Origin: Parabacteroides distasonis ATCC 8503
GTDB lineage: Bacteria; Bacteroidota; Bacteroidia; Bacteroidales; Tannerellaceae
Assembly (NCBI RefSeq): GCF_000012845.1
Contig: NC_009615.1
Coordinates: forward strand, 2,803,501 to 2,867,500
DNA: 64,000 nucleotides
Direction: 5' to 3'
The translations under genes were made by a program, and so were the position numbers. The notes below the pieces were generated by a model. It saw only the letters and a list, made by a program, of their open reading frames with translations, was not told the origin of the DNA and did not search any database. Shown one piece after another: positions 1 to 64,000 of the stretch (within the stretch, counting starts at the first letter, position 1; each line of letters opens with the position of its first letter).

Positions 1-22
1 CACGAATATACATTACAAAAAT

Positions 23-80
23 AACACTAATCTAACGGAGAGCCGACAAGAAAAGTATGCTATCCCATTAAATTAGTGTT
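23..80. terminator. possible bidirectional terminator downstream of guaB
   Basis: A perfect 9-nt inverted repeat (AACACTAAT at 23-31, ATTAGTGTT at 72-80) with a 40-nt loop is followed by a T-run on the plus strand and a T-rich tail on the minus strand. It lies just beyond the guaB stop codon. The long loop makes it weak. Confidence 0.3.
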
Positions 81-106
81 TTTTATAAAACGTAAAACTT
101 GTATTA

Positions 107-1594
<1,488 letters not shown>

Positions 1595-1611
1595 TTAAAA
1601 ATTATTGCGCG

Positions 1612-1619
1612 CAAATATA
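1612..1619 (-). promoter_or_regulatory. guaB -7 promoter box
   Basis: TATATTTG on the minus strand matches the Bacteroidota -7 consensus TAnnTTTG and lies 30 nt upstream of the guaB ATG, giving a leader of roughly 25 nt. No clean TTTG is seen at -33. Confidence 0.6.
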
Positions 1620-1660
1620 CGACTTTTCACGCAATAAATTGATACGGGAGAAATTAAAAA

Positions 1661-1748
1661 TTCGATTCGGAAGAAAATAAACTTTCATCCGAACGAAAAC
1701 AAAATTCCTTCCGAAGGAAAAATAAATCTCTTTCGGAAGGAACAATAA
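1661..1748. repeat. four 22-nt palindromic units in tandem
   Basis: Four consecutive units of exactly 22 nt start at 1661, 1683, 1705 and 1727. Each carries a near-palindrome around TTCCGAA or TTCGGAA followed by an A-rich linker ending in AATAAA, ACAAAA or similar. The third unit is the clearest hairpin (TTCC-TTCCGAA-GGAA). The array lies between the recQ stop and the guaB promoter. Its architecture matches the arrays at 12143, 28464 and 58088, but its sequence differs. Confidence 0.7.
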
Positions 1749-1771
1749 GCTTCTTTATTTGTTTTTTCTTT

Positions 1772-1792
1772 AGAGTGGAACCGGGCCACCCT
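1772..1792 (-). terminator. weak hairpin after recQ
   Basis: AGAGTGG and CCACCCT flank a 7-nt loop just after the recQ stop, with one mismatch. The minus-strand tail is A-rich rather than T-rich, so its function as a terminator is doubtful. Confidence 0.25.
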
Positions 1793-1796
1793 CCCA

Positions 1797-3977
1797 TTAG
1801 TTTGCCATTTCAGACAAGAACTTGATACGGACCAAGCGAATCTCCTCTTCCGTATAGTCACCGCCTAATTCCTCAATGGCGTCTTCCAGACCGTCGGTCT
1901 CCGAATCCTTGAAATACTCGTAAATATCCTCGATATGATCCTCATCCATCACATCATTCAAGAAATAATCGATATTGATACGTGTACCGGAATATACGAT
2001 CGCCTCGATCTCATCCAAAAGCTCGGTGAACTCAAGTCCGTTAGTCAACGCGATCTCGTCCAGCGCCACCTTACGGTCGATCCGCTGAATGATTGAGACC
2101 TTCAACTTGGACTTATTAGCGACCGTACGTACGCGCAAATCCTCCGGACGCTCAATCTCGTTCTCCTCTACATGTTTCTTGATCAACTCAATGAACTCCT
2201 TGCCATAACGTTTCGCCTTACCAGCGCCCACTCCCGGGATATTCTGCAACTCGTCCAACGTGATCGGATAAGTAGTAGCCATAGCCTCCAAAGAGGGATC
2301 TTGGAAAATCACGAAAGGCGGAACTTCCAACCGCTTGGATAATTTCTTACGCAAATCCTTCATCATGGAATAAAGAACCGGGTCTACCGCACAAGAGGCG
2401 CCCCCACGAACCGGAACTTCCTCTTCCTCTTCCTCGAATTCATTGTCCTCGGTAATCTTGAACGATACCGGCTTCTTCATGAACTCCTTACCTTTTTCCG
2501 TGATTTTCAGCAAACCATAATTCTCAATATCCTTCGCTAAATAGCCAGCGATTAAAGCCTGACGAATAACGGCGTTCCAAGTTTTATCATCCTCGTCCTG
2601 TCCGGAACCGAAGACCTCTAATTCATTGTGCTTGTAATTTTGGATTTCGGAGGTTTCGTTACCTACCAAAATATTTACGATATAATCTGCCTTAAACTTT
2701 TCTTTCAACGTACTGATAACCTCCAGTACCGCGCTTAACAATTCCTTCGCTTCCACCTGCTTCTTTGGGTTCAAACAATTATCACAATTACCACAATTAT
2801 CTTCCAGGTATTCCTCACCGAAATAATGCAATAGCACTTTTCTCCGGCAGACGGAAGTCTCGGCATAGGCTGCAGTCTCTAAAAGCAACTGTTTGCCGAT
2901 TTCCTGTTCGGCCACGGGCTTTCCTTGCATGAATTTCTCCAATTTTTGCAAGTCCTTATAAGCATAGAAAGCGATACATTGGCCTTCTCCGCCATCCCTA
3001 CCGGCACGACCGGTTTCCTGGTAATAACCTTCTAGGCTCTTCGGGATATCGTAATGAATCACATAACGGACATCCGGCTTGTCGATACCCATACCGAAAG
3101 CGATCGTAGCCACGATCACATCCGCCTGTTCCATCAGGAAGGCATCCTGATTGGCGGAACGTACTTGCGAATCCATTCCCGCATGGTAAGGCAACGCCTT
3201 TATCCCGTTGGCTTTCAAGATGTCGGCAAATTCCTCCACCTTTTTACGGCTCAAACAATATACGATACCCGATTTACCCTCGTTGGCTTTAATATACTTA
3301 ATGATCTCGCGGTCTATATTCGTTCCTTTCGGACGAACCTCATAATACAAATTAGAGCGGTTGAAGGATGATTTAAAGACTGTAGCGTCTATCATACCCA
3401 GATTCTTCTGGATATCGTGCTGCACCTTAGGTGTAGCGGTAGCGGTCAGAGCGATTAACGGACGTTTACCGATCTCATTGATAATCGGACGGATTCTTCG
3501 ATATTCCGGACGGAAATCATGTCCCCATTCCGAGATACAATGCGCCTCGTCCACCGCATAGAAAGAGATCTTTACCTGACGCAGAAAATCCACGTTCTCT
3601 TCCTTGGTCAAGGACTCCGGTGCTACATACAGCAACTTGGTACGTCCTGATAATATATCCGATTTCACCTGGTCGATAGCCGACTTATTCAAAGAGGAAT
3701 TGATAAAATGGGCGACCCCATCTTCCTCACTGAAATTCCGCATCGCGTCCACCTGATTCTTCATCAAAGCGATCAACGGAGATATCACGATCGCGGTTCC
3801 TTCCATTAGTATGGATGGTAATTGATAACAAAGAGATTTACCTCCCCCCGTCGGCATTAATACAAAAGTATCCTTCCCGGCCAGCACGTTCTCAATAATA
3901 GCCTTCTGGTTCCCCTTAAAGGTACCGAAGCCAAAGTGCCGATTTAGCTCTTCTGTTAAATGATCCTTCTTTGCCAT
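1797..3977 (-). CDS. recQ: ATP-dependent DNA helicase RecQ
   Basis: A 3'-5' superfamily 2 DNA helicase for recombination and replication-fork repair. Walker A is MPTGGGKS (residues 41-48), the DEAH box is at residues 143-146, and motif VI reads QETGRAGRDG. A cysteine cluster (CRR...CGNCDNC) forms the RecQ zinc-binding domain, followed by the winged helix and an HRDC domain around residues 530-600 (GVGAGKAKRYG). An acidic C-terminal extension makes it 726 residues, longer than E. coli RecQ, as is common in Bacteroidota. It starts 32 nt after clpX and is probably co-transcribed with it. The placement next to clpX is a known Bacteroidales arrangement. Confidence 0.96.
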   Translation of the reverse strand: MAKKDHLTEELNRHFGFGTFKGNQKAIIENVLAGKDTFVLMPTGGGKSLCYQLPSILMEGTAIVISPLIALMKNQVDAMRNFSEEDGVAHFINSSLNKSAIDQVKSDILSGRTKLLYVAPESLTKEENVDFLRQVKISFYAVDEAHCISEWGHDFRPEYRRIRPIINEIGKRPLIALTATATPKVQHDIQKNLGMIDATVFKSSFNRSNLYYEVRPKGTNIDREIIKYIKANEGKSGIVYCLSRKKVEEFADILKANGIKALPYHAGMDSQVRSANQDAFLMEQADVIVATIAFGMGIDKPDVRYVIHYDIPKSLEGYYQETGRAGRDGGEGQCIAFYAYKDLQKLEKFMQGKPVAEQEIGKQLLLETAAYAETSVCRRKVLLHYFGEEYLEDNCGNCDNCLNPKKQVEAKELLSAVLEVISTLKEKFKADYIVNILVGNETSEIQNYKHNELEVFGSGQDEDDKTWNAVIRQALIAGYLAKDIENYGLLKITEKGKEFMKKPVSFKITEDNEFEEEEEEVPVRGGASCAVDPVLYSMMKDLRKKLSKRLEVPPFVIFQDPSLEAMATTYPITLDELQNIPGVGAGKAKRYGKEFIELIKKHVEENEIERPEDLRVRTVANKSKLKVSIIQRIDRKVALDEIALTNGLEFTELLDEIEAIVYSGTRINIDYFLNDVMDEDHIEDIYEYFKDSETDGLEDAIEELGGDYTEEEIRLVRIKFLSEMAN

Positions 3978-4009
3978 ACTTCGTATTATTTATAGTAAAC
4001 CGCCTACGT

Positions 4010-5242
4010 TTACGCGACCTGTAAACGGTTCACGTCCGATTTTTCAAATTTCTCTTTCGCATACTCCAACGTTACATGGAGTTCCTTTACTTTTTGAGAT
4101 GGCATACTGTACATAGCGTCCATCATCACGGCTTCTACGATTGAACGTAACCCACGGGCACCCAGCTTAAACTCAAGCGCCTTATCCACGATAAACTCAT
4201 AGACTTTCTCATCGAACGTCAGCTTAATGCCATCCATCTCGAACAATTTGACGTATTGCTTGATAATGGAGTTCTTCGGCTCGGTCAAGATGTTACGAAG
4301 CGTATCACGATCCAGCGGATTCAGATACGTGAGGATAGGTAAACGACCGATAATCTCCGGGATCAAGCCAAACGACTTCAAATCAGTCGGGGTGATGTAT
4401 TTCAGTAAATTATTCCGGTCTACGGTAGCCGTATCCAAACTAGCCGAATAACCGACCACACGGGTATTTAAGCGTTGAGCGATCTTCTTCTCGATTCCAT
4501 CGAAAGCACCACCGCAAACGAACAGGATATTCTTCGTATCCACCGCAATCATCTTTTGCTCCGGATGCTTACGTCCCCCCTGAGGAGGCACATTCACGAT
4601 CGATCCTTCTAGAAGTTTCAGCAAACCTTGCTGTACACCCTCACCGCTGACATCCCGAGTGATAGACGGATTATCGCTCTTACGTGCGATCTTATCGATC
4701 TCATCGATGAAGACGATACCCCGTTGGGCCGCCTCCACATCATAATCCGCCGCTTGCAATAGCCGGGTCAAGATACTCTCAATATCCTCCCCCACGTAAC
4801 CTGCCTCGGTAAGTACCGTAGCGTCCACGATAGCGAACGGGACATGCAATAACTTAGCGATCGTACGGGCTAACAAAGTCTTGCCCGTACCGGTAGCGCC
4901 CACCATGATAATATTAGATTTCTCAATCTCTACATCATCGGCGGTAACCTTTTGAAGTAAACGCTTGTAATGGTTGTACACCGATACCGACAGATAACGC
5001 TTCGCGTCATCCTGCCCGATCACGTACTGATCCAAGAAAGTCTTGATATCTTCCGGTTTAGGCAGATCTTTCTGCTTCAAACCAAAAGAAGTTTTCTTAC
5101 CTCCTGTCTGCTCCTTTACGATCTCATACGCCTGCCGGGCACAATCATCGCAAATACAACCAGAGATCCCATTGATAAGCAAATTAACATCACGGCTACT
5201 CCTGCCGCAAAACGTACATGTATCGCCTGTTGTTTTGGCCAT
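4010..5242 (-). CDS. clpX: ATP-dependent Clp protease ATPase subunit ClpX
   Basis: An AAA+ unfoldase that feeds substrates to ClpP. The N-terminal zinc-binding domain has Cys 9, 12, 31 and 34. Walker A is GATGTGKT (residues 115-122), Walker B is [10 protein letters not shown], and a pore-loop-type GYVGED motif follows. The C-terminal small domain ends near residue 400, and the 410-residue length is typical. It begins 21 nt after the clpP stop, so clpP-clpX form a transcription unit, probably continuing into recQ. Confidence 0.98.
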
Positions 5243-5263
5243 AGTTTCTTATTGTTGTTTTTG

Positions 5264-5926
5264 TTATTTACGTGTTAAAACATCGTCGATCATGCCATAC
5301 TTTTTCGCTTCCTCCGCGGTCATCCAGAAATCACGGTCGCCATCGCGCTCGATCTCCTCATAGGGTCTACCTGAATGATCCGAGATTATGGTGTACAGTT
5401 CTTTCTTAACCTTCAAGATCTCGCGAGCGGTAATCTCGATGTCTGAAGCCTGTCCTTGTACGCCGCCAAGCGGTTGATGGATCATTACACGGGAGTGCTT
5501 CAAGCCGAAACGTTTTCCCTTGGTTCCCGCCACCAATAAGACAGACGCCATAGAGGCGGCCATACCCGTACAAATCGTAGATACGTCGCTGGAGATAAAC
5601 TGCATCGTGTCATAAATGCCGTAGCCCGCATATACAGAGCCACCCGGCGAATTGATATAAATAGAGATATCCTTTCCGGGATCACTGGAATCCAGATACA
5701 ACAACTGCGCTTGAATCACGTTAGCGGTATAATCATCCACTTGCGTGCCCAAGAAAATAATACGGTCCATCATCAACCGAGAGAAGACATCCATTTGAGC
5801 GACATTCAGCTGTCGTTCCTCTATAATTGTCGGGGAGATATAGCTACTGGAGATGTTCATATAACTATCCAGAGCCGTACCACTCATACCTAAATGCTTT
5901 GTAGCATACTTTCTAAAATCTTCCAT
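5264..5926 (-). CDS. clpP: ATP-dependent Clp protease proteolytic subunit ClpP
   Basis: Serine protease subunit of the Clp complex. The active-site Ser lies in GMAASMAS (Ser125) and the His in MIHQP (His150). The catalytic Asp should be in the conserved C-terminal segment near [10 protein letters not shown]. The 220-residue length fits with a short N-terminal propeptide. It lies between tig (upstream) and clpX (downstream), the same order as in many bacteria. A -7 box at 5996-6003 gives it its own promoter in addition to any read-through from tig. Confidence 0.98.
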
Positions 5927-5960
5927 ATTTTCTCCTATCTTTTATTTACCGAGAAGACGT

Positions 5961-6074
5961 AAAAAGGGATTTCCCTCTGTGACTTAACGGAAAAACAAAG
6001 TTATAAATAAATTTCTGAAAGAAACAATTTATTTCGCTATCCGCTAAGATATTTTTAGAGAGAAATCCCTTTTT
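5961..6074. repeat. long inverted repeat flanking the clpP promoter
   Basis: Arms of 18 nt at 5961-5978 and 6057-6074 are complementary with one mismatch (core AAGGGATTT / AAATCCCTT) and enclose 78 nt. The clpP -7 box lies between the arms, so one arm would be in the clpP leader and the other upstream of its promoter. Confidence 0.65.
5996..6003 (-). promoter_or_regulatory. clpP -7 promoter box
   Basis: TAACTTTG on the minus strand matches TAnnTTTG, 70 nt upstream of the clpP ATG. An imperfect TTGTTTC lies near the -33 position. Confidence 0.5.
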
Positions 6075-6115
6075 TGATATAAAACAACCTCCTAAGAGGC
6101 CGAGTAAAGATCTTT

Positions 6116-7468
6116 TTATTCAAAAAGTTTGTTGAACTCGTCAGCGGTTACCTCCTTAACATCAAGTTCCACTTGCTCTTTCAACCAAGCAGCCAATTTC
6201 TCCTCAACCGCACGGTCGATGATGTTCTGAAGTGTTTGCTTATTTTTCAACATGTCTTTAGCGTAGTTGTCAAGTACGTCCTCAGGTACAGACAACATGC
6301 CGTATTGAGCGAACTGAGCCTTAGCCACACGTTTAGCGAAGTTCTCGATGTCAGCGTCCTCAACCTTCAAGCCGTTCTTCTTAACCAAGTTCTCCTTGAT
6401 CAACTGATATTTCAAATCCTGAAGGATCTGAGGGAAGTCCTCGTCGATCTTCTCTTTCGTATTCTTCTCGTTAGCGGCAAGCAACCAACGTTTCAATAAA
6501 TCGTCAGCGAAATTCAACTCGCCAGCTCTCTCAACCAACATATCACGAGTATCCGTCAAGAACTTGAAGTCACTCTGAGGAGCGAATTGCTCTGCCAAAG
6601 CTTCCTTGATCTTGTTCTTGAATTCTTCCTCGCTGGTAACCACGTTCTCGCCAAATACCTTGTCGAACAACTCTTGGTTCATCTCTGCGTCTTTATGACG
6701 GGTGATCTCCTTGATCTCAAAGCTAAAGTCGCCTGTAGTCTCAGCCACTTTCTCTTTATCGATCTTCAAGAAAGAAGCGATCTCTGCCTCAGCACCCTCG
6801 TAAGCCTTATTCGGGTTGAATACCACTACGGCATTTACTTTAGCACCGATAAATTTAGCTTTTTCTTCCTCATCCTTGATATACATAGGCATCAAGACAG
6901 CATCCTCAACAACGATACCACCTTCTTTCGGGGCACCATTCTCAAGCTCGGCTACCGTACCTTTTACCATATCTTTTTCCTCAACCTCGTCTACCTTGTC
7001 GTAAGAACCGAAGTTTGAGCGATAAGCGTTTACTTGGTTATTTAGCATTTCTTCATCGATAGCGACTTGATAGAACGGAAGTTTATCGTTCTTGCTCAAC
7101 TCGATATTGATCTCCGGAGCCAAAGCCACGTCAAAACAGAATTCGAAATCCTCTTCCTTATCGAAATCCAACGGCTTTTGCTCAGTCTCGTTAGGCATCG
7201 GCTCGCCTAAGATATGCAAATCGTTCTCACGGATATACTTGAACAGATTCTCAGAAACTAATTTGTTTATCTCCTCTACCAGCACGTGCTTTCCGTACAT
7301 TTTTTTAACCATGCCCATAGGAACCATGCCCTTACGGAAACCCGGTACATTGGCTTTCTGACGAAGGCTACGCAGGCTCTTGTCTACCTGATCAGCATAG
7401 TCAGCTTTCACTATTTCTAATTTCACGATACCGCTTACGGCATCATTGTTTTTAAGCGAAACGTTCAT
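6116..7468 (-). CDS. tig: trigger factor, ribosome-associated chaperone
   Basis: Trigger factor binds L23 at the exit tunnel and shields nascent chains. The N-terminal ribosome-binding signature GFRKGMVP is at residues 43-50. The middle PPIase region is divergent, as is usual in Bacteroidota, and a long helical C-terminal chaperone domain follows. The 450-residue length fits the family. It is followed on the same strand by clpP-clpX, coupling folding with proteolysis. A well-formed promoter (7514-7545) lies directly upstream. Confidence 0.95.
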   Translation of the reverse strand: MNVSLKNNDAVSGIVKLEIVKADYADQVDKSLRSLRQKANVPGFRKGMVPMGMVKKMYGKHVLVEEINKLVSENLFKYIRENDLHILGEPMPNETEQKPLDFDKEEDFEFCFDVALAPEINIELSKNDKLPFYQVAIDEEMLNNQVNAYRSNFGSYDKVDEVEEKDMVKGTVAELENGAPKEGGIVVEDAVLMPMYIKDEEEKAKFIGAKVNAVVVFNPNKAYEGAEAEIASFLKIDKEKVAETTGDFSFEIKEITRHKDAEMNQELFDKVFGENVVTSEEEFKNKIKEALAEQFAPQSDFKFLTDTRDMLVERAGELNFADDLLKRWLLAANEKNTKEKIDEDFPQILQDLKYQLIKENLVKKNGLKVEDADIENFAKRVAKAQFAQYGMLSVPEDVLDNYAKDMLKNKQTLQNIIDRAVEEKLAAWLKEQVELDVKEVTADEFNKLFE

Positions 7469-7513
7469 TCTGAATGATTTATTTAATTAATAGTCGTATC
7501 GAATTTTAGGTCG

Positions 7514-7545
7514 CAAAATTAGACTTATTCTTTTAATCGTGCAAA
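7514..7545 (-). promoter_or_regulatory. tig promoter (-33 and -7)
   Basis: On the minus strand TTTG (7542-7545) is separated by exactly 20 nt from TAATTTTG (7514-7521). This is the consensus layout for the Bacteroidota primary sigma factor. The tig ATG is 46 nt downstream. Confidence 0.8.
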
Positions 7546-7546
7546 T

Positions 7547-7579
7547 TTTGATCTGTTTTTATTCTTTTGTTTATATTTG
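7547..7579 (+). promoter_or_regulatory. CPBP protease promoter (-33 and -7)
   Basis: TTTG at 7547-7550 is followed after 21 nt by TATATTTG at 7572-7579, and the ATG is at 7612. Its -33 element lies one base from the -33 element of the divergent tig promoter. Confidence 0.75.
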
Positions 7580-7611
7580 GCGGCAATTATTTACCCTTTG
7601 AATGAATCATT

Positions 7612-8499
7612 ATGAGAATAAAAGGAATATATGCTACCCGTCCGGCGATAATCCAACTTTTGATCCTCTTGCTATTCTTATTGGCTGGAGCCATTTTATC
7701 ATCTATTATATCCACGGGCTTATTACTTGCGACCCACGGTTTACAGGCTGATATAACCCAAGACGCTAATTTAATGAGGCTCATTCAGTTCATCTCGGCG
7801 ATCTGTACCTTTTTGCTACCATCTATCGCCATGGCTTGGATATGTAGTGACAATCCCTGCCATTATCTATCAGTCAAGAAAATCACAGACGGCAGGATCT
7901 GGATTCTCACCTTAGTTTGCGTGTTCTTATTTTCTCCGGTTATCAATTTGCTAGGATTGCTCAACAAACAGATGGAGTTACCCGCGTTTATGGCTCCTAT
8001 CGAGGAATGGATGCGGGCGCAAGAAACCCTCGCCGAACAACTGACGACGATCCTGTTATCCAGCGATAGCGTTTGGGTAATCCTGGCCAACCTTATCGTT
8101 ATCGCCGTTACGGCCGGGATAACCGAGGAGTTCCTGTTCAGAGGAGCCTTGCAACGAGTGATCGGGAAATGGACCTCCAACCCTCATACGATCATATGGG
8201 TCGCCGCCATACTATTTAGCGCCTTCCATTTACAATTTTACGGATTCTTGCCCCGGATGATACTCGGAGCCTATTTCGGCTATCTACTCTATTGGAGCAA
8301 GAGCATCTGGATACCGGTGTTCGCCCACTTTGTCAATAATGCTTTCGCCGTAATAGGGATGTCGGACAGTCGTCTCAAGGATAACGAGTTTATCACAGGC
8401 GATATTCCCGCCGAGCATCTTTTGGACTTTTGTCTTATCGCCGCCTTATCTTTCCTGCTGTTCATACTGGTAAACAGGCGATTGAAACGACTGCTATAA
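7612..8499 (+). CDS. CPBP family intramembrane glutamic endopeptidase
   Basis: A membrane protein of the CPBP (CAAX protease/bacteriocin-processing, ABI) family. The catalytic motifs are visible: EEFLFRG (Glu-Glu...Arg), then [16 protein letters not shown], and HFVNNA near the C-terminus. Several hydrophobic segments are apparent across its 295 residues. Its substrate is unknown; family members process peptides or act in immunity. It is divergent from tig, and its stop codon overlaps the 3' end of the convergent lptB by 6 nt. Confidence 0.85.
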
Positions 8500-9246
8500 G
8501 TCTTTCTTACGCAGCACAAAGTCTTTTCCCAAATATTTCTCGCGCACGATCTCGTTCTCGGCTAGTTGTTCGGCGGTTCCTTGGAAAAGGACTTTTCCCT
8601 CGAACAGGAGATAGGCCCGGTCACAAATACTCAATGTCTCGTACACATTGTGGTCGGTAATCAAGATTCCGATATTCTTATGTTTCAAGCGAGCCACGAT
8701 TGTCTGGATATCTTGTACGGCGATCGGGTCTACACCGGCGAAAGGCTCATCCAACATAATGAACTTCGGATCGATCGCCAGACAGCGGGCAATCTCCGCA
8801 CGACGCCGCTCTCCACCCGAAAGTTGGTCTCCCAAGTTTTTACGAACCTTATTCAAACCGAACTCTGAAATCAAGCTTTCCAGTTTCTCTTTTTGGTACT
8901 CAACGCTACGTCCCGTCATCTCCAAGACCGAGCGGATATTATCTTCCACCGTCATTTTCCGGAAAATCGAAGCCTCTTGCGCCAGATAGCCAATGCCGTT
9001 GCGAGCCCGCTTATAGACCGGGAATTTCGTAATCTCCATGTCATTCAAGAAGATCTTACCCTCGTTAGGAGTGACCAAACCTACTGTCATATAAAAGGTG
9101 GTCGTCTTTCCCGCTCCGTTCGGACCAAGCAAACCAACGATCTCCCCCTGTTTCACGTTAATCGATACATGATTCACGACCGTACGAGTCCTATATTTCT
9201 TTACCAAGTCCTCCGTACGGAGCACCATTCGTTGTTCGTCTGACAT
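8494..9246 (-). CDS. lptB: LPS export ABC transporter ATP-binding protein LptB
   Basis: ATPase of the LptB2FGC machine that extracts lipopolysaccharide from the inner membrane. Walker A is GPNGAGKT (residues 41-48), the signature is LSGGE (142-146), Walker B is FIMLDEP, and the H-loop is [10 protein letters not shown]. The 250-residue length and the conserved DHNV segment are typical for LptB rather than a general importer ATPase. The gene stands alone here, convergent with the CPBP gene. A 15-bp hairpin lies in the gap upstream of it. Confidence 0.93.
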
Positions 9247-9266
9247 AAGCTACTTAAAAATTTAAC

Positions 9267-9311
9267 GCGAATGTACGTGATAATCCGCAGATCTACATCA
9301 CATACATTCGC
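9267..9311. terminator. 15-bp hairpin between the GH43-like gene and lptB
   Basis: Arms 9267-9281 and 9297-9311 pair over 15 bp with one wobble and a 15-nt loop. Read on the minus strand the hairpin follows the GH43-like stop, with an AAATTTTT stretch after it. It may terminate that transcript or form part of the lptB leader, whose ATG is 20 nt away. Confidence 0.5.
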
Positions 9312-9330
9312 AAAAAAGCGATAAGAGAAT

Positions 9331-10446
9331 TTAATAACTCCACTCAGATCGCCACTCGATCACGGGTTGCTCCCCCTCGAATCGGATAGGAAGCCAGATA
9401 TAACGTCCGTCTATAGCGTTCTCCGGAGTCCAACGATCTCCCATATAAATAAAGCGATCCGCATGGCCGGGTACAGGCAATACGTACGTGCTCTGAGAAT
9501 AAAACGACACCTCCGAGTTCTCTCCCCTAAACGGATTTTCCAATTCCTTCCAAGGTCCCCAAATCGAGGAAGCGACCGCCGATCGTCCCGCATTCGGAGC
9601 CCAGCCCGTACAGCCGGACATAATCAAATAATATTTCCCCTTCTGTTTGAACAAGGCTGGAGCTTCCATGAAACGCCCCGGGAAGAAACGGGCGTACTTA
9701 CCGGAATAACTCGTATAATCATCGGTCAGCTGCGATATATGCAAGGTACTATTCTCTTCCGAGGAATAAATATGATAAGCGATGCCATCGTCATCCACGA
9801 AAAGGTTCATATCCCTAGCCATTTGTCCGGAGATTTGGTCACGCCCCAATAAATTCAAGCTATCCGGATGGGCAGGTAACTCTCCACCGCTAAAACGTAG
9901 ATCTGCGGAAAACGTACAAGGTTGCTTATGTAGTTCCTGTACATTAACCGGCCAAAAACCGGCATTCGGACGGAAAGCGTTTACGAACGAGTAAGGCCCC
10001 GCCACGTTTTTACTGACAGCCACTCCACTCAATGCTCCCGAATAGCCAGCACCTCTCGGCTCTAAATGAAACCACATTACATATTGATCATTCTTTTTAT
10101 TATAAATCACTTTCGGACGCTCCAACACGCATCCCTTAACAATATGGCTCGTCGTATCATCCGGCACGACCGATAAGGCGATTCCCTCGTCTTTCCAATT
10201 ATATAAATCTTTCGACGAATAGCAATGAACGCCTACTTGAGCCAGATTTCCAGCCGAGCCCTCCGTTTTATGTTCACCAAACCAATAATAAGTATCCCCA
10301 ACCCGTAGAATACCGCCACCATGAGCGTTTATATGTACCCCTTTATCATCCGGCCAAACTTCCCCCGGCTTAAAAGAAAGATCCTTCCGCAGGCAAGCCA
10401 CACATAAACACAGCAAGCCGATCACTCCTAAAAGAATTCGCTTCAT
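9331..10446 (-). CDS. GH43-like glycoside hydrolase lipoprotein
   Basis: A probable surface or periplasmic glycosidase. The signal sequence ends at a lipobox-like CVAC (Cys18), so it should be lipidated. The fold looks like the five-bladed propeller of clan GH-F. The opening motif NAHGGGIL...YYWFGEHK is the pattern known from the galactosidase-type GH43 subfamilies (such as 24 and 34), which lack the usual catalytic-base Asp at this point. ERPKV and EAPALF are candidate blades for the acid Glu. The 371-residue length fits a single catalytic domain. It is a single gene with its own consensus promoter. The exact linkage cleaved cannot be told from sequence. Confidence 0.8.
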   Translation of the reverse strand: MKRILLGVIGLLCLCVACLRKDLSFKPGEVWPDDKGVHINAHGGGILRVGDTYYWFGEHKTEGSAGNLAQVGVHCYSSKDLYNWKDEGIALSVVPDDTTSHIVKGCVLERPKVIYNKKNDQYVMWFHLEPRGAGYSGALSGVAVSKNVAGPYSFVNAFRPNAGFWPVNVQELHKQPCTFSADLRFSGGELPAHPDSLNLLGRDQISGQMARDMNLFVDDDGIAYHIYSSEENSTLHISQLTDDYTSYSGKYARFFPGRFMEAPALFKQKGKYYLIMSGCTGWAPNAGRSAVASSIWGPWKELENPFRGENSEVSFYSQSTYVLPVPGHADRFIYMGDRWTPENAIDGRYIWLPIRFEGEQPVIEWRSEWSY

Positions 10447-10473
10447 AAAAGTATTTTTTAGTATTTAAGAAAA

Positions 10474-10505
10474 CAAACATAGTTAAAAAAGAGGGATGTG
10501 GCAAA
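10474..10505 (-). promoter_or_regulatory. promoter of the GH43-like gene
   Basis: On the minus strand TTTG (10502-10505), a 20-nt spacer and TATGTTTG (10474-10481) give a full consensus promoter 28 nt upstream of the ATG. Confidence 0.75.
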
Positions 10506-10581
10506 CTTTAATACCATAGGATTTACAAATAAAACCAATCTTGTTTCTAAGATGTTATATGGTTATTAGTGGATTTTACGC

Positions 10582-10589
10582 TATCTTTG
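10582..10589 (+). promoter_or_regulatory. mlaE -7 promoter box
   Basis: TATCTTTG matches TAnnTTTG 33 nt upstream of the mlaE ATG. No clear TTTG is present at -33. Confidence 0.55.
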
Positions 10590-10621
10590 CAAATTGAAAT
10601 CAGAAATTTATCAAGATAAAA

Positions 10622-11368
10622 ATGAATAAAGCATTACACAGAATGGGTGAGTATACCCTACTGATGATGAAGAGTATAACACTTCCAGACCGGTGGAGTA
10701 TGTTCTTTAAGCAATTGATCAAAGAGATATACAAGCTAGGCGTGGACTCTCTTTGGATTGTCATAATCATCTCGGTCTTTATCGGTACGGTTATCGCCAT
10801 CCAGATCTCCTTGAATATCAGTTCCCCCTTGATTCCTAAGTTTACGATCGGCTATACCACCCGTGAGATTATCTTGCTGGAATTCTCTTCCTCTATCATG
10901 GCACTAATCCTAGCGGGTAAAGTAGGCAGTAATATCGCCTCCGAGATCGGAACCATGCGAGTCACCGAGCAGATAGACGCCATGGAAATCATGGGTGTTA
11001 ATTCAGCCAACTTCCTGATCCTTCCGAAAATGCTCGGTTTGATGATCTTTATTCCGGTATTGGTTATCTTCAGTATGTTCACCGGTATCATGGGCGGCAT
11101 ATTCGCCAGTTACTCAACGAGTACGGGAATGACTCCTTCCTCGTTCGAGTACGGTTTGCAATTCTACTTCAACGAGTTTTACATTTGGTATTCTATTATC
11201 AAATCCGTAGTATATGCGTTCATCATCTCATCCATCGCCGCCTATTTTGGCTATAACGTAAAGGGAGGCGCCCTAGAGGTAGGTAAGGCAAGTACGAATG
11301 CCGTGGTCATGAGCAGTATCATGATTTTACTTGCCGACGTAATATTAACCCATTTAATGCTTACTTAA
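10622..11368 (+). CDS. mlaE: MlaE-type phospholipid ABC transporter permease
   Basis: Inner-membrane permease of the Mla pathway, which moves phospholipids between the inner and outer membranes and preserves outer-membrane asymmetry. The 248-residue length, the multiple hydrophobic segments and the conserved stretch around EIGTMRVTEQIDAMEIMG (about residues 105-122) define the MlaE/YrbE family. It is followed after 2 nt by its ATPase mlaF. The MCE protein MlaD and periplasmic MlaC are not adjacent. Confidence 0.92.
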   Translation: MNKALHRMGEYTLLMMKSITLPDRWSMFFKQLIKEIYKLGVDSLWIVIIISVFIGTVIAIQISLNISSPLIPKFTIGYTTREIILLEFSSSIMALILAGKVGSNIASEIGTMRVTEQIDAMEIMGVNSANFLILPKMLGLMIFIPVLVIFSMFTGIMGGIFASYSTSTGMTPSSFEYGLQFYFNEFYIWYSIIKSVVYAFIISSIAAYFGYNVKGGALEVGKASTNAVVMSSIMILLADVILTHLMLT

Positions 11369-11370
11369 AA

Positions 11371-12141
11371 ATGATCGAAGTTAAGAATATAACGAAGTCT
11401 TTCGATGGACGTGTCGTCTTGAAAGATATAAGTACGACGTTCGAGGATGGTAAGACGAATCTGATCATCGGACGAAGCGGTTCGGGTAAAACGGTAATGA
11501 TCAAGAATATCATCGGGTTAATGAAACCTGATACCGGACAGATATTATACGACGGCAGAGACTTGATCACGATGAACAAGCATGAGTTAAATATGCTACG
11601 CCGGGAAATGGGTATGTTGTTCCAAGGTTCCGCTTTATTCGACAGCATGACGGTAATGGAAAACGTAATGTTTCCTTTAGATATGTTCTCTAAAGACTCA
11701 ACGAAAGAGCGCAGGAAACGTGCGGAATTCTGTTTGGAACGTGTAAACCTGTCCGAGGCTGGACATCTATATCCTTCCGAGATCAGTGGAGGTATGATGA
11801 AACGTGCCGCCATCGCAAGAGCGATCTCCCTAAATCCTAAATACCTGTTCTGCGATGAGCCGAACTCCGGACTAGACCCCAAGACTTCTCTATTGATTGA
11901 TGATTTGATTCACGACATTACGGTGGAGTACAATATGACGACCGTTATCAATACCCACGACATGAACTCCGTGATGAATATTGGTGATAATATCATCTTT
12001 ATTAAGGAAGGCGTGAAGGAATGGCAAGGAACAAAAGAGCAGGTAATCACCTCTAATAACCAAGCGTTGAACGATTTCATCTTTGCGTCCGACCTGTTCA
12101 GGAAAGTAAAAGAAGTAGAAATGCTCCAAGAGGAAGGGTAA
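11371..12141 (+). CDS. mlaF: MlaF-type phospholipid ABC transporter ATPase
   Basis: ATPase partner of MlaE. Walker A is GRSGSGKT (residues 34-41), the signature is ISGGMMKRAAIAR, and Walker B is YLFCDEPNSGLDP, where the NSGLDP variant is typical of Mla-type ATPases. The length is 256 residues. The gene starts 2 nt after mlaE, so translation is probably coupled. The transcript ends in a 22-nt repeat array that finishes with a strong hairpin (12191-12230). Confidence 0.93.
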   Translation: MIEVKNITKSFDGRVVLKDISTTFEDGKTNLIIGRSGSGKTVMIKNIIGLMKPDTGQILYDGRDLITMNKHELNMLRREMGMLFQGSALFDSMTVMENVMFPLDMFSKDSTKERRKRAEFCLERVNLSEAGHLYPSEISGGMMKRAAIARAISLNPKYLFCDEPNSGLDPKTSLLIDDLIHDITVEYNMTTVINTHDMNSVMNIGDNIIFIKEGVKEWQGTKEQVITSNNQALNDFIFASDLFRKVKEVEMLQEEG

Positions 12142-12142
12142 G

Positions 12143-12230
12143 TTAACATACTTGGCAAAGTATCTTAACTTCATCGGCTAAGTATCTTAACTTAAATGGC
12201 AAAGTATCTTAACATACTTCGCCATTTAAG
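12143..12230. repeat. four 22-nt tandem units after mlaF
   Basis: Units of exactly 22 nt start at 12143, 12165, 12187 and 12209. All begin TTAAC, and the first three end AAGTATC. The first forms the hairpin ATACTT-GGCA-AAGTAT. The last unit has diverged so that it pairs with the third. The array begins 1 nt after the mlaF stop codon. Confidence 0.75.
12191..12230. terminator. bidirectional terminator between mlaF and metK
   Basis: Arms 12191-12207 and 12214-12230 form a 17-bp stem with one mismatch and a 6-nt loop. It sits between convergent genes (mlaF plus, metK minus). A T-rich stretch follows on the plus strand about 10 nt later. It is made from the last two units of the 22-nt array. Confidence 0.7.
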
Positions 12231-12255
12231 CCAGCTTACTTTTTCCACTTATTTT

Positions 12256-13542
12256 TTATAGACCAAACACGTCCTTGATCTTATCTGCATAATCCAATTT
12301 CTCCCATGTGAATAACTCCACATCACAAGTAACCGGCTTCTGCAAATAACGGGAAGAGAATGTCTTCGTCACCGTCTGGGGTTTGCGTCCCATATGGCCA
12401 TAAGAAGCGGTCTCGAAATAAATCGGGTTACGCAATTTCAAACGCTCCTCGATCGCTTTCGGACGCATATCGAAGATATCCCAGATCTTCGCGGCGATCT
12501 CTCCGTCCGTCATATTCACCTTCGCACGGCCAAAAGTATTCACGAAAATATTCATCGGTTTAGCCACACCGATCGCATAAGACACCTGTACCAGCATCTC
12601 ATCCGCCACACCGGCGGCAACCATATTCTTAGCGATATGACGAGCGGCATAAGCAGCCGAACGGTCTACCTTAGAAGGGTCCTTTCCAGAGAAAGCACCA
12701 CCGCCATGAGCACCTTTGCCACCGTATGTATCCACGATGATCTTACGGCCGGTCAAACCGGTATCACCGTGAGGACCACCGATCACGAACTTACCGGTCG
12801 GGTTCACGTGATAAATGATATTATCATTAAACAAAGCCTGTACATGAGCCGGATATTGAGCCTTCACACGAGGTATCAATATCTTCTTCACGTCTAAGGC
12901 GATCCTCTTTTGCATAGCCTCATCCGCTTCCTTCTGTGAAATACCTTTCGGACCGATAAACTCATCATGCTGCGTGGATACCACAATCGTATCGATACGC
13001 AATGGCTTACCGTTATCATCATATTCAATCGTAACCTGACTCTTAGCGTCCGGACGCAAATAAGGCATCAAATCCGGTTCTTCCTTACGGATCTTCGCCA
13101 ATTCCCATAATAAACTATGAGATAAGTCCAACGCCAAAGGCATATAATTCTCAGTCTCATTAGTAGCATAACCGAACATCATACCTTGGTCGCCGGCACC
13201 CTGCTCATAGGGATCCGCACGCTCTACGCCACGGTTGATGTCGCCACTCTGCTCATGGATAGAAGAGAACACACCACATGATTTCGCTTCAAACTGGTAC
13301 TCGCTTTTCGTGTAACCAATCTTCTCGATCACGCCACGTGCCACTTCCTGCACATCCACATACGCACTTGATTTAACTTCTCCAGCCAAGACAACCTGTC
13401 CGGTTGTAACAAGGGTTTCGCAAGCAACTTTCGAATTCTTGTCATACGCCAAGAACTCATCCAGCAAAGCATCCGATATTTGATCGGCTACTTTATCGGG
13501 GTGCCCTTCAGACACCGATTCGGAGGTGAATAAATAACTCAT
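12256..13542 (-). CDS. metK: S-adenosylmethionine synthetase
   Basis: Makes S-adenosylmethionine from methionine and ATP. The N-terminus [21 protein letters not shown] holds the methionine/ATP-binding start of the family. [12 protein letters not shown] and the P-loop-like [13 protein letters not shown] lie further along. The 428-residue length is typical of the Bacteroidota type. An upstream in-frame ATG (13611) would add 23 residues encoded by an intergenic heptamer repeat, so the start at 13542 is preferred. The leader of about 200 nt contains a likely SAM-II riboswitch, which would repress metK when SAM is plentiful. Confidence 0.97.
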
Positions 13543-13549
13543 CGTTTTA

Positions 13550-13582
13550 AATTGAAAATTGAGAATTGAAAATTGAGAATTA
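13550..13582. repeat. ATTGA(A/G)A heptamer repeat, metK leader
   Basis: About four tandem copies of a 7-nt unit alternating ATTGAAA and ATTGAGA, ending ATTA, just upstream of the metK ATG. Related tracts occur at 13762-13793 and 42496-42521. Confidence 0.8.
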
Positions 13583-13683
13583 GGGGATAAACCACAGGTC
13601 GCAATTGACAATGCTCGTTAGTTATTAATCTATGACTGAATTGAACTTGGAAGGATTTTTCTGCCGGACGGCAACGAAAAGGA

Positions 13684-13737
13684 TATGTTTTTAGCATTTT
13701 TTCCCGTGGTTGCAAGCAATACAAATCTATCCACGTC
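13684..13737 (-). promoter_or_regulatory. SAM-II-like riboswitch in the metK leader
   Basis: Read on the minus strand, CGTGG (13731-13735) pairs with CCACG (13705-13709) as P1. The loop contains GATTTG and ends TTGCTTGCAA, and an A-rich segment and GCTAAAAA follow (about 13688-13695). The order (P1, a GAUUU and UUGCAA loop, then GCUAAAAA forming the pseudoknot) is that of the SAM-II class, known from alphaproteobacterial and Bacteroidota met genes. Its position before metK supports SAM feedback. The pseudoknot was not computed. Confidence 0.72.
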
Positions 13738-13747
13738 AATTCATTCG

Positions 13748-13755
13748 CAAAGATA
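13748..13755 (-). promoter_or_regulatory. metK -7 promoter box
   Basis: TATCTTTG on the minus strand matches TAnnTTTG. Transcription would start about 13741, directly before P1 of the SAM-II-like element, which supports both calls. Confidence 0.6.
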
Positions 13756-13761
13756 CGCAAT

Positions 13762-13793
13762 AATTGAGAATTGAAAGTTGAAAATTGAAAATT
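13762..13793. repeat. ATTGAAA heptamer repeat after the small basic gene
   Basis: Four heptamers (ATTGAGA, ATTGAAA, GTTGAAA, ATTGAAA) end at the stop codon of the 64-residue small protein gene, between it and the metK promoter. Confidence 0.75.
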
Positions 13794-13986
13794 ATTTCTT
13801 CTTTTTGGAATTACGTAAGGCTTTTTTATATTTAAAACCGGCCTTCCATTTCGCTGAATCAGAGCCATGTGTCCCTTTCAAGAAATCAGAGAACTTGATT
13901 TTCTTACCATTCGGATCTTCCGCTTCGCCTTTCGCTTTCTTGAAGACGATCCCTTGCGTCATCGCTTTATTAATTTCTTTATTCAT
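13792..13986 (-). CDS. small basic protein, function unknown
   Basis: A 64-residue, strongly basic protein ending in a lysine-rich tail (NSKKKK). No signal peptide, membrane segment or zinc motif is visible. The middle has a KKIKFSDFLKGTHGSD stretch. It follows folK by about 30 nt on the same strand and may be the last gene of the ftsX-folK operon. The size and charge suggest an RNA- or ribosome-associated role, which is a guess. It is kept as real because of the operon position, the ATG start and the length, which fills the gap before the heptamer repeat. Confidence 0.65.
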   Translation of the reverse strand: MNKEINKAMTQGIVFKKAKGEAEDPNGKKIKFSDFLKGTHGSDSAKWKAGFKYKKALRNSKKKK

Positions 13987-14016
13987 AACTCAAATCTCGT
14001 AGTTCATAATTAAAAC

Positions 14017-14475
14017 TTATAATTCGGATAAAAGTTCACGCATCGTCTTGCCAAACACAGGATGTTTCACCGACGGAGCTACTTCTGCCAACGGTTCCAT
14101 TACAAACGACCGTTTGTGCATCAGAGGGTGCGGTAGCGTCAGCCGCTCCGTATGCAGGATTTGCTCATCCACCATTAACAGATCGATATCGATGATACGG
14201 TCATGATACGCACCGTCACTTTTTTCGATACGTCCCATCTCGATCTCGATCAAACGGGTAGCATCTAATAATTCCATAGGGGAAAGTTCCGTCGTCATGA
14301 CGATCACGGCGTTCAAGAAAGTGTTGTCCGATTCAAATCCCCAAGGCTCCGTCTCATACATATCAGAAAGGGCAAGAACATCTCCCACCCTTTCAGCCAG
14401 CAGCGCCGCCGCTGTCACCAAATTTCCTCGTTTATTACCTACGTTCGTACCTAATCCAAGGTAAGCTGTCGCCAT
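14017..14475 (-). CDS. folK: 2-amino-4-hydroxy-6-hydroxymethyldihydropteridine pyrophosphokinase
   Basis: HPPK transfers pyrophosphate from ATP to 6-hydroxymethyl-dihydropterin in folate synthesis. YLGLGTNVGNKRGNL opens the protein, YETEPWGF forms the substrate loop, and the signature DRIIDIDLL supplies the metal-binding aspartates, followed by LPHPLMHKRSFVM. The 152-residue length is normal. The gene starts 10 nt after queA and belongs to the minus-strand operon ftsX to folK. Confidence 0.95.
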   Translation of the reverse strand: MATAYLGLGTNVGNKRGNLVTAAALLAERVGDVLALSDMYETEPWGFESDNTFLNAVIVMTTELSPMELLDATRLIEIEMGRIEKSDGAYHDRIIDIDLLMVDEQILHTERLTLPHPLMHKRSFVMEPLAEVAPSVKHPVFGKTMRELLSEL

Positions 14476-14485
14476 AGAAACCGGA

Positions 14486-15535
14486 TTAAAGGATTAGCAT
14501 AGCGTCGCCGTAAGCACCGAAACGATATTTCTCTTTCAAAGCGATATCGTAAGCGTCCATGATCAACTCATAACCACCGAAAGAAGCTGTCATCATCAAT
14601 AATGTAGACAACGGCATGTGGAAATTTGTCACCATGCTGGTAGCCACGCTGAAATCATACGGAGGGAAGATAAACTTATTCGTCCAGCCCTCGAACTCTT
14701 TCAGATGACCATCCGTACTTACGGCCGTCTCGATCGCACGCATCACGGAAGTTCCGACCGCACAAACCTTGTGCCCCTCATCCTTTCCCTTGTTCACGAT
14801 ATCCACTACATCGGCATTTACGACCATTTGCTCAGAATCCATTTTATGCTTTGTCAAATCTTCCACGTCGATCTCACGGAAATTACCCAAGCCCGAATGC
14901 AATGTCAAGAAAGCGAACTGGCAATCCTTGATCTCCAAACGTTTCATCAACTCACGGCTAAAATGCAATCCCGCAGCAGGAGCCACAACCGCACCTTCTT
15001 CCGCAGCGAAAATATTCTGATAACGATCCTCGTCTTCCGGTTCCACCTCACGTTCGATATACTTAGGCAGCGGAGTCTCGCCCAAGGCATACAAAGCCTT
15101 CTTAAACTCGTCGTGGTTCCCGTCATATAAGAAACGGAGCGTACGACCACGCGAAGTCGTATTATCAATTACCTCCGCGACCATGGAATCATCCTCGCCA
15201 AAGTATAACTTATTACCGATACGGATCTTACGAGCCGGATCCACCAATACGTCCCACAAACGTAAGTCCTCGTTCAGCTCGCGCAACAAGAACACCTCGA
15301 TACGCGCCCCTGTTTTCTCCTTGTTACCGTACAAGCGAGCGGGGAAAACTTTCGTGTTATTAAAGATAAACACGTCACCTTTTCCATAATAGTCTAGAAT
15401 ATCCTTGAATTCGCGGTGCTCGATCTCACCCGTATCACGATGAACGACCATCAACCTCGACTCATCTCTGTTCTTCGCCGGATGTAAAGCGATTAATTCC
15501 GACGGTAAGTTAAATTTGAATTTCGAAAGCTTCAT
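14486..15535 (-). CDS. queA: S-adenosylmethionine:tRNA ribosyltransferase-isomerase
   Basis: Makes epoxyqueuosine at the tRNA wobble position from preQ1-modified tRNA and SAM. The N-terminus has [23 protein letters not shown], close to the family opening. Also present are the [12 protein letters not shown] segment and, near the C-terminus, [13 protein letters not shown]. The length is 349 residues. It lies 12 nt downstream of truB and 10 nt upstream of folK, grouping two tRNA-modifying enzymes in one operon. Confidence 0.96.
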
Positions 15536-15547
15536 AATGCACTCTAT

Positions 15548-16255
15548 TTATTTTTCTTCTTCTATTTTTACCACATTCTGCTCTAAGAAATCATCGATCT
15601 CCTCCGGAGACATACACATATCCAAGGTTACCTCTCCGATGCGAGTCCGTTCCAAGCCAATCAAATGAGCGCCGGAACCCAAGGCCTTCCCGATATCACG
15701 AGCCAACGCACGAATATAGGTACCTTTGCTACATACCACCCGTATCTTTATAACAGGCAAATCACACTCCAGCAACTCCAGTTCGTCTATAACCAATGTC
15801 TTGGATTTTAGTTCAACCTCCTCTCCTTTCCGAGCTAGCTCATAAGCACGCTTACCTTCCACCTTGCAAGCGGAGAACACCGGGGGAATCTGTTGGATCG
15901 TACCCACGAATGTCTTTAAAACCTCCTCCACGAGCTCACGGGTTATATGTTCCGTGGGATACACGGCGTCTATCTCTTTCTCCAAATCGAAAGACGGGGT
16001 AGTCTCTCCCAACTTCAACGTAGCGATATACTCCTTCGTCTGGTATTGAAACTCATCGATTCGCTTCGTAGCCCTTCCGGTACAAACGATCATCACACCT
16101 GTAGCCAAGGGATCCAGTGTCCCCGCATGTCCAACTTTAATCTTCTTTACCTTCAGTTTCCGACTTAGCTTATAGCGAAATTTGTTAACTAGGTCAAAAG
16201 AAGTCCACGTTAGCGGTTTATTAAAATATAAAATCTCTCCAGCTATAAAATCCAT
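15548..16255 (-). CDS. truB: tRNA pseudouridine(55) synthase
   Basis: Converts U55 of tRNA to pseudouridine in the T-loop. The catalytic Asp is in [33 protein letters not shown] and [15 protein letters not shown] are further family motifs. At 235 residues it lacks a long PUA domain at the C-terminus, as is common in Bacteroidota. It begins 3 nt after uppP. Confidence 0.95.
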
Positions 16256-16258
16256 TCT

Positions 16259-17059
16259 TTATTTAAGTAATGTACAAGCAATTGTCACCAATCCCGCAAT
16301 CGCACAATAGATAGCGAAATAAATCAGTTTCCCCTTTTTCACGATGTTGATCATCCATTTACAGGCCACGCAACCGGAAACAAAAGCGGCCATGAAACCT
16401 ACCGCTAATGATAACGCAGGAATGTCCCCAGCCACATCTTCACCTTTCACCATCTTCATCACATCCAGCAACGCCTCTCCTAAGATCGGAGGAATTACCA
16501 TCAAGAAAGAGAACTGGGCCAGTTTCGCCTTATTATTTCCCAATAACAAACCGGTAGCGATCGTTGATCCGGAACGAGACAAACCCGGCATCACGGCGCA
16601 AGCCTGAGCCAGACCGATAATAAAAGCGTCTTTCATCGAGATCGACTCTTTCTGGCGTGGTTTGGCATAATACGAAAATGCCAGCAAAGCCGCCGTCAAT
16701 AGCAGCATACAACCAACGACCAATAAACCCGATCCAAAGATTTGTTCTACCGTATCTTTAAAGAATACCCCAACGATCCCGATCGGAATCATGGAAATCA
16801 AGATATTGATCACATACTTCGTCTCTGCGTTCATCTGAAATTTAAATAAACCACGGAATATCCAATCGATTTCCTTCCATAAAACCACTAACGTACTGAA
16901 TACGGTCGCCACATGCACGACGATCGTAAACGCAAGATTCTCCTCTCCCTCTATACCAAACAAAGCTGAGCCAATCGCTAAATGACCGCTACTGCTCACC
17001 GGCAGATATTCGGTCAATCCCTGTACGATACCCAGTATCAAGGCCTCAAACCAACTCAT
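16259..17059 (-). CDS. uppP: undecaprenyl-diphosphatase
   Basis: An integral membrane phosphatase (BacA type) that recycles undecaprenyl pyrophosphate for peptidoglycan and O-antigen synthesis. The two active-site motifs are visible: [13 protein letters not shown] (about residues 14-26) and PGLSRSGST. The 266 residues contain many hydrophobic helices. Its start overlaps the DUF3098 gene stop by 4 nt, so translation is probably coupled. Confidence 0.96.
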
Positions 17060-17295
17060 TCTGTTACTTCTTTATCTTTGCTATTCTTCAAGATTCCAAA
17101 AATCATCATCACGAAACCGATAACCGTAACCACCGGAGCTACCACGATACGGCGGGCGCTGAATATATCGGGATTGAACGTATTATCCCCGGAACCTCCA
17201 CCACTCATCAATATGAAACCAAGCACGATGCAGGCAACCGCTACCGCAATCAGTATAAAATTCTCTTTTCCGAAAGCAAAATCTCTTTTAGCCAT
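17056..17295 (-). CDS. DUF3098 family small membrane protein
   Basis: A 79-residue protein with two hydrophobic segments (about residues 14-31 and 48-66) separated by a Gly/Ser-rich loop. It matches the DUF3098 type found between ftsX and uppP in Bacteroidota. The ATG at 17295 is preferred to an upstream TTG. Its role is unknown; its position suggests cell envelope or division work. Confidence 0.85.
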
Positions 17296-17322
17296 CTTTC
17301 TCAACTCTTTATTATTCGTACA

Positions 17323-18201
17323 TTAAATATAATACAACTTATCGACCCCCATCCGCAAATATTTATTCACGGCAAAAATGGTTGCGATCACGGACAAGAC
17401 AATACCTAAAGCAAACACTGCCACATAAACCAATAATAATGTTTGCATATCCAATATCTGGATAAAACCTTTCAATTCATTTTGCAAATAATATAACGCT
17501 CCGGTTAGCATCAATATTGCCAAGATAGAGGCGAAAATGCCACTTACTATGTTATATTTCACAAAAGGCCTACGTATAAAGCCGGAAGTAGCCCCCACTA
17601 GCTTCATCGTATGAATCAAGAATCGTTTGGAATAAATCAACAGGCGAATCGTATTACTGATCAACACGAACGAGATAATCATCAGTACCGCCGCCAAGGT
17701 AAGCAGGATCAAGCCCAACCGCTTCATATTATTATGGACTATCTCCATCATATCCTTTCGGTAAAGCAGCTCCGAGACCGACGTATAGTTTCTAATCTTC
17801 TTCTCTATCACTTGGAGGCTATCGGGGTTGGCGTACTCCGAATGCAGTTTCACCTCAATCGAGGCCTGTAAAGGGTTAAAGCCTAAGAAGATTTCCGGAT
17901 TCTCGCCCAGTTCTTCCTCCAACTCTTTTGCGGCTTGCTCTTTCGATATATACTCGGTTGATTTTATAAAAGGAAGAGCATCCAAGCTCTTCTGCATTTT
18001 CTTTATCTCAGTTTCTTTTTGGTTATCTTTCAGCACGATGGAGAAAGATAAGTTCTCTTTCACATAAACGGAGAGTTTATTACCCAACATCCCTATCAAT
18101 AGAATGAGTCCTAGCAAGAATAGTACCAAGGAGATACTAATAACAGACGTAAGCCGGGAGTTAAAGAAAGAAACAGAACTAACTTTTTTATTTTCAGCCA
18201 T
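17323..18201 (-). CDS. ftsX: cell division protein FtsX
   Basis: A membrane subunit of the FtsEX complex that controls cell-wall hydrolases at the septum. One N-terminal transmembrane helix (about 19-39) is followed by a periplasmic domain (about 45-150) and then three helices near the C-terminus. The 292-residue length is typical. The ATG at 18201 is chosen because the longer reading (from 18264) adds 21 non-conserved residues before MAENKKVSS. It heads the operon ftsX-DUF3098-uppP-truB-queA-folK. ftsE is not adjacent. Confidence 0.92.
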   Translation of the reverse strand: MAENKKVSSVSFFNSRLTSVISISLVLFLLGLILLIGMLGNKLSVYVKENLSFSIVLKDNQKETEIKKMQKSLDALPFIKSTEYISKEQAAKELEEELGENPEIFLGFNPLQASIEVKLHSEYANPDSLQVIEKKIRNYTSVSELLYRKDMMEIVHNNMKRLGLILLTLAAVLMIISFVLISNTIRLLIYSKRFLIHTMKLVGATSGFIRRPFVKYNIVSGIFASILAILMLTGALYYLQNELKGFIQILDMQTLLLVYVAVFALGIVLSVIATIFAVNKYLRMGVDKLYYI

Positions 18202-18363
18202 CAGACTCTCACTTATTAACGTTAAATAAATTAAGGAGATGCGTACAGAGAACACACCTCCCAATTTTCTTGCAAAAGAACGAATAAAATAAGTAAGCCG
18301 AAAGGGTTTTAGAATATTTAACCTCTACAACTCTAACAAAGGCTATTCGTACATATACAATGA

Positions 18364-18406
18364 TAAAAAAGAAGACCGCCGGAACTGAGTATTCCTAGCG
18401 GCCTTC
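18364..18406 (-). terminator. terminator of the giant surface-protein gene
   Basis: On the minus strand GAAGGCCGC pairs with GCGGTCTTC (one G-T pair), with further pairing inside, and TTTTTT follows directly. It lies 45 nt after the stop codon at 18451. Confidence 0.85.
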
Positions 18407-18450
18407 CCCAACATTAAAGACTCAAGGGTTAGTTTCTTAAAATAAGGTTG

Positions 18451-21400
18451 TTAGCGAACGTTTACTTTCACTGTTATATGCTTGCCATTCTCGTTGATCT
18501 CTATCAGATAGATTCCTGTCGATACCGGGATGCGGGTAGGTCCGATAATTGAGTCGCCATACAGGCTAACTCCAGTCACCGCTATGATACGGATCGAGAT
18601 TGGACGGGCCGGATGAACGGTTATCGCACCTCGCTCGCAATAGATTTGATGATCGTCGATGATTTGCTCGATACCTACCGTACCGGAGACAGTTACCACA
18701 CAAGACGCCGTCTTGTTTCCATCATCGGTAGCCACGGTAATCTTGCAAGTACCGATCTTCAATGCGGTAACGACACCATCCGCGTCAACAGTAGCCACCG
18801 TCTCGTCGCTGCTACTCCAAGAGACGGTTTTCATAGTGGCGTTATTAGGGGTAACTTTCTCTTGCAAGGCAAAAGATTCACCTACGGCCAATGCCTTGGA
18901 CGTGATATTCAAAGAAACTCCCGTAACAGCCACATCTGTTCCCGGAGGTGTAGAAACCGGCTTGAACTCTGCTATAATAGCCAAGGACTTATCGACTTCA
19001 ATCTCTACAGGCGAAGTCGTATACTTCTCTTCGCCTATTTGAATAACGGCCAATTCATAATCCGGATTGGCTTCTGTCTCAATGGTTAGCTTAGTCGCTT
19101 TCGCCACAGCGGTTCCACTCGTTATCTCGGTCTTCTCGCCCTCACCTTTCAACATATAGACTTTCAAAGAACCATTTTCCGGTTGAGCGAACGTGACAAC
19201 TAACGCATCCGAACTTTTCACCGTAACCTCCGCATTCGTAGTCGCATCCTCATAATTCGGATCATACGACGTGAAGATCACTTCCTTTTTCTGGCTATCG
19301 CCGGGTTTCAATATAGCTGACGCATCAGCCCATTCAAATTTACCGGATATGGTAGTTCCATCGGCACCTTTCGCAACACCACCGGATAATAGGAATTCCG
19401 ACAAGGACTGACCTTCCGTGATCGTAGATGCGGTAGGAGCTACTACCTCTACGACCTTCGCTTTCTTTATCACTAATTTCTTGGTTGCCTCGAAAGATCG
19501 CCAGTTCTCGTCCCCGGTACGTGTTACAGTCACAAGATAAGTACCTGCGTTCAATGGGGTAGCAACCGATCCATCCGTATTTGAATATTTAATATTTACA
19601 TCTGTCGGATAACTACCGCTCAAAATGTCTTTCAATTCCACAAGCCTTACGGAACCATCATAAACAAACTCCAAGTCAAAAGGGTTCGCCGCTATTTTAG
19701 GTTTATCCACAAAATTCGGGGTGTATGTCGCATCAGCCGCCAAAGTAACCGTTATCTCTGGGTTCTTTCTATCGGCGCTTGAGACATTATCACTCCAAGA
19801 ATCAAAACGCTGATTCTCGCTAGGAGCTACCGCTCGCAACTTTAAAACCGTATTCTCCGGAATTTTAGAATAATCGCGAATAACCAAGCCTCCATTCGTA
19901 ACCTCCGTATTTGAGGCACTTAAAGAAAACGTTTTTACTTCACCAACCGGCATTGAATAATCTACCGATTCATAATTACTCTTGTCAAGTGGGGTAAAGC
20001 GCAGAATATTTACCTGATCCTTTGTCGGGCTTCCAGTCACGTTCGCACGAAGCGCCGATTTTTGTGTAGAAGGATTCCATTCCACATCCTCGAAGTCTTG
20101 AGTAAGTTTAGCGTCAATCTTTGAATAATCCTCCCCTTCTATAGTCGGTTCTTTCAGCAATGCCATACCAGCCTTCTTGATAATCAGCTCGGCAGTTACA
20201 TCCACGGCTTTAAATAAATCATCCTCGCCACGGGTAATCCGAACTTTATAAGTTCCGGCCGATTTAGGATTCTCTGTCATTTCTACCCCACTCCGGGAAT
20301 ATGCGACCTTAAAGTCCAAACCGGAATAGCCCGTAATCTTAACCTCGAAATTCCGGTATTGCTTATTATAGACTACCGTTTGCGTCGTCTTATCAATCAG
20401 CGAAGCCAAATCTTTCTTCTCCACATAATTAGCGGTAACAACCATAGGGCCAGAAACGGTGAATACGTCTCCATCCTTGATCTCGGAAGAGTTCACCATC
20501 ATATTCATAAAACGATATCCCGTTTCCGTCTCAACAGAAGCGGTCAGTTGAGTCATATAAGGAACCTTAGAACCAGAAGCCACCTCTTTACCGGCCTTAT
20601 CTTTCAATACGACTTTACCCGCATTGGGGATATTCAACGCCGAGGTTATTTGATATTTCACCAATTGGAAACTCGCGTTCACCGTAACATCTCCGGTCCC
20701 AACCATAAATGAGCCATCAGCCTCATTATAATTCGCGCCTTCCACTTTCACGGATGCCAGCTCATAGCCATAATCCGCATTTCCTATCACCTTCACTTTC
20801 ACACCTTCAGAGATAGCCTCACCGGGAGTAACGGGTGCCTTCGTATCCACCTCGATCAGATTCACGCTACCATTCTTCAACTCCCCAACCTTTACCAAAT
20901 GTTTATCCGGTTCTTTTTGAAGGAAATCGGCCGATATATCAGCGGCTTGTATCAAAGTATAAGAACCGTTATTCACCAAAGCCCCGTTCACCTTCACGGA
21001 CTGAACCATATAGCCCGGATCCGGAGTCGCCGTGATAGTCAATAAGGTTCCCTGCAAAAACTCAGCACCATTCTTTACCTCCACGCCATTCGCGAAGACC
21101 TTCAAGGAACCATTCATCGGATTCGTAAACGTCACGCCATAAACGATCGAATCGAAACGGGCTACGATATCCAAGTTCGTATTCGCTTGCAACTCCCGTG
21201 TAGCCGATGTATTCCCATCACTCCAACCGGCAAACCGGTAATTCTTATCCGCGACGGCTGTCGCTTTCAAAACCGAGCCTCTCGCGTATTTATCATTTGC
21301 GGTACGCCCCTCCAAGATGACAGTACCGAAATTACCGGCGGTAACATTCATAGAATAAACAGGAATTACGTTCAAGGTTATAAACGTATCTTTAGCCGCA

Positions 21401-23796
21401 TAGAGAACAGGATCATTCGGTTCGAATATCAAGTCGTACTTTTTCTTATCCGGAGAAGCGATCTCGTTCGGAGTTTTCCAGATAAATGATCCGGAAGAAG
21501 TTCCATCGATCAAGGTACACGCCGATAAAGCCTGTCCTTCCTCAATACGACCCGGAGTAGGTAACACCAAACTCTCCACCTCTTTCTTGCTCTCCACCAC
21601 TAACGTAACCGTATCAGAGAGGCTACGGTATGTCAAGTCCTCCGCACGGCTCAAACGAGCCTTATAAGAACCCACAGCCAGCGTGGAAGGCAATGTCGTA
21701 ACCCAAGCCGTACCGCTCAATTGATATTCGATCTTGATGTCCCCGACAGCGCTTGTTACCGTGACCGGCTTGATGGAGCCGACCGTCTGGACAAGGTTGT
21801 TAGCCACGAACCTCACCGTATCCTTGGAGACGAACGCAAAGGTATAGCTATCGCCACTCATCAGATTAGGAGTCGTGTACGTGTAAGAGGTATTTCCATT
21901 AGCATACGTTCCCTTGATCTTCGAGATATCCACGTCCGAAGAGGCTTGCTTAATAGCCCCTAGCCTATAGTTGGCATTCGATACGATCGAGAAAATGACG
22001 GACTTACCGTAAGCGATCTCACCACCGCTCATGATGTCCTTGTTGTTCATCTTGGCGGTAACCGTACCCTGTCCACCATCGACAGCGTAAGCCAAGGTAT
22101 TGGCATTACGGATCGTAAACGTTTTAGAGGAATCCTCTAACGCGGCATACTCCATGGTCTCCGGACTAAATAAGACGATCTTATAAGCTCCGACTATCTG
22201 CGGTAATGTGGAAGTCTCCGAACCATCGGCCGCACGATATCGAACCGCTTGTCCCGCTATTTCCGGCGTAAACTTAATAACCGGCAAATTCTTCCCGGCC
22301 ACGATCTCGTCTTTTGTCGCCGAAGAACCTGTTACACTCACGGAAATCGTTTTCTTCGCGGCGAAACCTACCGATAAGGTCGTAGAGGCGGTTAACGAGG
22401 CGGTCGTATAGGTATAAGAGATGGTGTTATCCTTATTAAGCGCGCCTTTTGGCAAGGCTGATACCGCAGTTCCATTCACAACAATCTTATTCAATAGAAA
22501 TCCGGGGTTAGCGATAATTGTAAATACGGCAGGTTGGCCGTTAATGATCTCGCTACCGCTTGCCATGTCCGTAGAGCCCATCTTGGCGGTAACCGTACCT
22601 TGTCCGGCCGTTTCCACGTTATAATTTAATACATTCGCTTTAGATACCGTGAACTTCATGTTCTCATCCTTCAAGGCGGCATATTCCGCAGTCTCGGGAC
22701 TGGTCGCGACGATCGTGTAAACACCATCCGCCGCAGGAAGTTTATCGGATAAAGCTCCGGAAGCGTTCTTATATTGAACCTTCTGCCCCGCTATCGTATT
22801 GGGGGTAAATGTGATAACCGGAAGATTCTTACCAGCCAAAACCTCATCCTTCGTGGCAGATAATGGATTGGCTGTTACAGATACGGTTTTCTTCGCGGCA
22901 AATCGCACGTCAATAACCGTAGAAGCGGTCAACGCCGATGTCGTATAATCCACATAGGAAGTCTCATTCGTAGAAGAATTAAAAGTTCCTTTCGGCAAAG
23001 TCACCTCATTATTATCTACGGTAAGTCTGCTCAACACATAACCGGGCTTGGAGGTAATCTTCAATACGGCTGGCTTATTATAAACGATCTCATCACCACT
23101 GGCGATAATGGAGCCATCCATAGAAGCGGTTACAGATCCTTGCGCCTCCTCAAACGAGTAGGAAAGCGTATGGGACGGTTGTACCTTGAATAGAATCTCC
23201 TTGTTTATGGCGACTTGCGTATCAGTCTCCGACTTGGTTACGACAACATAATAAAGTCCAGCCTTTTCGGGTAGCTCATCCGTCAAAGCAGCAGAGCCAT
23301 CCTCCCTGTATTGTACTTTATACCCCGTAATAACCGGGTCAAAAGTAACCTTGGGCAAATTCACCTTCGCCCTTATCTCATCCAAGGTGGCATACTCAGG
23401 AGAGATCGTGACCGTCACCTGCTCTTTCGCCTTGAACACCGCCTTGATTTCCGTACTACCGGTTAAAGCGGTGGAAGTATAGGAATAAGTGGTCGTATTA
23501 TCATTTTGAAAAGTACCGCTCGGCAACGTGCCAATAGTAGCCGTATTCATCGTTATATCCGACAGGACATATCCGGGCTTCGCCGTGATCGTGAAAACGG
23601 GTTTACTATTATATGCCACCTTGGAACCTGTGGCTACCGTACTGGTTATGGTTCCTTGATCCGTATTCGCCGAGCTATAATTCAATGTCACCTTGAACGT
23701 CGGAAGATCCGGGGCGGAACGTAAATCTGAATCTTGCGCATGTACCTGTGCCATCGCAATGACAGCAAGGAATATCGCTAATATACTCTTTTTCAT
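18451..23796 (-). CDS. giant secreted repeat protein with Ig-like domains
   Basis: A 1781-residue protein with a signal peptide (cleavage near VHA-QD). Its N-terminal half repeats a two-part module of about 175 residues: a beta-repeat ending in SLTAST...GFAAKKT, then an Ig/MBG-like part with SATKDE(V/I)...GKNLPVI.FTP. Some copies are nearly identical in DNA (22049 and 22579), so duplication is recent. Later there are further MBG-like units, a BIG2 domain (about residues 1630-1705, SWSSSDETVATVDADGVVTA), and a C-terminal beta domain of about 65 residues with RGAITVH and VSTGIYLIE. That last part resembles DUF6383 or type IX sorting domains. It begins 20 nt after the beta-helix gene and shares its operon. 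A surface adhesin is likely, but no ligand can be named. Confidence 0.85.
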   Translation of the reverse strand: MKKSILAIFLAVIAMAQVHAQDSDLRSAPDLPTFKVTLNYSSANTDQGTITSTVATGSKVAYNSKPVFTITAKPGYVLSDITMNTATIGTLPSGTFQNDNTTTYSYTSTALTGSTEIKAVFKAKEQVTVTISPEYATLDEIRAKVNLPKVTFDPVITGYKVQYREDGSAALTDELPEKAGLYYVVVTKSETDTQVAINKEILFKVQPSHTLSYSFEEAQGSVTASMDGSIIASGDEIVYNKPAVLKITSKPGYVLSRLTVDNNEVTLPKGTFNSSTNETSYVDYTTSALTASTVIDVRFAAKKTVSVTANPLSATKDEVLAGKNLPVITFTPNTIAGQKVQYKNASGALSDKLPAADGVYTIVATSPETAEYAALKDENMKFTVSKANVLNYNVETAGQGTVTAKMGSTDMASGSEIINGQPAVFTIIANPGFLLNKIVVNGTAVSALPKGALNKDNTISYTYTTASLTASTTLSVGFAAKKTISVSVTGSSATKDEIVAGKNLPVIKFTPEIAGQAVRYRAADGSETSTLPQIVGAYKIVLFSPETMEYAALEDSSKTFTIRNANTLAYAVDGGQGTVTAKMNNKDIMSGGEIAYGKSVIFSIVSNANYRLGAIKQASSDVDISKIKGTYANGNTSYTYTTPNLMSGDSYTFAFVSKDTVRFVANNLVQTVGSIKPVTVTSAVGDIKIEYQLSGTAWVTTLPSTLAVGSYKARLSRAEDLTYRSLSDTVTLVVESKKEVESLVLPTPGRIEEGQALSACTLIDGTSSGSFIWKTPNEIASPDKKKYDLIFEPNDPVLYAAKDTFITLNVIPVYSMNVTAGNFGTVILEGRTANDKYARGSVLKATAVADKNYRFAGWSDGNTSATRELQANTNLDIVARFDSIVYGVTFTNPMNGSLKVFANGVEVKNGAEFLQGTLLTITATPDPGYMVQSVKVNGALVNNGSYTLIQAADISADFLQKEPDKHLVKVGELKNGSVNLIEVDTKAPVTPGEAISEGVKVKVIGNADYGYELASVKVEGANYNEADGSFMVGTGDVTVNASFQLVKYQITSALNIPNAGKVVLKDKAGKEVASGSKVPYMTQLTASVETETGYRFMNMMVNSSEIKDGDVFTVSGPMVVTANYVEKKDLASLIDKTTQTVVYNKQYRNFEVKITGYSGLDFKVAYSRSGVEMTENPKSAGTYKVRITRGEDDLFKAVDVTAELIIKKAGMALLKEPTIEGEDYSKIDAKLTQDFEDVEWNPSTQKSALRANVTGSPTKDQVNILRFTPLDKSNYESVDYSMPVGEVKTFSLSASNTEVTNGGLVIRDYSKIPENTVLKLRAVAPSENQRFDSWSDNVSSADRKNPEITVTLAADATYTPNFVDKPKIAANPFDLEFVYDGSVRLVELKDILSGSYPTDVNIKYSNTDGSVATPLNAGTYLVTVTRTGDENWRSFEATKKLVIKKAKVVEVVAPTASTITEGQSLSEFLLSGGVAKGADGTTISGKFEWADASAILKPGDSQKKEVIFTSYDPNYEDATTNAEVTVKSSDALVVTFAQPENGSLKVYMLKGEGEKTEITSGTAVAKATKLTIETEANPDYELAVIQIGEEKYTTSPVEIEVDKSLAIIAEFKPVSTPPGTDVAVTGVSLNITSKALAVGESFALQEKVTPNNATMKTVSWSSSDETVATVDADGVVTALKIGTCKITVATDDGNKTASCVVTVSGTVGIEQIIDDHQIYCERGAITVHPARPISIRIIAVTGVSLYGDSIIGPTRIPVSTGIYLIEINENGKHITVKVNVR

Positions 23797-23816
23797 GTTT
23801 ATCTTTGTTTTAATCG

Positions 23817-26800
23817 TTATTTAACCCTTACTAATTGACCGTTCACGGCATAGATGCCCGAAGAAACCATGATCCGCTGTCCGTCCGTAACCTCGCCACG
23901 ATAAGCGACCTTGCCATTCATTCCGATGATTACCACGTCCATAGGCTCCGGCGTGTGGATCACGATAGCGCCACGATCAGTAGTCACGTAATAACCATCT
24001 ACCGGCTCGATCGTCTGGTTACCCGTAACCACGCCATCGCCGATACGTAAAGAGCGAAGCGTACTCAATGTCTTGGCGTCTGTCAAGACAAAGCTTTGGA
24101 AAGGCTTGATCTCCGGATTTGCCTCTTGCTCGAAAGAGGTTCCATCCGTTGTCAATATATAAGCAGATTGTTTCAAGGTAATCGTAAATGTATTCGGATT
24201 CGAGCACATCAAGAAAGTACCTGTTTCAGTTGGAGCGGCAGGTTCTTCCAAAGTCTTGAATTCAAAAGCTCCTTCAGAAGAGATCGTATAGGTATCGCCA
24301 TTAGCCGCCCAAAGACCAGCCATGCCAAAAGCACTCTCATCCACCACGAACTCCGGAGTCTTATTATCCTTCAACCTTGCGAACCAGATACCATTATCAA
24401 CATTTTGAACACTTGGAGCCAAGATCTCCTCCTCCGTAGAGTTCTTGATCACGGCAGAGGCTAATGGCATTCCTAACGCCTTCCACTCAATACCGGAGAG
24501 ATCCGGAGAGAAACGAAGAGACTTAGTGGTCACGCTTCCTGTTTGATCCGCAAGATTTGACTTTATTTGCGCGCCTTCTCTCATGGTAACGGTATCTAAA
24601 GACATTGGAACAGACAACGTCAAAGTCGCGCCATCCAAGACGGTGACCTTTTGATTTGGATGCGGAGTGGCCCAGACCGTATCTTCCGAAATCGTTACCA
24701 TCTTATAGATTAAGGTACCCAAAGCGACATCCGAATAATAGGGGAAATAATCTACAGATCCGTTCGGTGCCCTGCTTTTATCAATCAAGGCAGAAAAATC
24801 CGGATTATCACTTCCCCAATAATTATTCGGCGCAACAACCGTTCCCTCTAAATTATTGGGACGAATGGAATATACATATGTCTGGTCGCCCGGGTACATC
24901 TTATTATATTGGAATGTTACACCATCCTCAACTTTCACGACACAATTATGAAACTCATTTGATTCAACGACATTCGAGCCGTCATTCTTCGCTACCGAAA
25001 TATCACTATCCGTAAAAACATTATTCTTGACCGTAGCGTTAAGTCGTCCCGCTGAGATCAACAAATTCTTATCATATACATTAAAAGTACTGTTATGAAC
25101 CAACAAGGTCGCATCTTTAAGAGTACTACCCGGTTCCGAATATAAACCTGTTTGGAGTAGCTTATCCTCAAAAATACAACTATCAATCTCCACCGTACCT
25201 CCACCGACAAACAATGCTGTTGGACGATTCGAGCCATCCGTTGAACTCTTGAAAGAAAGATTCATCAAAGTCACCTTATCCGCAGAGATACAAGCTATGG
25301 AAGAACCCGTATACTTCTTCGTTCCTTTAATAATCGTTTTTCCATAAACTCCCTTTATCCGGACATCAGCGGTAGTGACATTGAAACCCGCATGTTCTCC
25401 CGCCGGAACAGAAATCGTCTCTCCCGCTACCGCATTATCAATCTTATTCTGAATATCTGGCTCTCCATAACAAATAAGACCCGAGGCCGGATCATAAACA
25501 GTTCCATTGATCGTCAGCTTGTCGTATTTTTTCGCCTCCTTTTCGCGATGTGAATAGACCCAGTTCTCTCCTTCCTTGCCATTCAATGTAGAATTGTTGA
25601 TCGTTATCGTATTATCCGCAAATTCCGACTTATCATCCGTTCCACTCCAACCTAGCCGAATAACTCCGGCATGTAAATATCCGTTACTTCCATCCGGGAG
25701 ATTATTCGTTCCTTCCAAAGAAGACAACGTACAACCTGTAAATGTGATCGTATTTCCATACGAACGTATATCCGTAGCCGTAGCTTGGGTAGCATTTATC
25801 AAAGGATCTAATCCATCTACCGCTCGCAACTCGCAATTCGTGAAATCAGCTGTAACTCCGTTGTATTTTTCCTGAAGAATAACAGCTCCATAACTATTGC
25901 TTTTCCCATTCAGAAGAGTCCTACTGATGAATGTCGCATCTTTCGCCGTTATCCGGGTATTCGTATTAGCTAATGTACCATCACTTGGACTCATACTTCC
26001 GGCTGATGTCATGATCGCCCCCCATGCGGTAAAGGTTCCTCCCGTAATATCTAAGACTTGCTCTTTATTCCGTAAGCCTATTCCATAATAATTGACATCG
26101 ATATCCGTATTCGTCAAGCTTAACTCCGCTCCCACTGATTCCATACGGACACCTACGGCAGCGGTTTGAGCGGTAACCGCACCACCATCTAACTTACAAT
26201 TGGTTAACTTTACGATATCCTTGCCCGTTCCAATCATACCAATAAGCCCATGCGCAGAGGAATTATCAGTTCCTTTTAAGGTCATATCGCTTACGGTCAA
26301 TGCAACTGAGCCTCCTGATGGTGAATTAACGGAAATATGCCCATTTACAATTGTCTGACTTTGCCCAGCTCCTTGAAGCGTGATTGATTTATCCAGAGGC
26401 AGCGTCATTGGTAAAGTATATTCTCCTTCCGGGAAAATCACTTTATCCTCCTCTTCTAAAATCATATTCGTCAATAATACGTCTAAACTGGATGCCGCAT
26501 TGTTCAAAGTCCCGTTCTTATGAATCGAGACAATGCAAGGCTTCTCGTTTTCAGTCTTAAACTCAACATTTTCAACCCCTAAAACCTCCAAATTTGTTCC
26601 TGCATCATCAAAAAATAATGTAGGAGCATATTTGTCATTCTTGGATTGGATTAAAGCCTTAGAGCCATCGGTGGATTTAAACGTCCAAGTACCGGAAGTA
26701 TTCTTACGGACATCAGCCACACACATATAGGTGATGGGGCTATCTATCGGTGCTTTATTCTCTGAAACGATAGAACTTTTAGAGTCCATCGTCATAGTCA

Positions 26801-27785
26801 AATTTTGACAATTATCCAAAACGACAGTTCCAAATCCATCACTTGGCCCATTTTGGTAAGAACGTCCATACAAATGAGTATTAGAGATCGCTACATTATG
26901 CGGGTAGGCTTCATTTACTAAATCACCTCTTAGAAAAAGTGCGGCCCAAGCAGTTACACTGGAATTGTCGATAGTTATATTTACGGCATTTGTGTACCCC
27001 GCTTGGTTGATGGCAAATATTGCATAATAATTCACATCTACTACAGAATTCCTTATATTATAAGTTACCGGATTAGTATTATCAGTTCCTCCCACCCATG
27101 AGCAAATGCCGATCACGTAAGGATATAAACCTTTAGCTGAAGGCCCCTCCATCTTACTTCCTATAAAATTGAGTGTATGGCCTCCACCATCACGAAATGC
27201 AAGTCCTCTTTCAAAACCCTCAGACATATACATACGGGAGTTGATAAAGTTTACGGTGTTCTCATCTACAGTTAATTGAGACACTATACCGAAACAAGCC
27301 CCGGAACCACTATCACCCGTTCCCCGCCCCTCTATCGTTATCTTACTCTCACTGAAAGACACTGTCGTTTTAGAGGATTTAATATCGACAACTCCTCGTC
27401 CAGTCGATGTTTTTGCTGTTAGATGTACCTTTTGGAAAGACACATTCCCTCCGTTTGTTAGCTCAATATCTACCGGAGACTTAATTGTAACTGTTGAGGT
27501 ATCACCTTCACCAATGATAGCCAATGATGATTTGGTGATAGAATAAGGAGCTGCATTAGCCGAGTATTCCCCTTCAGGTAACAATATGATCACACTATCT
27601 AATGAAGATAATGCCGCATCAGACAATGCTGCTTCCAAGTTTGCCTTGTAAATGGGTGAACCAGCAGATGATCCATCACCACCTGTTCCTACAGCCACTT
27701 TGTAGTATGTAGGGATCATTTGTCCCCACCCCACACTTGCACCCACCATAAAGACGGCGAACAAAAAAAGTAGTCTTCTTTTCAT
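23817..27785 (-). CDS. large secreted parallel beta-helix protein
   Basis: A 1322-residue protein with a signal peptide (cleavage near GWG-QM). Three successive segments start alike with LPEGEYS, FPEGEYT and VPAGEHA at about residues 69, 452 and 782. Each is followed by N/S-rich right-handed beta-helix turns (PbH1-type, repeated ITxxNSxx and NCKL patterns). The C-terminus (about 1250-1322) repeats the RGAIVIH...VSSGIYAV domain also found in the next gene. No catalytic residues of pectate lyases are evident, so an adhesive or structural role is as likely as a lyase. It is the first gene of a two-gene operon with the giant repeat protein. Confidence 0.82.
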   Translation of the reverse strand: MKRRLLFLFAVFMVGASVGWGQMIPTYYKVAVGTGGDGSSAGSPIYKANLEAALSDAALSSLDSVIILLPEGEYSANAAPYSITKSSLAIIGEGDTSTVTIKSPVDIELTNGGNVSFQKVHLTAKTSTGRGVVDIKSSKTTVSFSESKITIEGRGTGDSGSGACFGIVSQLTVDENTVNFINSRMYMSEGFERGLAFRDGGGHTLNFIGSKMEGPSAKGLYPYVIGICSWVGGTDNTNPVTYNIRNSVVDVNYYAIFAINQAGYTNAVNITIDNSSVTAWAALFLRGDLVNEAYPHNVAISNTHLYGRSYQNGPSDGFGTVVLDNCQNLTMTMDSKSSIVSENKAPIDSPITYMCVADVRKNTSGTWTFKSTDGSKALIQSKNDKYAPTLFFDDAGTNLEVLGVENVEFKTENEKPCIVSIHKNGTLNNAASSLDVLLTNMILEEEDKVIFPEGEYTLPMTLPLDKSITLQGAGQSQTIVNGHISVNSPSGGSVALTVSDMTLKGTDNSSAHGLIGMIGTGKDIVKLTNCKLDGGAVTAQTAAVGVRMESVGAELSLTNTDIDVNYYGIGLRNKEQVLDITGGTFTAWGAIMTSAGSMSPSDGTLANTNTRITAKDATFISRTLLNGKSNSYGAVILQEKYNGVTADFTNCELRAVDGLDPLINATQATATDIRSYGNTITFTGCTLSSLEGTNNLPDGSNGYLHAGVIRLGWSGTDDKSEFADNTITINNSTLNGKEGENWVYSHREKEAKKYDKLTINGTVYDPASGLICYGEPDIQNKIDNAVAGETISVPAGEHAGFNVTTADVRIKGVYGKTIIKGTKKYTGSSIACISADKVTLMNLSFKSSTDGSNRPTALFVGGGTVEIDSCIFEDKLLQTGLYSEPGSTLKDATLLVHNSTFNVYDKNLLISAGRLNATVKNNVFTDSDISVAKNDGSNVVESNEFHNCVVKVEDGVTFQYNKMYPGDQTYVYSIRPNNLEGTVVAPNNYWGSDNPDFSALIDKSRAPNGSVDYFPYYSDVALGTLIYKMVTISEDTVWATPHPNQKVTVLDGATLTLSVPMSLDTVTMREGAQIKSNLADQTGSVTTKSLRFSPDLSGIEWKALGMPLASAVIKNSTEEEILAPSVQNVDNGIWFARLKDNKTPEFVVDESAFGMAGLWAANGDTYTISSEGAFEFKTLEEPAAPTETGTFLMCSNPNTFTITLKQSAYILTTDGTSFEQEANPEIKPFQSFVLTDAKTLSTLRSLRIGDGVVTGNQTIEPVDGYYVTTDRGAIVIHTPEPMDVVIIGMNGKVAYRGEVTDGQRIMVSSGIYAVNGQLVRVK

Positions 27786-27932
27786 ACGATTAATTTTTAT
27801 AAGTTAGTAATATTCAATTATTTAAAACATTTACCCTATATTCATAAACTCTGTAGCTTCCAGCACATCAGTCTTCTCATAATCATCATTTACAAGCAGT
27901 TATGCGAAATCATCGGTTATAAAACGACTAGT

Positions 27933-28100
27933 CTAAACGATCATTTTATTCTGGCGTTTTATTGAATTCAACGCATAAGCGTCCATATTTACGTTTATGC
28001 GTTGATAATCAATTTTTAAAAGTTTCTCTGGATTTTGTTTTATTCAAAAATATAGCCTATCTTTAACGCCTAGAATAAACGATCGTTTAGATTAGGCGTT
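27933..28100. repeat. nested inverted repeats upstream of the surface-protein operon
   Basis: An outer pair of about 26 nt (27933-27958 with 28065-28090, few mismatches) encloses a 13-bp hairpin (27970-27982 with 27991-28003). The right arm itself sits in another hairpin (AACGCCTA 28065-28072, TAGGCGTT 28093-28100), whose loop contains the palindrome AAACGATCGTTT (28077-28088). Confidence 0.75.
28045..28052 (-). promoter_or_regulatory. possible -7 box for the surface-protein operon
   Basis: TATTTTTG on the minus strand matches TAnnTTTG and would give a leader of about 255 nt before the beta-helix gene. The -33 region overlaps the palindrome at 28065-28100, which could act as an operator. There is no exact TTTG at -33. 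Confidence 0.35.
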
Positions 28101-28424
28101 TTTATCTATTACAGAATACTTATAGATCAAATATTTTTACGTAAACAAAATTTTCTACCATAAAAACTTTATATCATCACAAGCTATAAGATTCTCTTCT
28201 TAAAGCATGTGGAATAGCATAACTAACCAAATATCAGACTGCAACTATACATAATTGAGATAAAAGGAATTCTACAATATTGATTTTATGAAAACATCTA
28301 CAATATCTACCACTACGCCATGTATGCTTTATAAATCAAAGCATTACATATAGGTTGTAGATAGCCTGACATCTACAATTATCATTCAACATCTACCACT
28401 TATACTTGACATTGATACTTTTTC

Positions 28425-28456
28425 TTTGCATTGGATAAGAAAACGTGTTATTTTTG
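28425..28456 (+). promoter_or_regulatory. consensus promoter pointing into the 22-nt array
   Basis: TTTG (28425-28428), a 20-nt spacer and TATTTTTG (28449-28456) make a full primary-sigma promoter. The predicted start, about 7 nt after the -7 box, coincides with the first base of the array at 28464. No reading frame follows, and susC is 860 nt away. Confidence 0.65.
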
Positions 28457-28463
28457 AAAGACA

Positions 28464-28573
28464 TTTCCCTTAGGGGAACAAAGAGTTTCTCCTAGAGAAA
28501 ACTAAAGTTTCTTCTAGGGAAAACTAAAGTTTCGTAAGCACAAATCAAAAGTTTTCCGCTATGAAAACTTTTG
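28464..28573 (+). repeat. five 22-nt palindromic units in tandem
   Basis: Units of exactly 22 nt start at 28464, 28486, 28508, 28530 and 28552. Units 2 and 3 show the pattern best: a hairpin TTTCTCCTAGAGAAA, then the linker ACTAAAG. Unit 1 has TTTCCC-TTA-GGGGAA, unit 5 has TTTTCcgctatGAAAA, and unit 4 is degenerate. The array could be transcribed from the promoter just upstream as a chain of small hairpins. Confidence 0.75.
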
Positions 28574-29021
28574 TTTTATGCCTAAAAAACTATAAATACC
28601 TATTATTCAATACATTAAATCAGTACACAAGGTATACAAATAACCAAGCAGGCAACCTGTTGGCATACCCTCGCAGAACGAGTAATGTGGTTAGCGAATA
28701 GTGAACGGCTGCATTTAGTGGTTGAAAAGCAGTAAATAGTGGTAGATGCAAGCTGATAGTGGTAGATGTTTATTATCTACCACCATTCAACAAATTTCTT
28801 ATAATTAGATACTTATATAGATAATGGCAGATATGGTAGATGATTTAGTTTTTTCATTTCATACTCAAGGTACCACTCCAGAAAAATATCAGTACAATAC
28901 ATTAAGAACCCAAAAGAACGGCTAATAAAAATCAAGGTAAGCTGTCGCTATTATGAAAAGGGAAGCTATAAACATAATTTACGTACGTGTACTATAAAAA
29001 TAATACGCAAGAAAAAACCAC

Positions 29022-29211
29022 AGTTCCGTAGGAACTAAATCCTTACTATCTCTCTCTTTCGATATGGCAAAGATGGGAAGTAATAAGAATCAAATGGTTA
29101 CAAAAATGACATTTCTTGTTAGATAAATGACATAACAGATCCGCAATCAATCCTAAACCACTCTCCTCTAATATCCTATACATAAATTACCCATTGAGTT
29201 CCTACGGTACT
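29022..29211. promoter_or_regulatory. two related palindromes upstream of susC
   Basis: AGTTCC-GTA-GGAACT (29022-29036) is a perfect palindrome with a 3-nt centre. AGTTCCTACGGTACT (29197-29211) is its reverse complement with one change. They lie 126 and 301 nt before the susC ATG and could be regulator sites. No TAnnTTTG box is present close to susC. Confidence 0.4.
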
Positions 29212-29322
29212 TAATAACTTTATAACATATAGCCTATGGAGTATATCTAATAATGTATTAGTTAATCTGAATCTATCAGACTTATCGTATGTAGTTAACA
29301 TTATCTATTCAATTATGAACAA

Positions 29323-32300
29323 ATGAAAAGTATGAAAAGTAAAATGAGAACTTGGAATGTGGCGATGGGATCATTGTCTTTGCTCTTCCTCTGCGTATCG
29401 CCGGCATTGGCTATCGCTACAAATCCATCACAAGAGAACCCGTATACGGAGCGGAACGATGATTCCGTAACTCAACAGAGAACAAGAAAAGTGACAGGTG
29501 TCGTGCTTGACGCCAACGGAGAGTCTATCATCGGGGCGAACGTAGTGGTGAAAGGTACCAATAATGGGACAATCACGGATCTAGATGGTAAATTCTCGAT
29601 CGAATTATCGGATGGTGAAACCCTGCAAGTATCTTTTATCGGCTATAACAGCAAGGACGTTATGGTCGGCGCAGGAGAGAATCATATCAAGGTACAGCTG
29701 CGGGAAGACACGCAGAAGCTCGATGAAGTGGTAGTAGTCGGGTACGGAACACAGATCAAGCGGGCGGTAACCGGCTCCGTGCAATCCATCAAGTCGGAAG
29801 AGATGGCGGATATGCCCGTAGCCCAGATCTCGCAAAAGATGCAAGGCAAGTTCGCCGGTGTCCAAATCAATCAAGTATCCGGTAAACCCGGACAAGGAAT
29901 GACCATGCGAATCAGGGGACAAGCGTCACTGTCCGGAGGAACCACGCCCCTTTATGTAGTGGATGGAATGCCTATCGTGGGCGATATCAGCACGATCAAT
30001 CCAGACGAGATAGAAAGTATCAGTGTGCTAAAAGACGCTTCTGCCACATCACTTTACGGTTCCCGGGCTGCCAATGGAGTCGTATTGATACAGACAAAGA
30101 CTGCCCAATCAGGGAAAAAACTAAGCGTCGACGTATATGGAGGCATACAATACGTACCCGAGAAAGGGAGGCCGGATATGATGGATGCCTCCGAATACGC
30201 ACGGTTCAGGAAAGAGATCGCTGAAGAGAACGGATTGGCGGTCGATCCCGCTTACCAGCATCCCGAAGCGCTGGGTAAAGGCACGGATTGGTATGACGTA
30301 TTATTCCGTCCCGCCGCTATCCAGAATTACAGTTTGTCGTACAGCAACGGAGACGGGAAGTTTAAATCATCCACCGTAGCCAGCTATTTCAACCAAGACG
30401 GAGTGTTGACAAACTCTAATTACCAACGGTTCTCCGCACGAGCCAATACTGAATACGTATTCTCGAAGATCGTCAAGGTAGGCGTGAACCTAGCGCCTAG
30501 CTTCTCCATCAATAATAGCCCGCAATCGGACGGTAACTGGACGGAAGATAAAGGTTCCATCCTGCAAGGAGCTATGTTGACAACACCTCTCGCACCCTAT
30601 AAGAATGAGGATGGCAGTATTCCGCTTGTGGCCAGTGGGCCGGGATTGTTCGATAACCCGAACTGGTATAATGTGGTTCGCCTCAACAAGAACAAGACCC
30701 AGAACACCCATCTGATCGCAAACGCCTTCTTGGAGGTAGAGCCGGTCAAAGATTTAAAAGTAAAGACCAGCATCAACGCGGACTTGACACAGAATAAATG
30801 GAACTCGTTCAAGCCCTCCACCTCTGGAGAGATCTATAAGGCTCCCTATCAGATCCCCGAGGCGAAGGAATCCAATAATCTATTCTACACTTGGCTGTGG
30901 GAGAATACCGCCACCTACAGCAAGCAGATAAAAGATCATTCCTTTGATCTCCTGTTCGGCATATCCGCACAAAAATACCATAGCGAATATACGATGGTGA
31001 CCGGAACGAACTTTCCCGACGATAAAATATCGACATTCAATGCCGCCCCTACCATCACGGCGGATGGAAACATAAACGAATGGTCCCTTTTATCCTATAT
31101 CGGCCGTATAAACTATAATTACAAAGGAAAGTACCTTTTAAGCGCAGCGATGCGTAGGGATGGTTCCTCCCGTTTCGGTAAGAACAATCGTTGGGGTAAT
31201 TTTCCATCCGTATCGGCGGGCTGGATACTCTCGGACGAGGAGTTCATGAAACCATTGGAGAAAACGATCTCTTTCCTCAAGGCCCGTATCAGTTACGGTA
31301 TCGTGGGAAACGACCAGATCGGTAACTATACGCATTTGGCGACGATCACCACCACGAACAGCAACTTCAATAACGCCTTGGCCAGCGGCAGAAGCATCTC
31401 GGGAATGGGAAACCCGAATCTGGGCTGGGAAAGGAATAAGCAAGTCGATGTCGGTCTGGATGTCGGTTTCTTCAATAATCGCTTATCCATCATGTACGAT
31501 TACTATAGCAAGCGAACGGACGCCCTGCTGTTCTCGCTAGAGGTACCGATCTCTTCCGGCTTCTACAACATCCAGTCGAACGCAGGCAAACTGAAGTTCT
31601 GGGGACATGAATTAAGCGTATCCTCCAAGAACCTGACAGGCAAATTACAATGGACTACCGACCTGAACATATCTTACAATGACAATAAATGCTTGCAACT
31701 GGGTGTAGATGACGCCCCGATCATCGGTAACAACATCACGCAAGTCGGGGAACGGATCGGACAGTTTTACGGCTTAGTATGGGAAGGGGTCTACAAGAAC
31801 AAGGAAGAATTCGACAAATACCCGAAACACGCACAAGCCGATGTCGGAACCATTCGCTTCAAGGATGTGAACGGGGATGGCAAAGTTACCCAAGGGGATG
31901 ACCGCGATATCATCGGCAATCCGGTCCCTTTATGGATAGTAGGCATGACAAACTCGTTCACCTACAAGAATTTCGATTTGTCAATTGTCGTATCCGGCGG
32001 TTTTGGTTTTGAGTTAGCCAATATGGTAGATCAGTTCGCTGGAAATCTGGATGGTGTGTTCAACGTGTATAAAGCGGTAGACAATCGCTGGAAATCACCG
32101 GAGAATCCGGGTAACGGCCGTTATGGAACGACCAAGATGGGTACCACGGCACCAGAACGTGACTGGTTCAGTTCCCGTTTTCTTTATAACGGAAACTACT
32201 TGACAATCAAGAATATCACCTTAGGCTACCAAGTTCCGTTAAGAAACCGGGATATCATTAAAGGATTACGAGCTTACGTCAGTTTCCAGAACGTATATAC

Positions 32301-32442
32301 GTTCACTAGCTACATCGGCGCTAATCCCGAGGTGAATATCAGCAATACGGGAACAACGGCGAATAGCTTGCAACAAGGATTCGATTATACCACCTATCCC
32401 GTTCCACGGACCATTACGTTGGGTTTAAATGTTAACTTCTAA
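29323..32442 (+). CDS. SusC family TonB-dependent outer-membrane transporter
   Basis: Imports oligosaccharides (or other large nutrients) across the outer membrane with its SusD lid. A signal peptide (to about residue 30) is followed by a carboxypeptidase-D regulatory-like domain (about 55-130, VTGVVLDANGESIIGANV). Then come a TonB box (LDEVVVVGYG, about 133-142), a plug domain, and a 22-stranded barrel ending in an aromatic residue (NVNF). The length is 1039 residues. There is no N-terminal STN domain, so it does not signal to an anti-sigma factor itself. susD follows 21 nt downstream. Confidence 0.96.
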   Translation: MKSMKSKMRTWNVAMGSLSLLFLCVSPALAIATNPSQENPYTERNDDSVTQQRTRKVTGVVLDANGESIIGANVVVKGTNNGTITDLDGKFSIELSDGETLQVSFIGYNSKDVMVGAGENHIKVQLREDTQKLDEVVVVGYGTQIKRAVTGSVQSIKSEEMADMPVAQISQKMQGKFAGVQINQVSGKPGQGMTMRIRGQASLSGGTTPLYVVDGMPIVGDISTINPDEIESISVLKDASATSLYGSRAANGVVLIQTKTAQSGKKLSVDVYGGIQYVPEKGRPDMMDASEYARFRKEIAEENGLAVDPAYQHPEALGKGTDWYDVLFRPAAIQNYSLSYSNGDGKFKSSTVASYFNQDGVLTNSNYQRFSARANTEYVFSKIVKVGVNLAPSFSINNSPQSDGNWTEDKGSILQGAMLTTPLAPYKNEDGSIPLVASGPGLFDNPNWYNVVRLNKNKTQNTHLIANAFLEVEPVKDLKVKTSINADLTQNKWNSFKPSTSGEIYKAPYQIPEAKESNNLFYTWLWENTATYSKQIKDHSFDLLFGISAQKYHSEYTMVTGTNFPDDKISTFNAAPTITADGNINEWSLLSYIGRINYNYKGKYLLSAAMRRDGSSRFGKNNRWGNFPSVSAGWILSDEEFMKPLEKTISFLKARISYGIVGNDQIGNYTHLATITTTNSNFNNALASGRSISGMGNPNLGWERNKQVDVGLDVGFFNNRLSIMYDYYSKRTDALLFSLEVPISSGFYNIQSNAGKLKFWGHELSVSSKNLTGKLQWTTDLNISYNDNKCLQLGVDDAPIIGNNITQVGERIGQFYGLVWEGVYKNKEEFDKYPKHAQADVGTIRFKDVNGDGKVTQGDDRDIIGNPVPLWIVGMTNSFTYKNFDLSIVVSGGFGFELANMVDQFAGNLDGVFNVYKAVDNRWKSPENPGNGRYGTTKMGTTAPERDWFSSRFLYNGNYLTIKNITLGYQVPLRNRDIIKGLRAYVSFQNVYTFTSYIGANPEVNISNTGTTANSLQQGFDYTTYPVPRTITLGLNVNF

Positions 32443-32463
32443 CTATCTAATTATACGAAATAT

Positions 32464-34050
32464 ATGAAAACGATATTCAATATAGCCATAAGCATCGCTT
32501 TAGGATGTAGTTGTGCCTCCTGTAGTGATTTCTTGAATCTTACGCCGTATAGCGAGATCACCGCCGAGAACTTCTACCAGAACGAGGAGGATTTCAGGCA
32601 AGCCGTAAATGGAGCTTACGAACCTTTACGGAACATGTACAACACGGAAGAGTGGAATCTGGGAGAGGCCAAATCGGATAATACGACGTATATCATCCAT
32701 ATCGCCAAATCATCCTTAGACGGAGAAGATCCGGATCAGTTCCTTGAGACATCCACCAATGGTAATGTCGGTACGAAGTATAATAACTGCTACGTAATCA
32801 TCGGACGATGTAACCGGATTATCTCAGAAATAGACCAAGCGGATTTTGACGCAGAAGCAAAAAGCAACCTCAAAGGACAAGCTTTGTTCCTTCGGGCATT
32901 CTGCTATTTCAACCTAGTACAATACTTTGGCGGCGTACCTCTGCATACGACACCCTCTACCGTGTATGAGGAGGCATTTAAACCCCGTGCGAGCGTAGAC
33001 GAAGTATATGAGCAAATCATGAAAGACGCACAAGAAGCCAGTGATCTCCTACCTGTAAAATCAAGGCAAGAGGTAGGAAGAGTTTCCAAAGGCTCCGCAC
33101 AGACCTTATTGGGAAACGTATACATGGTACTAAAACGATGGGCGGAAGCAGAACAAACGCTGAAAGAGGTGGTATCCTCAGGCGAGTATGAGTTATTAGC
33201 GGATTACGGCTCCATCTATTCCATCTCGAACAAGAACCATAAGGAATCTATCTTCGAGATCCAATACATGCAAGACGCCTCATTAGGACAACAAAGTGAT
33301 TTCATATACAGATTCTTGCCCTATATGACGAATCCGTCTGCCATCACGGGAACAACCCCTAATCCTTGTCCTTCCAACGTAGACCATGGTGGGTTTAACA
33401 CCCCTACGATCGATCTAATCAACGCATACGAAAAGGGAGACAAACGGTTGGACGCATCCATCGGTATGGTGGAAGGTAAGCTCACCGATAGCTACGCCCT
33501 CGACGCTACCGGCGTGAAAAGTATAGTTGACTATGAGCCAGCTCCGGGAATAACCGCTTATCCTTTTATCAAAAAATATTTTCATGAGCATATAAAGCCC
33601 TATTACACGGATGACAACTGGCCGGTCTACAGGTACGCAGAGGTATTGCTCTTTCTGGCGGAAGCTATCAACGAGCAGAATAGGCCGGACGAGGCTATCC
33701 ATTATCTGAATGACACCTTCGGGCAAGCAAGTATCCGGGGAAGGGCGGGATTAGCTCCTGTCAAATCCCAGAATGTAGATGCGTTGAGAGAGGCTATCTA
33801 CCAAGAGAGACGGATCGAGCTGGCATTCGAGAACAAACGCTGGACAGACCTTCTGAGAACGGGACGAGCCGTGGAAGTCATGACACGACATGGACAAAAG
33901 ATAAAGGCAAATCCCGAATCTTATTATTGGCCCGACGGTGTTCAACCCGTGGCGAACGCTTATCTGTTCAACCCAGATAAATGCTTGTTGCCCATACCTC
34001 TGCGAGAAATCGACTTGAACAGCGAGCTTAAACAAAATCCCGGATATTAA
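32464..34050 (+). CDS. SusD/RagB family surface glycan-binding lipoprotein
   Basis: Outer-membrane lipoprotein that forms the lid of SusC and binds its glycan. The lipobox lies in CSCASC (Cys20), and the mature protein starts SDFLNLTPYSEIT, the usual SusD opening. It has TPR-like helices and the RxxELxFEnxRWxDLxR-type segment near residue 455 (RRIELAFENKRWTDLLRTGRA). The 528-residue length is normal. It is the second gene of the susCD operon, with a glycosidase gene 24 nt downstream. Confidence 0.96.
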   Translation: MKTIFNIAISIALGCSCASCSDFLNLTPYSEITAENFYQNEEDFRQAVNGAYEPLRNMYNTEEWNLGEAKSDNTTYIIHIAKSSLDGEDPDQFLETSTNGNVGTKYNNCYVIIGRCNRIISEIDQADFDAEAKSNLKGQALFLRAFCYFNLVQYFGGVPLHTTPSTVYEEAFKPRASVDEVYEQIMKDAQEASDLLPVKSRQEVGRVSKGSAQTLLGNVYMVLKRWAEAEQTLKEVVSSGEYELLADYGSIYSISNKNHKESIFEIQYMQDASLGQQSDFIYRFLPYMTNPSAITGTTPNPCPSNVDHGGFNTPTIDLINAYEKGDKRLDASIGMVEGKLTDSYALDATGVKSIVDYEPAPGITAYPFIKKYFHEHIKPYYTDDNWPVYRYAEVLLFLAEAINEQNRPDEAIHYLNDTFGQASIRGRAGLAPVKSQNVDALREAIYQERRIELAFENKRWTDLLRTGRAVEVMTRHGQKIKANPESYYWPDGVQPVANAYLFNPDKCLLPIPLREIDLNSELKQNPGY

Positions 34051-34074
34051 CGAAGTTATTCTTATATTCGCATC

Positions 34075-35718
34075 ATGAAAAGAGCACATATGAAAATCCT
34101 GCTAAGTTTACTATGCTGTGTCGGTGTATTCACCCTATCAGCACAAAGTCGTTATTTCAAAGAAAGCGCTTCATGGCTTCAAAAGAGTGAGGCCTGCAAG
34201 CCAGTGTTAACCTATACGGAACATAAGCCGGTCAAACGGGTCACTTCCATCAAAGATGCGTCAGCCTACCAAGGTTGGCGCATGCGGGACGAAGGAAGCA
34301 CGGATCTGTTATTCAATGAGTCCCTGAAGAAACATCCATCGGTTATAGTTGACTTCGGTGAGCATCTGACGGGGTATTTGGATTTCTCGCTCAAGCTCCT
34401 TAGCCAACAGGTTTCGGACGCTCCGGTACGTATCAAATTCACGTTCGCCGAAGTTCCCTCGGAATTGAACACGCCTTTCGACCCTTATCCGGGCGGTCTG
34501 TCAAGGGCTTGGCTACAAGATGAGGTGATGACGTTAATGACCGTACCCATCGAGGCCTCCATCCCCAGAAGGGTGTCTTTTCGGTATCTCAAGATAGAGT
34601 TGCTAGGCGCTTCCAGTTTCGATTTCGCCTTCGACAAGCTAACGTTCCGTGCGCAGACATCGGCTAAGACGGCTCCATTGCCACTGGCTTCCACGACCGA
34701 TCCCTTGATCCGTAAAATCAATGAGGTAGGATTGCTTACATTAAAAGAATGTATGCAGACCGTCTATGAGGATGGCCCGAAACGGGATCGCCGGTTATGG
34801 ATCGGAGACTTGTATCTGGAGGCGCTAGCGAACGCATGGTCGTATAAAAACCACGACTTGACGAAACGTTGCCTCTATTTATTAGCGGCTCTAGCCAATG
34901 ATGAAGGACTGCTGCACGCCACCGTATTGGAGACACCGACCCCTCATCCGCAAAACGGTACGCATTGCTTGGACTATTCCCTGCTGTATAACGTAGCGTT
35001 GCTGGAATACCTGAAAGAGACCGGAGACAAGGAGGTCGCCTTGGACTTATGGCCGGTAGTGGTCCGCCAAATAGAGATGGCCTTGCGTCAATACTCGGAC
35101 GATTGGATCTACGATATGCAAAAGAAGCCGATTTATTGGTTGGTATTCGACTGGAAAGATAATTATGATCGCCAAGCATCCATGCAGGGACTTACGGCAT
35201 TCTCATTAGAGAAAAGCTATGAGCTGGCTAAAATGCTGGGAAAAGAGAAGGAGGCTGGAGACTGGCCTCGTATCGCCGGCCAGATAAAGAAAGCCGCCCG
35301 GAAAACATTCTATGACCAAAAGAACGGGGTGATCGTAAGCGGCCCTAACCGTCAGGTGTCTTACCTATCACAAGTGTGGATGATCCTATCGGAGACGCTT
35401 ACCGCCAAGGAAGGAGCAAAAGCGATGGCCACCGTCCTATCGATGCCCGACGCATGCTATCCGGGATGTCCGTACGCTTATCATTATGTAATGGAAGCCT
35501 TGTTGAAATGTGGAATGCGGCAAGAGGCCCGTTCGCTCTTAACCAGTTATTGGGGCGGCATGGTGAATAAAGGAGCCGATACATTCTGGGAGGTATATGA
35601 TCCGAACAATGACGAATTATCACCTTACGGATTTTTCCCGATCAATAGTTATTGCCACGCATGGAGTTGCACGCCGGTTTATTTCATCAACAAATACCCG
35701 GAGATATTCCAAAGATAG
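34075..35718 (+). CDS. GH78-like alpha-L-rhamnosidase family protein
   Basis: A probable exported glycosidase with a six-hairpin (alpha/alpha)6 catalytic domain. The motif DGPKRDRRLWIGD (about residues 239-251) matches the GH78 acid-containing motif, with Asp in place of the usual Glu in the middle. An N-terminal beta domain (about 30-200) precedes it. At 547 residues it is short for GH78, which often has extra modules. The signal peptide may begin at the first ATG or at an ATG 15 nt later (34090). It is the third gene of the susCD operon, so rhamnose-bearing glycans are the inferred target. Confidence 0.8.
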   Translation: MKRAHMKILLSLLCCVGVFTLSAQSRYFKESASWLQKSEACKPVLTYTEHKPVKRVTSIKDASAYQGWRMRDEGSTDLLFNESLKKHPSVIVDFGEHLTGYLDFSLKLLSQQVSDAPVRIKFTFAEVPSELNTPFDPYPGGLSRAWLQDEVMTLMTVPIEASIPRRVSFRYLKIELLGASSFDFAFDKLTFRAQTSAKTAPLPLASTTDPLIRKINEVGLLTLKECMQTVYEDGPKRDRRLWIGDLYLEALANAWSYKNHDLTKRCLYLLAALANDEGLLHATVLETPTPHPQNGTHCLDYSLLYNVALLEYLKETGDKEVALDLWPVVVRQIEMALRQYSDDWIYDMQKKPIYWLVFDWKDNYDRQASMQGLTAFSLEKSYELAKMLGKEKEAGDWPRIAGQIKKAARKTFYDQKNGVIVSGPNRQVSYLSQVWMILSETLTAKEGAKAMATVLSMPDACYPGCPYAYHYVMEALLKCGMRQEARSLLTSYWGGMVNKGADTFWEVYDPNNDELSPYGFFPINSYCHAWSCTPVYFINKYPEIFQR

Positions 35719-35731
35719 AAGATAATAAGAG

Positions 35732-35777
35732 AAACGCCAATATCGCTCGAAATGGAACGTATTGGCGTTTTCTTTTT
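35732..35777. terminator. terminator between the GH78-like gene and miaB
   Basis: AAACGCCAATA (35732-35742) pairs with TATTGGCGTTT (35760-35770) over 11 bp, with a 17-nt loop and a T-rich tail on plus. It lies between convergent genes and may serve both. Confidence 0.8.
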
Positions 35778-35778
35778 C

Positions 35779-37152
35779 TTATTCCTCCACAGGTTCCCCG
35801 AACAGGGTTGCCGAGGAAGCCTTATGGATCTTGACTTTTATGAATTGACCTACATGATAGTTCTTCTTGTCAAAGATAACCACCTTGTTTTGGCTGGTTC
35901 GTCCGAACAATTGCTCACGGGAACGTTTCGAGAATCCTTCTATCAGAACCTCGAAAGTCTTGCCTATATCCCGCAAGTTACTTTCCTCGGACAACTTATT
36001 TTGCAAATCGATCATACCTTGCAAACGACGTACCTTCTCTTCTTCCGGTACATTATCCTCCAAATGGCTAGCGGCATATGTACCCGGACGTTCGGAATAT
36101 TTAAATAAGAAAGCACTATCATATCCCACTTCACGCATCAAGGATAAAGTCTCTTGATAATCCTCCTCGGTCTCGGAATGGAAACCGCAGAATAAATCAG
36201 TCGAGATAGCGCAATCCGGTACGATACGACGGATCGCCGCTATACGGTCCAGATACCATTCACGGGTATATTTACGATTCATGACCTTCAAGATGCGACT
36301 GCTGCCGGATTGGGCAGGCAGATGGATAAACTTACAGATATTGTCGTTCGCGGCAATCACACGCAAGGTATCATCGCTCATGTCCTTCGGATGGGAGGTC
36401 GTAAAACGAATTCGCATATCGGGAACCTCTTTCGCCACACGATCCAACAAGATCGGGAAGGTTATGGTCTCACCTTCTTTCTCGAAAGAATAGGAGTTTA
36501 CATTTTGTCCCAACAACGTAACTTCCTTAAAGCCTTTCTCGTGCATATCCCGTATCTCATTCAAGATACTCTCGATATCCCGGCTACGCTCGCGTCCTCT
36601 TGTATAAGGTACGATGCAATACGTACAAAAATTATTACAACCGCGCATAATAGACACGAAACCGGAGATATGTACGCCCGGTAACTTCAAAGGAATAACA
36701 TCCTTATAGGTCTCTTGGGTAGAAAGCTCCACGTTGATCGCTTTCTCTCCGTGCTCTACCGCTCCCACCAAGTTCGGCAAGTCCAGATAAGAATCCGGTC
36801 CTACCACCAAGTCGGCATGATGCACATGGATCAGATCTTCCTTCACTCGTTCGGCCATACATCCCAATACACCGACAATTAAGGACTTCTTTTTCCGTTT
36901 TAAAGACTGGAAATACTGTAGCCGCCCATAGATTTTCTGTTCGGCGTTGTCGCGTACGGAGCAAGTATTCACGAAGATGGCATCCGCCTCCTCGATATTC
37001 TCCGTCATACTATAGCCATCCATCTTCATGATAGAAGCTACAACTTCGCTGTCCGCCACATTCATCTGACAGCCGTAGGTCTCGATAAACAACTTTCGTT
37101 CATCGCTTTGGGTAGCGGATTTTAAGTCCACACCGTTTTCTTGATTTACCAT
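35779..37152 (-). CDS. miaB: tRNA-2-methylthio-N6-dimethylallyladenosine synthase
   Basis: A radical SAM methylthiotransferase that adds a methylthio group to i6A37 of tRNA. The N-terminal UPF0004 domain has FIETYGCQMNVADSE (Cys28). The radical SAM cluster is CNNFCTYC in RGCNNFCTYCIVPYTRGRERSR. A TRAM domain sits at the C-terminus. The 457-residue length is typical. It is a single gene, convergent with the susCD operon. Confidence 0.97.
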   Translation of the reverse strand: MVNQENGVDLKSATQSDERKLFIETYGCQMNVADSEVVASIMKMDGYSMTENIEEADAIFVNTCSVRDNAEQKIYGRLQYFQSLKRKKKSLIVGVLGCMAERVKEDLIHVHHADLVVGPDSYLDLPNLVGAVEHGEKAINVELSTQETYKDVIPLKLPGVHISGFVSIMRGCNNFCTYCIVPYTRGRERSRDIESILNEIRDMHEKGFKEVTLLGQNVNSYSFEKEGETITFPILLDRVAKEVPDMRIRFTTSHPKDMSDDTLRVIAANDNICKFIHLPAQSGSSRILKVMNRKYTREWYLDRIAAIRRIVPDCAISTDLFCGFHSETEEDYQETLSLMREVGYDSAFLFKYSERPGTYAASHLEDNVPEEEKVRRLQGMIDLQNKLSEESNLRDIGKTFEVLIEGFSKRSREQLFGRTSQNKVVIFDKKNYHVGQFIKVKIHKASSATLFGEPVEE

Positions 37153-37246
37153 ACTATATGTTAATATAATTTAAATAAGCAAGATTCTTAAAAATAATTA
37201 CGCAAACGCTTGCATAGTTCGAATCCCACCGTTATATTTGCATTCG

Positions 37247-37325
37247 AAAAACGTAAATTTTTTCATAGTTAAGGTTTTGGTTAAATCGAATAAGGGTGGC
37301 TGTGAAGTTACCCTTATTTACTTTT
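37247..37325 (+). ncRNA. possible short transcript upstream of the 151-residue protein gene
   Basis: TATATTTG at 37233-37240 is a -7 box. About 50 nt later AATAAGGGT (37289-37297) pairs with ACCCTTATT (37310-37318), followed by TACTTTTATA. A promoter plus a terminator-like hairpin with no reading frame suggests a small RNA or an attenuated leader. The -33 element is poor. Confidence 0.3.
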
Positions 37326-37380
37326 ATACCTATCTGATGTTTTATATACTCCCATCTTTTCACTTCTCAATTATTCTTCT

Positions 37381-37388
37381 TACATTTG
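37381..37388 (+). promoter_or_regulatory. -7 box before the 151-residue membrane protein gene
   Basis: TACATTTG matches TAnnTTTG, 25 nt upstream of the ATG at 37413. A TTTT lies at about the -33 position. Confidence 0.5.
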
Positions 37389-37412
37389 GAGGTGCAAAAA
37401 TAATCAAAGTTT

Positions 37413-37868
37413 ATGGATAACGTAGGAGATTGGTTATATATTGTTTTCCTGATTATCGCCGCCGTCAGTGGCTTATTCAGTTCGAAAGACAAAAAGAAGA
37501 AGAGTCGCCCCGATATATTGGGGCAACCCGACAGGGAAATTGTGCCTAATGACCAGCCTACAGAAGGAAAAGGCTTCTGGGAGATATTGGAGGATATGCA
37601 AAAGGAAACGCAAAAACCTAAGCCCGCTCCCCGACAAAAGCAGGTAAAGTCAAAGGTTGAGAAACCGCAAGTCGTAACCTCATCGCCTGCCTCATCTCCA
37701 TTCCTTTCCGCCGAGAAGAATATCCCGAATCATATCGCGACCCAGCCATCCGTAAGGATGAGTGCTATCGAGGAAGAACCGGGGCTTATGCCAGAAGATA
37801 CCTTCAGAGACATCGAGGAATTGAAGAAAGCGATCATTTGTGCGGAGATTCTAAACCGGAAGTATTAA
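37413..37868 (+). CDS. conserved single-pass membrane protein, function unknown
   Basis: A 151-residue protein with one N-terminal hydrophobic helix (about residues 7-23). A lysine patch (SSKDKKKKSR) puts the rest in the cytoplasm. It continues with a Pro/Lys-rich linker and a short C-terminal motif IEELKKAIICAEILNRKY that looks like a conserved binding helix. No enzymatic motif is visible. It stands before the CoA-transferase gene, which has its own promoter. Confidence 0.75.
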   Translation: MDNVGDWLYIVFLIIAAVSGLFSSKDKKKKSRPDILGQPDREIVPNDQPTEGKGFWEILEDMQKETQKPKPAPRQKQVKSKVEKPQVVTSSPASSPFLSAEKNIPNHIATQPSVRMSAIEEEPGLMPEDTFRDIEELKKAIICAEILNRKY

Positions 37869-37907
37869 TTTACGCCACACTTATATTCGATTCAGCGTAA
37901 TTTTATG

Positions 37908-37915
37908 TAAGTTTG
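37908..37915 (+). promoter_or_regulatory. -7 box of the CoA-transferase gene
   Basis: TAAGTTTG matches TAnnTTTG, 55 nt upstream of the ATG at 37970. TTCG sits near -33. Confidence 0.5.
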
Positions 37916-37969
37916 CGCCCGAAATATTGAACAGTAAGTATTTACCTAAAAACATAAAAACTAATTATC

Positions 37970-39466
37970 ATGGCATTAAAATTTATTACAGCTGAAGAAG
38001 CCGCATCTTATGTGCATCATAATGACAATGTCGGTTTCAGTGGTTTTACACCCGCAGGATGCCCGAAAGTCGTTCCCGGAGCTATCGCCCGGAAGGCAGC
38101 GGAAGAACACGCTAAAGGTAACCCTTTTCAAATCGGTATGTTTACCGGCGCTTCTACTGGTGATAAGCTAGACGGAGAGTTGGCTCGCGCTAACGCCATC
38201 AAATTCCGTACACCGTACCAATCTAACAAAGACTTACGTGCCGCATTAAACGCTCATCAGGCACAATATTTCGATTTGCACTTGTCTGAATTGGCACAAA
38301 GCTTGCGTTACGGATTCTTGGGTAAGATTGATGTCGCAATCGTAGAGGCTGCCGATGTTACTGAGGATGGTGAGATCGTTCCGACTTCAGGTGTTGGTAT
38401 CTTACCTACTATCTGTCGTATGGCAGACCGTATCATCGTTGAGTTGAACTGCCGTCACCCGAAAGAAATCCGCGGTATGCATGATATTTACGAGCCGGCT
38501 GATCCTCCTTTACGCCGTGAGATCCCTATCTACACTCCTTCTGACAGGATCGGTAACGATTGTGTAAAAGTAGACCCGGCTAAGATCGTTGGTGTGGTAA
38601 GAACCGATGAGCCGAATGAAGGTGGAAAATTCTCTCCGCTGGATGATGTTACGATGGCGATCGGTAAAAACGTTGCGGACTTCTTGGTTAGCGAGATCAA
38701 GGCCGGCCGTCTTCCGAAAGAATTCGTTCCATTGCAGAGTGGTGTAGGTAACGTGGCTAACGCAGTCTTGGGCTGCATGGGAGCTAATGAGTCTATCCCC
38801 GCATTCAATGTATATACTGAGGTTATTCAAGATGCGGTTATCGAATTGATGAAACAAGGTCGCGTTAAATTCGCCAGCGGTTGCTCTTTGTCCGTAAGTA
38901 ATGAGGTAATCCGTGAGATCTACGCAAATCTCGATTTCTTCAAGGATAAGATATTGCTTCGTCCGCAAGAGATCTCTAACAATCCGGAGGTTGCCCGCCG
39001 TTTAGGCTTGATTGCTATCAATACGGCTTTGGAGGCTGATATCTTCGGTAATATTAACTCTACGCACGTATCCGGTACTCGTATGATGAATGGTATCGGT
39101 GGTTCCGGCGACTTTACCCGTTCGGCTATGTTATCGATCTTCACGACTCCGTCTACAGCGAAGGAGGGTAAGATCAGCGCGTTCGTACCGATGGTATCTC
39201 ACTTGGATCATAGCGAGCACTCCGTGAAGATCATTATCACGGAATATGGTGTAGCGGACTTACGCGGTAAATCTCCGATCCAACGCGCTCGTTGCATCAT
39301 CGACAATTGTGTTCATCCGGATTACAAACCGTTATTGGAAGAATACCTCGCTATGGGTATCAAGGGACATACGCCTCAAAACCTGAAATGCTGTTTCGCT
39401 TTCCATGAGGAACTAGCGGCCAGCGGCGATATGCACAATGTGGATTGGAGCAAGTATAATAAGTAA
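37970..39466 (+). CDS. acetyl-CoA hydrolase/CoA-transferase family protein
   Basis: Class I CoA-transferase of the Cat1/AarC/ScpC group. The likely catalytic Glu is in FNVYTEVIQD. GIGGSGDFTRSA and EYGVADLRGKSP are conserved C-terminal motifs. The 498-residue length matches succinyl-CoA:acetate and propionyl-CoA:succinate transferases. In a succinate- and propionate-producing Bacteroidales the latter reaction is a good guess, but the substrate pair cannot be settled here. Its codon use (GGT, CGT, ATC) is more uniform than that of its neighbours, which suggests high expression. It is a single gene with a strong terminator. Confidence 0.9.
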   Translation: MALKFITAEEAASYVHHNDNVGFSGFTPAGCPKVVPGAIARKAAEEHAKGNPFQIGMFTGASTGDKLDGELARANAIKFRTPYQSNKDLRAALNAHQAQYFDLHLSELAQSLRYGFLGKIDVAIVEAADVTEDGEIVPTSGVGILPTICRMADRIIVELNCRHPKEIRGMHDIYEPADPPLRREIPIYTPSDRIGNDCVKVDPAKIVGVVRTDEPNEGGKFSPLDDVTMAIGKNVADFLVSEIKAGRLPKEFVPLQSGVGNVANAVLGCMGANESIPAFNVYTEVIQDAVIELMKQGRVKFASGCSLSVSNEVIREIYANLDFFKDKILLRPQEISNNPEVARRLGLIAINTALEADIFGNINSTHVSGTRMMNGIGGSGDFTRSAMLSIFTTPSTAKEGKISAFVPMVSHLDHSEHSVKIIITEYGVADLRGKSPIQRARCIIDNCVHPDYKPLLEEYLAMGIKGHTPQNLKCCFAFHEELAASGDMHNVDWSKYNK

Positions 39467-39491
39467 TACAAACATATTACAGGCATAATTC

Positions 39492-39525
39492 ATAGGGCAT
39501 GGGTTCAACCGAACTCATGCCCTAT
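39492..39525 (+). terminator. terminator of the CoA-transferase gene
   Basis: A 15-bp stem (39492-39506 with 39511-39525, one G-T pair) with a 4-nt AACC loop, 25 nt after the stop. The following tail is only modestly T-rich. Confidence 0.7.
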
Positions 39526-39547
39526 TCTCATAGCAGACAATGCGTAA

Positions 39548-39566
39548 TACATTTGTAATAATTTTG
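39548..39566 (+). promoter_or_regulatory. two candidate -7 boxes before pstC
   Basis: TACATTTG (39548-39555) and TAATTTTG (39559-39566) both match TAnnTTTG, about 80-90 nt upstream of the pstC GTG. Neither has a good -33 element, so an activator may be needed. No E. coli-type Pho box is recognisable. Confidence 0.35.
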
Positions 39567-39645
39567 AAACAATTCTTTCAAGCGGGTTTAATCTCTCCTT
39601 AATATAGAGGCTCTTTCTTTGCAGCAGAATAAATAGGCAAAGATT

Positions 39646-40833
39646 GTGAGAAAGTTTATAGAAAAATTAGTGGAAGGAGGATTCTTGATCAGTGGAAGCG
39701 TCAGTAGCTTTACGATCTTGTTGATCATTGTCTTCTTATTTAAAGAGGCCGCAGGTCTTTTTAACAGCCCGGAGGTAGAGGAAGGATATATATTGGCTGT
39801 GAATCAGGAAAATCCAGTCGAACATTTGTCTCCCGAGCAAATCATGGATGTCTTCGATGCCAATATCACCAATTGGGAAGATTTAAACGGAGAAAATCAA
39901 GATATACTTGTCTTCCGTTTCTCGGACCTAACCAACTATTATACGGAAGAAGAGCTAGGTGAAGAATTTCAATATGTTCCCGAGAAAATCAATGAACTTA
40001 TCCATAAAGAGCCGGGGATTATCGCATTCTTTCCGGAACAATACAAGTCGGAGAACTTTACGGGAAAAATCATATCGGGAGCCACGATCAAACCTTCGGA
40101 GTTCTTTGGAGGGACGAAATGGTATCCTACCTCCGCTCCCGCTCCGATCTTTGGCTTGATCCCTCTATTACTAGGCACACTTTTAGTAAGTATAGGCGCG
40201 ATCGCCTTATCCCTCCCCTTCGGAGTAGCGGTAGCGATCTATATGGCAGAGATTGCCAATACAAAAACCCGTAATTTGCTAAAGCCTATTATCGAGTTAT
40301 TGGCAGGTATTCCCTCAGTCGTTTATGGTTTCTTCGGATTGGTGGTGATCGTTCCCCTTATCCAAAAGACCTTAGACCTTCCGGTAGGCGAGACCGCTTT
40401 CGCCGGAAGCGTGGTTTTAGCGATCATGGCGTTGCCGACCATCATCACGGTAGCGGAAGATGCCATGCGAACTACCCCACGAGCCATGAAAGAGGCCAGC
40501 TTGGCATTGGGAGCCACGCAATGGCAAACCATCTACAAAGTAATAATCCCCTACTCCATATCCGGTATCACGTCCGCTGTCGTATTAGGTATAGGACGTG
40601 CGATCGGTGAGACGATGGCCGTATTGATGGTAACCGGAAACGCCGCCGTTATCCCTACCTCGTTCTTCGAACCGGTACGGACAATTCCTGCCACGATAGC
40701 AGCGGAATTAGGTGAGGCTCCCGCAGGTGGAGCGCATTACCAAGCCTTGTTTATGCTGGGAGCCGTGTTGTTCCTCATCACCTTGGGGTTGAGCATCGCC
40801 GTAGAATATATTTCATCCAAACGTAAAATTTAA
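39646..40833 (+). CDS. pstC: phosphate ABC transporter permease PstC with PstS-like insert
   Basis: Permease of the high-affinity phosphate importer. After the first membrane helix (about 13-34) there is a periplasmic insert at about residues 41-160. It contains LSPEQIMDVFDANITNWEDLNG and INELIHKEPGIIAFFPEQY, which resemble two separate parts of the PstS phosphate-binding protein. The permease body (about 165-395) carries the usual EAA loop (MKEASLALGATQWQT). The length is 395 residues, against about 320 for E. coli PstC. The start is GTG. It is the first gene of pstC-pstA-pstB-phoU-porin, and no pstS is present in the window. Confidence 0.92.
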   Translation: MRKFIEKLVEGGFLISGSVSSFTILLIIVFLFKEAAGLFNSPEVEEGYILAVNQENPVEHLSPEQIMDVFDANITNWEDLNGENQDILVFRFSDLTNYYTEEELGEEFQYVPEKINELIHKEPGIIAFFPEQYKSENFTGKIISGATIKPSEFFGGTKWYPTSAPAPIFGLIPLLLGTLLVSIGAIALSLPFGVAVAIYMAEIANTKTRNLLKPIIELLAGIPSVVYGFFGLVVIVPLIQKTLDLPVGETAFAGSVVLAIMALPTIITVAEDAMRTTPRAMKEASLALGATQWQTIYKVIIPYSISGITSAVVLGIGRAIGETMAVLMVTGNAAVIPTSFFEPVRTIPATIAAELGEAPAGGAHYQALFMLGAVLFLITLGLSIAVEYISSKRKI

Positions 40834-40841
40834 TTAAAGAT

Positions 40842-41729
40842 ATGGCACCTATTCAACATTTAGGGAATATAGACAAGAGGAAACGGGCCTCTCAACAGGT
40901 TGCTTTCGGTTTCTTTTCTTTCCTGAGTTATTTGGTCGTAGTGATCTTATTCGTAATACTGGGATTCATTATCTTAAAGGGAGCGAGCGTGATCAGTTGG
41001 GATTTCCTGACACAAGCACCCCAAGAGGGCATGACCTCCGGGGGGATTTTTCCGGCTATCGTAGGTACACTCTATTTAGTGATCGGAAGTAGCTTGATTA
41101 GTTTTCCCATCGGCATCATGAGTGGTATCTATATGAACGAGTACGCCACAAACGGGAAACTCATCCGTTTCATCCGTATCATGACGAATAACCTAAGCGG
41201 TGTCCCATCCGTTGTTTTCGGGTTATTTGGTATGTCTCTATTCGTAAGTACCTTGGGATGGGGAGACTCTATTATAGCGGGTTCGTTTACCTTGGCGCTG
41301 ATGTCCTTGCCACTTATCATCCGCACGACGGAAGAGGCTTTGAAAAGTATCGATGATTCTTTCCGTCACGGTAGCCTAGCGTTAGGGGCTACGAAGTTGC
41401 AGACCATCCGCAGGGTCGTGCTACCGATGGCGTTCCCCAATATTATTACGGGATTGATTCTTTCGATCGGGCGTGTGTCCGGAGAGACCGCTCCTATCCT
41501 TTTTACGGTGGCCGCTTATTTCTTGCCGCAATTGCCGAAAAGTATTTTCGACCAATGTATGGCATTACCTTACCACTTATATGTTATCTCTACAAGCGGT
41601 ACAGATATCGAGGCTTCCCGGGGGATGGCTTATGGCACGGCGCTCGTGCTGATCGTCATCGTATTATTAGTAAACCTTTTAGCGAACGCTTTACGTAGTT
41701 ATTTCGCCAAGAAGGTAAAAATGAATTAA
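40842..41729 (+). CDS. pstA: phosphate ABC transporter permease PstA
   Basis: Second permease of the phosphate importer. It has several membrane helices and the EAA-type loop FRHGSLALGATKLQTIRRVVLPMAFPNI, which contacts PstB. The 295-residue length is typical. It starts 8 nt after pstC and ends 15 nt before pstB. No insert like that of PstC is seen. Confidence 0.95.
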   Translation: MAPIQHLGNIDKRKRASQQVAFGFFSFLSYLVVVILFVILGFIILKGASVISWDFLTQAPQEGMTSGGIFPAIVGTLYLVIGSSLISFPIGIMSGIYMNEYATNGKLIRFIRIMTNNLSGVPSVVFGLFGMSLFVSTLGWGDSIIAGSFTLALMSLPLIIRTTEEALKSIDDSFRHGSLALGATKLQTIRRVVLPMAFPNIITGLILSIGRVSGETAPILFTVAAYFLPQLPKSIFDQCMALPYHLYVISTSGTDIEASRGMAYGTALVLIVIVLLVNLLANALRSYFAKKVKMN

Positions 41730-41744
41730 AAAAATAAGACAATT

Positions 41745-42497
41745 ATGATAAAGATTGATGCTAAAAACGTAGACTTTTATTATGGGGATTTCCATGCATT
41801 GAAGAACATTTCCATGGAGATAGAGCCGAATACGTCCACCGCTTTCATAGGACCGTCCGGTTGCGGAAAGTCTACTTTCCTCCGCCTGTTCAACCGCATG
41901 AATGATTTGATTCCGGACACTCGCATGGAAGGTCAGATCCTGATTGATGGAAGGGATATTTATACGAAAAGCGAGAGAGTGGATCGCTTACGTAAAAACG
42001 TGGGGATGGTTTTCCAGAAACCGAATCCTTTTCCTAAGACGATTTATGAGAATGTCGCTTATGGCCTGCGGGTAAACGGTGTCAACGATGAGAATTATAT
42101 TGAGGAGACGGTGGTCAAGACTTTAAAGCAGGTCGTCCTTTGGGACGAGGTAAAGGATAAACTGAAAGAATCGGCATTCGCTCTTTCCGGCGGACAGCAA
42201 CAACGTTTATGTATCGCCCGTGCCTTGGCGATCTCGCCCTCCATCCTATTAATGGATGAGCCGACTTCCGCATTGGACCCGATTTCAACCAGCAAGATCG
42301 AGGATTTGATACATGAGCTGAAAAATGATTATACGATCGTAATCGTTACCCATAATATGCAACAAGCGGCTCGTGTTAGCGACAAGACCGGATATTTCTA
42401 TTTAGGGGAATTGATTGAATATGATAATACCCGGAAGATTTTCACCAATCCGGAGAAAGAGTCTACACAGAATTACATTACCGGACGGTTTGGGTAA
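41745..42497 (+). CDS. pstB: phosphate ABC transporter ATP-binding protein PstB
   Basis: ATPase of the phosphate importer. Walker A is GPSGCGKS (residues 36-43), the signature is [16 protein letters not shown], and Walker B is [23 protein letters not shown] is a PstB hallmark. The length is 250 residues. A heptamer repeat begins at its stop codon and separates it from phoU by about 30 nt. Confidence 0.97.
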
Positions 42498-42521
42498 TTG
42501 AAAATTAAAAATTGAAAATTA
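42496..42521. repeat. ATTGAAA heptamer repeat between pstB and phoU
   Basis: Three heptamers (ATTGAAA, ATTAAAA, ATTGAAA) ending ATTA start at the pstB stop codon. They are of the same type as the tracts at 13550 and 13762. Confidence 0.75.
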
Positions 42522-42528
42522 GAAGAAT

Positions 42529-43203
42529 ATGAAGGTTATAGAGCAGGAGATTCATTCTTTAAAAAATAGTATCAGCGAGATGTGGGCATTGGTTCACCAG
42601 CAATTATACAACGCAGGGGAGGCTATGCTTACCGGAGATAAGGAACTCGCTTATAAGGTAATCAGCCGGGAACGCCGGGTAAACGCTTTCGAGCTAAAGA
42701 TCGACAGTGATTGCGAGGATATCATCGCTTTATATGCGCCGGTAGCGATCGACCTACGTTTCGTATTGGCGATGTATAAGATTAATACAAACCTAGAGCG
42801 TCTGGGAGATTTCGCCGAAAGCATCGCCCGTTTCGCCGGAAACCTTCCCGAGGGGGAACCGATTGACCCGCAACTGGTCAAGGAAACCCGGGTAGAAGAA
42901 ATGCTGTCGGAGTTATTAAGCATGATCTCACTCACCAAAGAGGCTTTTGAGAAAGAAAGCTCAGAGATCGCTTCCCGTATCTTCTTGAAGGATAATTTGA
43001 TCGATGAGATCAATCATAATTCTACCGCTATTATCGCCAAATATATAGAGGAGCATAAAGGTAGTGCGTTGGCAGGGTTATATATGGCCGGTGTTATCCG
43101 GAAAATGGAACGTTTCGGAGATCATTGTACGAATATAGCGGAAGAGCTCATTTTCTATCTGGACGCTAAAGTCATGAAGCATATGGGCAAAACCGAGCAA
43201 TAA
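42529..43203 (+). CDS. phoU: phosphate transport regulator PhoU
   Basis: A helical metal-binding protein that links PstSCAB to the PhoR/PhoB system and restrains phosphate uptake. Two repeats of the PhoU three-helix domain are seen: one with VAIDLRFVLAMYKINTNLERLGDFAE, the other with AGVIRKMERFGDHCTNIAEE. The ExxxD metal-binding patterns are kept. The length is 224 residues. It lies between pstB and the porin gene in the phosphate operon. Confidence 0.95.
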   Translation: MKVIEQEIHSLKNSISEMWALVHQQLYNAGEAMLTGDKELAYKVISRERRVNAFELKIDSDCEDIIALYAPVAIDLRFVLAMYKINTNLERLGDFAESIARFAGNLPEGEPIDPQLVKETRVEEMLSELLSMISLTKEAFEKESSEIASRIFLKDNLIDEINHNSTAIIAKYIEEHKGSALAGLYMAGVIRKMERFGDHCTNIAEELIFYLDAKVMKHMGKTEQ

Positions 43204-43243
43204 TTCGTATCTTCGCGGCCACTTTAACAATCAACATCAGTAA

Positions 43244-44458
43244 ATGAAACGACTCACAGTGGCTTGGCTGTCGGCCTTCTTATTGAGCGGTTCCGCGTTA
43301 ACGTCTTACGCTCAGACAAATTCTCCTATCCCGGAGCGGGATTCTTCTTCGGTATCTCTTTTTGAATACGCGACTAAGATTCCGAAACGCAACAAGGTTT
43401 TCAATCTGGACTTGGAGATGCACGCAGGATTCAACGCAGACTTTTTCTCGGGGAAGCTGGATGAAGCCGCCTTTCGTTTCAGGGGTGTCAAAATTGATGT
43501 TACCGGAGAGGTGAACGATCGGTTATTCTATTGGTATCGCCAAACGCTGAATGGCGGTTATGAGGGACAAGCCTTGGAGAATTTGAATGAGTCGATCGAA
43601 TATGCGTATATCGGCTATAAACTGAATGAGCGTTTTACCTTAACCGCCGGAAAACAAGATGTGTTCTACGGTGGTTTTGAGTACGACGAGAATCCTTTGC
43701 TTATTTATGAGTATAGCGATATGAATGAATACTCCCTTTGCTACCTTACGGGAATCGGGCTGGGGTATCAGCCGAATGAGTCGCAAGAGATCCGCTTACA
43801 GGTGACGAACAGTCGTATGGGATCGATGGAAGATGAGTATGGACGTCCGCCGGAAGGATTTAAGAAACCGAGAGTTCCCTTGTTTTACACATTGAACTGG
43901 AACGGTAACTTTCTGGATGAGTTGATTCATTTACGGTACTCCGTATCCGCTGCGGAACAAGCCCAAGGGAAATATATGTATAGCGTCTTTACCGGTCAAA
44001 GTATAGAGGCCGGACCGGTCTATGCTTATTTCGATGTCATGTATTCACGAGGAAAATTAGACCCATTAGGATTATTGACCGAATTGACCCAGCCCGAAGT
44101 CTCCGGAGAGGAGGAACCGGAACCACCGGTTCGTATGCAAAACATCGATTATCTTTCGCTGGTGGGGGAAATACAGTATCGTTTCCATCCCAAATGGCAA
44201 CTATTCGCGAAAGGAATGTATGAAAGCGCATCGATCTATAAAGCCTACGATGCTTACGAGAAAGGTAAATACCGTACGGCATGGGGGTATCAAGGAGGGC
44301 TTGAGTTCTATCCGATGGCCGATGATAATCTACATATCTTCTTGACCGCCATAGGTAAAAAATATAACCTATCCGAACGAGCGAAGGCGCTCGATGCCTC
44401 TCTGGACGACACCGCACGCCTTTCGATCGGTTTCATTTATAGATTACCACTATATTGA
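43244..44458 (+). CDS. OprP/OprO-like phosphate porin
   Basis: A probable outer-membrane beta-barrel channel. The signal peptide ends at SYA-QT. Alternating beta-strand sequence fills most of the 404 residues, with an aromatic C-terminal residue (RLPLY) as required for barrel insertion. The pattern of GKQDVFYGGFE and the barrel layout fit the phosphate-selective porin O/P family. It follows phoU by 40 nt, where a TATCTTCG could be a weak extra promoter. With pstCAB it would provide the outer-membrane step of phosphate uptake. Confidence 0.82.
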   Translation: MKRLTVAWLSAFLLSGSALTSYAQTNSPIPERDSSSVSLFEYATKIPKRNKVFNLDLEMHAGFNADFFSGKLDEAAFRFRGVKIDVTGEVNDRLFYWYRQTLNGGYEGQALENLNESIEYAYIGYKLNERFTLTAGKQDVFYGGFEYDENPLLIYEYSDMNEYSLCYLTGIGLGYQPNESQEIRLQVTNSRMGSMEDEYGRPPEGFKKPRVPLFYTLNWNGNFLDELIHLRYSVSAAEQAQGKYMYSVFTGQSIEAGPVYAYFDVMYSRGKLDPLGLLTELTQPEVSGEEEPEPPVRMQNIDYLSLVGEIQYRFHPKWQLFAKGMYESASIYKAYDAYEKGKYRTAWGYQGGLEFYPMADDNLHIFLTAIGKKYNLSERAKALDASLDDTARLSIGFIYRLPLY

Positions 44459-44551
44459 ATAATGTGCCAATGTGGGTAATGTGCCAATATGCCAATTAAA
44501 TGGATATATTCGCAGGGCACATTGGCATATTGGCATATTATTCACATTATT
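44458..44551. terminator. nested bidirectional terminator between porin and GH95 genes
   Basis: An inner perfect 15-bp repeat (44482-44496 with 44521-44535, 24-nt loop) lies inside an outer 9-bp pair (44458-44466 with 44543-44551). AATGTGCCAAT also occurs twice directly (44461 and 44479). The structure spans the gap between the convergent stops. Confidence 0.7.
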
Positions 44552-46977
44552 AATATCAATTCGTCTCCTTGTTGCAAATCCACCGTTAGCATTCCATCGA
44601 TTACGGGTAAAGATACTGGTTTCTGATTTTTCTTGAGACTTAGGTTCGCTGAATTTGCCGGAAGCTTGATCCGGAAAATACCCGGAACGATCGCTTTCAA
44701 TCGAGCTTCCGTCAGCAGACCTTCCGTCCATTTAGCCGACACCTCTCCGCCATTCCGGACTTTCAAACCGCTAAAGCTTCCGTTTTTCCAAGCGGAAGGC
44801 AAAGCCGGCAAAAACTCGATCAATCCGGTTTGACTCTGTATCAGCATCTCCGCGATACCCGCCGTGCCTCCAAAATTACCATCGATTTGGAAAGGAGGAT
44901 GGGCACAAAACAAATTAGGATAAGAACCTCCTCCCTTCACCTCCTTCGTATGCTCATCTACGCAAGGACGTAACAAATCACCCAACAATTTATAAGCATG
45001 ATCGCCATCCTGTAAACGAGCCCAGAAATTAATCTTCCAAGCCATCGACCAGCCCGTGCTTTGATCACCACGGACCTCCAAGGATTTACGAGCCGCCTCA
45101 GCCAACTCTGGCGTATGCTCTATCGATATCTCATTCCCGGGATAAAGCCCATATAAATGAGAGACATGACGATGGGTAGGCTCTACCTCCTCATACGGCT
45201 CGAGCCATTCCATAATACGGCCGTCTTTACCGATCGTCGTAGGCATCAAGCGATCTCGCTTCGCCGCCAACTCAGCAGCGAACGTGCTATCCACACCTAA
45301 AATTCCGGCGGCCTCAATGGTATTCGTAAACAATTCCCGCAAGATCTGATTATCCATCGTCGATCCGGCACAAATACTCACGACACTTTCGTTTGGCATT
45401 TTATAAGCGTTTTCCGGAGAGGTCGTAGGTGCCGTCACTAGATATTTAGTTCGGGGATCTTGCACCAACATATCCACAAAGAATAGGGCAGCCCCTTTCA
45501 TCGTCGGATAAACATCCCTCAAATACGCCTTATCTAATGTATACTGATAATGCGTATACAAATGCTCGCATAGCCATGCGGCGGATGTATTCGTCGCTCC
45601 CCACGATGGATGTTCGCCCGGGGCGGTAAACTCCCAAACATTACCTAAAATATGGGTAACCCATCCCCGTGCGTTATAAAAAGCCTTGGCCGTGCGTTCG
45701 CCGCTAGGGACTTGCAGTTTCGTCCATTCGATCAGCGGAAGGTGCAACTCGGAGAGGTTCGTGACCTCCGCTGGCCAATGATTCATCTGTAAATTAATAT
45801 TTAGGTGATAATCCCCGTTCCAAGGCGTATGAATCGTATTACACCACAAGCCTTGCAAATTCGGGGGCAGTAATCCCTGCCGGGTCGAGGAAATCAATAA
45901 ATATCGACCGAACTGGAAATATAAAGCCGCCAATCCCGGATCGTTCTTATCTTGAGCGAAAGCGGCCAAACGCTCATTGATCGGAAGATGATCCCTTTCG
46001 CCTCTTCCCAAATCCAGAGAAACCCGATCGAACAGGGAGCGATAAGCAAGTGTATGTTCCCGGCGCAAGGTGGAGAAATCCTTAGATTCCGCTTGCGATA
46101 AGTATTTTTCCAAGGATTGTCCGGCGCCGTCTTTATCGAAATAATCCGTACCTAAACTTACCAAGATAATCGCTTCCGAGGCACTTCGCACCGACAGACA
46201 GCTATCTGTCGTAGCCAAATCTCCTCCCTTCGGCAAGACGATACGGACACGAGAGGCGAAACGCATCCCTTTCATCTCCAACGTATCCACCCCGTCCGGC
46301 AGTTGTCCCCGCATCAGCAAGTCCTTTCCGTCCAAAGAGATCGTCGCATGTTCCGGACGATTCATACCCAATGAGAAATTCAAAGCCCGATCCGTATCCG
46401 CTACCAAATGAATCACTCCCAGATCCCCGGAAAAAGAGGTAAACATTTCCCGTTGATAATTCACATTCCCCCTTTTAAAAGAGACGGAAGCGATAGCCTC
46501 GCTTAGGTTCAACCGCCTGCGATACTCAGCGATAGAATCCGATTCATTCGGATACGTATATTTCAGCACTAGATTTCCGAATAATTGGTAACTCCCATAC
46601 GGAGCGTTCGCACCGTCACCCAGATTACTTCCGGTCCCTTTGCAGACGAAAGTTTTATACATCAAATCCTGTGCCTCGTCATTCCGTCCCTCAAATAAAA
46701 GGCGACGAATATTCGCCAAAGAATAATACGCATAAGGATTGTCCGTATCTTGCTTACTTCCGGACCACAGGGAGATCTCATTCAGGACAACATTCTCCCG
46801 CTCAATACCACCATCCGGCATCATACCGATACGGCCGTTTCCCAAAGGCAAAGTTTCTTCCCATATCTGCGCTGGTTGATCAAAATAATATGAGACCTCC
46901 TTCCCGGTCTGCATATCCGGCAAATTACAACCGAAAAGGAACGATAACAAAATCAAATAAAGTCCTTTCATATTCAT
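44542..46977 (-). CDS. GH95 alpha-L-fucosidase family lipoprotein
   Basis: Inverting alpha-1,2-fucosidase-type enzyme (some members are galactosidases). The start at 46977 gives a signal ending at the lipobox LFGC, so it is a lipoprotein; the longer reading from 47034 adds 19 residues before MNMKGLY and has no support. GH95 landmarks are present: an N-terminal domain opening WEETLPLGNGRIGMM; the paired Asn in HLNINLQMNHWPAE; the acid Glu in TTSPENAYKMP; and Asp in FQIDGNFGGTAG. The length is 811 residues. It stands alone, convergent with the phosphate operon and 77 nt after the MsbA-like gene, possibly in one transcript with it. Confidence 0.92.
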   Translation of the reverse strand: MNMKGLYLILLSFLFGCNLPDMQTGKEVSYYFDQPAQIWEETLPLGNGRIGMMPDGGIERENVVLNEISLWSGSKQDTDNPYAYYSLANIRRLLFEGRNDEAQDLMYKTFVCKGTGSNLGDGANAPYGSYQLFGNLVLKYTYPNESDSIAEYRRRLNLSEAIASVSFKRGNVNYQREMFTSFSGDLGVIHLVADTDRALNFSLGMNRPEHATISLDGKDLLMRGQLPDGVDTLEMKGMRFASRVRIVLPKGGDLATTDSCLSVRSASEAIILVSLGTDYFDKDGAGQSLEKYLSQAESKDFSTLRREHTLAYRSLFDRVSLDLGRGERDHLPINERLAAFAQDKNDPGLAALYFQFGRYLLISSTRQGLLPPNLQGLWCNTIHTPWNGDYHLNINLQMNHWPAEVTNLSELHLPLIEWTKLQVPSGERTAKAFYNARGWVTHILGNVWEFTAPGEHPSWGATNTSAAWLCEHLYTHYQYTLDKAYLRDVYPTMKGAALFFVDMLVQDPRTKYLVTAPTTSPENAYKMPNESVVSICAGSTMDNQILRELFTNTIEAAGILGVDSTFAAELAAKRDRLMPTTIGKDGRIMEWLEPYEEVEPTHRHVSHLYGLYPGNEISIEHTPELAEAARKSLEVRGDQSTGWSMAWKINFWARLQDGDHAYKLLGDLLRPCVDEHTKEVKGGGSYPNLFCAHPPFQIDGNFGGTAGIAEMLIQSQTGLIEFLPALPSAWKNGSFSGLKVRNGGEVSAKWTEGLLTEARLKAIVPGIFRIKLPANSANLSLKKNQKPVSLPVIDGMLTVDLQQGDELILIM

Positions 46978-47028
46978 ACGATTATTCCTTGTTATTGTTT
47001 TTCCATCAAAAGCCGAAGAGGCGATCCA

Positions 47029-47046
47029 CTGCAACCCGGGTTACAG
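47029..47046 (-). terminator. short palindrome after the MsbA-like gene
   Basis: An 18-nt near-palindrome centred on ACCCGGGT lies 7 nt after the stop codon at 47054. No T-run follows on the minus strand, so it is weak as a terminator. Confidence 0.3.
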
Positions 47047-47053
47047 TATCACC

Positions 47054-48901
47054 CTAAAAGCTTTGCATATCACATAGTCGTTTATAATAGCCATCCAAAG
47101 CCAACAACTCCTCGTGTTTGCCCCGTTCTACGATCTCACCCTCATGCATCACACAGATCTCATCTGCGTTACGGATCGTAGAGAGACGGTGGGCGATCAC
47201 TACGGTCGTACGGTTCTTCATCAAGTTCTCCAACGCTTCTTGTACCAAACGTTCGGATTCCGTATCCAAGGCGGATGTGGCCTCATCCAAGATCAAGATC
47301 GGGGGATTCTTCAAGATCGCACGGGCGATACTGATTCGCTGGCGTTGTCCACCAGACAGTTTTCCACCTCGGTCACCTATATTGGTATCGTAACCTTTCT
47401 CACTCGCTATGATAAAATCGTGAGCGTTAGCGATGCGGGCGGCTTCCTCCACCTGTTCCATCGTAGCTCCTTCCACTCCAAAAGCGATATTGTTGAAGAA
47501 GGTATCGTTAAACAAGATAGCCTCTTGATTGACATTTCCCATCAATCCCCTAAGATCGAAAAGGGTGGCCTCACGGATATCCGTATCATCAATACGAATA
47601 TTCCCTTTATTCACATCATAAAAGCGAGGCAATAGATCCACCAAGGTACTTTTGCCCGAACCGGATTGACCGACCAAAGCCACGGTTGTTCCTTTCCGGA
47701 TATCCAGATTGATTCCTTTCAAGACCCAAGCTTCCTGATATTTAAACCAGACATCTTTATAACTGATTTTCTCTTTCAAGGCGATCTTCTTCGGATGTTC
47801 CGGATCATGGATATCCGTCTCCGCCTTCAATATCTTATCGACACGTTCCATGGAGGCCAGACCTTTCTGGATCGCATAAACCGACTTACTTAGATCTTTC
47901 GCAGGATTGATAATGCTATAGAAAATAACCAGATAATAAATAAACGTAGGAGCGTCGATCGGGCTATTCGCACTCAAGATCAGCGTACCTCCATACCAAA
48001 GTACGATAGCGATCGTAACGGTTCCCAAAAACTCGCTCATCGGGTGCGCCATTTGTTGGCGGCGATAGATACGGTTTGTCAACCGACGGAAAGTATCATT
48101 GCTTCGCTCGAAACGGTCTTGTATCTTCTTCTCGGCGTTAAAAGCCTTGATAATACGAAGTCCGCCTAATGTCTCCTCGATCTGGCTCATCAGAAATCCC
48201 CATTGTTGCTGTCCTTCCAAGGACTTCCGTTTCAACTTCTTACCGACTTGTCCCATTACGTAACCCGCCAACGGCAACAGGATCAAGACGAATACGGTAA
48301 GTTGCCAACTGATAGCGATCATACCCACCAGATAGATCACGATCAGGATCGGGTTCTTGAATAACATGTCCAATGAACTCATTATGGATGTCTCAATCTC
48401 GTTCACGTCTCCGGATACACGGGCGATAATATCCCCTTTTCGCTCCTCGGAGAAAAAGCTCAACGGCAACTGCGTAATCTTCTTGTTAATCTGATTACGG
48501 ATATCACGAACGACTCCGGTTCGAATCGGGATCATCGTATAAAAAGCCAGATACATGGTCGCCACTTTCAAGAAAGTCGCCACGATCAGGAAGATTCCCA
48601 ACATAATCAAGGCGAACGAACCGCCGTGTACCTCTATCAGATCGGATACATACCAAAAAAAGTTATTTTTGATCAACTCCGGCAAGGCTTTCCACGACTC
48701 CCAGCTTCCCGCGTTAAAATTCCAATCCATAAAGGTGTAATTCCCCTCATCCATCTTAAACAAGATCTGAAGGATCGGGATAATCAAGGCGAAAGAAAAC
48801 AGGTTCAAGATAGCGGAAAGTACATTGAACACGATGTTCAGAACCATATACTTTTTGTAAGGGGGAACGAAACGCTTTAAAATACGTATGAAATCTCTCA
48901 T
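47054..48901 (-). CDS. MsbA-like ABC exporter (fused membrane and ATPase domains)
   Basis: Half-size type IV ABC exporter working as a homodimer. An N-terminal six-helix membrane domain (about residues 15-330) is followed by an ATPase domain with Walker A GQSGSGKS, signature LSGGQRQRISIARA and Walker B ILILDEATSALD. The length is 615 residues. Homologues flip lipid A core (MsbA) or export lipids and peptides; no neighbour fixes the substrate. The ATG at 48901 is chosen over one 36 nt upstream because the promoter -7 box is at 48927-48934. Confidence 0.9.
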   Translation of the reverse strand: MRDFIRILKRFVPPYKKYMVLNIVFNVLSAILNLFSFALIIPILQILFKMDEGNYTFMDWNFNAGSWESWKALPELIKNNFFWYVSDLIEVHGGSFALIMLGIFLIVATFLKVATMYLAFYTMIPIRTGVVRDIRNQINKKITQLPLSFFSEERKGDIIARVSGDVNEIETSIMSSLDMLFKNPILIVIYLVGMIAISWQLTVFVLILLPLAGYVMGQVGKKLKRKSLEGQQQWGFLMSQIEETLGGLRIIKAFNAEKKIQDRFERSNDTFRRLTNRIYRRQQMAHPMSEFLGTVTIAIVLWYGGTLILSANSPIDAPTFIYYLVIFYSIINPAKDLSKSVYAIQKGLASMERVDKILKAETDIHDPEHPKKIALKEKISYKDVWFKYQEAWVLKGINLDIRKGTTVALVGQSGSGKSTLVDLLPRFYDVNKGNIRIDDTDIREATLFDLRGLMGNVNQEAILFNDTFFNNIAFGVEGATMEQVEEAARIANAHDFIIASEKGYDTNIGDRGGKLSGGQRQRISIARAILKNPPILILDEATSALDTESERLVQEALENLMKNRTTVVIAHRLSTIRNADEICVMHEGEIVERGKHEELLALDGYYKRLCDMQSF

Positions 48902-48926
48902 AAATTGATCTGTTACATTGAAGTGG

Positions 48927-48934
48927 CAAAGATA
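48927..48934 (-). promoter_or_regulatory. -7 box of the MsbA-like gene
   Basis: TATCTTTG on the minus strand matches TAnnTTTG, 26 nt upstream of the chosen ATG. GTTG lies near -33. Confidence 0.6.
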
Positions 48935-49010
48935 CAAAAAGTACAGCTATATCAACCCCTATTATATAAAGAGAAAAGACAAATACCGGACGGTAAGCAA
49001 CTATTTTGCG

Positions 49011-49018
49011 TATATTCG
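49011..49018 (+). promoter_or_regulatory. possible -7 box of the lipoprotein/radical SAM operon
   Basis: TATATTCG differs from TAnnTTTG at one base and lies 40 nt upstream of the lipoprotein ATG. The same variant precedes the DUF2442 gene. Confidence 0.35.
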
Positions 49019-49057
49019 CATCTATATATAGTGCAAACAAATAAAAACGATCAGATC

Positions 49058-49900
49058 ATGGAAAACATCAACTTGCAACTATTAAGAAAGATCAACTGTC
49101 TATTAACCGGATTATTGGCCATCATAGGATTCTCTTGCGGTGAGAATGGAGAGATACCTTGCGAATATGGTAGTCCCCATGCCAATTTCCAAATAAAAGG
49201 GAAAGTAACAGACATGAAAGGAGAGCCAATCCCCGACCTACAAGTCCGCATCAACCCGAGCGGAGAGTCTCATCCGCAGGGATGGTTACATACCGATACC
49301 CTCCAGACAGATACAAACGGAGATTTCATTTTTAGCAAAACCGATTTCCCTTTCATGGAATATCGATTAATTATAGAGGATATCGATTGGGATAAGAATA
49401 AGGCGATATATGCTTCCGATACGATAACGGTCACCTTCGACAGCAATGATTTTTCCGGAGGAGAAGGCTGGTCTCTTGGAAGCGCTTCCAAGGAAATCCA
49501 AATCCAACTAAAAGAATACATCGATACACACACGGAACCTTATACCTTATATACCTTCTACGGGAGAGTAACCGATCAAGATGGTTGGCCTGTTCCGGGC
49601 GTAACAATCTATACCTCTCCGGCCTATACGCCTAATATAGATGAAGATATCACCAGTTTTCCTGCCGTCACAGATGAGACCGGGCGCTATCAGTTTACCT
49701 ATGATCAAGCTCCGGCAACTGAACATACCCTTTACGCACGCCTATCACCATCCTTTTCTGATCCTCAATATCCTTGGAAAACTGATTCTATTGTTGTAAA
49801 TTTCGGCGAAATTGAATTAATAGACGGGGAAGGGATGCTGATTGGGAGAGGATCGAAAGAGGTTAACTTTCAGCTTGTACATTCCAGCCCACAAAAATAA
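49058..49900 (+). CDS. lipoprotein partner of a radical SAM enzyme
   Basis: A 280-residue lipoprotein with lipobox GFSC (Cys27) and a second Cys at 35 in EIPCEYGSPHANF. Two carboxypeptidase-regulatory-like beta domains follow. The first is at about residues 44-160 (GKVTDMKGEPIPDLQVRI). The second is at about 168-275 (GRVTDQDGWPVPGVTIYTS). Both end in a similar GEG(W/M)..G..SKE(I/V).(I/F)QL stretch, so the protein is an internal duplication. The ATG at 49058 is chosen because it opens the signal sequence. It is 5 nt from a radical SAM/SPASM gene, matching the known but uncharacterised rSAM/lipoprotein pairing of Bacteroidota. Confidence 0.82.
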   Translation: MENINLQLLRKINCLLTGLLAIIGFSCGENGEIPCEYGSPHANFQIKGKVTDMKGEPIPDLQVRINPSGESHPQGWLHTDTLQTDTNGDFIFSKTDFPFMEYRLIIEDIDWDKNKAIYASDTITVTFDSNDFSGGEGWSLGSASKEIQIQLKEYIDTHTEPYTLYTFYGRVTDQDGWPVPGVTIYTSPAYTPNIDEDITSFPAVTDETGRYQFTYDQAPATEHTLYARLSPSFSDPQYPWKTDSIVVNFGEIELIDGEGMLIGRGSKEVNFQLVHSSPQK

Positions 49901-49905
49901 CACAT

Positions 49906-50982
49906 ATGGACAAACGCCCAAACATCAAAAAACGTATCGCCCTAGAGCTTTTTCGAAGTATCAAGAAGAACAGGGCTAAATTACATGAATTGCGTACACT
50001 CTTTTGGGAGTGTACGCTTCGTTGTAATGTATCCTGCCGTCATTGCGGGAGCGATTGCCATGTCTCGGCCTCTGTCCCGGATATGCCTGTCGAAGACTTC
50101 CTGAAAGTCATAGACGATATCACGCCTTACGTCGAGCCGAACAAAGTGCTCGTCATCTTTACCGGAGGCGAGGCGCTGGTTCGTAAGGATATCGAGAAAT
50201 GCGGGTTGGAACTGTATCGCAGGGGATATCCTTGGGGGATCGTCTCCAATGGTTATCTGATGACCCGGGAACGGCTCGACTCGCTCTTGGCTTCCGGATT
50301 GCACTCGGCGACTATCAGCCTAGATGGTTTCGAGGAAGCGCATAACTGGCTTCGCCGTAATCCTAAAAGTTTCGAGAAGGCACTGAATGCCATCTGTATG
50401 TTGGCCGAGGAAAAGGAGATCATCTGGGATGTGGTGACTTGCGTAAACCAACACAACTTCAAAGATTTGATGCTCTTCAAGGATTTTTTGATCGAGATGG
50501 GCGTAAAACGGTGGCGTATCTTTACGATCTTCCCAGTTGGACGTGCCGCGACTGAGACCGATTTGCAACTGACGAACGAGCAGTTCACATGGCTCATGAA
50601 CTTCATCCGCTTCTGCCGGAAAGAGGGTAAGATACACGTTAGCTACGGCTGTGAGGGCTTCCTCGGGAATTATGAGGCAGAGGTGAGAGACTCGATTTTC
50701 CAATGCAACGCCGGTATCAATACGGCCTCTGTCCTCGCTGATGGCGCTATCTCCGGTTGTCCCAGTATACGGGCGAACTTCCACCAAGGGAACATCTATA
50801 AAGACGATTTCATTGATATCTGGAATAATGAGTTTAAACCGTATCGTAACCGCCAGTGGGCTAAAAAAGGGGAATGCGCGGATTGTAAGATGTTCCGTTA
50901 TTGCGAAGGCAACGGGATGCACTTATACGATGATGAGGGGAATCTGCTCGTATGCCACTATAAAAGGCTAGTTGACAGTTGA
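49906..50982 (+). CDS. radical SAM/SPASM enzyme of a lipoprotein-associated system
   Basis: A cytoplasmic radical SAM enzyme. The [4Fe-4S] cluster motif CNVSCRHC places the cysteines at residues 40, 44 and 47. IFTGGEALVRKD follows as the GGE motif. The C-terminal SPASM-type region has a Cys set (FQCNAG, SGCPS, GECADCKMFRYCEG, LVCHY) for auxiliary clusters. The length is 358 residues. SPASM enzymes usually modify peptides or proteins; the adjacent lipoprotein is the obvious candidate partner, but no reaction is known. Its stop codon lies inside a terminator hairpin. Confidence 0.88.
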   Translation: MDKRPNIKKRIALELFRSIKKNRAKLHELRTLFWECTLRCNVSCRHCGSDCHVSASVPDMPVEDFLKVIDDITPYVEPNKVLVIFTGGEALVRKDIEKCGLELYRRGYPWGIVSNGYLMTRERLDSLLASGLHSATISLDGFEEAHNWLRRNPKSFEKALNAICMLAEEKEIIWDVVTCVNQHNFKDLMLFKDFLIEMGVKRWRIFTIFPVGRAATETDLQLTNEQFTWLMNFIRFCRKEGKIHVSYGCEGFLGNYEAEVRDSIFQCNAGINTASVLADGAISGCPSIRANFHQGNIYKDDFIDIWNNEFKPYRNRQWAKKGECADCKMFRYCEGNGMHLYDDEGNLLVCHYKRLVDS

Positions 50983-50995
50983 CAACTGTCAACTA
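50969..50995 (+). terminator. hairpin overlapping the radical SAM stop codon
   Basis: TAGTTGACAGTT and AACTGTCAACTA form a perfect 12-bp stem with a 3-nt loop that spans the stop codon at 50980-50982. Only a weak AATTCC tail follows. Confidence 0.6.
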
Positions 50996-51000
50996 ATTCC

Positions 51001-51008
51001 TATCTTTG
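51001..51008 (+). promoter_or_regulatory. -7 box of the GH123-like gene
   Basis: TATCTTTG matches TAnnTTTG, 32 nt upstream of the ATG at 51040. The preceding hairpin occupies the -33 region. Confidence 0.55.
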
Positions 51009-51039
51009 CCCTAGTTAATATTCTAAAATAAGCAATCGT

Positions 51040-52815
51040 ATGAAAAACACTTTCATCCTTTGTGCCTTTCTGGCACTAAGTTCTTTTACCGTAGCCCAGC
51101 AATCCGAGAAATACCCGCTAGGCGACTATACGGAATTGACCGACACGAAACCGCATGACAGCGACGAGATCTGGGACAAGTTATCGGCCCCAACCCAATT
51201 AAGCTGGGGCACGACCGATATACGATATCCGAAACTCAGTATTCCCGATGTCAAGAAAAGCAATCGCTGGCAGACGAAAGCATGGAAAGGGGAACGGGTA
51301 AACGCACAAGCCGTGTTATGGACCAAGGTGGGACTCGAGGATGCCTCTATCACCGTGAGCGACTTAAAGAGCGGTTCTTCCATCATCCCATCCTCCGCTA
51401 TCACGACGAACTTTGTCCGTTACGTCATGACCGATGAGTTGAATAAAGACCGTAAAGGCGGTTGCGGCCACCGAGAGAATAAGGCGGAATGGGATTCCTC
51501 CGTCGTAGCCGATGTATTGGATATCGTAAAGATCCGTGATATCAAGGCACGCACCACCCAGCCGATCTGGATGAATATCTGGGTACCTCAATCCGCGAAA
51601 GCCGGTAAATATAAAGGGACATTGACCGTCACGGGAAAAAATGCCTCCCCCATGGAATTACAAATAGAAGTGGACGTATTGAACCGCACACTTCCCGCCC
51701 CGAAGGACTGGGCTTTCCATCTGGACTTATGGCAGAACCCGTATTCCGTGGCCCGTTACTACCAAGTTCCTCTTTGGAGTAAAGAGCATTTCGACGCTAT
51801 GCGCCCGATCATGAAGATGTTGGCGAACGCCGGACAGCGCGCTATCACCACCAGTATCATGCATAAACCTTGGGCCGGACAGACCGAGGATCATTTCGAC
51901 AGCATGATCACCCGGATCAAGAAGATAGACGGCACTTGGGCATATGATTACGCCGTCTTCGACAAATGGGTGGAATTCATGATGAACGAGATCGGTATCG
52001 ATGATATGATCAGTTGCTACACCATGATCCCTTGGGCTTTATCTTTCGATTATTACGACGAGGCGACAAATCGTGTACAATTTCTCAACACGAAACCGGG
52101 TGACGCCGCTTACGCAGACTATTGGGGTACTTTCCTAAAAGATTTCTCCCGCCACCTTCGCGAGAAAGGCTGGTTCGAGAAAACCGCCATCTCTATGGAC
52201 GAGCGTCCGATGGAGGCGATGCGTGAGGCGATCAAGGTTATCAAGCAAGCCGATCCGGAGTTCAAGATCACGCTGGCCGGAAATTATCATCCGGAAATTC
52301 AATCGGACTTATACTATTTAAGTATTCCCTATGGGCATAAATTCCCAGAAGACGTAAAGGCTGCCCGTGATAAAGCGGGACAGATCAGTACCGTTTATAC
52401 CTGTTGCGCGGAAGCGTTCCCGAATACCTTCACCTTCTCCGACCCGGCGGAAGCGGCATGGACGGTCTTGCACGCCGTAGCCGGTGGTTACGACGGTTAT
52501 CTACGTTGGGCAGTTAATAGCTGGACCGCCGATCCTCTGCGTGACTCGCGTTTCCGCACTTGGGCGGCAGGCGATACATACAGTATTTATCCCGGTCCAC
52601 GCAGTAGCATTCGCTTCGAACGTTTGGTCGAGGGTATACAAGATTGCGAGAAGATCCGCATCCTCCGGGAAGAGCTGACAACGAAAGGAGCTAAAGGCAA
52701 ACTCGAGAAGTTGAACAAGACGGTTGCCAAGATCACTCCGGAAGGTTTATCCGAGACACAAGAATCCGCTACGCAGATGGTTAATGAGATTCATAAACTT
52801 CTGAATACATTATAA
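51040..52815 (+). CDS. DUF4091/GH123-like glycoside hydrolase
   Basis: A secreted glycosidase related to GH123 (retaining beta-N-acetylgalactosaminidases using substrate-assisted catalysis). The signal peptide ends at TVA-QQ. A beta-sandwich domain (about 60-215) precedes a barrel in which ISMDERP supplies the Asp-Glu pair (residues 387-388) expected of GH123. The C-terminal DUF4091 hallmark GDTYSIYPGP...SIRFERLVEGIQD is present. The length is 591 residues. The GH3 gene follows after 176 nt with its own promoter, so the two may act on the same glycan. Confidence 0.85.
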   Translation: MKNTFILCAFLALSSFTVAQQSEKYPLGDYTELTDTKPHDSDEIWDKLSAPTQLSWGTTDIRYPKLSIPDVKKSNRWQTKAWKGERVNAQAVLWTKVGLEDASITVSDLKSGSSIIPSSAITTNFVRYVMTDELNKDRKGGCGHRENKAEWDSSVVADVLDIVKIRDIKARTTQPIWMNIWVPQSAKAGKYKGTLTVTGKNASPMELQIEVDVLNRTLPAPKDWAFHLDLWQNPYSVARYYQVPLWSKEHFDAMRPIMKMLANAGQRAITTSIMHKPWAGQTEDHFDSMITRIKKIDGTWAYDYAVFDKWVEFMMNEIGIDDMISCYTMIPWALSFDYYDEATNRVQFLNTKPGDAAYADYWGTFLKDFSRHLREKGWFEKTAISMDERPMEAMREAIKVIKQADPEFKITLAGNYHPEIQSDLYYLSIPYGHKFPEDVKAARDKAGQISTVYTCCAEAFPNTFTFSDPAEAAWTVLHAVAGGYDGYLRWAVNSWTADPLRDSRFRTWAAGDTYSIYPGPRSSIRFERLVEGIQDCEKIRILREELTTKGAKGKLEKLNKTVAKITPEGLSETQESATQMVNEIHKLLNTL

Positions 52816-52824
52816 ATAGTACCG

Positions 52825-52848
52825 GACGCCGACTGCGCAGTCGGCGTC
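52825..52848 (+). terminator. perfect 24-nt palindrome after the GH123-like gene
   Basis: A GC-rich perfect palindrome (each half 12 nt, starting GACGCCGACTGC) lies 10 nt after the stop codon. It has no T-run, but the stem is very stable. The only true loop would be the central four bases. Confidence 0.6.
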
Positions 52849-52929
52849 CCCTAAATATATCATCAAACCCCTACAATGTTTGATATTCATCAAAAAACGA
52901 AATCCTTACCTCCGATACCTTTCTTTTTC

Positions 52930-52961
52930 TTTGTCCGCCTCGATTCCTTCGCCTACTTTTG
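52930..52961 (+). promoter_or_regulatory. GH3 promoter (-33 and -7)
   Basis: TTTG (52930-52933), a 20-nt spacer and TACTTTTG (52954-52961) form a full consensus promoter, 31 nt upstream of the ATG at 52992. Confidence 0.75.
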
Positions 52962-52991
52962 GGGCACTGAAAAACACAAAAACCATTCTAT

Positions 52992-55343
52992 ATGAACAAA
53001 CTATTAATGGGCGCATGCCTTACGATGGCCATGCAAGTAGGGCACTCCCAAACCTTGCCGCAATTGGGTAAAGATCCTATCGAGAAAATCGTAGCCGCCA
53101 TGACTGCCGAAGAGAAAGTATCCCTGTTAGTCGGAACCGGAATGCCCGGGTTCGGCGGCCAATCAGCCGTAGTCGGCAGCACGCAAAATATAGTGCCGGG
53201 AGCCGCCGGAACGACCTTCCCGATCGAACGTCTGGGAATCCCCGCTATCGTAGTGGCCGACGGTCCCGCCGGATTACGTATCTCCCCGACTCGCAAGGGG
53301 AACGAGGCGACCTATTATTGCACGGCATTCCCGGTCGCTACCTTGCTAGCCTCCACATGGAACACCGCATTGGTCAAAAACGTAGGCAACGCCATGGGCG
53401 ACGAGGTGAAAGAATACGGTTGCGACGTACTCTTGGCCCCCGCGCTGAATATCCACCGAAGCCCTCTCTGCGGACGTAACTTCGAGTATTATTCCGAAGA
53501 TCCCTACTTGACGGGCCGGATAGCGACAGCGATGGTAAACGGTATCCAAAGCAATGGCGTGGGAACCTCCATCAAGCATTTCGCCGTCAATAATCAAGAG
53601 ACCAACCGGACGGGAACGGATGCCCGCCTCACCCCTCGTGCCTTGCGGGAGATTTACCTAAGAGGTTTCGAGATGGTCGTAAAAGAGGCAAGCCCGTGGA
53701 CGGTCATGTCTTCCTACAATAAGATAAATGGTGAGTATGCCTCCGAAAGCCGTGATTTATTAACGACCATCCTCCGTGACGAATGGGGTTTTAGCGGCCT
53801 TGTCATGACCGACTGGTTTGGCGGCAAGAACGCCCCCGCCCAGATCCACGCCGGAAACGATCTGCTGATGCCCGGACGGCCGGACCAGAAAGAGGCCCTC
53901 CTAAAAGCGCTTGAGGACGGTTCTCTCTCTATCGACGACGTGGATACGGACGTAACCCGTGTATTACGACTGATCCTTCAAGCCCCCCGCTTTGCCCAAT
54001 ACGCCTATTCCGACAAACCGGACCTAAAAGCTCACGCCGAGGTAACCCGTGCGTCCGCTTCCGAAGGTATGGTTTTATTAAAGAATACGAATAATGCTTT
54101 GCCGCTGGCCCCGGGTATCAAGAAGATAGCGGCTTACGGTACCACCTCGTACGATTTTATCGCCGGAGGCACCGGCAGCGGCGACGTGAACGAGGCTTAT
54201 ACCGTATCCCTCGTGGAAGGTCTGGAAAACGCCGGTTATACCATGGACGCCGAAGTGAAAGCCTTATACGAGAAATACAGTACCGAGGAAAAGGCGAAAC
54301 AGCCGAAAGACACGAGTCCCGCCGCCGCTTTCTTCAACCACCCTCGTATCCCGGAGTTCGTACCGGATGCCGCAGGGCTGGCCGCTAAGGCGAAAGAGGC
54401 GGATATCGCCTTCGTTACGATAGGCCGTAGCTCGGGAGAGTTCCAAGACCGGAAGATCGAGGGAGATTTCAACCTGACGGAGAATGAGCGAGCGTTGATC
54501 CAATCGGTTTCCGACGCTTTCCATAAGGAAGGGAAGAAGGTGGTCGTAATCTTGAATATCGGGGGCGTGATCGAGACCGCCAGCTGGAAATCGGAACCGG
54601 ACGCCATCCTATTGGCTTGGCAAGCCGGGCAGGAAGGAGGTAACACGGTAGCCGATATCCTGTCCGGAAAGGTGAATCCTTCCGGTAAGCTCCCGATGAC
54701 TTTCCCCGTGAGCATCGCCGACGTAGCCTCCACGAAGAATTTCCCGGACGCTTCGGGTATCGACCTGAAAGAAATGTTAGCCGGCTTCATGGGAGGAGGC
54801 CCGGAGCATACGGATCGTAAGAATATTGACTATACCAACTACGAGGAGGGTATCTACGTGGGCTACCGTTACTTCGATACGTTCGGCGTGCCCGTCTCCT
54901 ATCCGTTTGGCTACGGACAGTCGTATACGACTTTCAATTATTCGAGCTTGAAAGTGTTCATGGGCGATACGGACTACAGCATCAGTTGCACGATCACGAA
55001 CAATGGCCCGGTAGCCGGGAAGGAAGTGGTCCAGCTATATATCTCCGCCCCCGGCAAGAGCATGGATAAACCGGCTAAAGAGTTGAGAGGTTTCGCCAAG
55101 ACCCAACTCCTCCAGCCGGGGGAGAGCCGTGAGATCATCTTCAAGGTGAAAGATACGGATCTGGCCTCCTTCGACGAGAGCGCCAGTCATTGGGTCGTAG
55201 AATCCGGTAAATATGAGGCGCAGATCGGCTCCTCCGCCGCCGACATCCGCCTAAGGGATTCCTTCAACGTGAAGGGGCGGGTAACGGAGAAGGTTCATGC
55301 GGTACTGTTGCCCGGCAAGAGGATCGATCTTCTGAAAAGATAA
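52992..55343 (+). CDS. GH3 family beta-glucosidase-type enzyme
   Basis: A secreted retaining exo-glycosidase. The signal peptide cleaves near GHS-QT. The N-terminal barrel carries IKHFAVNNQETNR and the nucleophile Asp274 in GLVMTDWFGG. The (alpha/beta) second domain follows, and a fibronectin-III-like C-terminal domain has the usual GKEVVQLYIS...PAKELRGF. The length is 783 residues. Beta-glucosidase is the commonest activity for this layout, but xylosidase or others are possible. Its codons are GC-rich compared with many neighbours. Confidence 0.93.
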   Translation: MNKLLMGACLTMAMQVGHSQTLPQLGKDPIEKIVAAMTAEEKVSLLVGTGMPGFGGQSAVVGSTQNIVPGAAGTTFPIERLGIPAIVVADGPAGLRISPTRKGNEATYYCTAFPVATLLASTWNTALVKNVGNAMGDEVKEYGCDVLLAPALNIHRSPLCGRNFEYYSEDPYLTGRIATAMVNGIQSNGVGTSIKHFAVNNQETNRTGTDARLTPRALREIYLRGFEMVVKEASPWTVMSSYNKINGEYASESRDLLTTILRDEWGFSGLVMTDWFGGKNAPAQIHAGNDLLMPGRPDQKEALLKALEDGSLSIDDVDTDVTRVLRLILQAPRFAQYAYSDKPDLKAHAEVTRASASEGMVLLKNTNNALPLAPGIKKIAAYGTTSYDFIAGGTGSGDVNEAYTVSLVEGLENAGYTMDAEVKALYEKYSTEEKAKQPKDTSPAAAFFNHPRIPEFVPDAAGLAAKAKEADIAFVTIGRSSGEFQDRKIEGDFNLTENERALIQSVSDAFHKEGKKVVVILNIGGVIETASWKSEPDAILLAWQAGQEGGNTVADILSGKVNPSGKLPMTFPVSIADVASTKNFPDASGIDLKEMLAGFMGGGPEHTDRKNIDYTNYEEGIYVGYRYFDTFGVPVSYPFGYGQSYTTFNYSSLKVFMGDTDYSISCTITNNGPVAGKEVVQLYISAPGKSMDKPAKELRGFAKTQLLQPGESREIIFKVKDTDLASFDESASHWVVESGKYEAQIGSSAADIRLRDSFNVKGRVTEKVHAVLLPGKRIDLLKR

Positions 55344-55370
55344 GCCCGGAGGTATCTACCTAGTTATCGG

Positions 55371-55396
55371 GAGGGCGGGGTATCAACCTCGCCCTC
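55371..55396. terminator. terminator between the GH3 gene and the orphan gene
   Basis: An 11-bp GC-rich stem (55371-55381 with 55386-55396, one G-T pair) with a 4-nt loop lies between convergent stop codons. The plus-strand tail is TACTTATTTAA. Confidence 0.8.
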
Positions 55397-55403
55397 TACT
55401 TAT

Positions 55404-55997
55404 TTAATCACCCGAGTGTTCCGGCTTCCTGAAAGTAAGGTAGGTCTCCACACGCCCCTCCAGCTTCGCCTCCATGGTCCCTTGCTCCGACACGAAGAGA
55501 TATTTGTCCTTTTTCTCTTCCTCGGTCCATGTATCGGGAGTGTAGGGAGCGATCTTCCGGTCGCCGGCAGTCCTCATGAAATAGATAGCGGGCAGAAGGC
55601 CGTTCAGTTGGATCTGGTTCGGGTCGATATAGCGTTCCTCGTATTGTTGCGAGAAATGCGAGCTCACCCTCTCCAGCCGGAAGCGGTCGAGATTATTCAT
55701 AAACAGGTAATCCGTGCCTTCATCTCCCGGCAGGGAGGTGTAAATCATAGATGAGACTTTCACGGCACCGGCCGGTGTCGTGTACAAATAATAGAAATAT
55801 ACAGTCCATGTATTCTTGGAGCGGGTTTGAAGGGTATGTGTCTCCTGTAAGGAATGCAAGGCCCAAAATCCCGGGGGCGTGCATCTCACCCTTTGTACGA
55901 ATTTATCCTTCGCGATTTCCACTCTTCCCCGGATCTCCAGAAAGTCCTTATAGGCCACTGCCTCTATTTCCTCGTTTGTCATTGATGGCGTAAACAT
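55404..55997 (-). CDS. hypothetical cytoplasmic protein
   Basis: A 197-residue protein of unknown function without signal peptide or membrane helices. It opens with FTPSMTNEEIEAVAYKDFLEIRGRVEIAKDKF and is rich in aromatic residues in the middle (WTVYFYYLYTTP). A late segment, PDTWTEEEKKDKYLFVSEQGTMEAKLEGRVETYLTF, suggests a closing beta-sheet. I do not recognise the family. It stands alone, convergent with the GH3 gene. A TACCTTTA close to the -7 consensus lies about 30 nt upstream. Confidence 0.7.
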   Translation of the reverse strand: MFTPSMTNEEIEAVAYKDFLEIRGRVEIAKDKFVQRVRCTPPGFWALHSLQETHTLQTRSKNTWTVYFYYLYTTPAGAVKVSSMIYTSLPGDEGTDYLFMNNLDRFRLERVSSHFSQQYEERYIDPNQIQLNGLLPAIYFMRTAGDRKIAPYTPDTWTEEEKKDKYLFVSEQGTMEAKLEGRVETYLTFRKPEHSGD

Positions 55998-56132
55998 GAT
56001 TATTTTTAATTTTTAAGGTAAAGAGACATAAAGGTACGATTATAAATGGGGATTCCAAGGGTTTCAAGGAAATGTGGATGAAAGAAAGACAAAAAAGAGA
56101 GACGAACTCGTACCCTTATCTTTTTTATTCCA

Positions 56133-56140
56133 TATATTCG
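56133..56140 (+). promoter_or_regulatory. possible -7 box of the DUF2442 gene
   Basis: TATATTCG lies 42 nt upstream of the ATG, preceded by CTTTTTTATTCCA. The block 56120-56158 is closely similar to the toxin-antitoxin promoter block at 59287-59325. Confidence 0.45.
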
Positions 56141-56181
56141 TGATGAAAATTCCCTAAGACCCATTTAAAAGAGAAAAAGTT

Positions 56182-56433
56182 ATGACTGAAGATATAGATT
56201 TAATATGCGTCACTGGCGTGGAATATGTAAAGGGCTATACCATGCGATTGGAATTTAGCAACGGTAAGGTGAAATTAGTGAACTTCCTCCCTTTACTGAA
56301 AGGGAAACTTTTCGAGCCATTGAAAGACCTCCGGAATTTCGTCCAGTTCGGGCTCACACACTGGGCGCTCGAATGGTACAATGGGGCAGATTTCGCTCCG
56401 GATTACTTGTACAGGAATGGGGTGGAGGCTTAA
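56182..56433 (+). CDS. DUF2442 family small protein
   Basis: An 83-residue protein of the DUF2442 type (VTGVEYVKGYTMRLEFSNG, then FGLTHWALEWYNGADFAPDYLYR). Family members are often paired with a DUF4160 protein, and the pair is suspected to act like a toxin-antitoxin module. No partner is present here: upstream is non-coding and downstream is a terminator. It is therefore an orphan or a remnant of a pair. Confidence 0.85.
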   Translation: MTEDIDLICVTGVEYVKGYTMRLEFSNGKVKLVNFLPLLKGKLFEPLKDLRNFVQFGLTHWALEWYNGADFAPDYLYRNGVEA

Positions 56434-56456
56434 GACAAAGCCTGTATTTGCTATAA

Positions 56457-56498
56457 ACCTCCCTTTTGAAAAGTCTGACTGCTTCTCGAAAGGGAGGT
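56457..56498 (+). terminator. terminator of the DUF2442 gene
   Basis: A 13-bp stem (56457-56469 with 56486-56498, one wobble) with a 16-nt loop follows the stop codon by 24 nt. The tail is CCTTAT. Confidence 0.7.
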
Positions 56499-56548
56499 CC
56501 TTATCGGATAACGGTAATCACGCTTTCTTACATTTTATAACGATTCAT

Positions 56549-57745
56549 TTAAAGCTTCAACTTTACTGTTTTCTTTCCGATTTGTATAAGATAAATCTCA
56601 CCCTTGGGTAGTTGTACCTCATAATCCATAGCTTCTACAACCACTGAATGCACCAAGACACCTAAGACATTGTAAACATTCACTCGCTCTCCGGTCGTGA
56701 TATTTTGTATCAAAACCTTATTATCCAACGTCGAGATCTTTATATCCTGTGGGTTTTCGATCACATCATTTGAGGTTACGGACAGGTCTTTCATCACGAT
56801 CTCCAACTTAGAATCCCTATCTATATTCAAATAAAGCAGGTCATTCTCCGTCACTTGCGAGGTTATGTCCTCTCCATTCAAAAGGATCGTATCTATCTTC
56901 CAGTTCGAAAAATATGTATTTTCTTCAGCGATATGAAATACGATGGTCTCACCCTTCTCAACATCGATGAGATAATCTTGTCCCGGATAAAAATGATTTA
57001 CAATGATTCCTCCATTTCCGTCATAAAGAGGGTAAAGCTGCCAAGCGAATGTTCCCCCTTCCAAGTTAACTCGCAAAGAAAGCGCAGGCTCCACATATTC
57101 CTCGCGGATGTTCCCGAAGTTAAGCCATCCATCCGCAAAGGTATAATCCCTCTTGCATCCCTCCGGGACATAAAGGGTACAGGTCTCATAGAGTCCCTTA
57201 AAAGAATCTTGTTTGCAACTTGGAGGAATAGATCCCTTACAATGCACTTCCCTCAAATTACTACATAGATAAAAGGATTGCGAGTCTAAAGACTTAACAC
57301 GACGACCCAATGTAATCGAGGTTAAAGAAGAGCACCCTCTAAAAGAATTAGCGATTGTCTCTACCGATACAGGAAGCTCTATATCCATAAGCCCAGAGCA
57401 ATCCTCAAAAGCATACCAACCTGTATTCACCAAATATTTAGGCAGTTTTATCGCACTTAAATTTGAACATCCCTCAAAAGCTCTTTCCGTAATAGCACGG
57501 GTACTTGTATTCTCAATATCCACTTCCCTTAAAGCATGCCGTATCAGCATAGCTTTCAATACAGCGAAATCTTTTTCCTCTAAACCATTCCCGCTAATAA
57601 CGATTTTCTCAGTTCGCTCAATTTCGGCATCTGTAAGCAAGTTTAATAATGAGCCACTTTCCTTCATTTCCACATAGGTTACAACTTGGGCTCGTATTGT
57701 TAAACACAAACAGAACCCCATCAATAGCAGTAAAGCCTTTTTCAT
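56549..57745 (-). CDS. BspA-like leucine-rich repeat secreted protein
   Basis: A 398-residue secreted protein with a signal peptide (cleavage near IRA-QV). LRR_5 (BspA/Treponema pallidum type) repeats run over about residues 70-200 (FEGCSNLSAIKLP, FEDCSGLMDIELP, FRGCSSLTSITLG). A beta domain (about 210-325) follows. The C-terminal segment of about 65 residues (DNKVLIQNITTGERVNVYNVLG...GEIYLIQI) resembles a type IX secretion sorting domain and the ends of the two giant proteins. BspA-type proteins bind host or bacterial surfaces. A structured RNA candidate lies in its leader. Confidence 0.88.
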   Translation of the reverse strand: MKKALLLLMGFCLCLTIRAQVVTYVEMKESGSLLNLLTDAEIERTEKIVISGNGLEEKDFAVLKAMLIRHALREVDIENTSTRAITERAFEGCSNLSAIKLPKYLVNTGWYAFEDCSGLMDIELPVSVETIANSFRGCSSLTSITLGRRVKSLDSQSFYLCSNLREVHCKGSIPPSCKQDSFKGLYETCTLYVPEGCKRDYTFADGWLNFGNIREEYVEPALSLRVNLEGGTFAWQLYPLYDGNGGIIVNHFYPGQDYLIDVEKGETIVFHIAEENTYFSNWKIDTILLNGEDITSQVTENDLLYLNIDRDSKLEIVMKDLSVTSNDVIENPQDIKISTLDNKVLIQNITTGERVNVYNVLGVLVHSVVVEAMDYEVQLPKGEIYLIQIGKKTVKLKL

Positions 57746-57803
57746 AACTTCTAACTCCTTATTCCAAACCTGTTCCCCTGTTCGGTCTTTTCATAAATAA
57801 AAG

Positions 57804-57884
57804 AAGCGTGAGAACCATCGCTTATCACTGCATTGAGGCTCTGGACTGCCCACCCAACAATAATAAGACAATAGTCCCACGCTT
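57804..57884 (-). ncRNA. candidate structured RNA with three-way junction
   Basis: On the minus strand AAGCGTG pairs with CACGCTT (P1, 7 bp), GGACT with AGTCC (P2, 5 bp), and AGAGCC with GGTTCT (P3, 6 bp with one G-T). At most one base is unpaired at the junction. CTTTTATTT follows P1, so the element could be an attenuator in the BspA-like leader (ATG 59 nt further) or a small RNA of about 90 nt. I cannot match it to a known class. Confidence 0.55.
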
Positions 57885-57951
57885 TATGATTGCATATAAT
57901 TCACCTTTAGGATAAGTATATAACAAGCACAAGCGCAGGAGCTACTTTCTC

Positions 57952-57997
57952 ATTATCTTGTTGGGTTGAAATTGTCCAGATTTCAATGCAAGATAAT
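57952..57997 (-). other. two-step hairpin upstream of the three-way junction
   Basis: ATTATCTTG (57952-57960) pairs with CAAGATAAT (57989-57997). Inside it TTGAAAT (57966-57972) pairs with ATTTCAA (57980-57986), leaving a 7-nt loop. It could be RNA or an operator, and no -7 box is found nearby. Confidence 0.45.
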
Positions 57998-58087
57998 ATC
58001 GAAACGCTTCTACGTTATTTTTCCAATACATCGCGAAGATCGTGTTTTTTTAAAACATTCGCAAAACAATCAGATTCTTAATGTCTC

Positions 58088-58305
58088 TTAGCCCTAAGAA
58101 ATGCCCTCGAAGGGTGAAAAATGACTTCTTAGGGCTAAAAGATAGTTTTTCAACCGTGAAAAGTGATTTCCTTGGCCTAGGAAGGGACTTTCAAGGCCGC
58201 GAAACCATTTCTTAGGCCTAAAAAGCCTATTTTCACCCTTGAAAAGCCATTTCTTAGGCCTAAGATGATTATTCGCGCCATTCAATCCCCATTTTTTAGG
58301 CCTAA
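58088..58305. repeat. alternating 21-nt palindromic array
   Basis: Six palindromes of the TTAGGCCTAA type are centred near 58092, 58133, 58175, 58216, 58258 and 58300, so 41-42 nt apart. Roughly midway between the later ones are palindromes of the TTTTCa...tGAAAA type (near 58154, 58196, 58237). The pitch is thus about 21 nt with two alternating unit types. The array ends 64 nt before the DUF6261-type ATG. Confidence 0.75.
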
Positions 58306-58369
58306 GAAGCCCTTATTCAGCAAATATCCCTAACTTAGAGAAGTTTTTAAACTCTAAATCAAATTTACC

Positions 58370-59221
58370 ATGAGTACTTACACAAAAATCAAGACACTTC
58401 CGCTCTCTCTTTTCAACAACGCCGAGTACCTCTCCTTCATGAACCACGTCCTCGACCTAGCCAACGGAAATAGCGGTGACGGCGATTCCGAGTCCCCCGA
58501 CGAGATCTCCCTGCTGACCGGCAGCGACGGCATCCCCGAGCTGGGCCTCACCAAAGAATTCCTCGAGACCTACGAGGCAGACCTCCTCGCCATGGCCGAC
58601 GTGGTGGACGAGAGCCGCATCTCGCAGGAGACCGAGCAAATGACCTTGCACGATACCAACCGCGACAACCTCGCCATCTATATCATCACCCGCATCTCAC
58701 GGGCCGGTACCCTCCCGTTGGAAGCCGAGCGTGACGCGGGCAAGTATCTATACAAGATCATCAAACCCTATAACGGCATCGCCCGCCTCCCCATGGCGCA
58801 GGAGACCGCCAAGATAAAGGGCCTCTTGCTGGATTTGCGCAAGGACGAGAACAAGCCGTACGTCACCACGCTCGGCCTCGACGCTTACCTCGCCGAGCTG
58901 GAGAAAGAGAATAACGCCTACGACCGCCTGTCGCAGCAACGCGTCCAAAACCGGACCATCTCCAAAAAGGAAAGCGGCGCCAACCTGCGCAAGCGGATCG
59001 ACGTGTATTATGACGATCTCACCCTGCTGGCTCAGTCCTATGGCGTAGCGAAGCCGTCCGAGAAAGCGACCGCCTTCATCGCCGCCCTCAACCAGCTGAT
59101 CGCCGAGACCACCGCCGCCTACAACCAGCGCATGGCCGCCTCCAAGAAACCGGCGCCCGCTCCCGAGCCTACACCCGAGCCTACGCCCGGCGGAGACTCC
59201 GAGAGCCCGGACGAGATCTAA
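58370..59221 (+). CDS. DUF6261-like protein, function unknown
   Basis: A 283-residue, helix-rich protein that looks like the DUF6261 group abundant in Parabacteroides and Bacteroides. It opens KIKTLPLSLFNNAEYLSFMNHV. The motif GDSESPDEI occurs twice: at about residues 38-46, and as the last residues after a Pro/Thr/Glu tail (PAPAPEPTPEPTPGG). No signal peptide is visible. Codons end mostly in C or G, and the gene is far more GC-rich than its neighbours, which may mean transfer or special expression. It has no recognisable -7 box and is preceded by the 21-nt array. Confidence 0.75.
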   Translation: MSTYTKIKTLPLSLFNNAEYLSFMNHVLDLANGNSGDGDSESPDEISLLTGSDGIPELGLTKEFLETYEADLLAMADVVDESRISQETEQMTLHDTNRDNLAIYIITRISRAGTLPLEAERDAGKYLYKIIKPYNGIARLPMAQETAKIKGLLLDLRKDENKPYVTTLGLDAYLAELEKENNAYDRLSQQRVQNRTISKKESGANLRKRIDVYYDDLTLLAQSYGVAKPSEKATAFIAALNQLIAETTAAYNQRMAASKKPAPAPEPTPEPTPGGDSESPDEI

Positions 59222-59258
59222 CCGTCACGTCCCTCCCCCCGACGCGGAAGCGGGAAAT

Positions 59259-59293
59259 AAAAAGAGAAGGAAAACAATTCCCCTTCTCTTTTT
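59259..59293 (+). terminator. terminator of the DUF6261-like gene
   Basis: AAAAAGAGAAGG (59259-59270) pairs with CCTTCTCTTTTT (59282-59293) over 12 bp with an 11-nt loop, ending in a T-run. The T-run merges with the promoter of the next operon. Confidence 0.9.
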
Positions 59294-59299
59294 ATTCCG

Positions 59300-59307
59300 T
59301 ATATTTG
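59300..59307 (+). promoter_or_regulatory. toxin-antitoxin operon -7 box
   Basis: TATATTTG matches TAnnTTTG, 28 nt upstream of the antitoxin ATG. The -33 region coincides with the preceding terminator stem. Confidence 0.6.
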
Positions 59308-59334
59308 CGAAGGAAATTCCTAAAACAGAGCGAT

Positions 59335-59544
59335 ATGGAGACAACGACATCATTAAAGACATTCGAGGTAACCATCCCCGAGAAATACGCCGACATCTTG
59401 AAGAAATTCATCACTTCGCTGGAAGGCAAGGTGAAGGCACAGAAGAAATCCGGATTGGACGAAGCCTTGGAGGACGTGAAGGCAGGAAGGATACACAAAT
59501 ACGAGAACTTTGAGGCATTCAAGCAAAAAATGCTAGAGCTATGA
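59335..59544 (+). CDS. RelB/DinJ-like antitoxin
   Basis: A 69-residue protein (METTTSLKTFEVTIPEKYADIL...) with an N-terminal strand that may form a ribbon-type DNA-binding dimer and a helical C-terminus (ENFEAFKQKMLEL) likely to wrap the toxin. The ATG at 59335 is chosen because the -7 box is at 59300-59307; the longer reading would begin at or before the transcription start. Its stop overlaps the toxin start (ATGA). It would neutralise the YafQ-like toxin and repress its own operon, as is known for this family. Confidence 0.85.
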   Translation: METTTSLKTFEVTIPEKYADILKKFITSLEGKVKAQKKSGLDEALEDVKAGRIHKYENFEAFKQKMLEL

Positions 59545-59816
59545 CTTATACCGTACATACCACTTCCAAATTCGAACGTGACATCAAGCGGTGCAAGAAG
59601 CGGCACTTGGATATAAACCTCTTATTAGAGACTGTAGAAATCCTCAAAAATACCGGTTCCCTTCCCTCCCAATACCACCCGCATAAGCTATCCGGGAAAT
59701 ACGCAGGATTGTGGGAATGCCATATCCAAGGAGACTGGCTGCTGATATGGAGCCAAGATGACACGGAGCTAATCTTGCTTTTCACCGATATCGGAACGCA
59801 TTCCGACCTATTCTAA
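59541..59816 (+). CDS. YafQ family mRNA interferase toxin
   Basis: A 91-residue RelE-superfamily toxin that cuts mRNA on the ribosome. Residues matching the catalytic set of E. coli YafQ are all present: His48 in HPHKLSG, His61 in ECHI, Asp65-Trp66 in GDWLLIW, His87 and Phe91 in GTHSDLF. It overlaps the antitoxin by 4 nt, so translation is coupled. A strong terminator follows. The toxin looks intact and probably active. Confidence 0.93.
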   Translation: MTYTVHTTSKFERDIKRCKKRHLDINLLLETVEILKNTGSLPSQYHPHKLSGKYAGLWECHIQGDWLLIWSQDDTELILLFTDIGTHSDLF

Positions 59817-59820
59817 ATAG

Positions 59821-59857
59821 AAAAAGCCGCCTCCCCGTTACAGGAAGCGGCTTTTTT
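59821..59857. terminator. bidirectional terminator between the toxin gene and der
   Basis: AAAAAGCCGC and GCGGCTTTTTT form a GC-rich stem with T-runs on both strands, between the toxin gene (plus) and the der stop (59869, minus). Confidence 0.92.
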
Positions 59858-59868
59858 GTATCTAGTAT

Positions 59869-61182
59869 TTACTTTTCCCGGATAAATATATTAATCGGCG
59901 TACCGGTAAAATCCCAGTTCTCGCGGATCTTGTTCTCAAGGAAACGTTTGTACGGGTCCTTGATCCATTGCGGCAAGTTACAGAAGAACACGAAAGAAGG
60001 CACGCTGCCCGCCGGGAGCTGGGTGATATATTTGATCTTGATATACTTACCCTTCCATGCTGGGGGAGGATAATTCTCGATGATCGGAAGCATCACCTCG
60101 TTCAGCTTGGCCGTAGGGACACGCTTGGAGCGATTCTCGTAAACCTCCTTGGCGGTCTCCAGCACCTTCAGGATACGTTGTTTCGTCAGAGCGGAGATAA
60201 ACAAGATCGGGAAGTCGGTAAACGGAGCCAGACGCTCGCGGATAGCGGTCGTATACGAGTCGATCACCTTCTGGCTCTTATCTTCGATCAAGTCCCACTT
60301 ATTCACACAAACCACCAATCCCTTCTTATTCTTCTGCACCAGCGAGAAGATATTCATATCCTGGCTCTCGATACCCCTCGTAGCGTCCAACATCAGCACG
60401 CAGACATCCGAGTTCTCGATGGTGCGGATCGAACGGATCACCGAGTAATACTCCAAGTCCTCATTCACCTTCCCCTTCTTACGGATACCCGCCGTATCCA
60501 CCAAATAGAAGTTCAAGCCGAATTTATTATATTTCGTGTAGATGGAATCACGGGTCGTGCCTGCGATATCGGTAACGATATGACGATCCTCGCCAATAAA
60601 AGCATTGATAAGAGAAGATTTTCCCGCGTTCGGGCGTCCTATAATCGCGATACGGGGCAACTCCTCCTCCAGTATCTCCACCTTCTCCTCGGGCAACGTC
60701 GCCACGATCTTATCCAGCAAATCCCCGGTATAAGAACCATTGATGGCCGAGATGCAGAAAGGCTCTCCCAAGCCAAACGAGTAAAACTCCGCCGAGGCCG
60801 GATGCAGATCATAATTATCCGCCTTGTTCGCCACCACGATCACCGGCCGCTTGCAACGACGCAAGATCTGCGCCACCTCCATGTCCAGATCCGTGATGCC
60901 ATTCAATACATCGACGACGAACAAGATCACGTCCGCCTCCTCGATAGCCACTTTTACCTGCTTGTTGATCTCCTCCTCGAAAACATCCTCCGAGTTAACC
61001 ACCCATCCGCCTGTGTCAATCAGCGAAAACTCCTTGCCGGTCCACTCCACCTTGCCGTACTGACGGTCGCGGGTAGTACCAGCCTCCTCGTTCACGATCG
61101 CCTGACGGGTACCCGTCAACCGGTTGAAAAGGGTTGACTTACCTACATTGGGTCTCCCCACTATCGCTACTATATTTCCCAT
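59869..61182 (-). CDS. der: ribosome-associated GTPase Der (EngA)
   Basis: An essential GTPase for 50S ribosome assembly with two tandem G domains. The first P-loop is GRPNVGKS (from about residue 8) with DTGGW. The second is GRPNAGKS with DTAGIRKK. Each has an NK(A/W)D motif. A KH-like domain ends the protein. The length is 437 residues. It lies 24 nt downstream of era in the DUF177-rpmF-fabH-era-der cluster. Confidence 0.98.
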
Positions 61183-61206
61183 AAATTCTCCTTTCGTATG
61201 CTATTA

Positions 61207-62100
61207 TTAGTCCAGCTGATAACCGAAGTTCTTCAATATGTTGTCACGGTTACGCCAGTCTTTTTCCACTTTGACAAACATTTCCAAAAACACCTTCTTT
61301 CCGAAGAAACGTTCGATATCCTTCCGGGCCATAGCACCTACTTTCTTCAATGCTTGCCCTTGATGCCCGATGATGATCCCCTTCTGGGTATCACGCTCCA
61401 CGATGATCAGCGCCTTGATATGGATCAGCTCATCATCTTCCTTGAACAACTCGACGACCACTTCTACCGCATAAGGTATTTCCTTCTGATAATATAACAA
61501 GATTTTCTCACGAATGATCTCTGTCACGAAGAAACGGGCCGGTTTATCGGTCAAGGCGTCTTTCTCGAAATAAGGCGGGGAATCAGGCATCAACTCCTCC
61601 ACCCGACGCTTCACGTAATCTATATTGAAATTCGAAAGCGCGGAGATCGGGATGATCTCGGCCTTCGGAAGCAATTCCTTCCACTGGGCCACGAGCTTCT
61701 CCAGCTCCGGCTGATTGGTCTGGTCGATCTTATTGATCAACAAGAGAACCGGACACTCTATACTCTGTACCCGTGCTAGGAACTCATTATTTTTATCAAT
61801 CGTCTCGACGACATCCGTCACGTACAACAGCACGTCGGCGTCGCCTAAGGCGGATTGAGAGAAATTAAGCATGGATTCCTGCAACTTATAATTCGGCCGC
61901 AAGACTCCCGGCGTGTCAGAATACACGATTTGCATATCGTCGGTATTCACGATACCCATAATACGATGCCTTGTCGTTTGCGCCTTCGAGGTGATAATAG
62001 AGATCCGCTCCCCGACCAAACGATTCATCAACGTAGACTTACCTACGTTTGGGTTTCCAACGATATTGACAAAACCCGATTTATGCTTTTTTTCCATCAT
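61207..62100 (-). CDS. era: GTPase Era
   Basis: A 16S rRNA-binding GTPase for 30S maturation. The P-loop is GNPNVGKS, followed by DTPGVL and NKID. The C-terminal KH domain contains [15 protein letters not shown]. The length is 297 residues. The reading starts MM, so the ATG may be 62100 or 62097. In either case it overlaps the end of fabH by about 20 nt, suggesting translational coupling. Confidence 0.97.
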
Positions 62101-63085
62101 ACCCCCATTTCAGATAAACCGCTCCCCACGTAAAGCCCGCTCCAAAAGCGGCGAGGATCAGGTTATCTCCTTTTTTCAATTGATTCTCCCATTCCCATAG
62201 ACAAATAGGAATCGTACCGGCGCTTGTGTTGCCGTATTTCTGGATATTGATCATCACCTTATCCATATCTACGCCCAAGCGTTTCGCCGTAGCGTCGATA
62301 ATCCGCAAGTTCGCTTGATGAGGAACGATCCACGCGATATCATCATGCGTCAAGCCATTCTTCTCCGCAATCTCAGCGGCCACGTCCGCCATATAAGAAA
62401 CCGCGTACTTGAACACCACACGTCCATCTTGATAAACGAAATGCTCACGGTTATCCACCGTCTCGTGAGAAGGAGGATAAGCCGAGCCGCCCGATTTCAT
62501 GATCAGATGCGGATAGCCTACGCCGTCTGTCCGTAAAATAGTATCCAAGACACCGAACTCCTCGGTAGTTGGCTCCAGCAAGACCGCTCCGCAAGCATCC
62601 CCGAACAAAGGACAAGTAGAACGATCTTGATAATCTGTAATAGATGTCATCTTATCACCCGATACGACAACCACCTTCTTATAACGCCCCGAGCGAATAT
62701 AATTAGCGCCCGTCTCCAAAGCATACAAGAAGCCTGCGCACGCACCTTGCATATCAAAAGTCATCGCATTCTTACAACCTGTATGATAAGCGATGATAGA
62801 AGAAGTTGTCGGGAAATGATGATCCGGGGTAGTCGTAGCGGTCAAGACAACCTCTACTTCTTCCGGATTCAGGTTCGTTTTCTCGAGCAATTGCTTCACG
62901 GCCCGTATACCCATGTAAGAGAGTCCTACGCCCTCCCCTTTCAATATCCTGCGCTCCTTAATACCCACACGAGTCATGATCCACTCATCCGTCGTATCGA
63001 CCATCTTGGAAATATCCTCATTCGTCAATACATCTTCAGGAACGTATCCACCCACTCCTGTGATAACCGCATTTATCTTATCCAT
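62081..63085 (-). CDS. fabH: beta-ketoacyl-ACP synthase III
   Basis: Starts fatty-acid chains by condensing acyl-CoA with malonyl-ACP. The catalytic triad is visible: Cys116 in [11 protein letters not shown], His in [11 protein letters not shown], and Asn in YGNTSAGT. The length is 334 residues. It is separated from rpmF by a terminator-like hairpin (63127-63150), so it is either read through at reduced level or has an unrecognised promoter. Confidence 0.97.
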
Positions 63086-63126
63086 AACTTTAAAAATAAA
63101 AGGACTACTTATCCCAATTAAAAAAA

Positions 63127-63150
63127 AGCCCTAAAAAAACTTTTAGGGCT
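63127..63150 (-). terminator. terminator or attenuator between rpmF and fabH
   Basis: AGCCCTAAAA (63127-63136) and TTTTAGGGCT (63141-63150) form a 10-bp stem with a 4-nt loop. On the minus strand a run of eight T follows. Since fabH is on the same strand and no -7 box is visible after it, partial read-through is likely. Confidence 0.85.
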
Positions 63151-63187
63151 ATTTCTTTTGTTCATCAAACCATATAAGTTGACAAAC

Positions 63188-63373
63188 TTACACAGCAGCT
63201 TCTTTTTCAATCGCTAATTTACCTCTGTAATAACCGCACTCACCACATACTGTGTGATAGATGTGCCATGCGCCACAGTTCGGGCAAATTGCCATTGTTG
63301 GAGCTACAGCCTTGTCATGAGTTCTTCTCTTGGCTGTTCTTGTCTTACCTTGTCTTCTTTTAGGATGTGCCAT
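63188..63373 (-). CDS. rpmF: 50S ribosomal protein L32
   Basis: A 61-residue basic ribosomal protein (MAHPKRRQGKTRTAKRRTHD) with a zinc-binding Cys4 set: CPNC at about residues 30-33 and CGEC at about 43-46. The intact cysteines mark the zinc-containing form. It follows DUF177 by 12 nt, a widely conserved pairing. Confidence 0.98.
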   Translation of the reverse strand: MAHPKRRQGKTRTAKRRTHDKAVAPTMAICPNCGAWHIYHTVCGECGYYRGKLAIEKEAAV

Positions 63374-63385
63374 TGTTTTATTTAT

Positions 63386-63976
63386 TTAATTGTTATCATT
63401 CTCTAGCAAACCTTTCAGAGCATCCCAACGAGGATCGGCAGGACTAGCGTTTCCGTCATCTTCCAACGCCAAATCATCACCTCCCATGTCATCCTCAAAA
63501 TCGTCTTCGGTCTCATCCGAACTTCTGGCGGTATGTTTCTTCAATTTAGACGACATTGCCTTATTACATTTACCCGGCGCATGTACATGCTTCATGGGAA
63601 CCGCCAAAGCGATAAACTCATACAGGAACCACGCCAAATTAATAGCGCCCTCCTCTTCCGGTATCACGACAACCTCATCACTTTCCTCGGCATATTCCTT
63701 GCCGAATTTTACCACCAGACGATTGTGGGTATCAATAGGAATTTCCATATTGTCCAAGCATCTATCGCATGGAACAACAACAACCCCTTCTATCTGAAAG
63801 TTCATCTCAAACATCATTGACGACCGTTTTACGGTAAGATGAACCTTCACTTTGCCCTTCTGGACCTCGGTTCCGTCAATGTCCACAAAAAACTTGTTCT
63901 CCAAAAGATACTCGAATTCGTGTACTCCCGGAGAGAGATTTTTCAAATCTACATTATATAATTTAAATTTCCCCAA
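63386..63976 (-). CDS. DUF177 (YceD) family protein
   Basis: A 196-residue protein of the DUF177/YceD family, associated with 23S rRNA accumulation and always near rpmF. A CDRCL motif (VVPCDRCLDNMEIPI) sits in the middle, and a Lys-rich plus acidic tail (DDFEDDMGGDDLALEDD) ends it. It is the first visible gene of the rpmF-fabH-era-der cluster; only 24 nt of upstream sequence is in the window, with no clear promoter. Confidence 0.9.
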   Translation of the reverse strand: MGKFKLYNVDLKNLSPGVHEFEYLLENKFFVDIDGTEVQKGKVKVHLTVKRSSMMFEMNFQIEGVVVVPCDRCLDNMEIPIDTHNRLVVKFGKEYAEESDEVVVIPEEEGAINLAWFLYEFIALAVPMKHVHAPGKCNKAMSSKLKKHTARSSDETEDDFEDDMGGDDLALEDDGNASPADPRWDALKGLLENDNN

Positions 63977-64000
63977 AGCCTTTTAGTGTAAAAACCTTGC

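Follow-up and report, generated by a model that had tools for sequence, protein, structure and literature searches.

The window, by which we mean the whole 64,000-nucleotide stretch of the Parabacteroides distasonis ATCC 8503 genome analysed here, carries on its minus strand (about 57766-58009) the RNA leader of a BspA-like gene whose ATG lies at 57745. The leader is one copy of a family whose unit consists of two hairpins, HP1 and HP2, with three pairs of segments (i-l, loop1-loop2 and j-k) whose partners are complementary in any one copy and whose sequences vary from copy to copy. Our preferred reading, to which we give a probability of about one half, is that this family is a transcription attenuator, in which strand exchange between the two copy-coded hairpins would switch the leader between a terminator fold and a read-through fold. 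The parts of the window copy are listed in Table 1.

Table 1. Parts of the leader and the gene behind it, as positions in the window
Feature	Position	Strand	Evidence or remark
Degenerate -7 box (GATCTTCG; family TAnnTTTG)	58034..58041	-	Exact box absent from the window copy
Arm a, 5' arm of HP1	57991..58009	-	a-b covariation
Code word i, partner l	57983..57990	-	Covariation
HP1 loop region with CTGGAC (loop1), partner loop2	57971..57982	-	Covariation
Code word j, partner k	57958..57970	-	Covariation
Arm b, partner a or c	57931..57957	-	Covariation
Middle segment with TATATA hairpin; merely a short loop in many family members	57890..57930	-	
Arm c, partner b or d	57861..57889	-	Covariation
Code word k plus GGG	57849..57860	-	Covariation
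HP2 loop region with GTCCAG (loop2)	57837..57848	-	Covariation
Code word l, partner i	57829..57836	-	Covariation
Arm d, partner c (terminator-like HP2) or e	57804..57828	-	c-d and d-e covariation
Remainder of the T-rich run after HP2	57795..57803	-	
Small hairpin HP4, with e (GGGGAAC, 57772-57778) in its loop	57766..57788	-	d-e test
BspA-like gene, 398 aa, LRR_5 + DUF6383	56549..57745	-	Behind the leader

An earlier note on this DNA had proposed a compact three-way-junction RNA at 57804-57884, before a BspA-like gene. The RNA is real, but the noted segment is the last third of the unit and the proposed fold is wrong. On the minus strand that segment is structured beyond chance (-41.1 kcal/mol, z -5.2; none of 200 shuffles does as well), and the three complementary pairs are present (P1 AAGCGTG/CACGCTT, P2 GGACT/AGTCC, P3 AGAGCC/GGTTCT); folded as a junction they reach -17.6 kcal/mol, against -39.1 for one long hairpin, HP2, of which P1 is the base. 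The true unit is about three times longer than the noted segment and includes a second hairpin upstream, absent from that account. The note had named compensatory changes as the check on its helices and a lack of covariation as grounds for giving the RNA up: across 20 homologues P1 has two-sided changes in 3 of its 7 pairs and 96.4% of its cells paired, whereas P2 (85.0% paired) and P3 (69.2%) have none, in 0 of 5 and 0 of 6 pairs, so that P2 and P3 fall and the RNA itself stands. When columns are shuffled, 5 to 7 of 500 reach as high as the junction as given, a pass that it owes to P1, which carries the score. The T-rich run pointed out after P1 is indeed there and fits an attenuator or the end of a small RNA, and the long loops, suspected of holding a pairing site, contain k, loop2 and l, which pair with j, loop1 and i of the upstream hairpin. 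An RNA on the plus strand was rejected, the fold there being weak (z -1.6; 14 of 200 shuffles do as well).

Searched at the DNA level, the element has a second copy in the window's own genome, and 20 of 59 genomes, all of one genus, give matches, that genome being one of the 20. Placed side by side, these copies put the start of the conserved unit about 120 nt further upstream, with HP1, whose core is approximately the reverse complement of the HP2 core; RNAalifold returns one long hairpin of 69 pairs, with two-sided changes in 24. A covariance model, R1, trained on 20 Parabacteroides-type copies, scores the window copy at 236.7 bits over its full length, a match that holds by construction because this copy is a training sequence. 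In the window's own genome R1 has five matches with E of 1e-6 or lower; an antisense echo and one weak match come on top of these. It finds the element in 87 of 295 genomes and 58 of 183 genera of Bacteroidales (E 1e-3; the window's genome counted), and in 15 of 296 genomes and 9 of 140 genera in a sample of the phylum (E 1e-5), those 15 being the window's own genome, 12 others from its class and 2 from outside that class. One genus in another order of the class, our guess being Flavobacterium, has it in 17 of 61 genomes, and carriers of the CTGGAC class include Bacteroides fragilis, B. salyersiae, B. nordii, B. faecalis and Prevotella brunnea (29 loci). Since they rest on R1, all counts are lower bounds for distant members. 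Two sets were drawn for comparison: 96 copies (97 matches minus one antisense echo), and 154 elements from 97 genomes or records, with antisense echoes and duplicate loci removed.

The other check named in the earlier note, an existing Rfam match, led to no family for the element. Searched as a whole against Rfam 15 at gathering score, the window yields only a SAM-II long-loop riboswitch elsewhere (13681-13740, minus strand, 57.4 bits), and the element is without a credible weak match; 20 further loci yield four matches (three DUF805, one tRNA), none of them covering the element. IMG/VR gave 0 exact matches to one core pattern, which covers the CTGGAC class only; a phage-labelled GenBank contig, MT835917 (L036, 15126-15341), has a copy with an insert in the inner stem of HP2. 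Two tandem elements lie 169 nt apart on one strand in L101 (2493-3056), and the beginning of a second copy lies just downstream in L057. The literature searched, most subscription papers being outside it and PMC7366714, PMC9723704 and PMC2864571 being represented by their accessible parts, holds no such family, and we make no claim of novelty.

The helices themselves indicate the strand. Read on the strand of the leader, the 96 copies have G-U in large excess over A-C in b-c (259:19) and a-d (94:21), and likewise in the code helices (j-k 51:6, i-l 21:0, loop 5:1), which are almost entirely Watson-Crick. A strand-neutral DNA element would show both mismatches alike; the G-U excess thus demonstrates, at the level of sequence comparison, that the element acts as RNA and on this strand. 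TAnnTTTG, described as the -7 box of the phylum in PMC9723704, occurs within 80 nt upstream of 106 of 153 elements; of 1679 control windows, 91 have it. In many copies a small 5' hairpin of variable sequence, HP0, follows the promoter 30-80 nt before arm a; its covariation is weak (t -4.2, near the noise level of the scan described below). Directly upstream of the element the window has, at 58088-58327, an imperfect 42-nt tandem array built on TTAGGCCTAAGAA palindromes, and an allele, L033, near-identical to the window locus over about 1.3 kb upstream, lacks one 42-nt unit of it.

The arms were compared in duplexes, the question being whether those of one copy pair better mutually than with the arms of other copies; the segments were ungapped and cut from an alignment, A2, which was fitted to the long fold. 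In shuffles of the 96 copies that ignore relatedness, a-b, b-c, c-d, i-l, j-k and loop1-loop2 were each equalled in 0 of 2000 and a-d in 3 of 2000, while i-j, k-l, a-c and b-d had no signal (1350, 1998, 1987 and 1557 of 2000). A blind scan of 29 windows in 95 of the 96 copies, in which values weaker than t about -4 are noise (t for unrelated pairs goes up to +4.1), ranked the code helices highest (t -36 to -38), followed by a-b, b-c and c-d. A further partner of arm d is e, the loop of the small hairpin ahead of the start codon (-9.14 kcal/mol within a copy and -6.98 across copies; equalled in 0 of 5000 shuffles, again ignoring relatedness), an example being GTAGGCTC with GAGCCTAC in L076; the stem of that hairpin, HP4, is weak, with t -4.2 in a scan whose noise goes up to t +4.1. 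A comparison among relatives only (backbone identity 0.68-0.90, 93 of 96 copies) corrects in part for relatedness: a-b, b-c, c-d and d-e are each equalled in 0 of 5000 sign flips, and for a-d, which the computed long fold contains, the signal is gone (1344 of 5000). Every arm is matched to both of its neighbours, which indicates two folds, {a-b, c-d} and {b-c, d-e}; the arm helices and their mutual exclusion we regard as demonstrated by the aligned sequences.

In an alignment of 20 copies the code helices i-l, loop1-loop2 and j-k reach 95.9% pairing, with 77 two-sided changes against a shuffled mean of 24.7 (0 of 500), and all three are retained in nearly every copy. The loops change together, as CTGGAC/GTCCAG, CTCGAC/GTCGAG, CTGGAA/TTCCAG, CTGGTA/TACCAG or CGCCAA/TTGGCG. 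Among the 154 elements, none of the 105 same-genome pairs shares at least 80% of its code words (maximum 79%), and 31 of these pairs have backbones of 80% identity or more; of the 216 between-genome pairs that reach this backbone identity, 20 do share their words. The contrast of 0/31 with 20/216 has a one-sided p of 0.06, on pairs that are not independent, and is suggestive of divergence of the code within genomes. Individual pairs show more than the totals: L111 and L115, of one genome, have backbones at 0.99 and code words at 0.43, against 0.87 and 1.00 for L161 and L156, of two genomes; five copies (L176, L184, L187, L188 and L189; two families, another order) have identical words, and L108 and L115 have j-k in common and i-l not. 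The window locus and L033 differ within the element mainly in the code words, and the genes behind them are unrelated. In L009/L034 and in L014/L016, on the other hand, the genes differ although the words are nearly unchanged, so a code word is not simply tied to a gene. Two copies on one contig (L004 and L026; G025 contig 25) have the same code words about 3.5 kb apart, the upstream one being cut inside HP2. Matches of the code words to the fetched flanks (own 67, 12, 14 and 73; cross means 69.4, 15.6, 19.7 and 69.9) are not in excess, and a local DNA target for them was rejected on that count.

An ATG ORF of at least 60 aa begins 30-70 nt past the model in 62 of the 96 copies, and 34 have none so placed. 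By a crude test 43 of the 62 are signal-peptide-like, the figure for the other ORFs of these loci being 56 of 237 (p 6e-11). The Pfam scan covered 77 of 87 downstream and 46 of 55 upstream proteins; BspA-type LRR proteins make up 11 of the 77, the remainder scatter, and no common pathway appears among the scanned downstream proteins beyond their export-like character. In the genus of the other order one subfamily stands before a SusC/SusD/S9-peptidase operon, Pfam-confirmed in one genome (L203), and five more genomes have ORFs of similar size, with a longer spacer. A MauE-domain gene and a small DUF6520 protein lie beside the L203 operon in the opposite direction, and the leader spacer of L203 to L208 has a further conserved motif.

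What leads us to the attenuator is the T-run behind HP2 (at least 6 T in 9 nt after CGC), found in 90 of 96 copies. Mutually exclusive helices, which an attenuator calls for, are found among relatives in a-b, b-c, c-d and d-e, and so are the elements of an intrinsic terminator, in the covarying c-d stem and the T-run; a short-loop terminator scan left HP2 unflagged because its loop limit excludes this hairpin. We infer termination, the ON/OFF sense and a reason for the code as follows. In fold 1, a-b would close HP1 and c-d would close HP2, with the T-run right behind, and transcription would end. In fold 2, b would take c, the code words i-l, loop1-loop2 and j-k would zip up, and d, now free, would take e as its partner, within the small hairpin ahead of the start codon; no terminator would then form and the gene would be read. 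Distinct code words would stop one leader from answering the HP1 of another copy. In computed partial transcripts a-b forms first (0.75), then b-c (0.80) when k and loop2 appear, and at the end of d the values are b-c 0.80, a-d 0.64 and c-d 0.00. The shift from a-b to b-c fits the attenuator. Against it is that at equilibrium the full leader takes b-c plus a-d and the terminator does not form unaided: the long fold has an average advantage of 14.8 kcal/mol (range 3.2 to 30), and termination therefore needs HP1 to be held back by rate, by a protein or by another RNA. It is also against this reading that a-d loses its signal among relatives, that 34 of 96 copies have no ATG ORF at 30-70 nt, that the downstream proteins have nothing in common beyond their export-like character, and that some leaders stand alone or far from a gene (in the genus of the other order many copies are 200 nt or more before the next ORF), which attenuation in cis leaves unexplained.

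Two other RNA readings draw on the same helices. The code might serve recognition in trans, HP1 of one transcript meeting the same-code HP2 of another, so that a gene senses the amount of its own RNA; the absence of shared words in 105 same-genome pairs beside 20 of 216 between genomes, the divergence of L111 from L115 and the almost wholly Watson-Crick code helices are what one would then expect. We nevertheless consider it rather improbable: the set behind the p of 0.06 contains orthologues on its between-genome side, one molecule holds both halves and intramolecular pairing should win, and a separate HP1 RNA is not known. About as improbable in our view is a static, compact leader fold, its hairpins kissing through the three helices and acting in protein binding, mRNA stability or translation start, with neither switch nor termination. 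Such a fold would account for the retention of i-l, loop1-loop2 and j-k in nearly every copy and for the long fold being the minimum-energy fold in 95 of 96, but one fold cannot satisfy the full arms when b has two covarying partners (a and c) and c has two as well (b and d), nor does it call for a T-run in 90 of 96; a possible variant has different halves of b and c pairing with different partners.

Readings at the level of DNA fare worse. A mobile hairpin element (MITE- or REPIN-like, or a cassette boundary), with the RNA incidental, would explain why the window locus and L033 have nearly the same element before different genes, why L009/L034 and L014/L016 do so with nearly the same words, and why some copies (L032 and others) adjoin integrase or resolvase genes; the excess of G-U over A-C, the fixed promoter position, the fixed ATG spacing and the d-e helix all point to RNA function and make this very unlikely. 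The cores of HP1 and HP2 are almost the same sequence in opposite orientation, and their centres of 6-8 bp are identical and change in concert, as at a DNA inversion site where two inverted cores recombine. That process would yield hybrid cores, and the hybrid pattern has 0 exact matches in 59 genomes and 11 one-mismatch matches, against 23 for a reversed control; all fetched DNA, overlapping loci included, has 65 HP1 cores, 51 HP2 cores and 1 hybrid, which sits in a locus fetched by the hybrid search itself. With both orientations not found in core counts and hybrid search, we rejected inversion, which we hold to be extremely unlikely. No more credible is a guide of the bridge-RNA kind, its two internal loops binding DNA for a recombinase: the two stem-loops with programmable internal segments fit, but the fetched flanks match the code words no more often than in the cross comparison, the terminal loops covary too, which that model does not require, and no recombinase family is linked, the 46 upstream proteins scanned including 4 Phage_integrase and 1 Resolvase.

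The attenuator, our preferred reading, can be set beside systems already described: (i) Transcription attenuators are leaders with terminator and antiterminator folds, and the element resembles them in its leader position, its mutually exclusive helices, the T-run behind the last strong hairpin and the close gene; it differs in that its switching arms are joined by copy-specific code words, in that no leader peptide, ligand or regulator has been identified, and in that its downstream genes have no common pathway. (ii) ColE1 RNAI/RNAII and CopA/CopT are plasmid antisense kissing systems for copy control; they too have hairpins whose loops are complementary and have diverged in sequence among copies that share a cell, and kissing followed by extended pairing is plausible for the element, whose halves, in contrast, lie in one transcript and not on opposite strands, and which is chromosomal, multi-copy and placed before diverse genes. 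(iii) Bridge RNAs of IS110 elements have two stem-loops with programmable internal segments, as the element does; in the element these segments match each other, and neither a DNA target nor a recombinase partner was found. (iv) DUF805 RNA (RF03081) is in the catalogue as a cis-regulatory RNA and follows the element at a distance of about 35 nt in L058 (1700-1765) and L059 (1396-1464), with a further one at 2664-2732 in L058; it is a separate 68-nt family with no match to the element. (v) Rfp18, an sRNA of Flavobacterium psychrophilum linked to secreted proteases in PMC9723704, is likewise a structured RNA of the phylum, a likeness drawn from its description there and not from sequence.

Strong covariation and wide spread with no Rfam match are unexpected in so well studied a gut group, and the element precedes surface or exported proteins, such as BspA-like repeat proteins and, in one genome, a SusC/SusD operon. 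If the words set specificity, they would be ready-made orthogonal regulators. The family also raises the question of why leaders within one genome do not match each other. Tentatively, and aware that we would sooner bet against it, we suggest an RNA address system, in which each carrier gene would have a private three-word code in matching halves, kept in descent and replaced when the element is copied elsewhere, and self-matching within or between transcripts would decide whether that one gene is read. If true, paralogous genes would be telling self from non-self by means of RNA.
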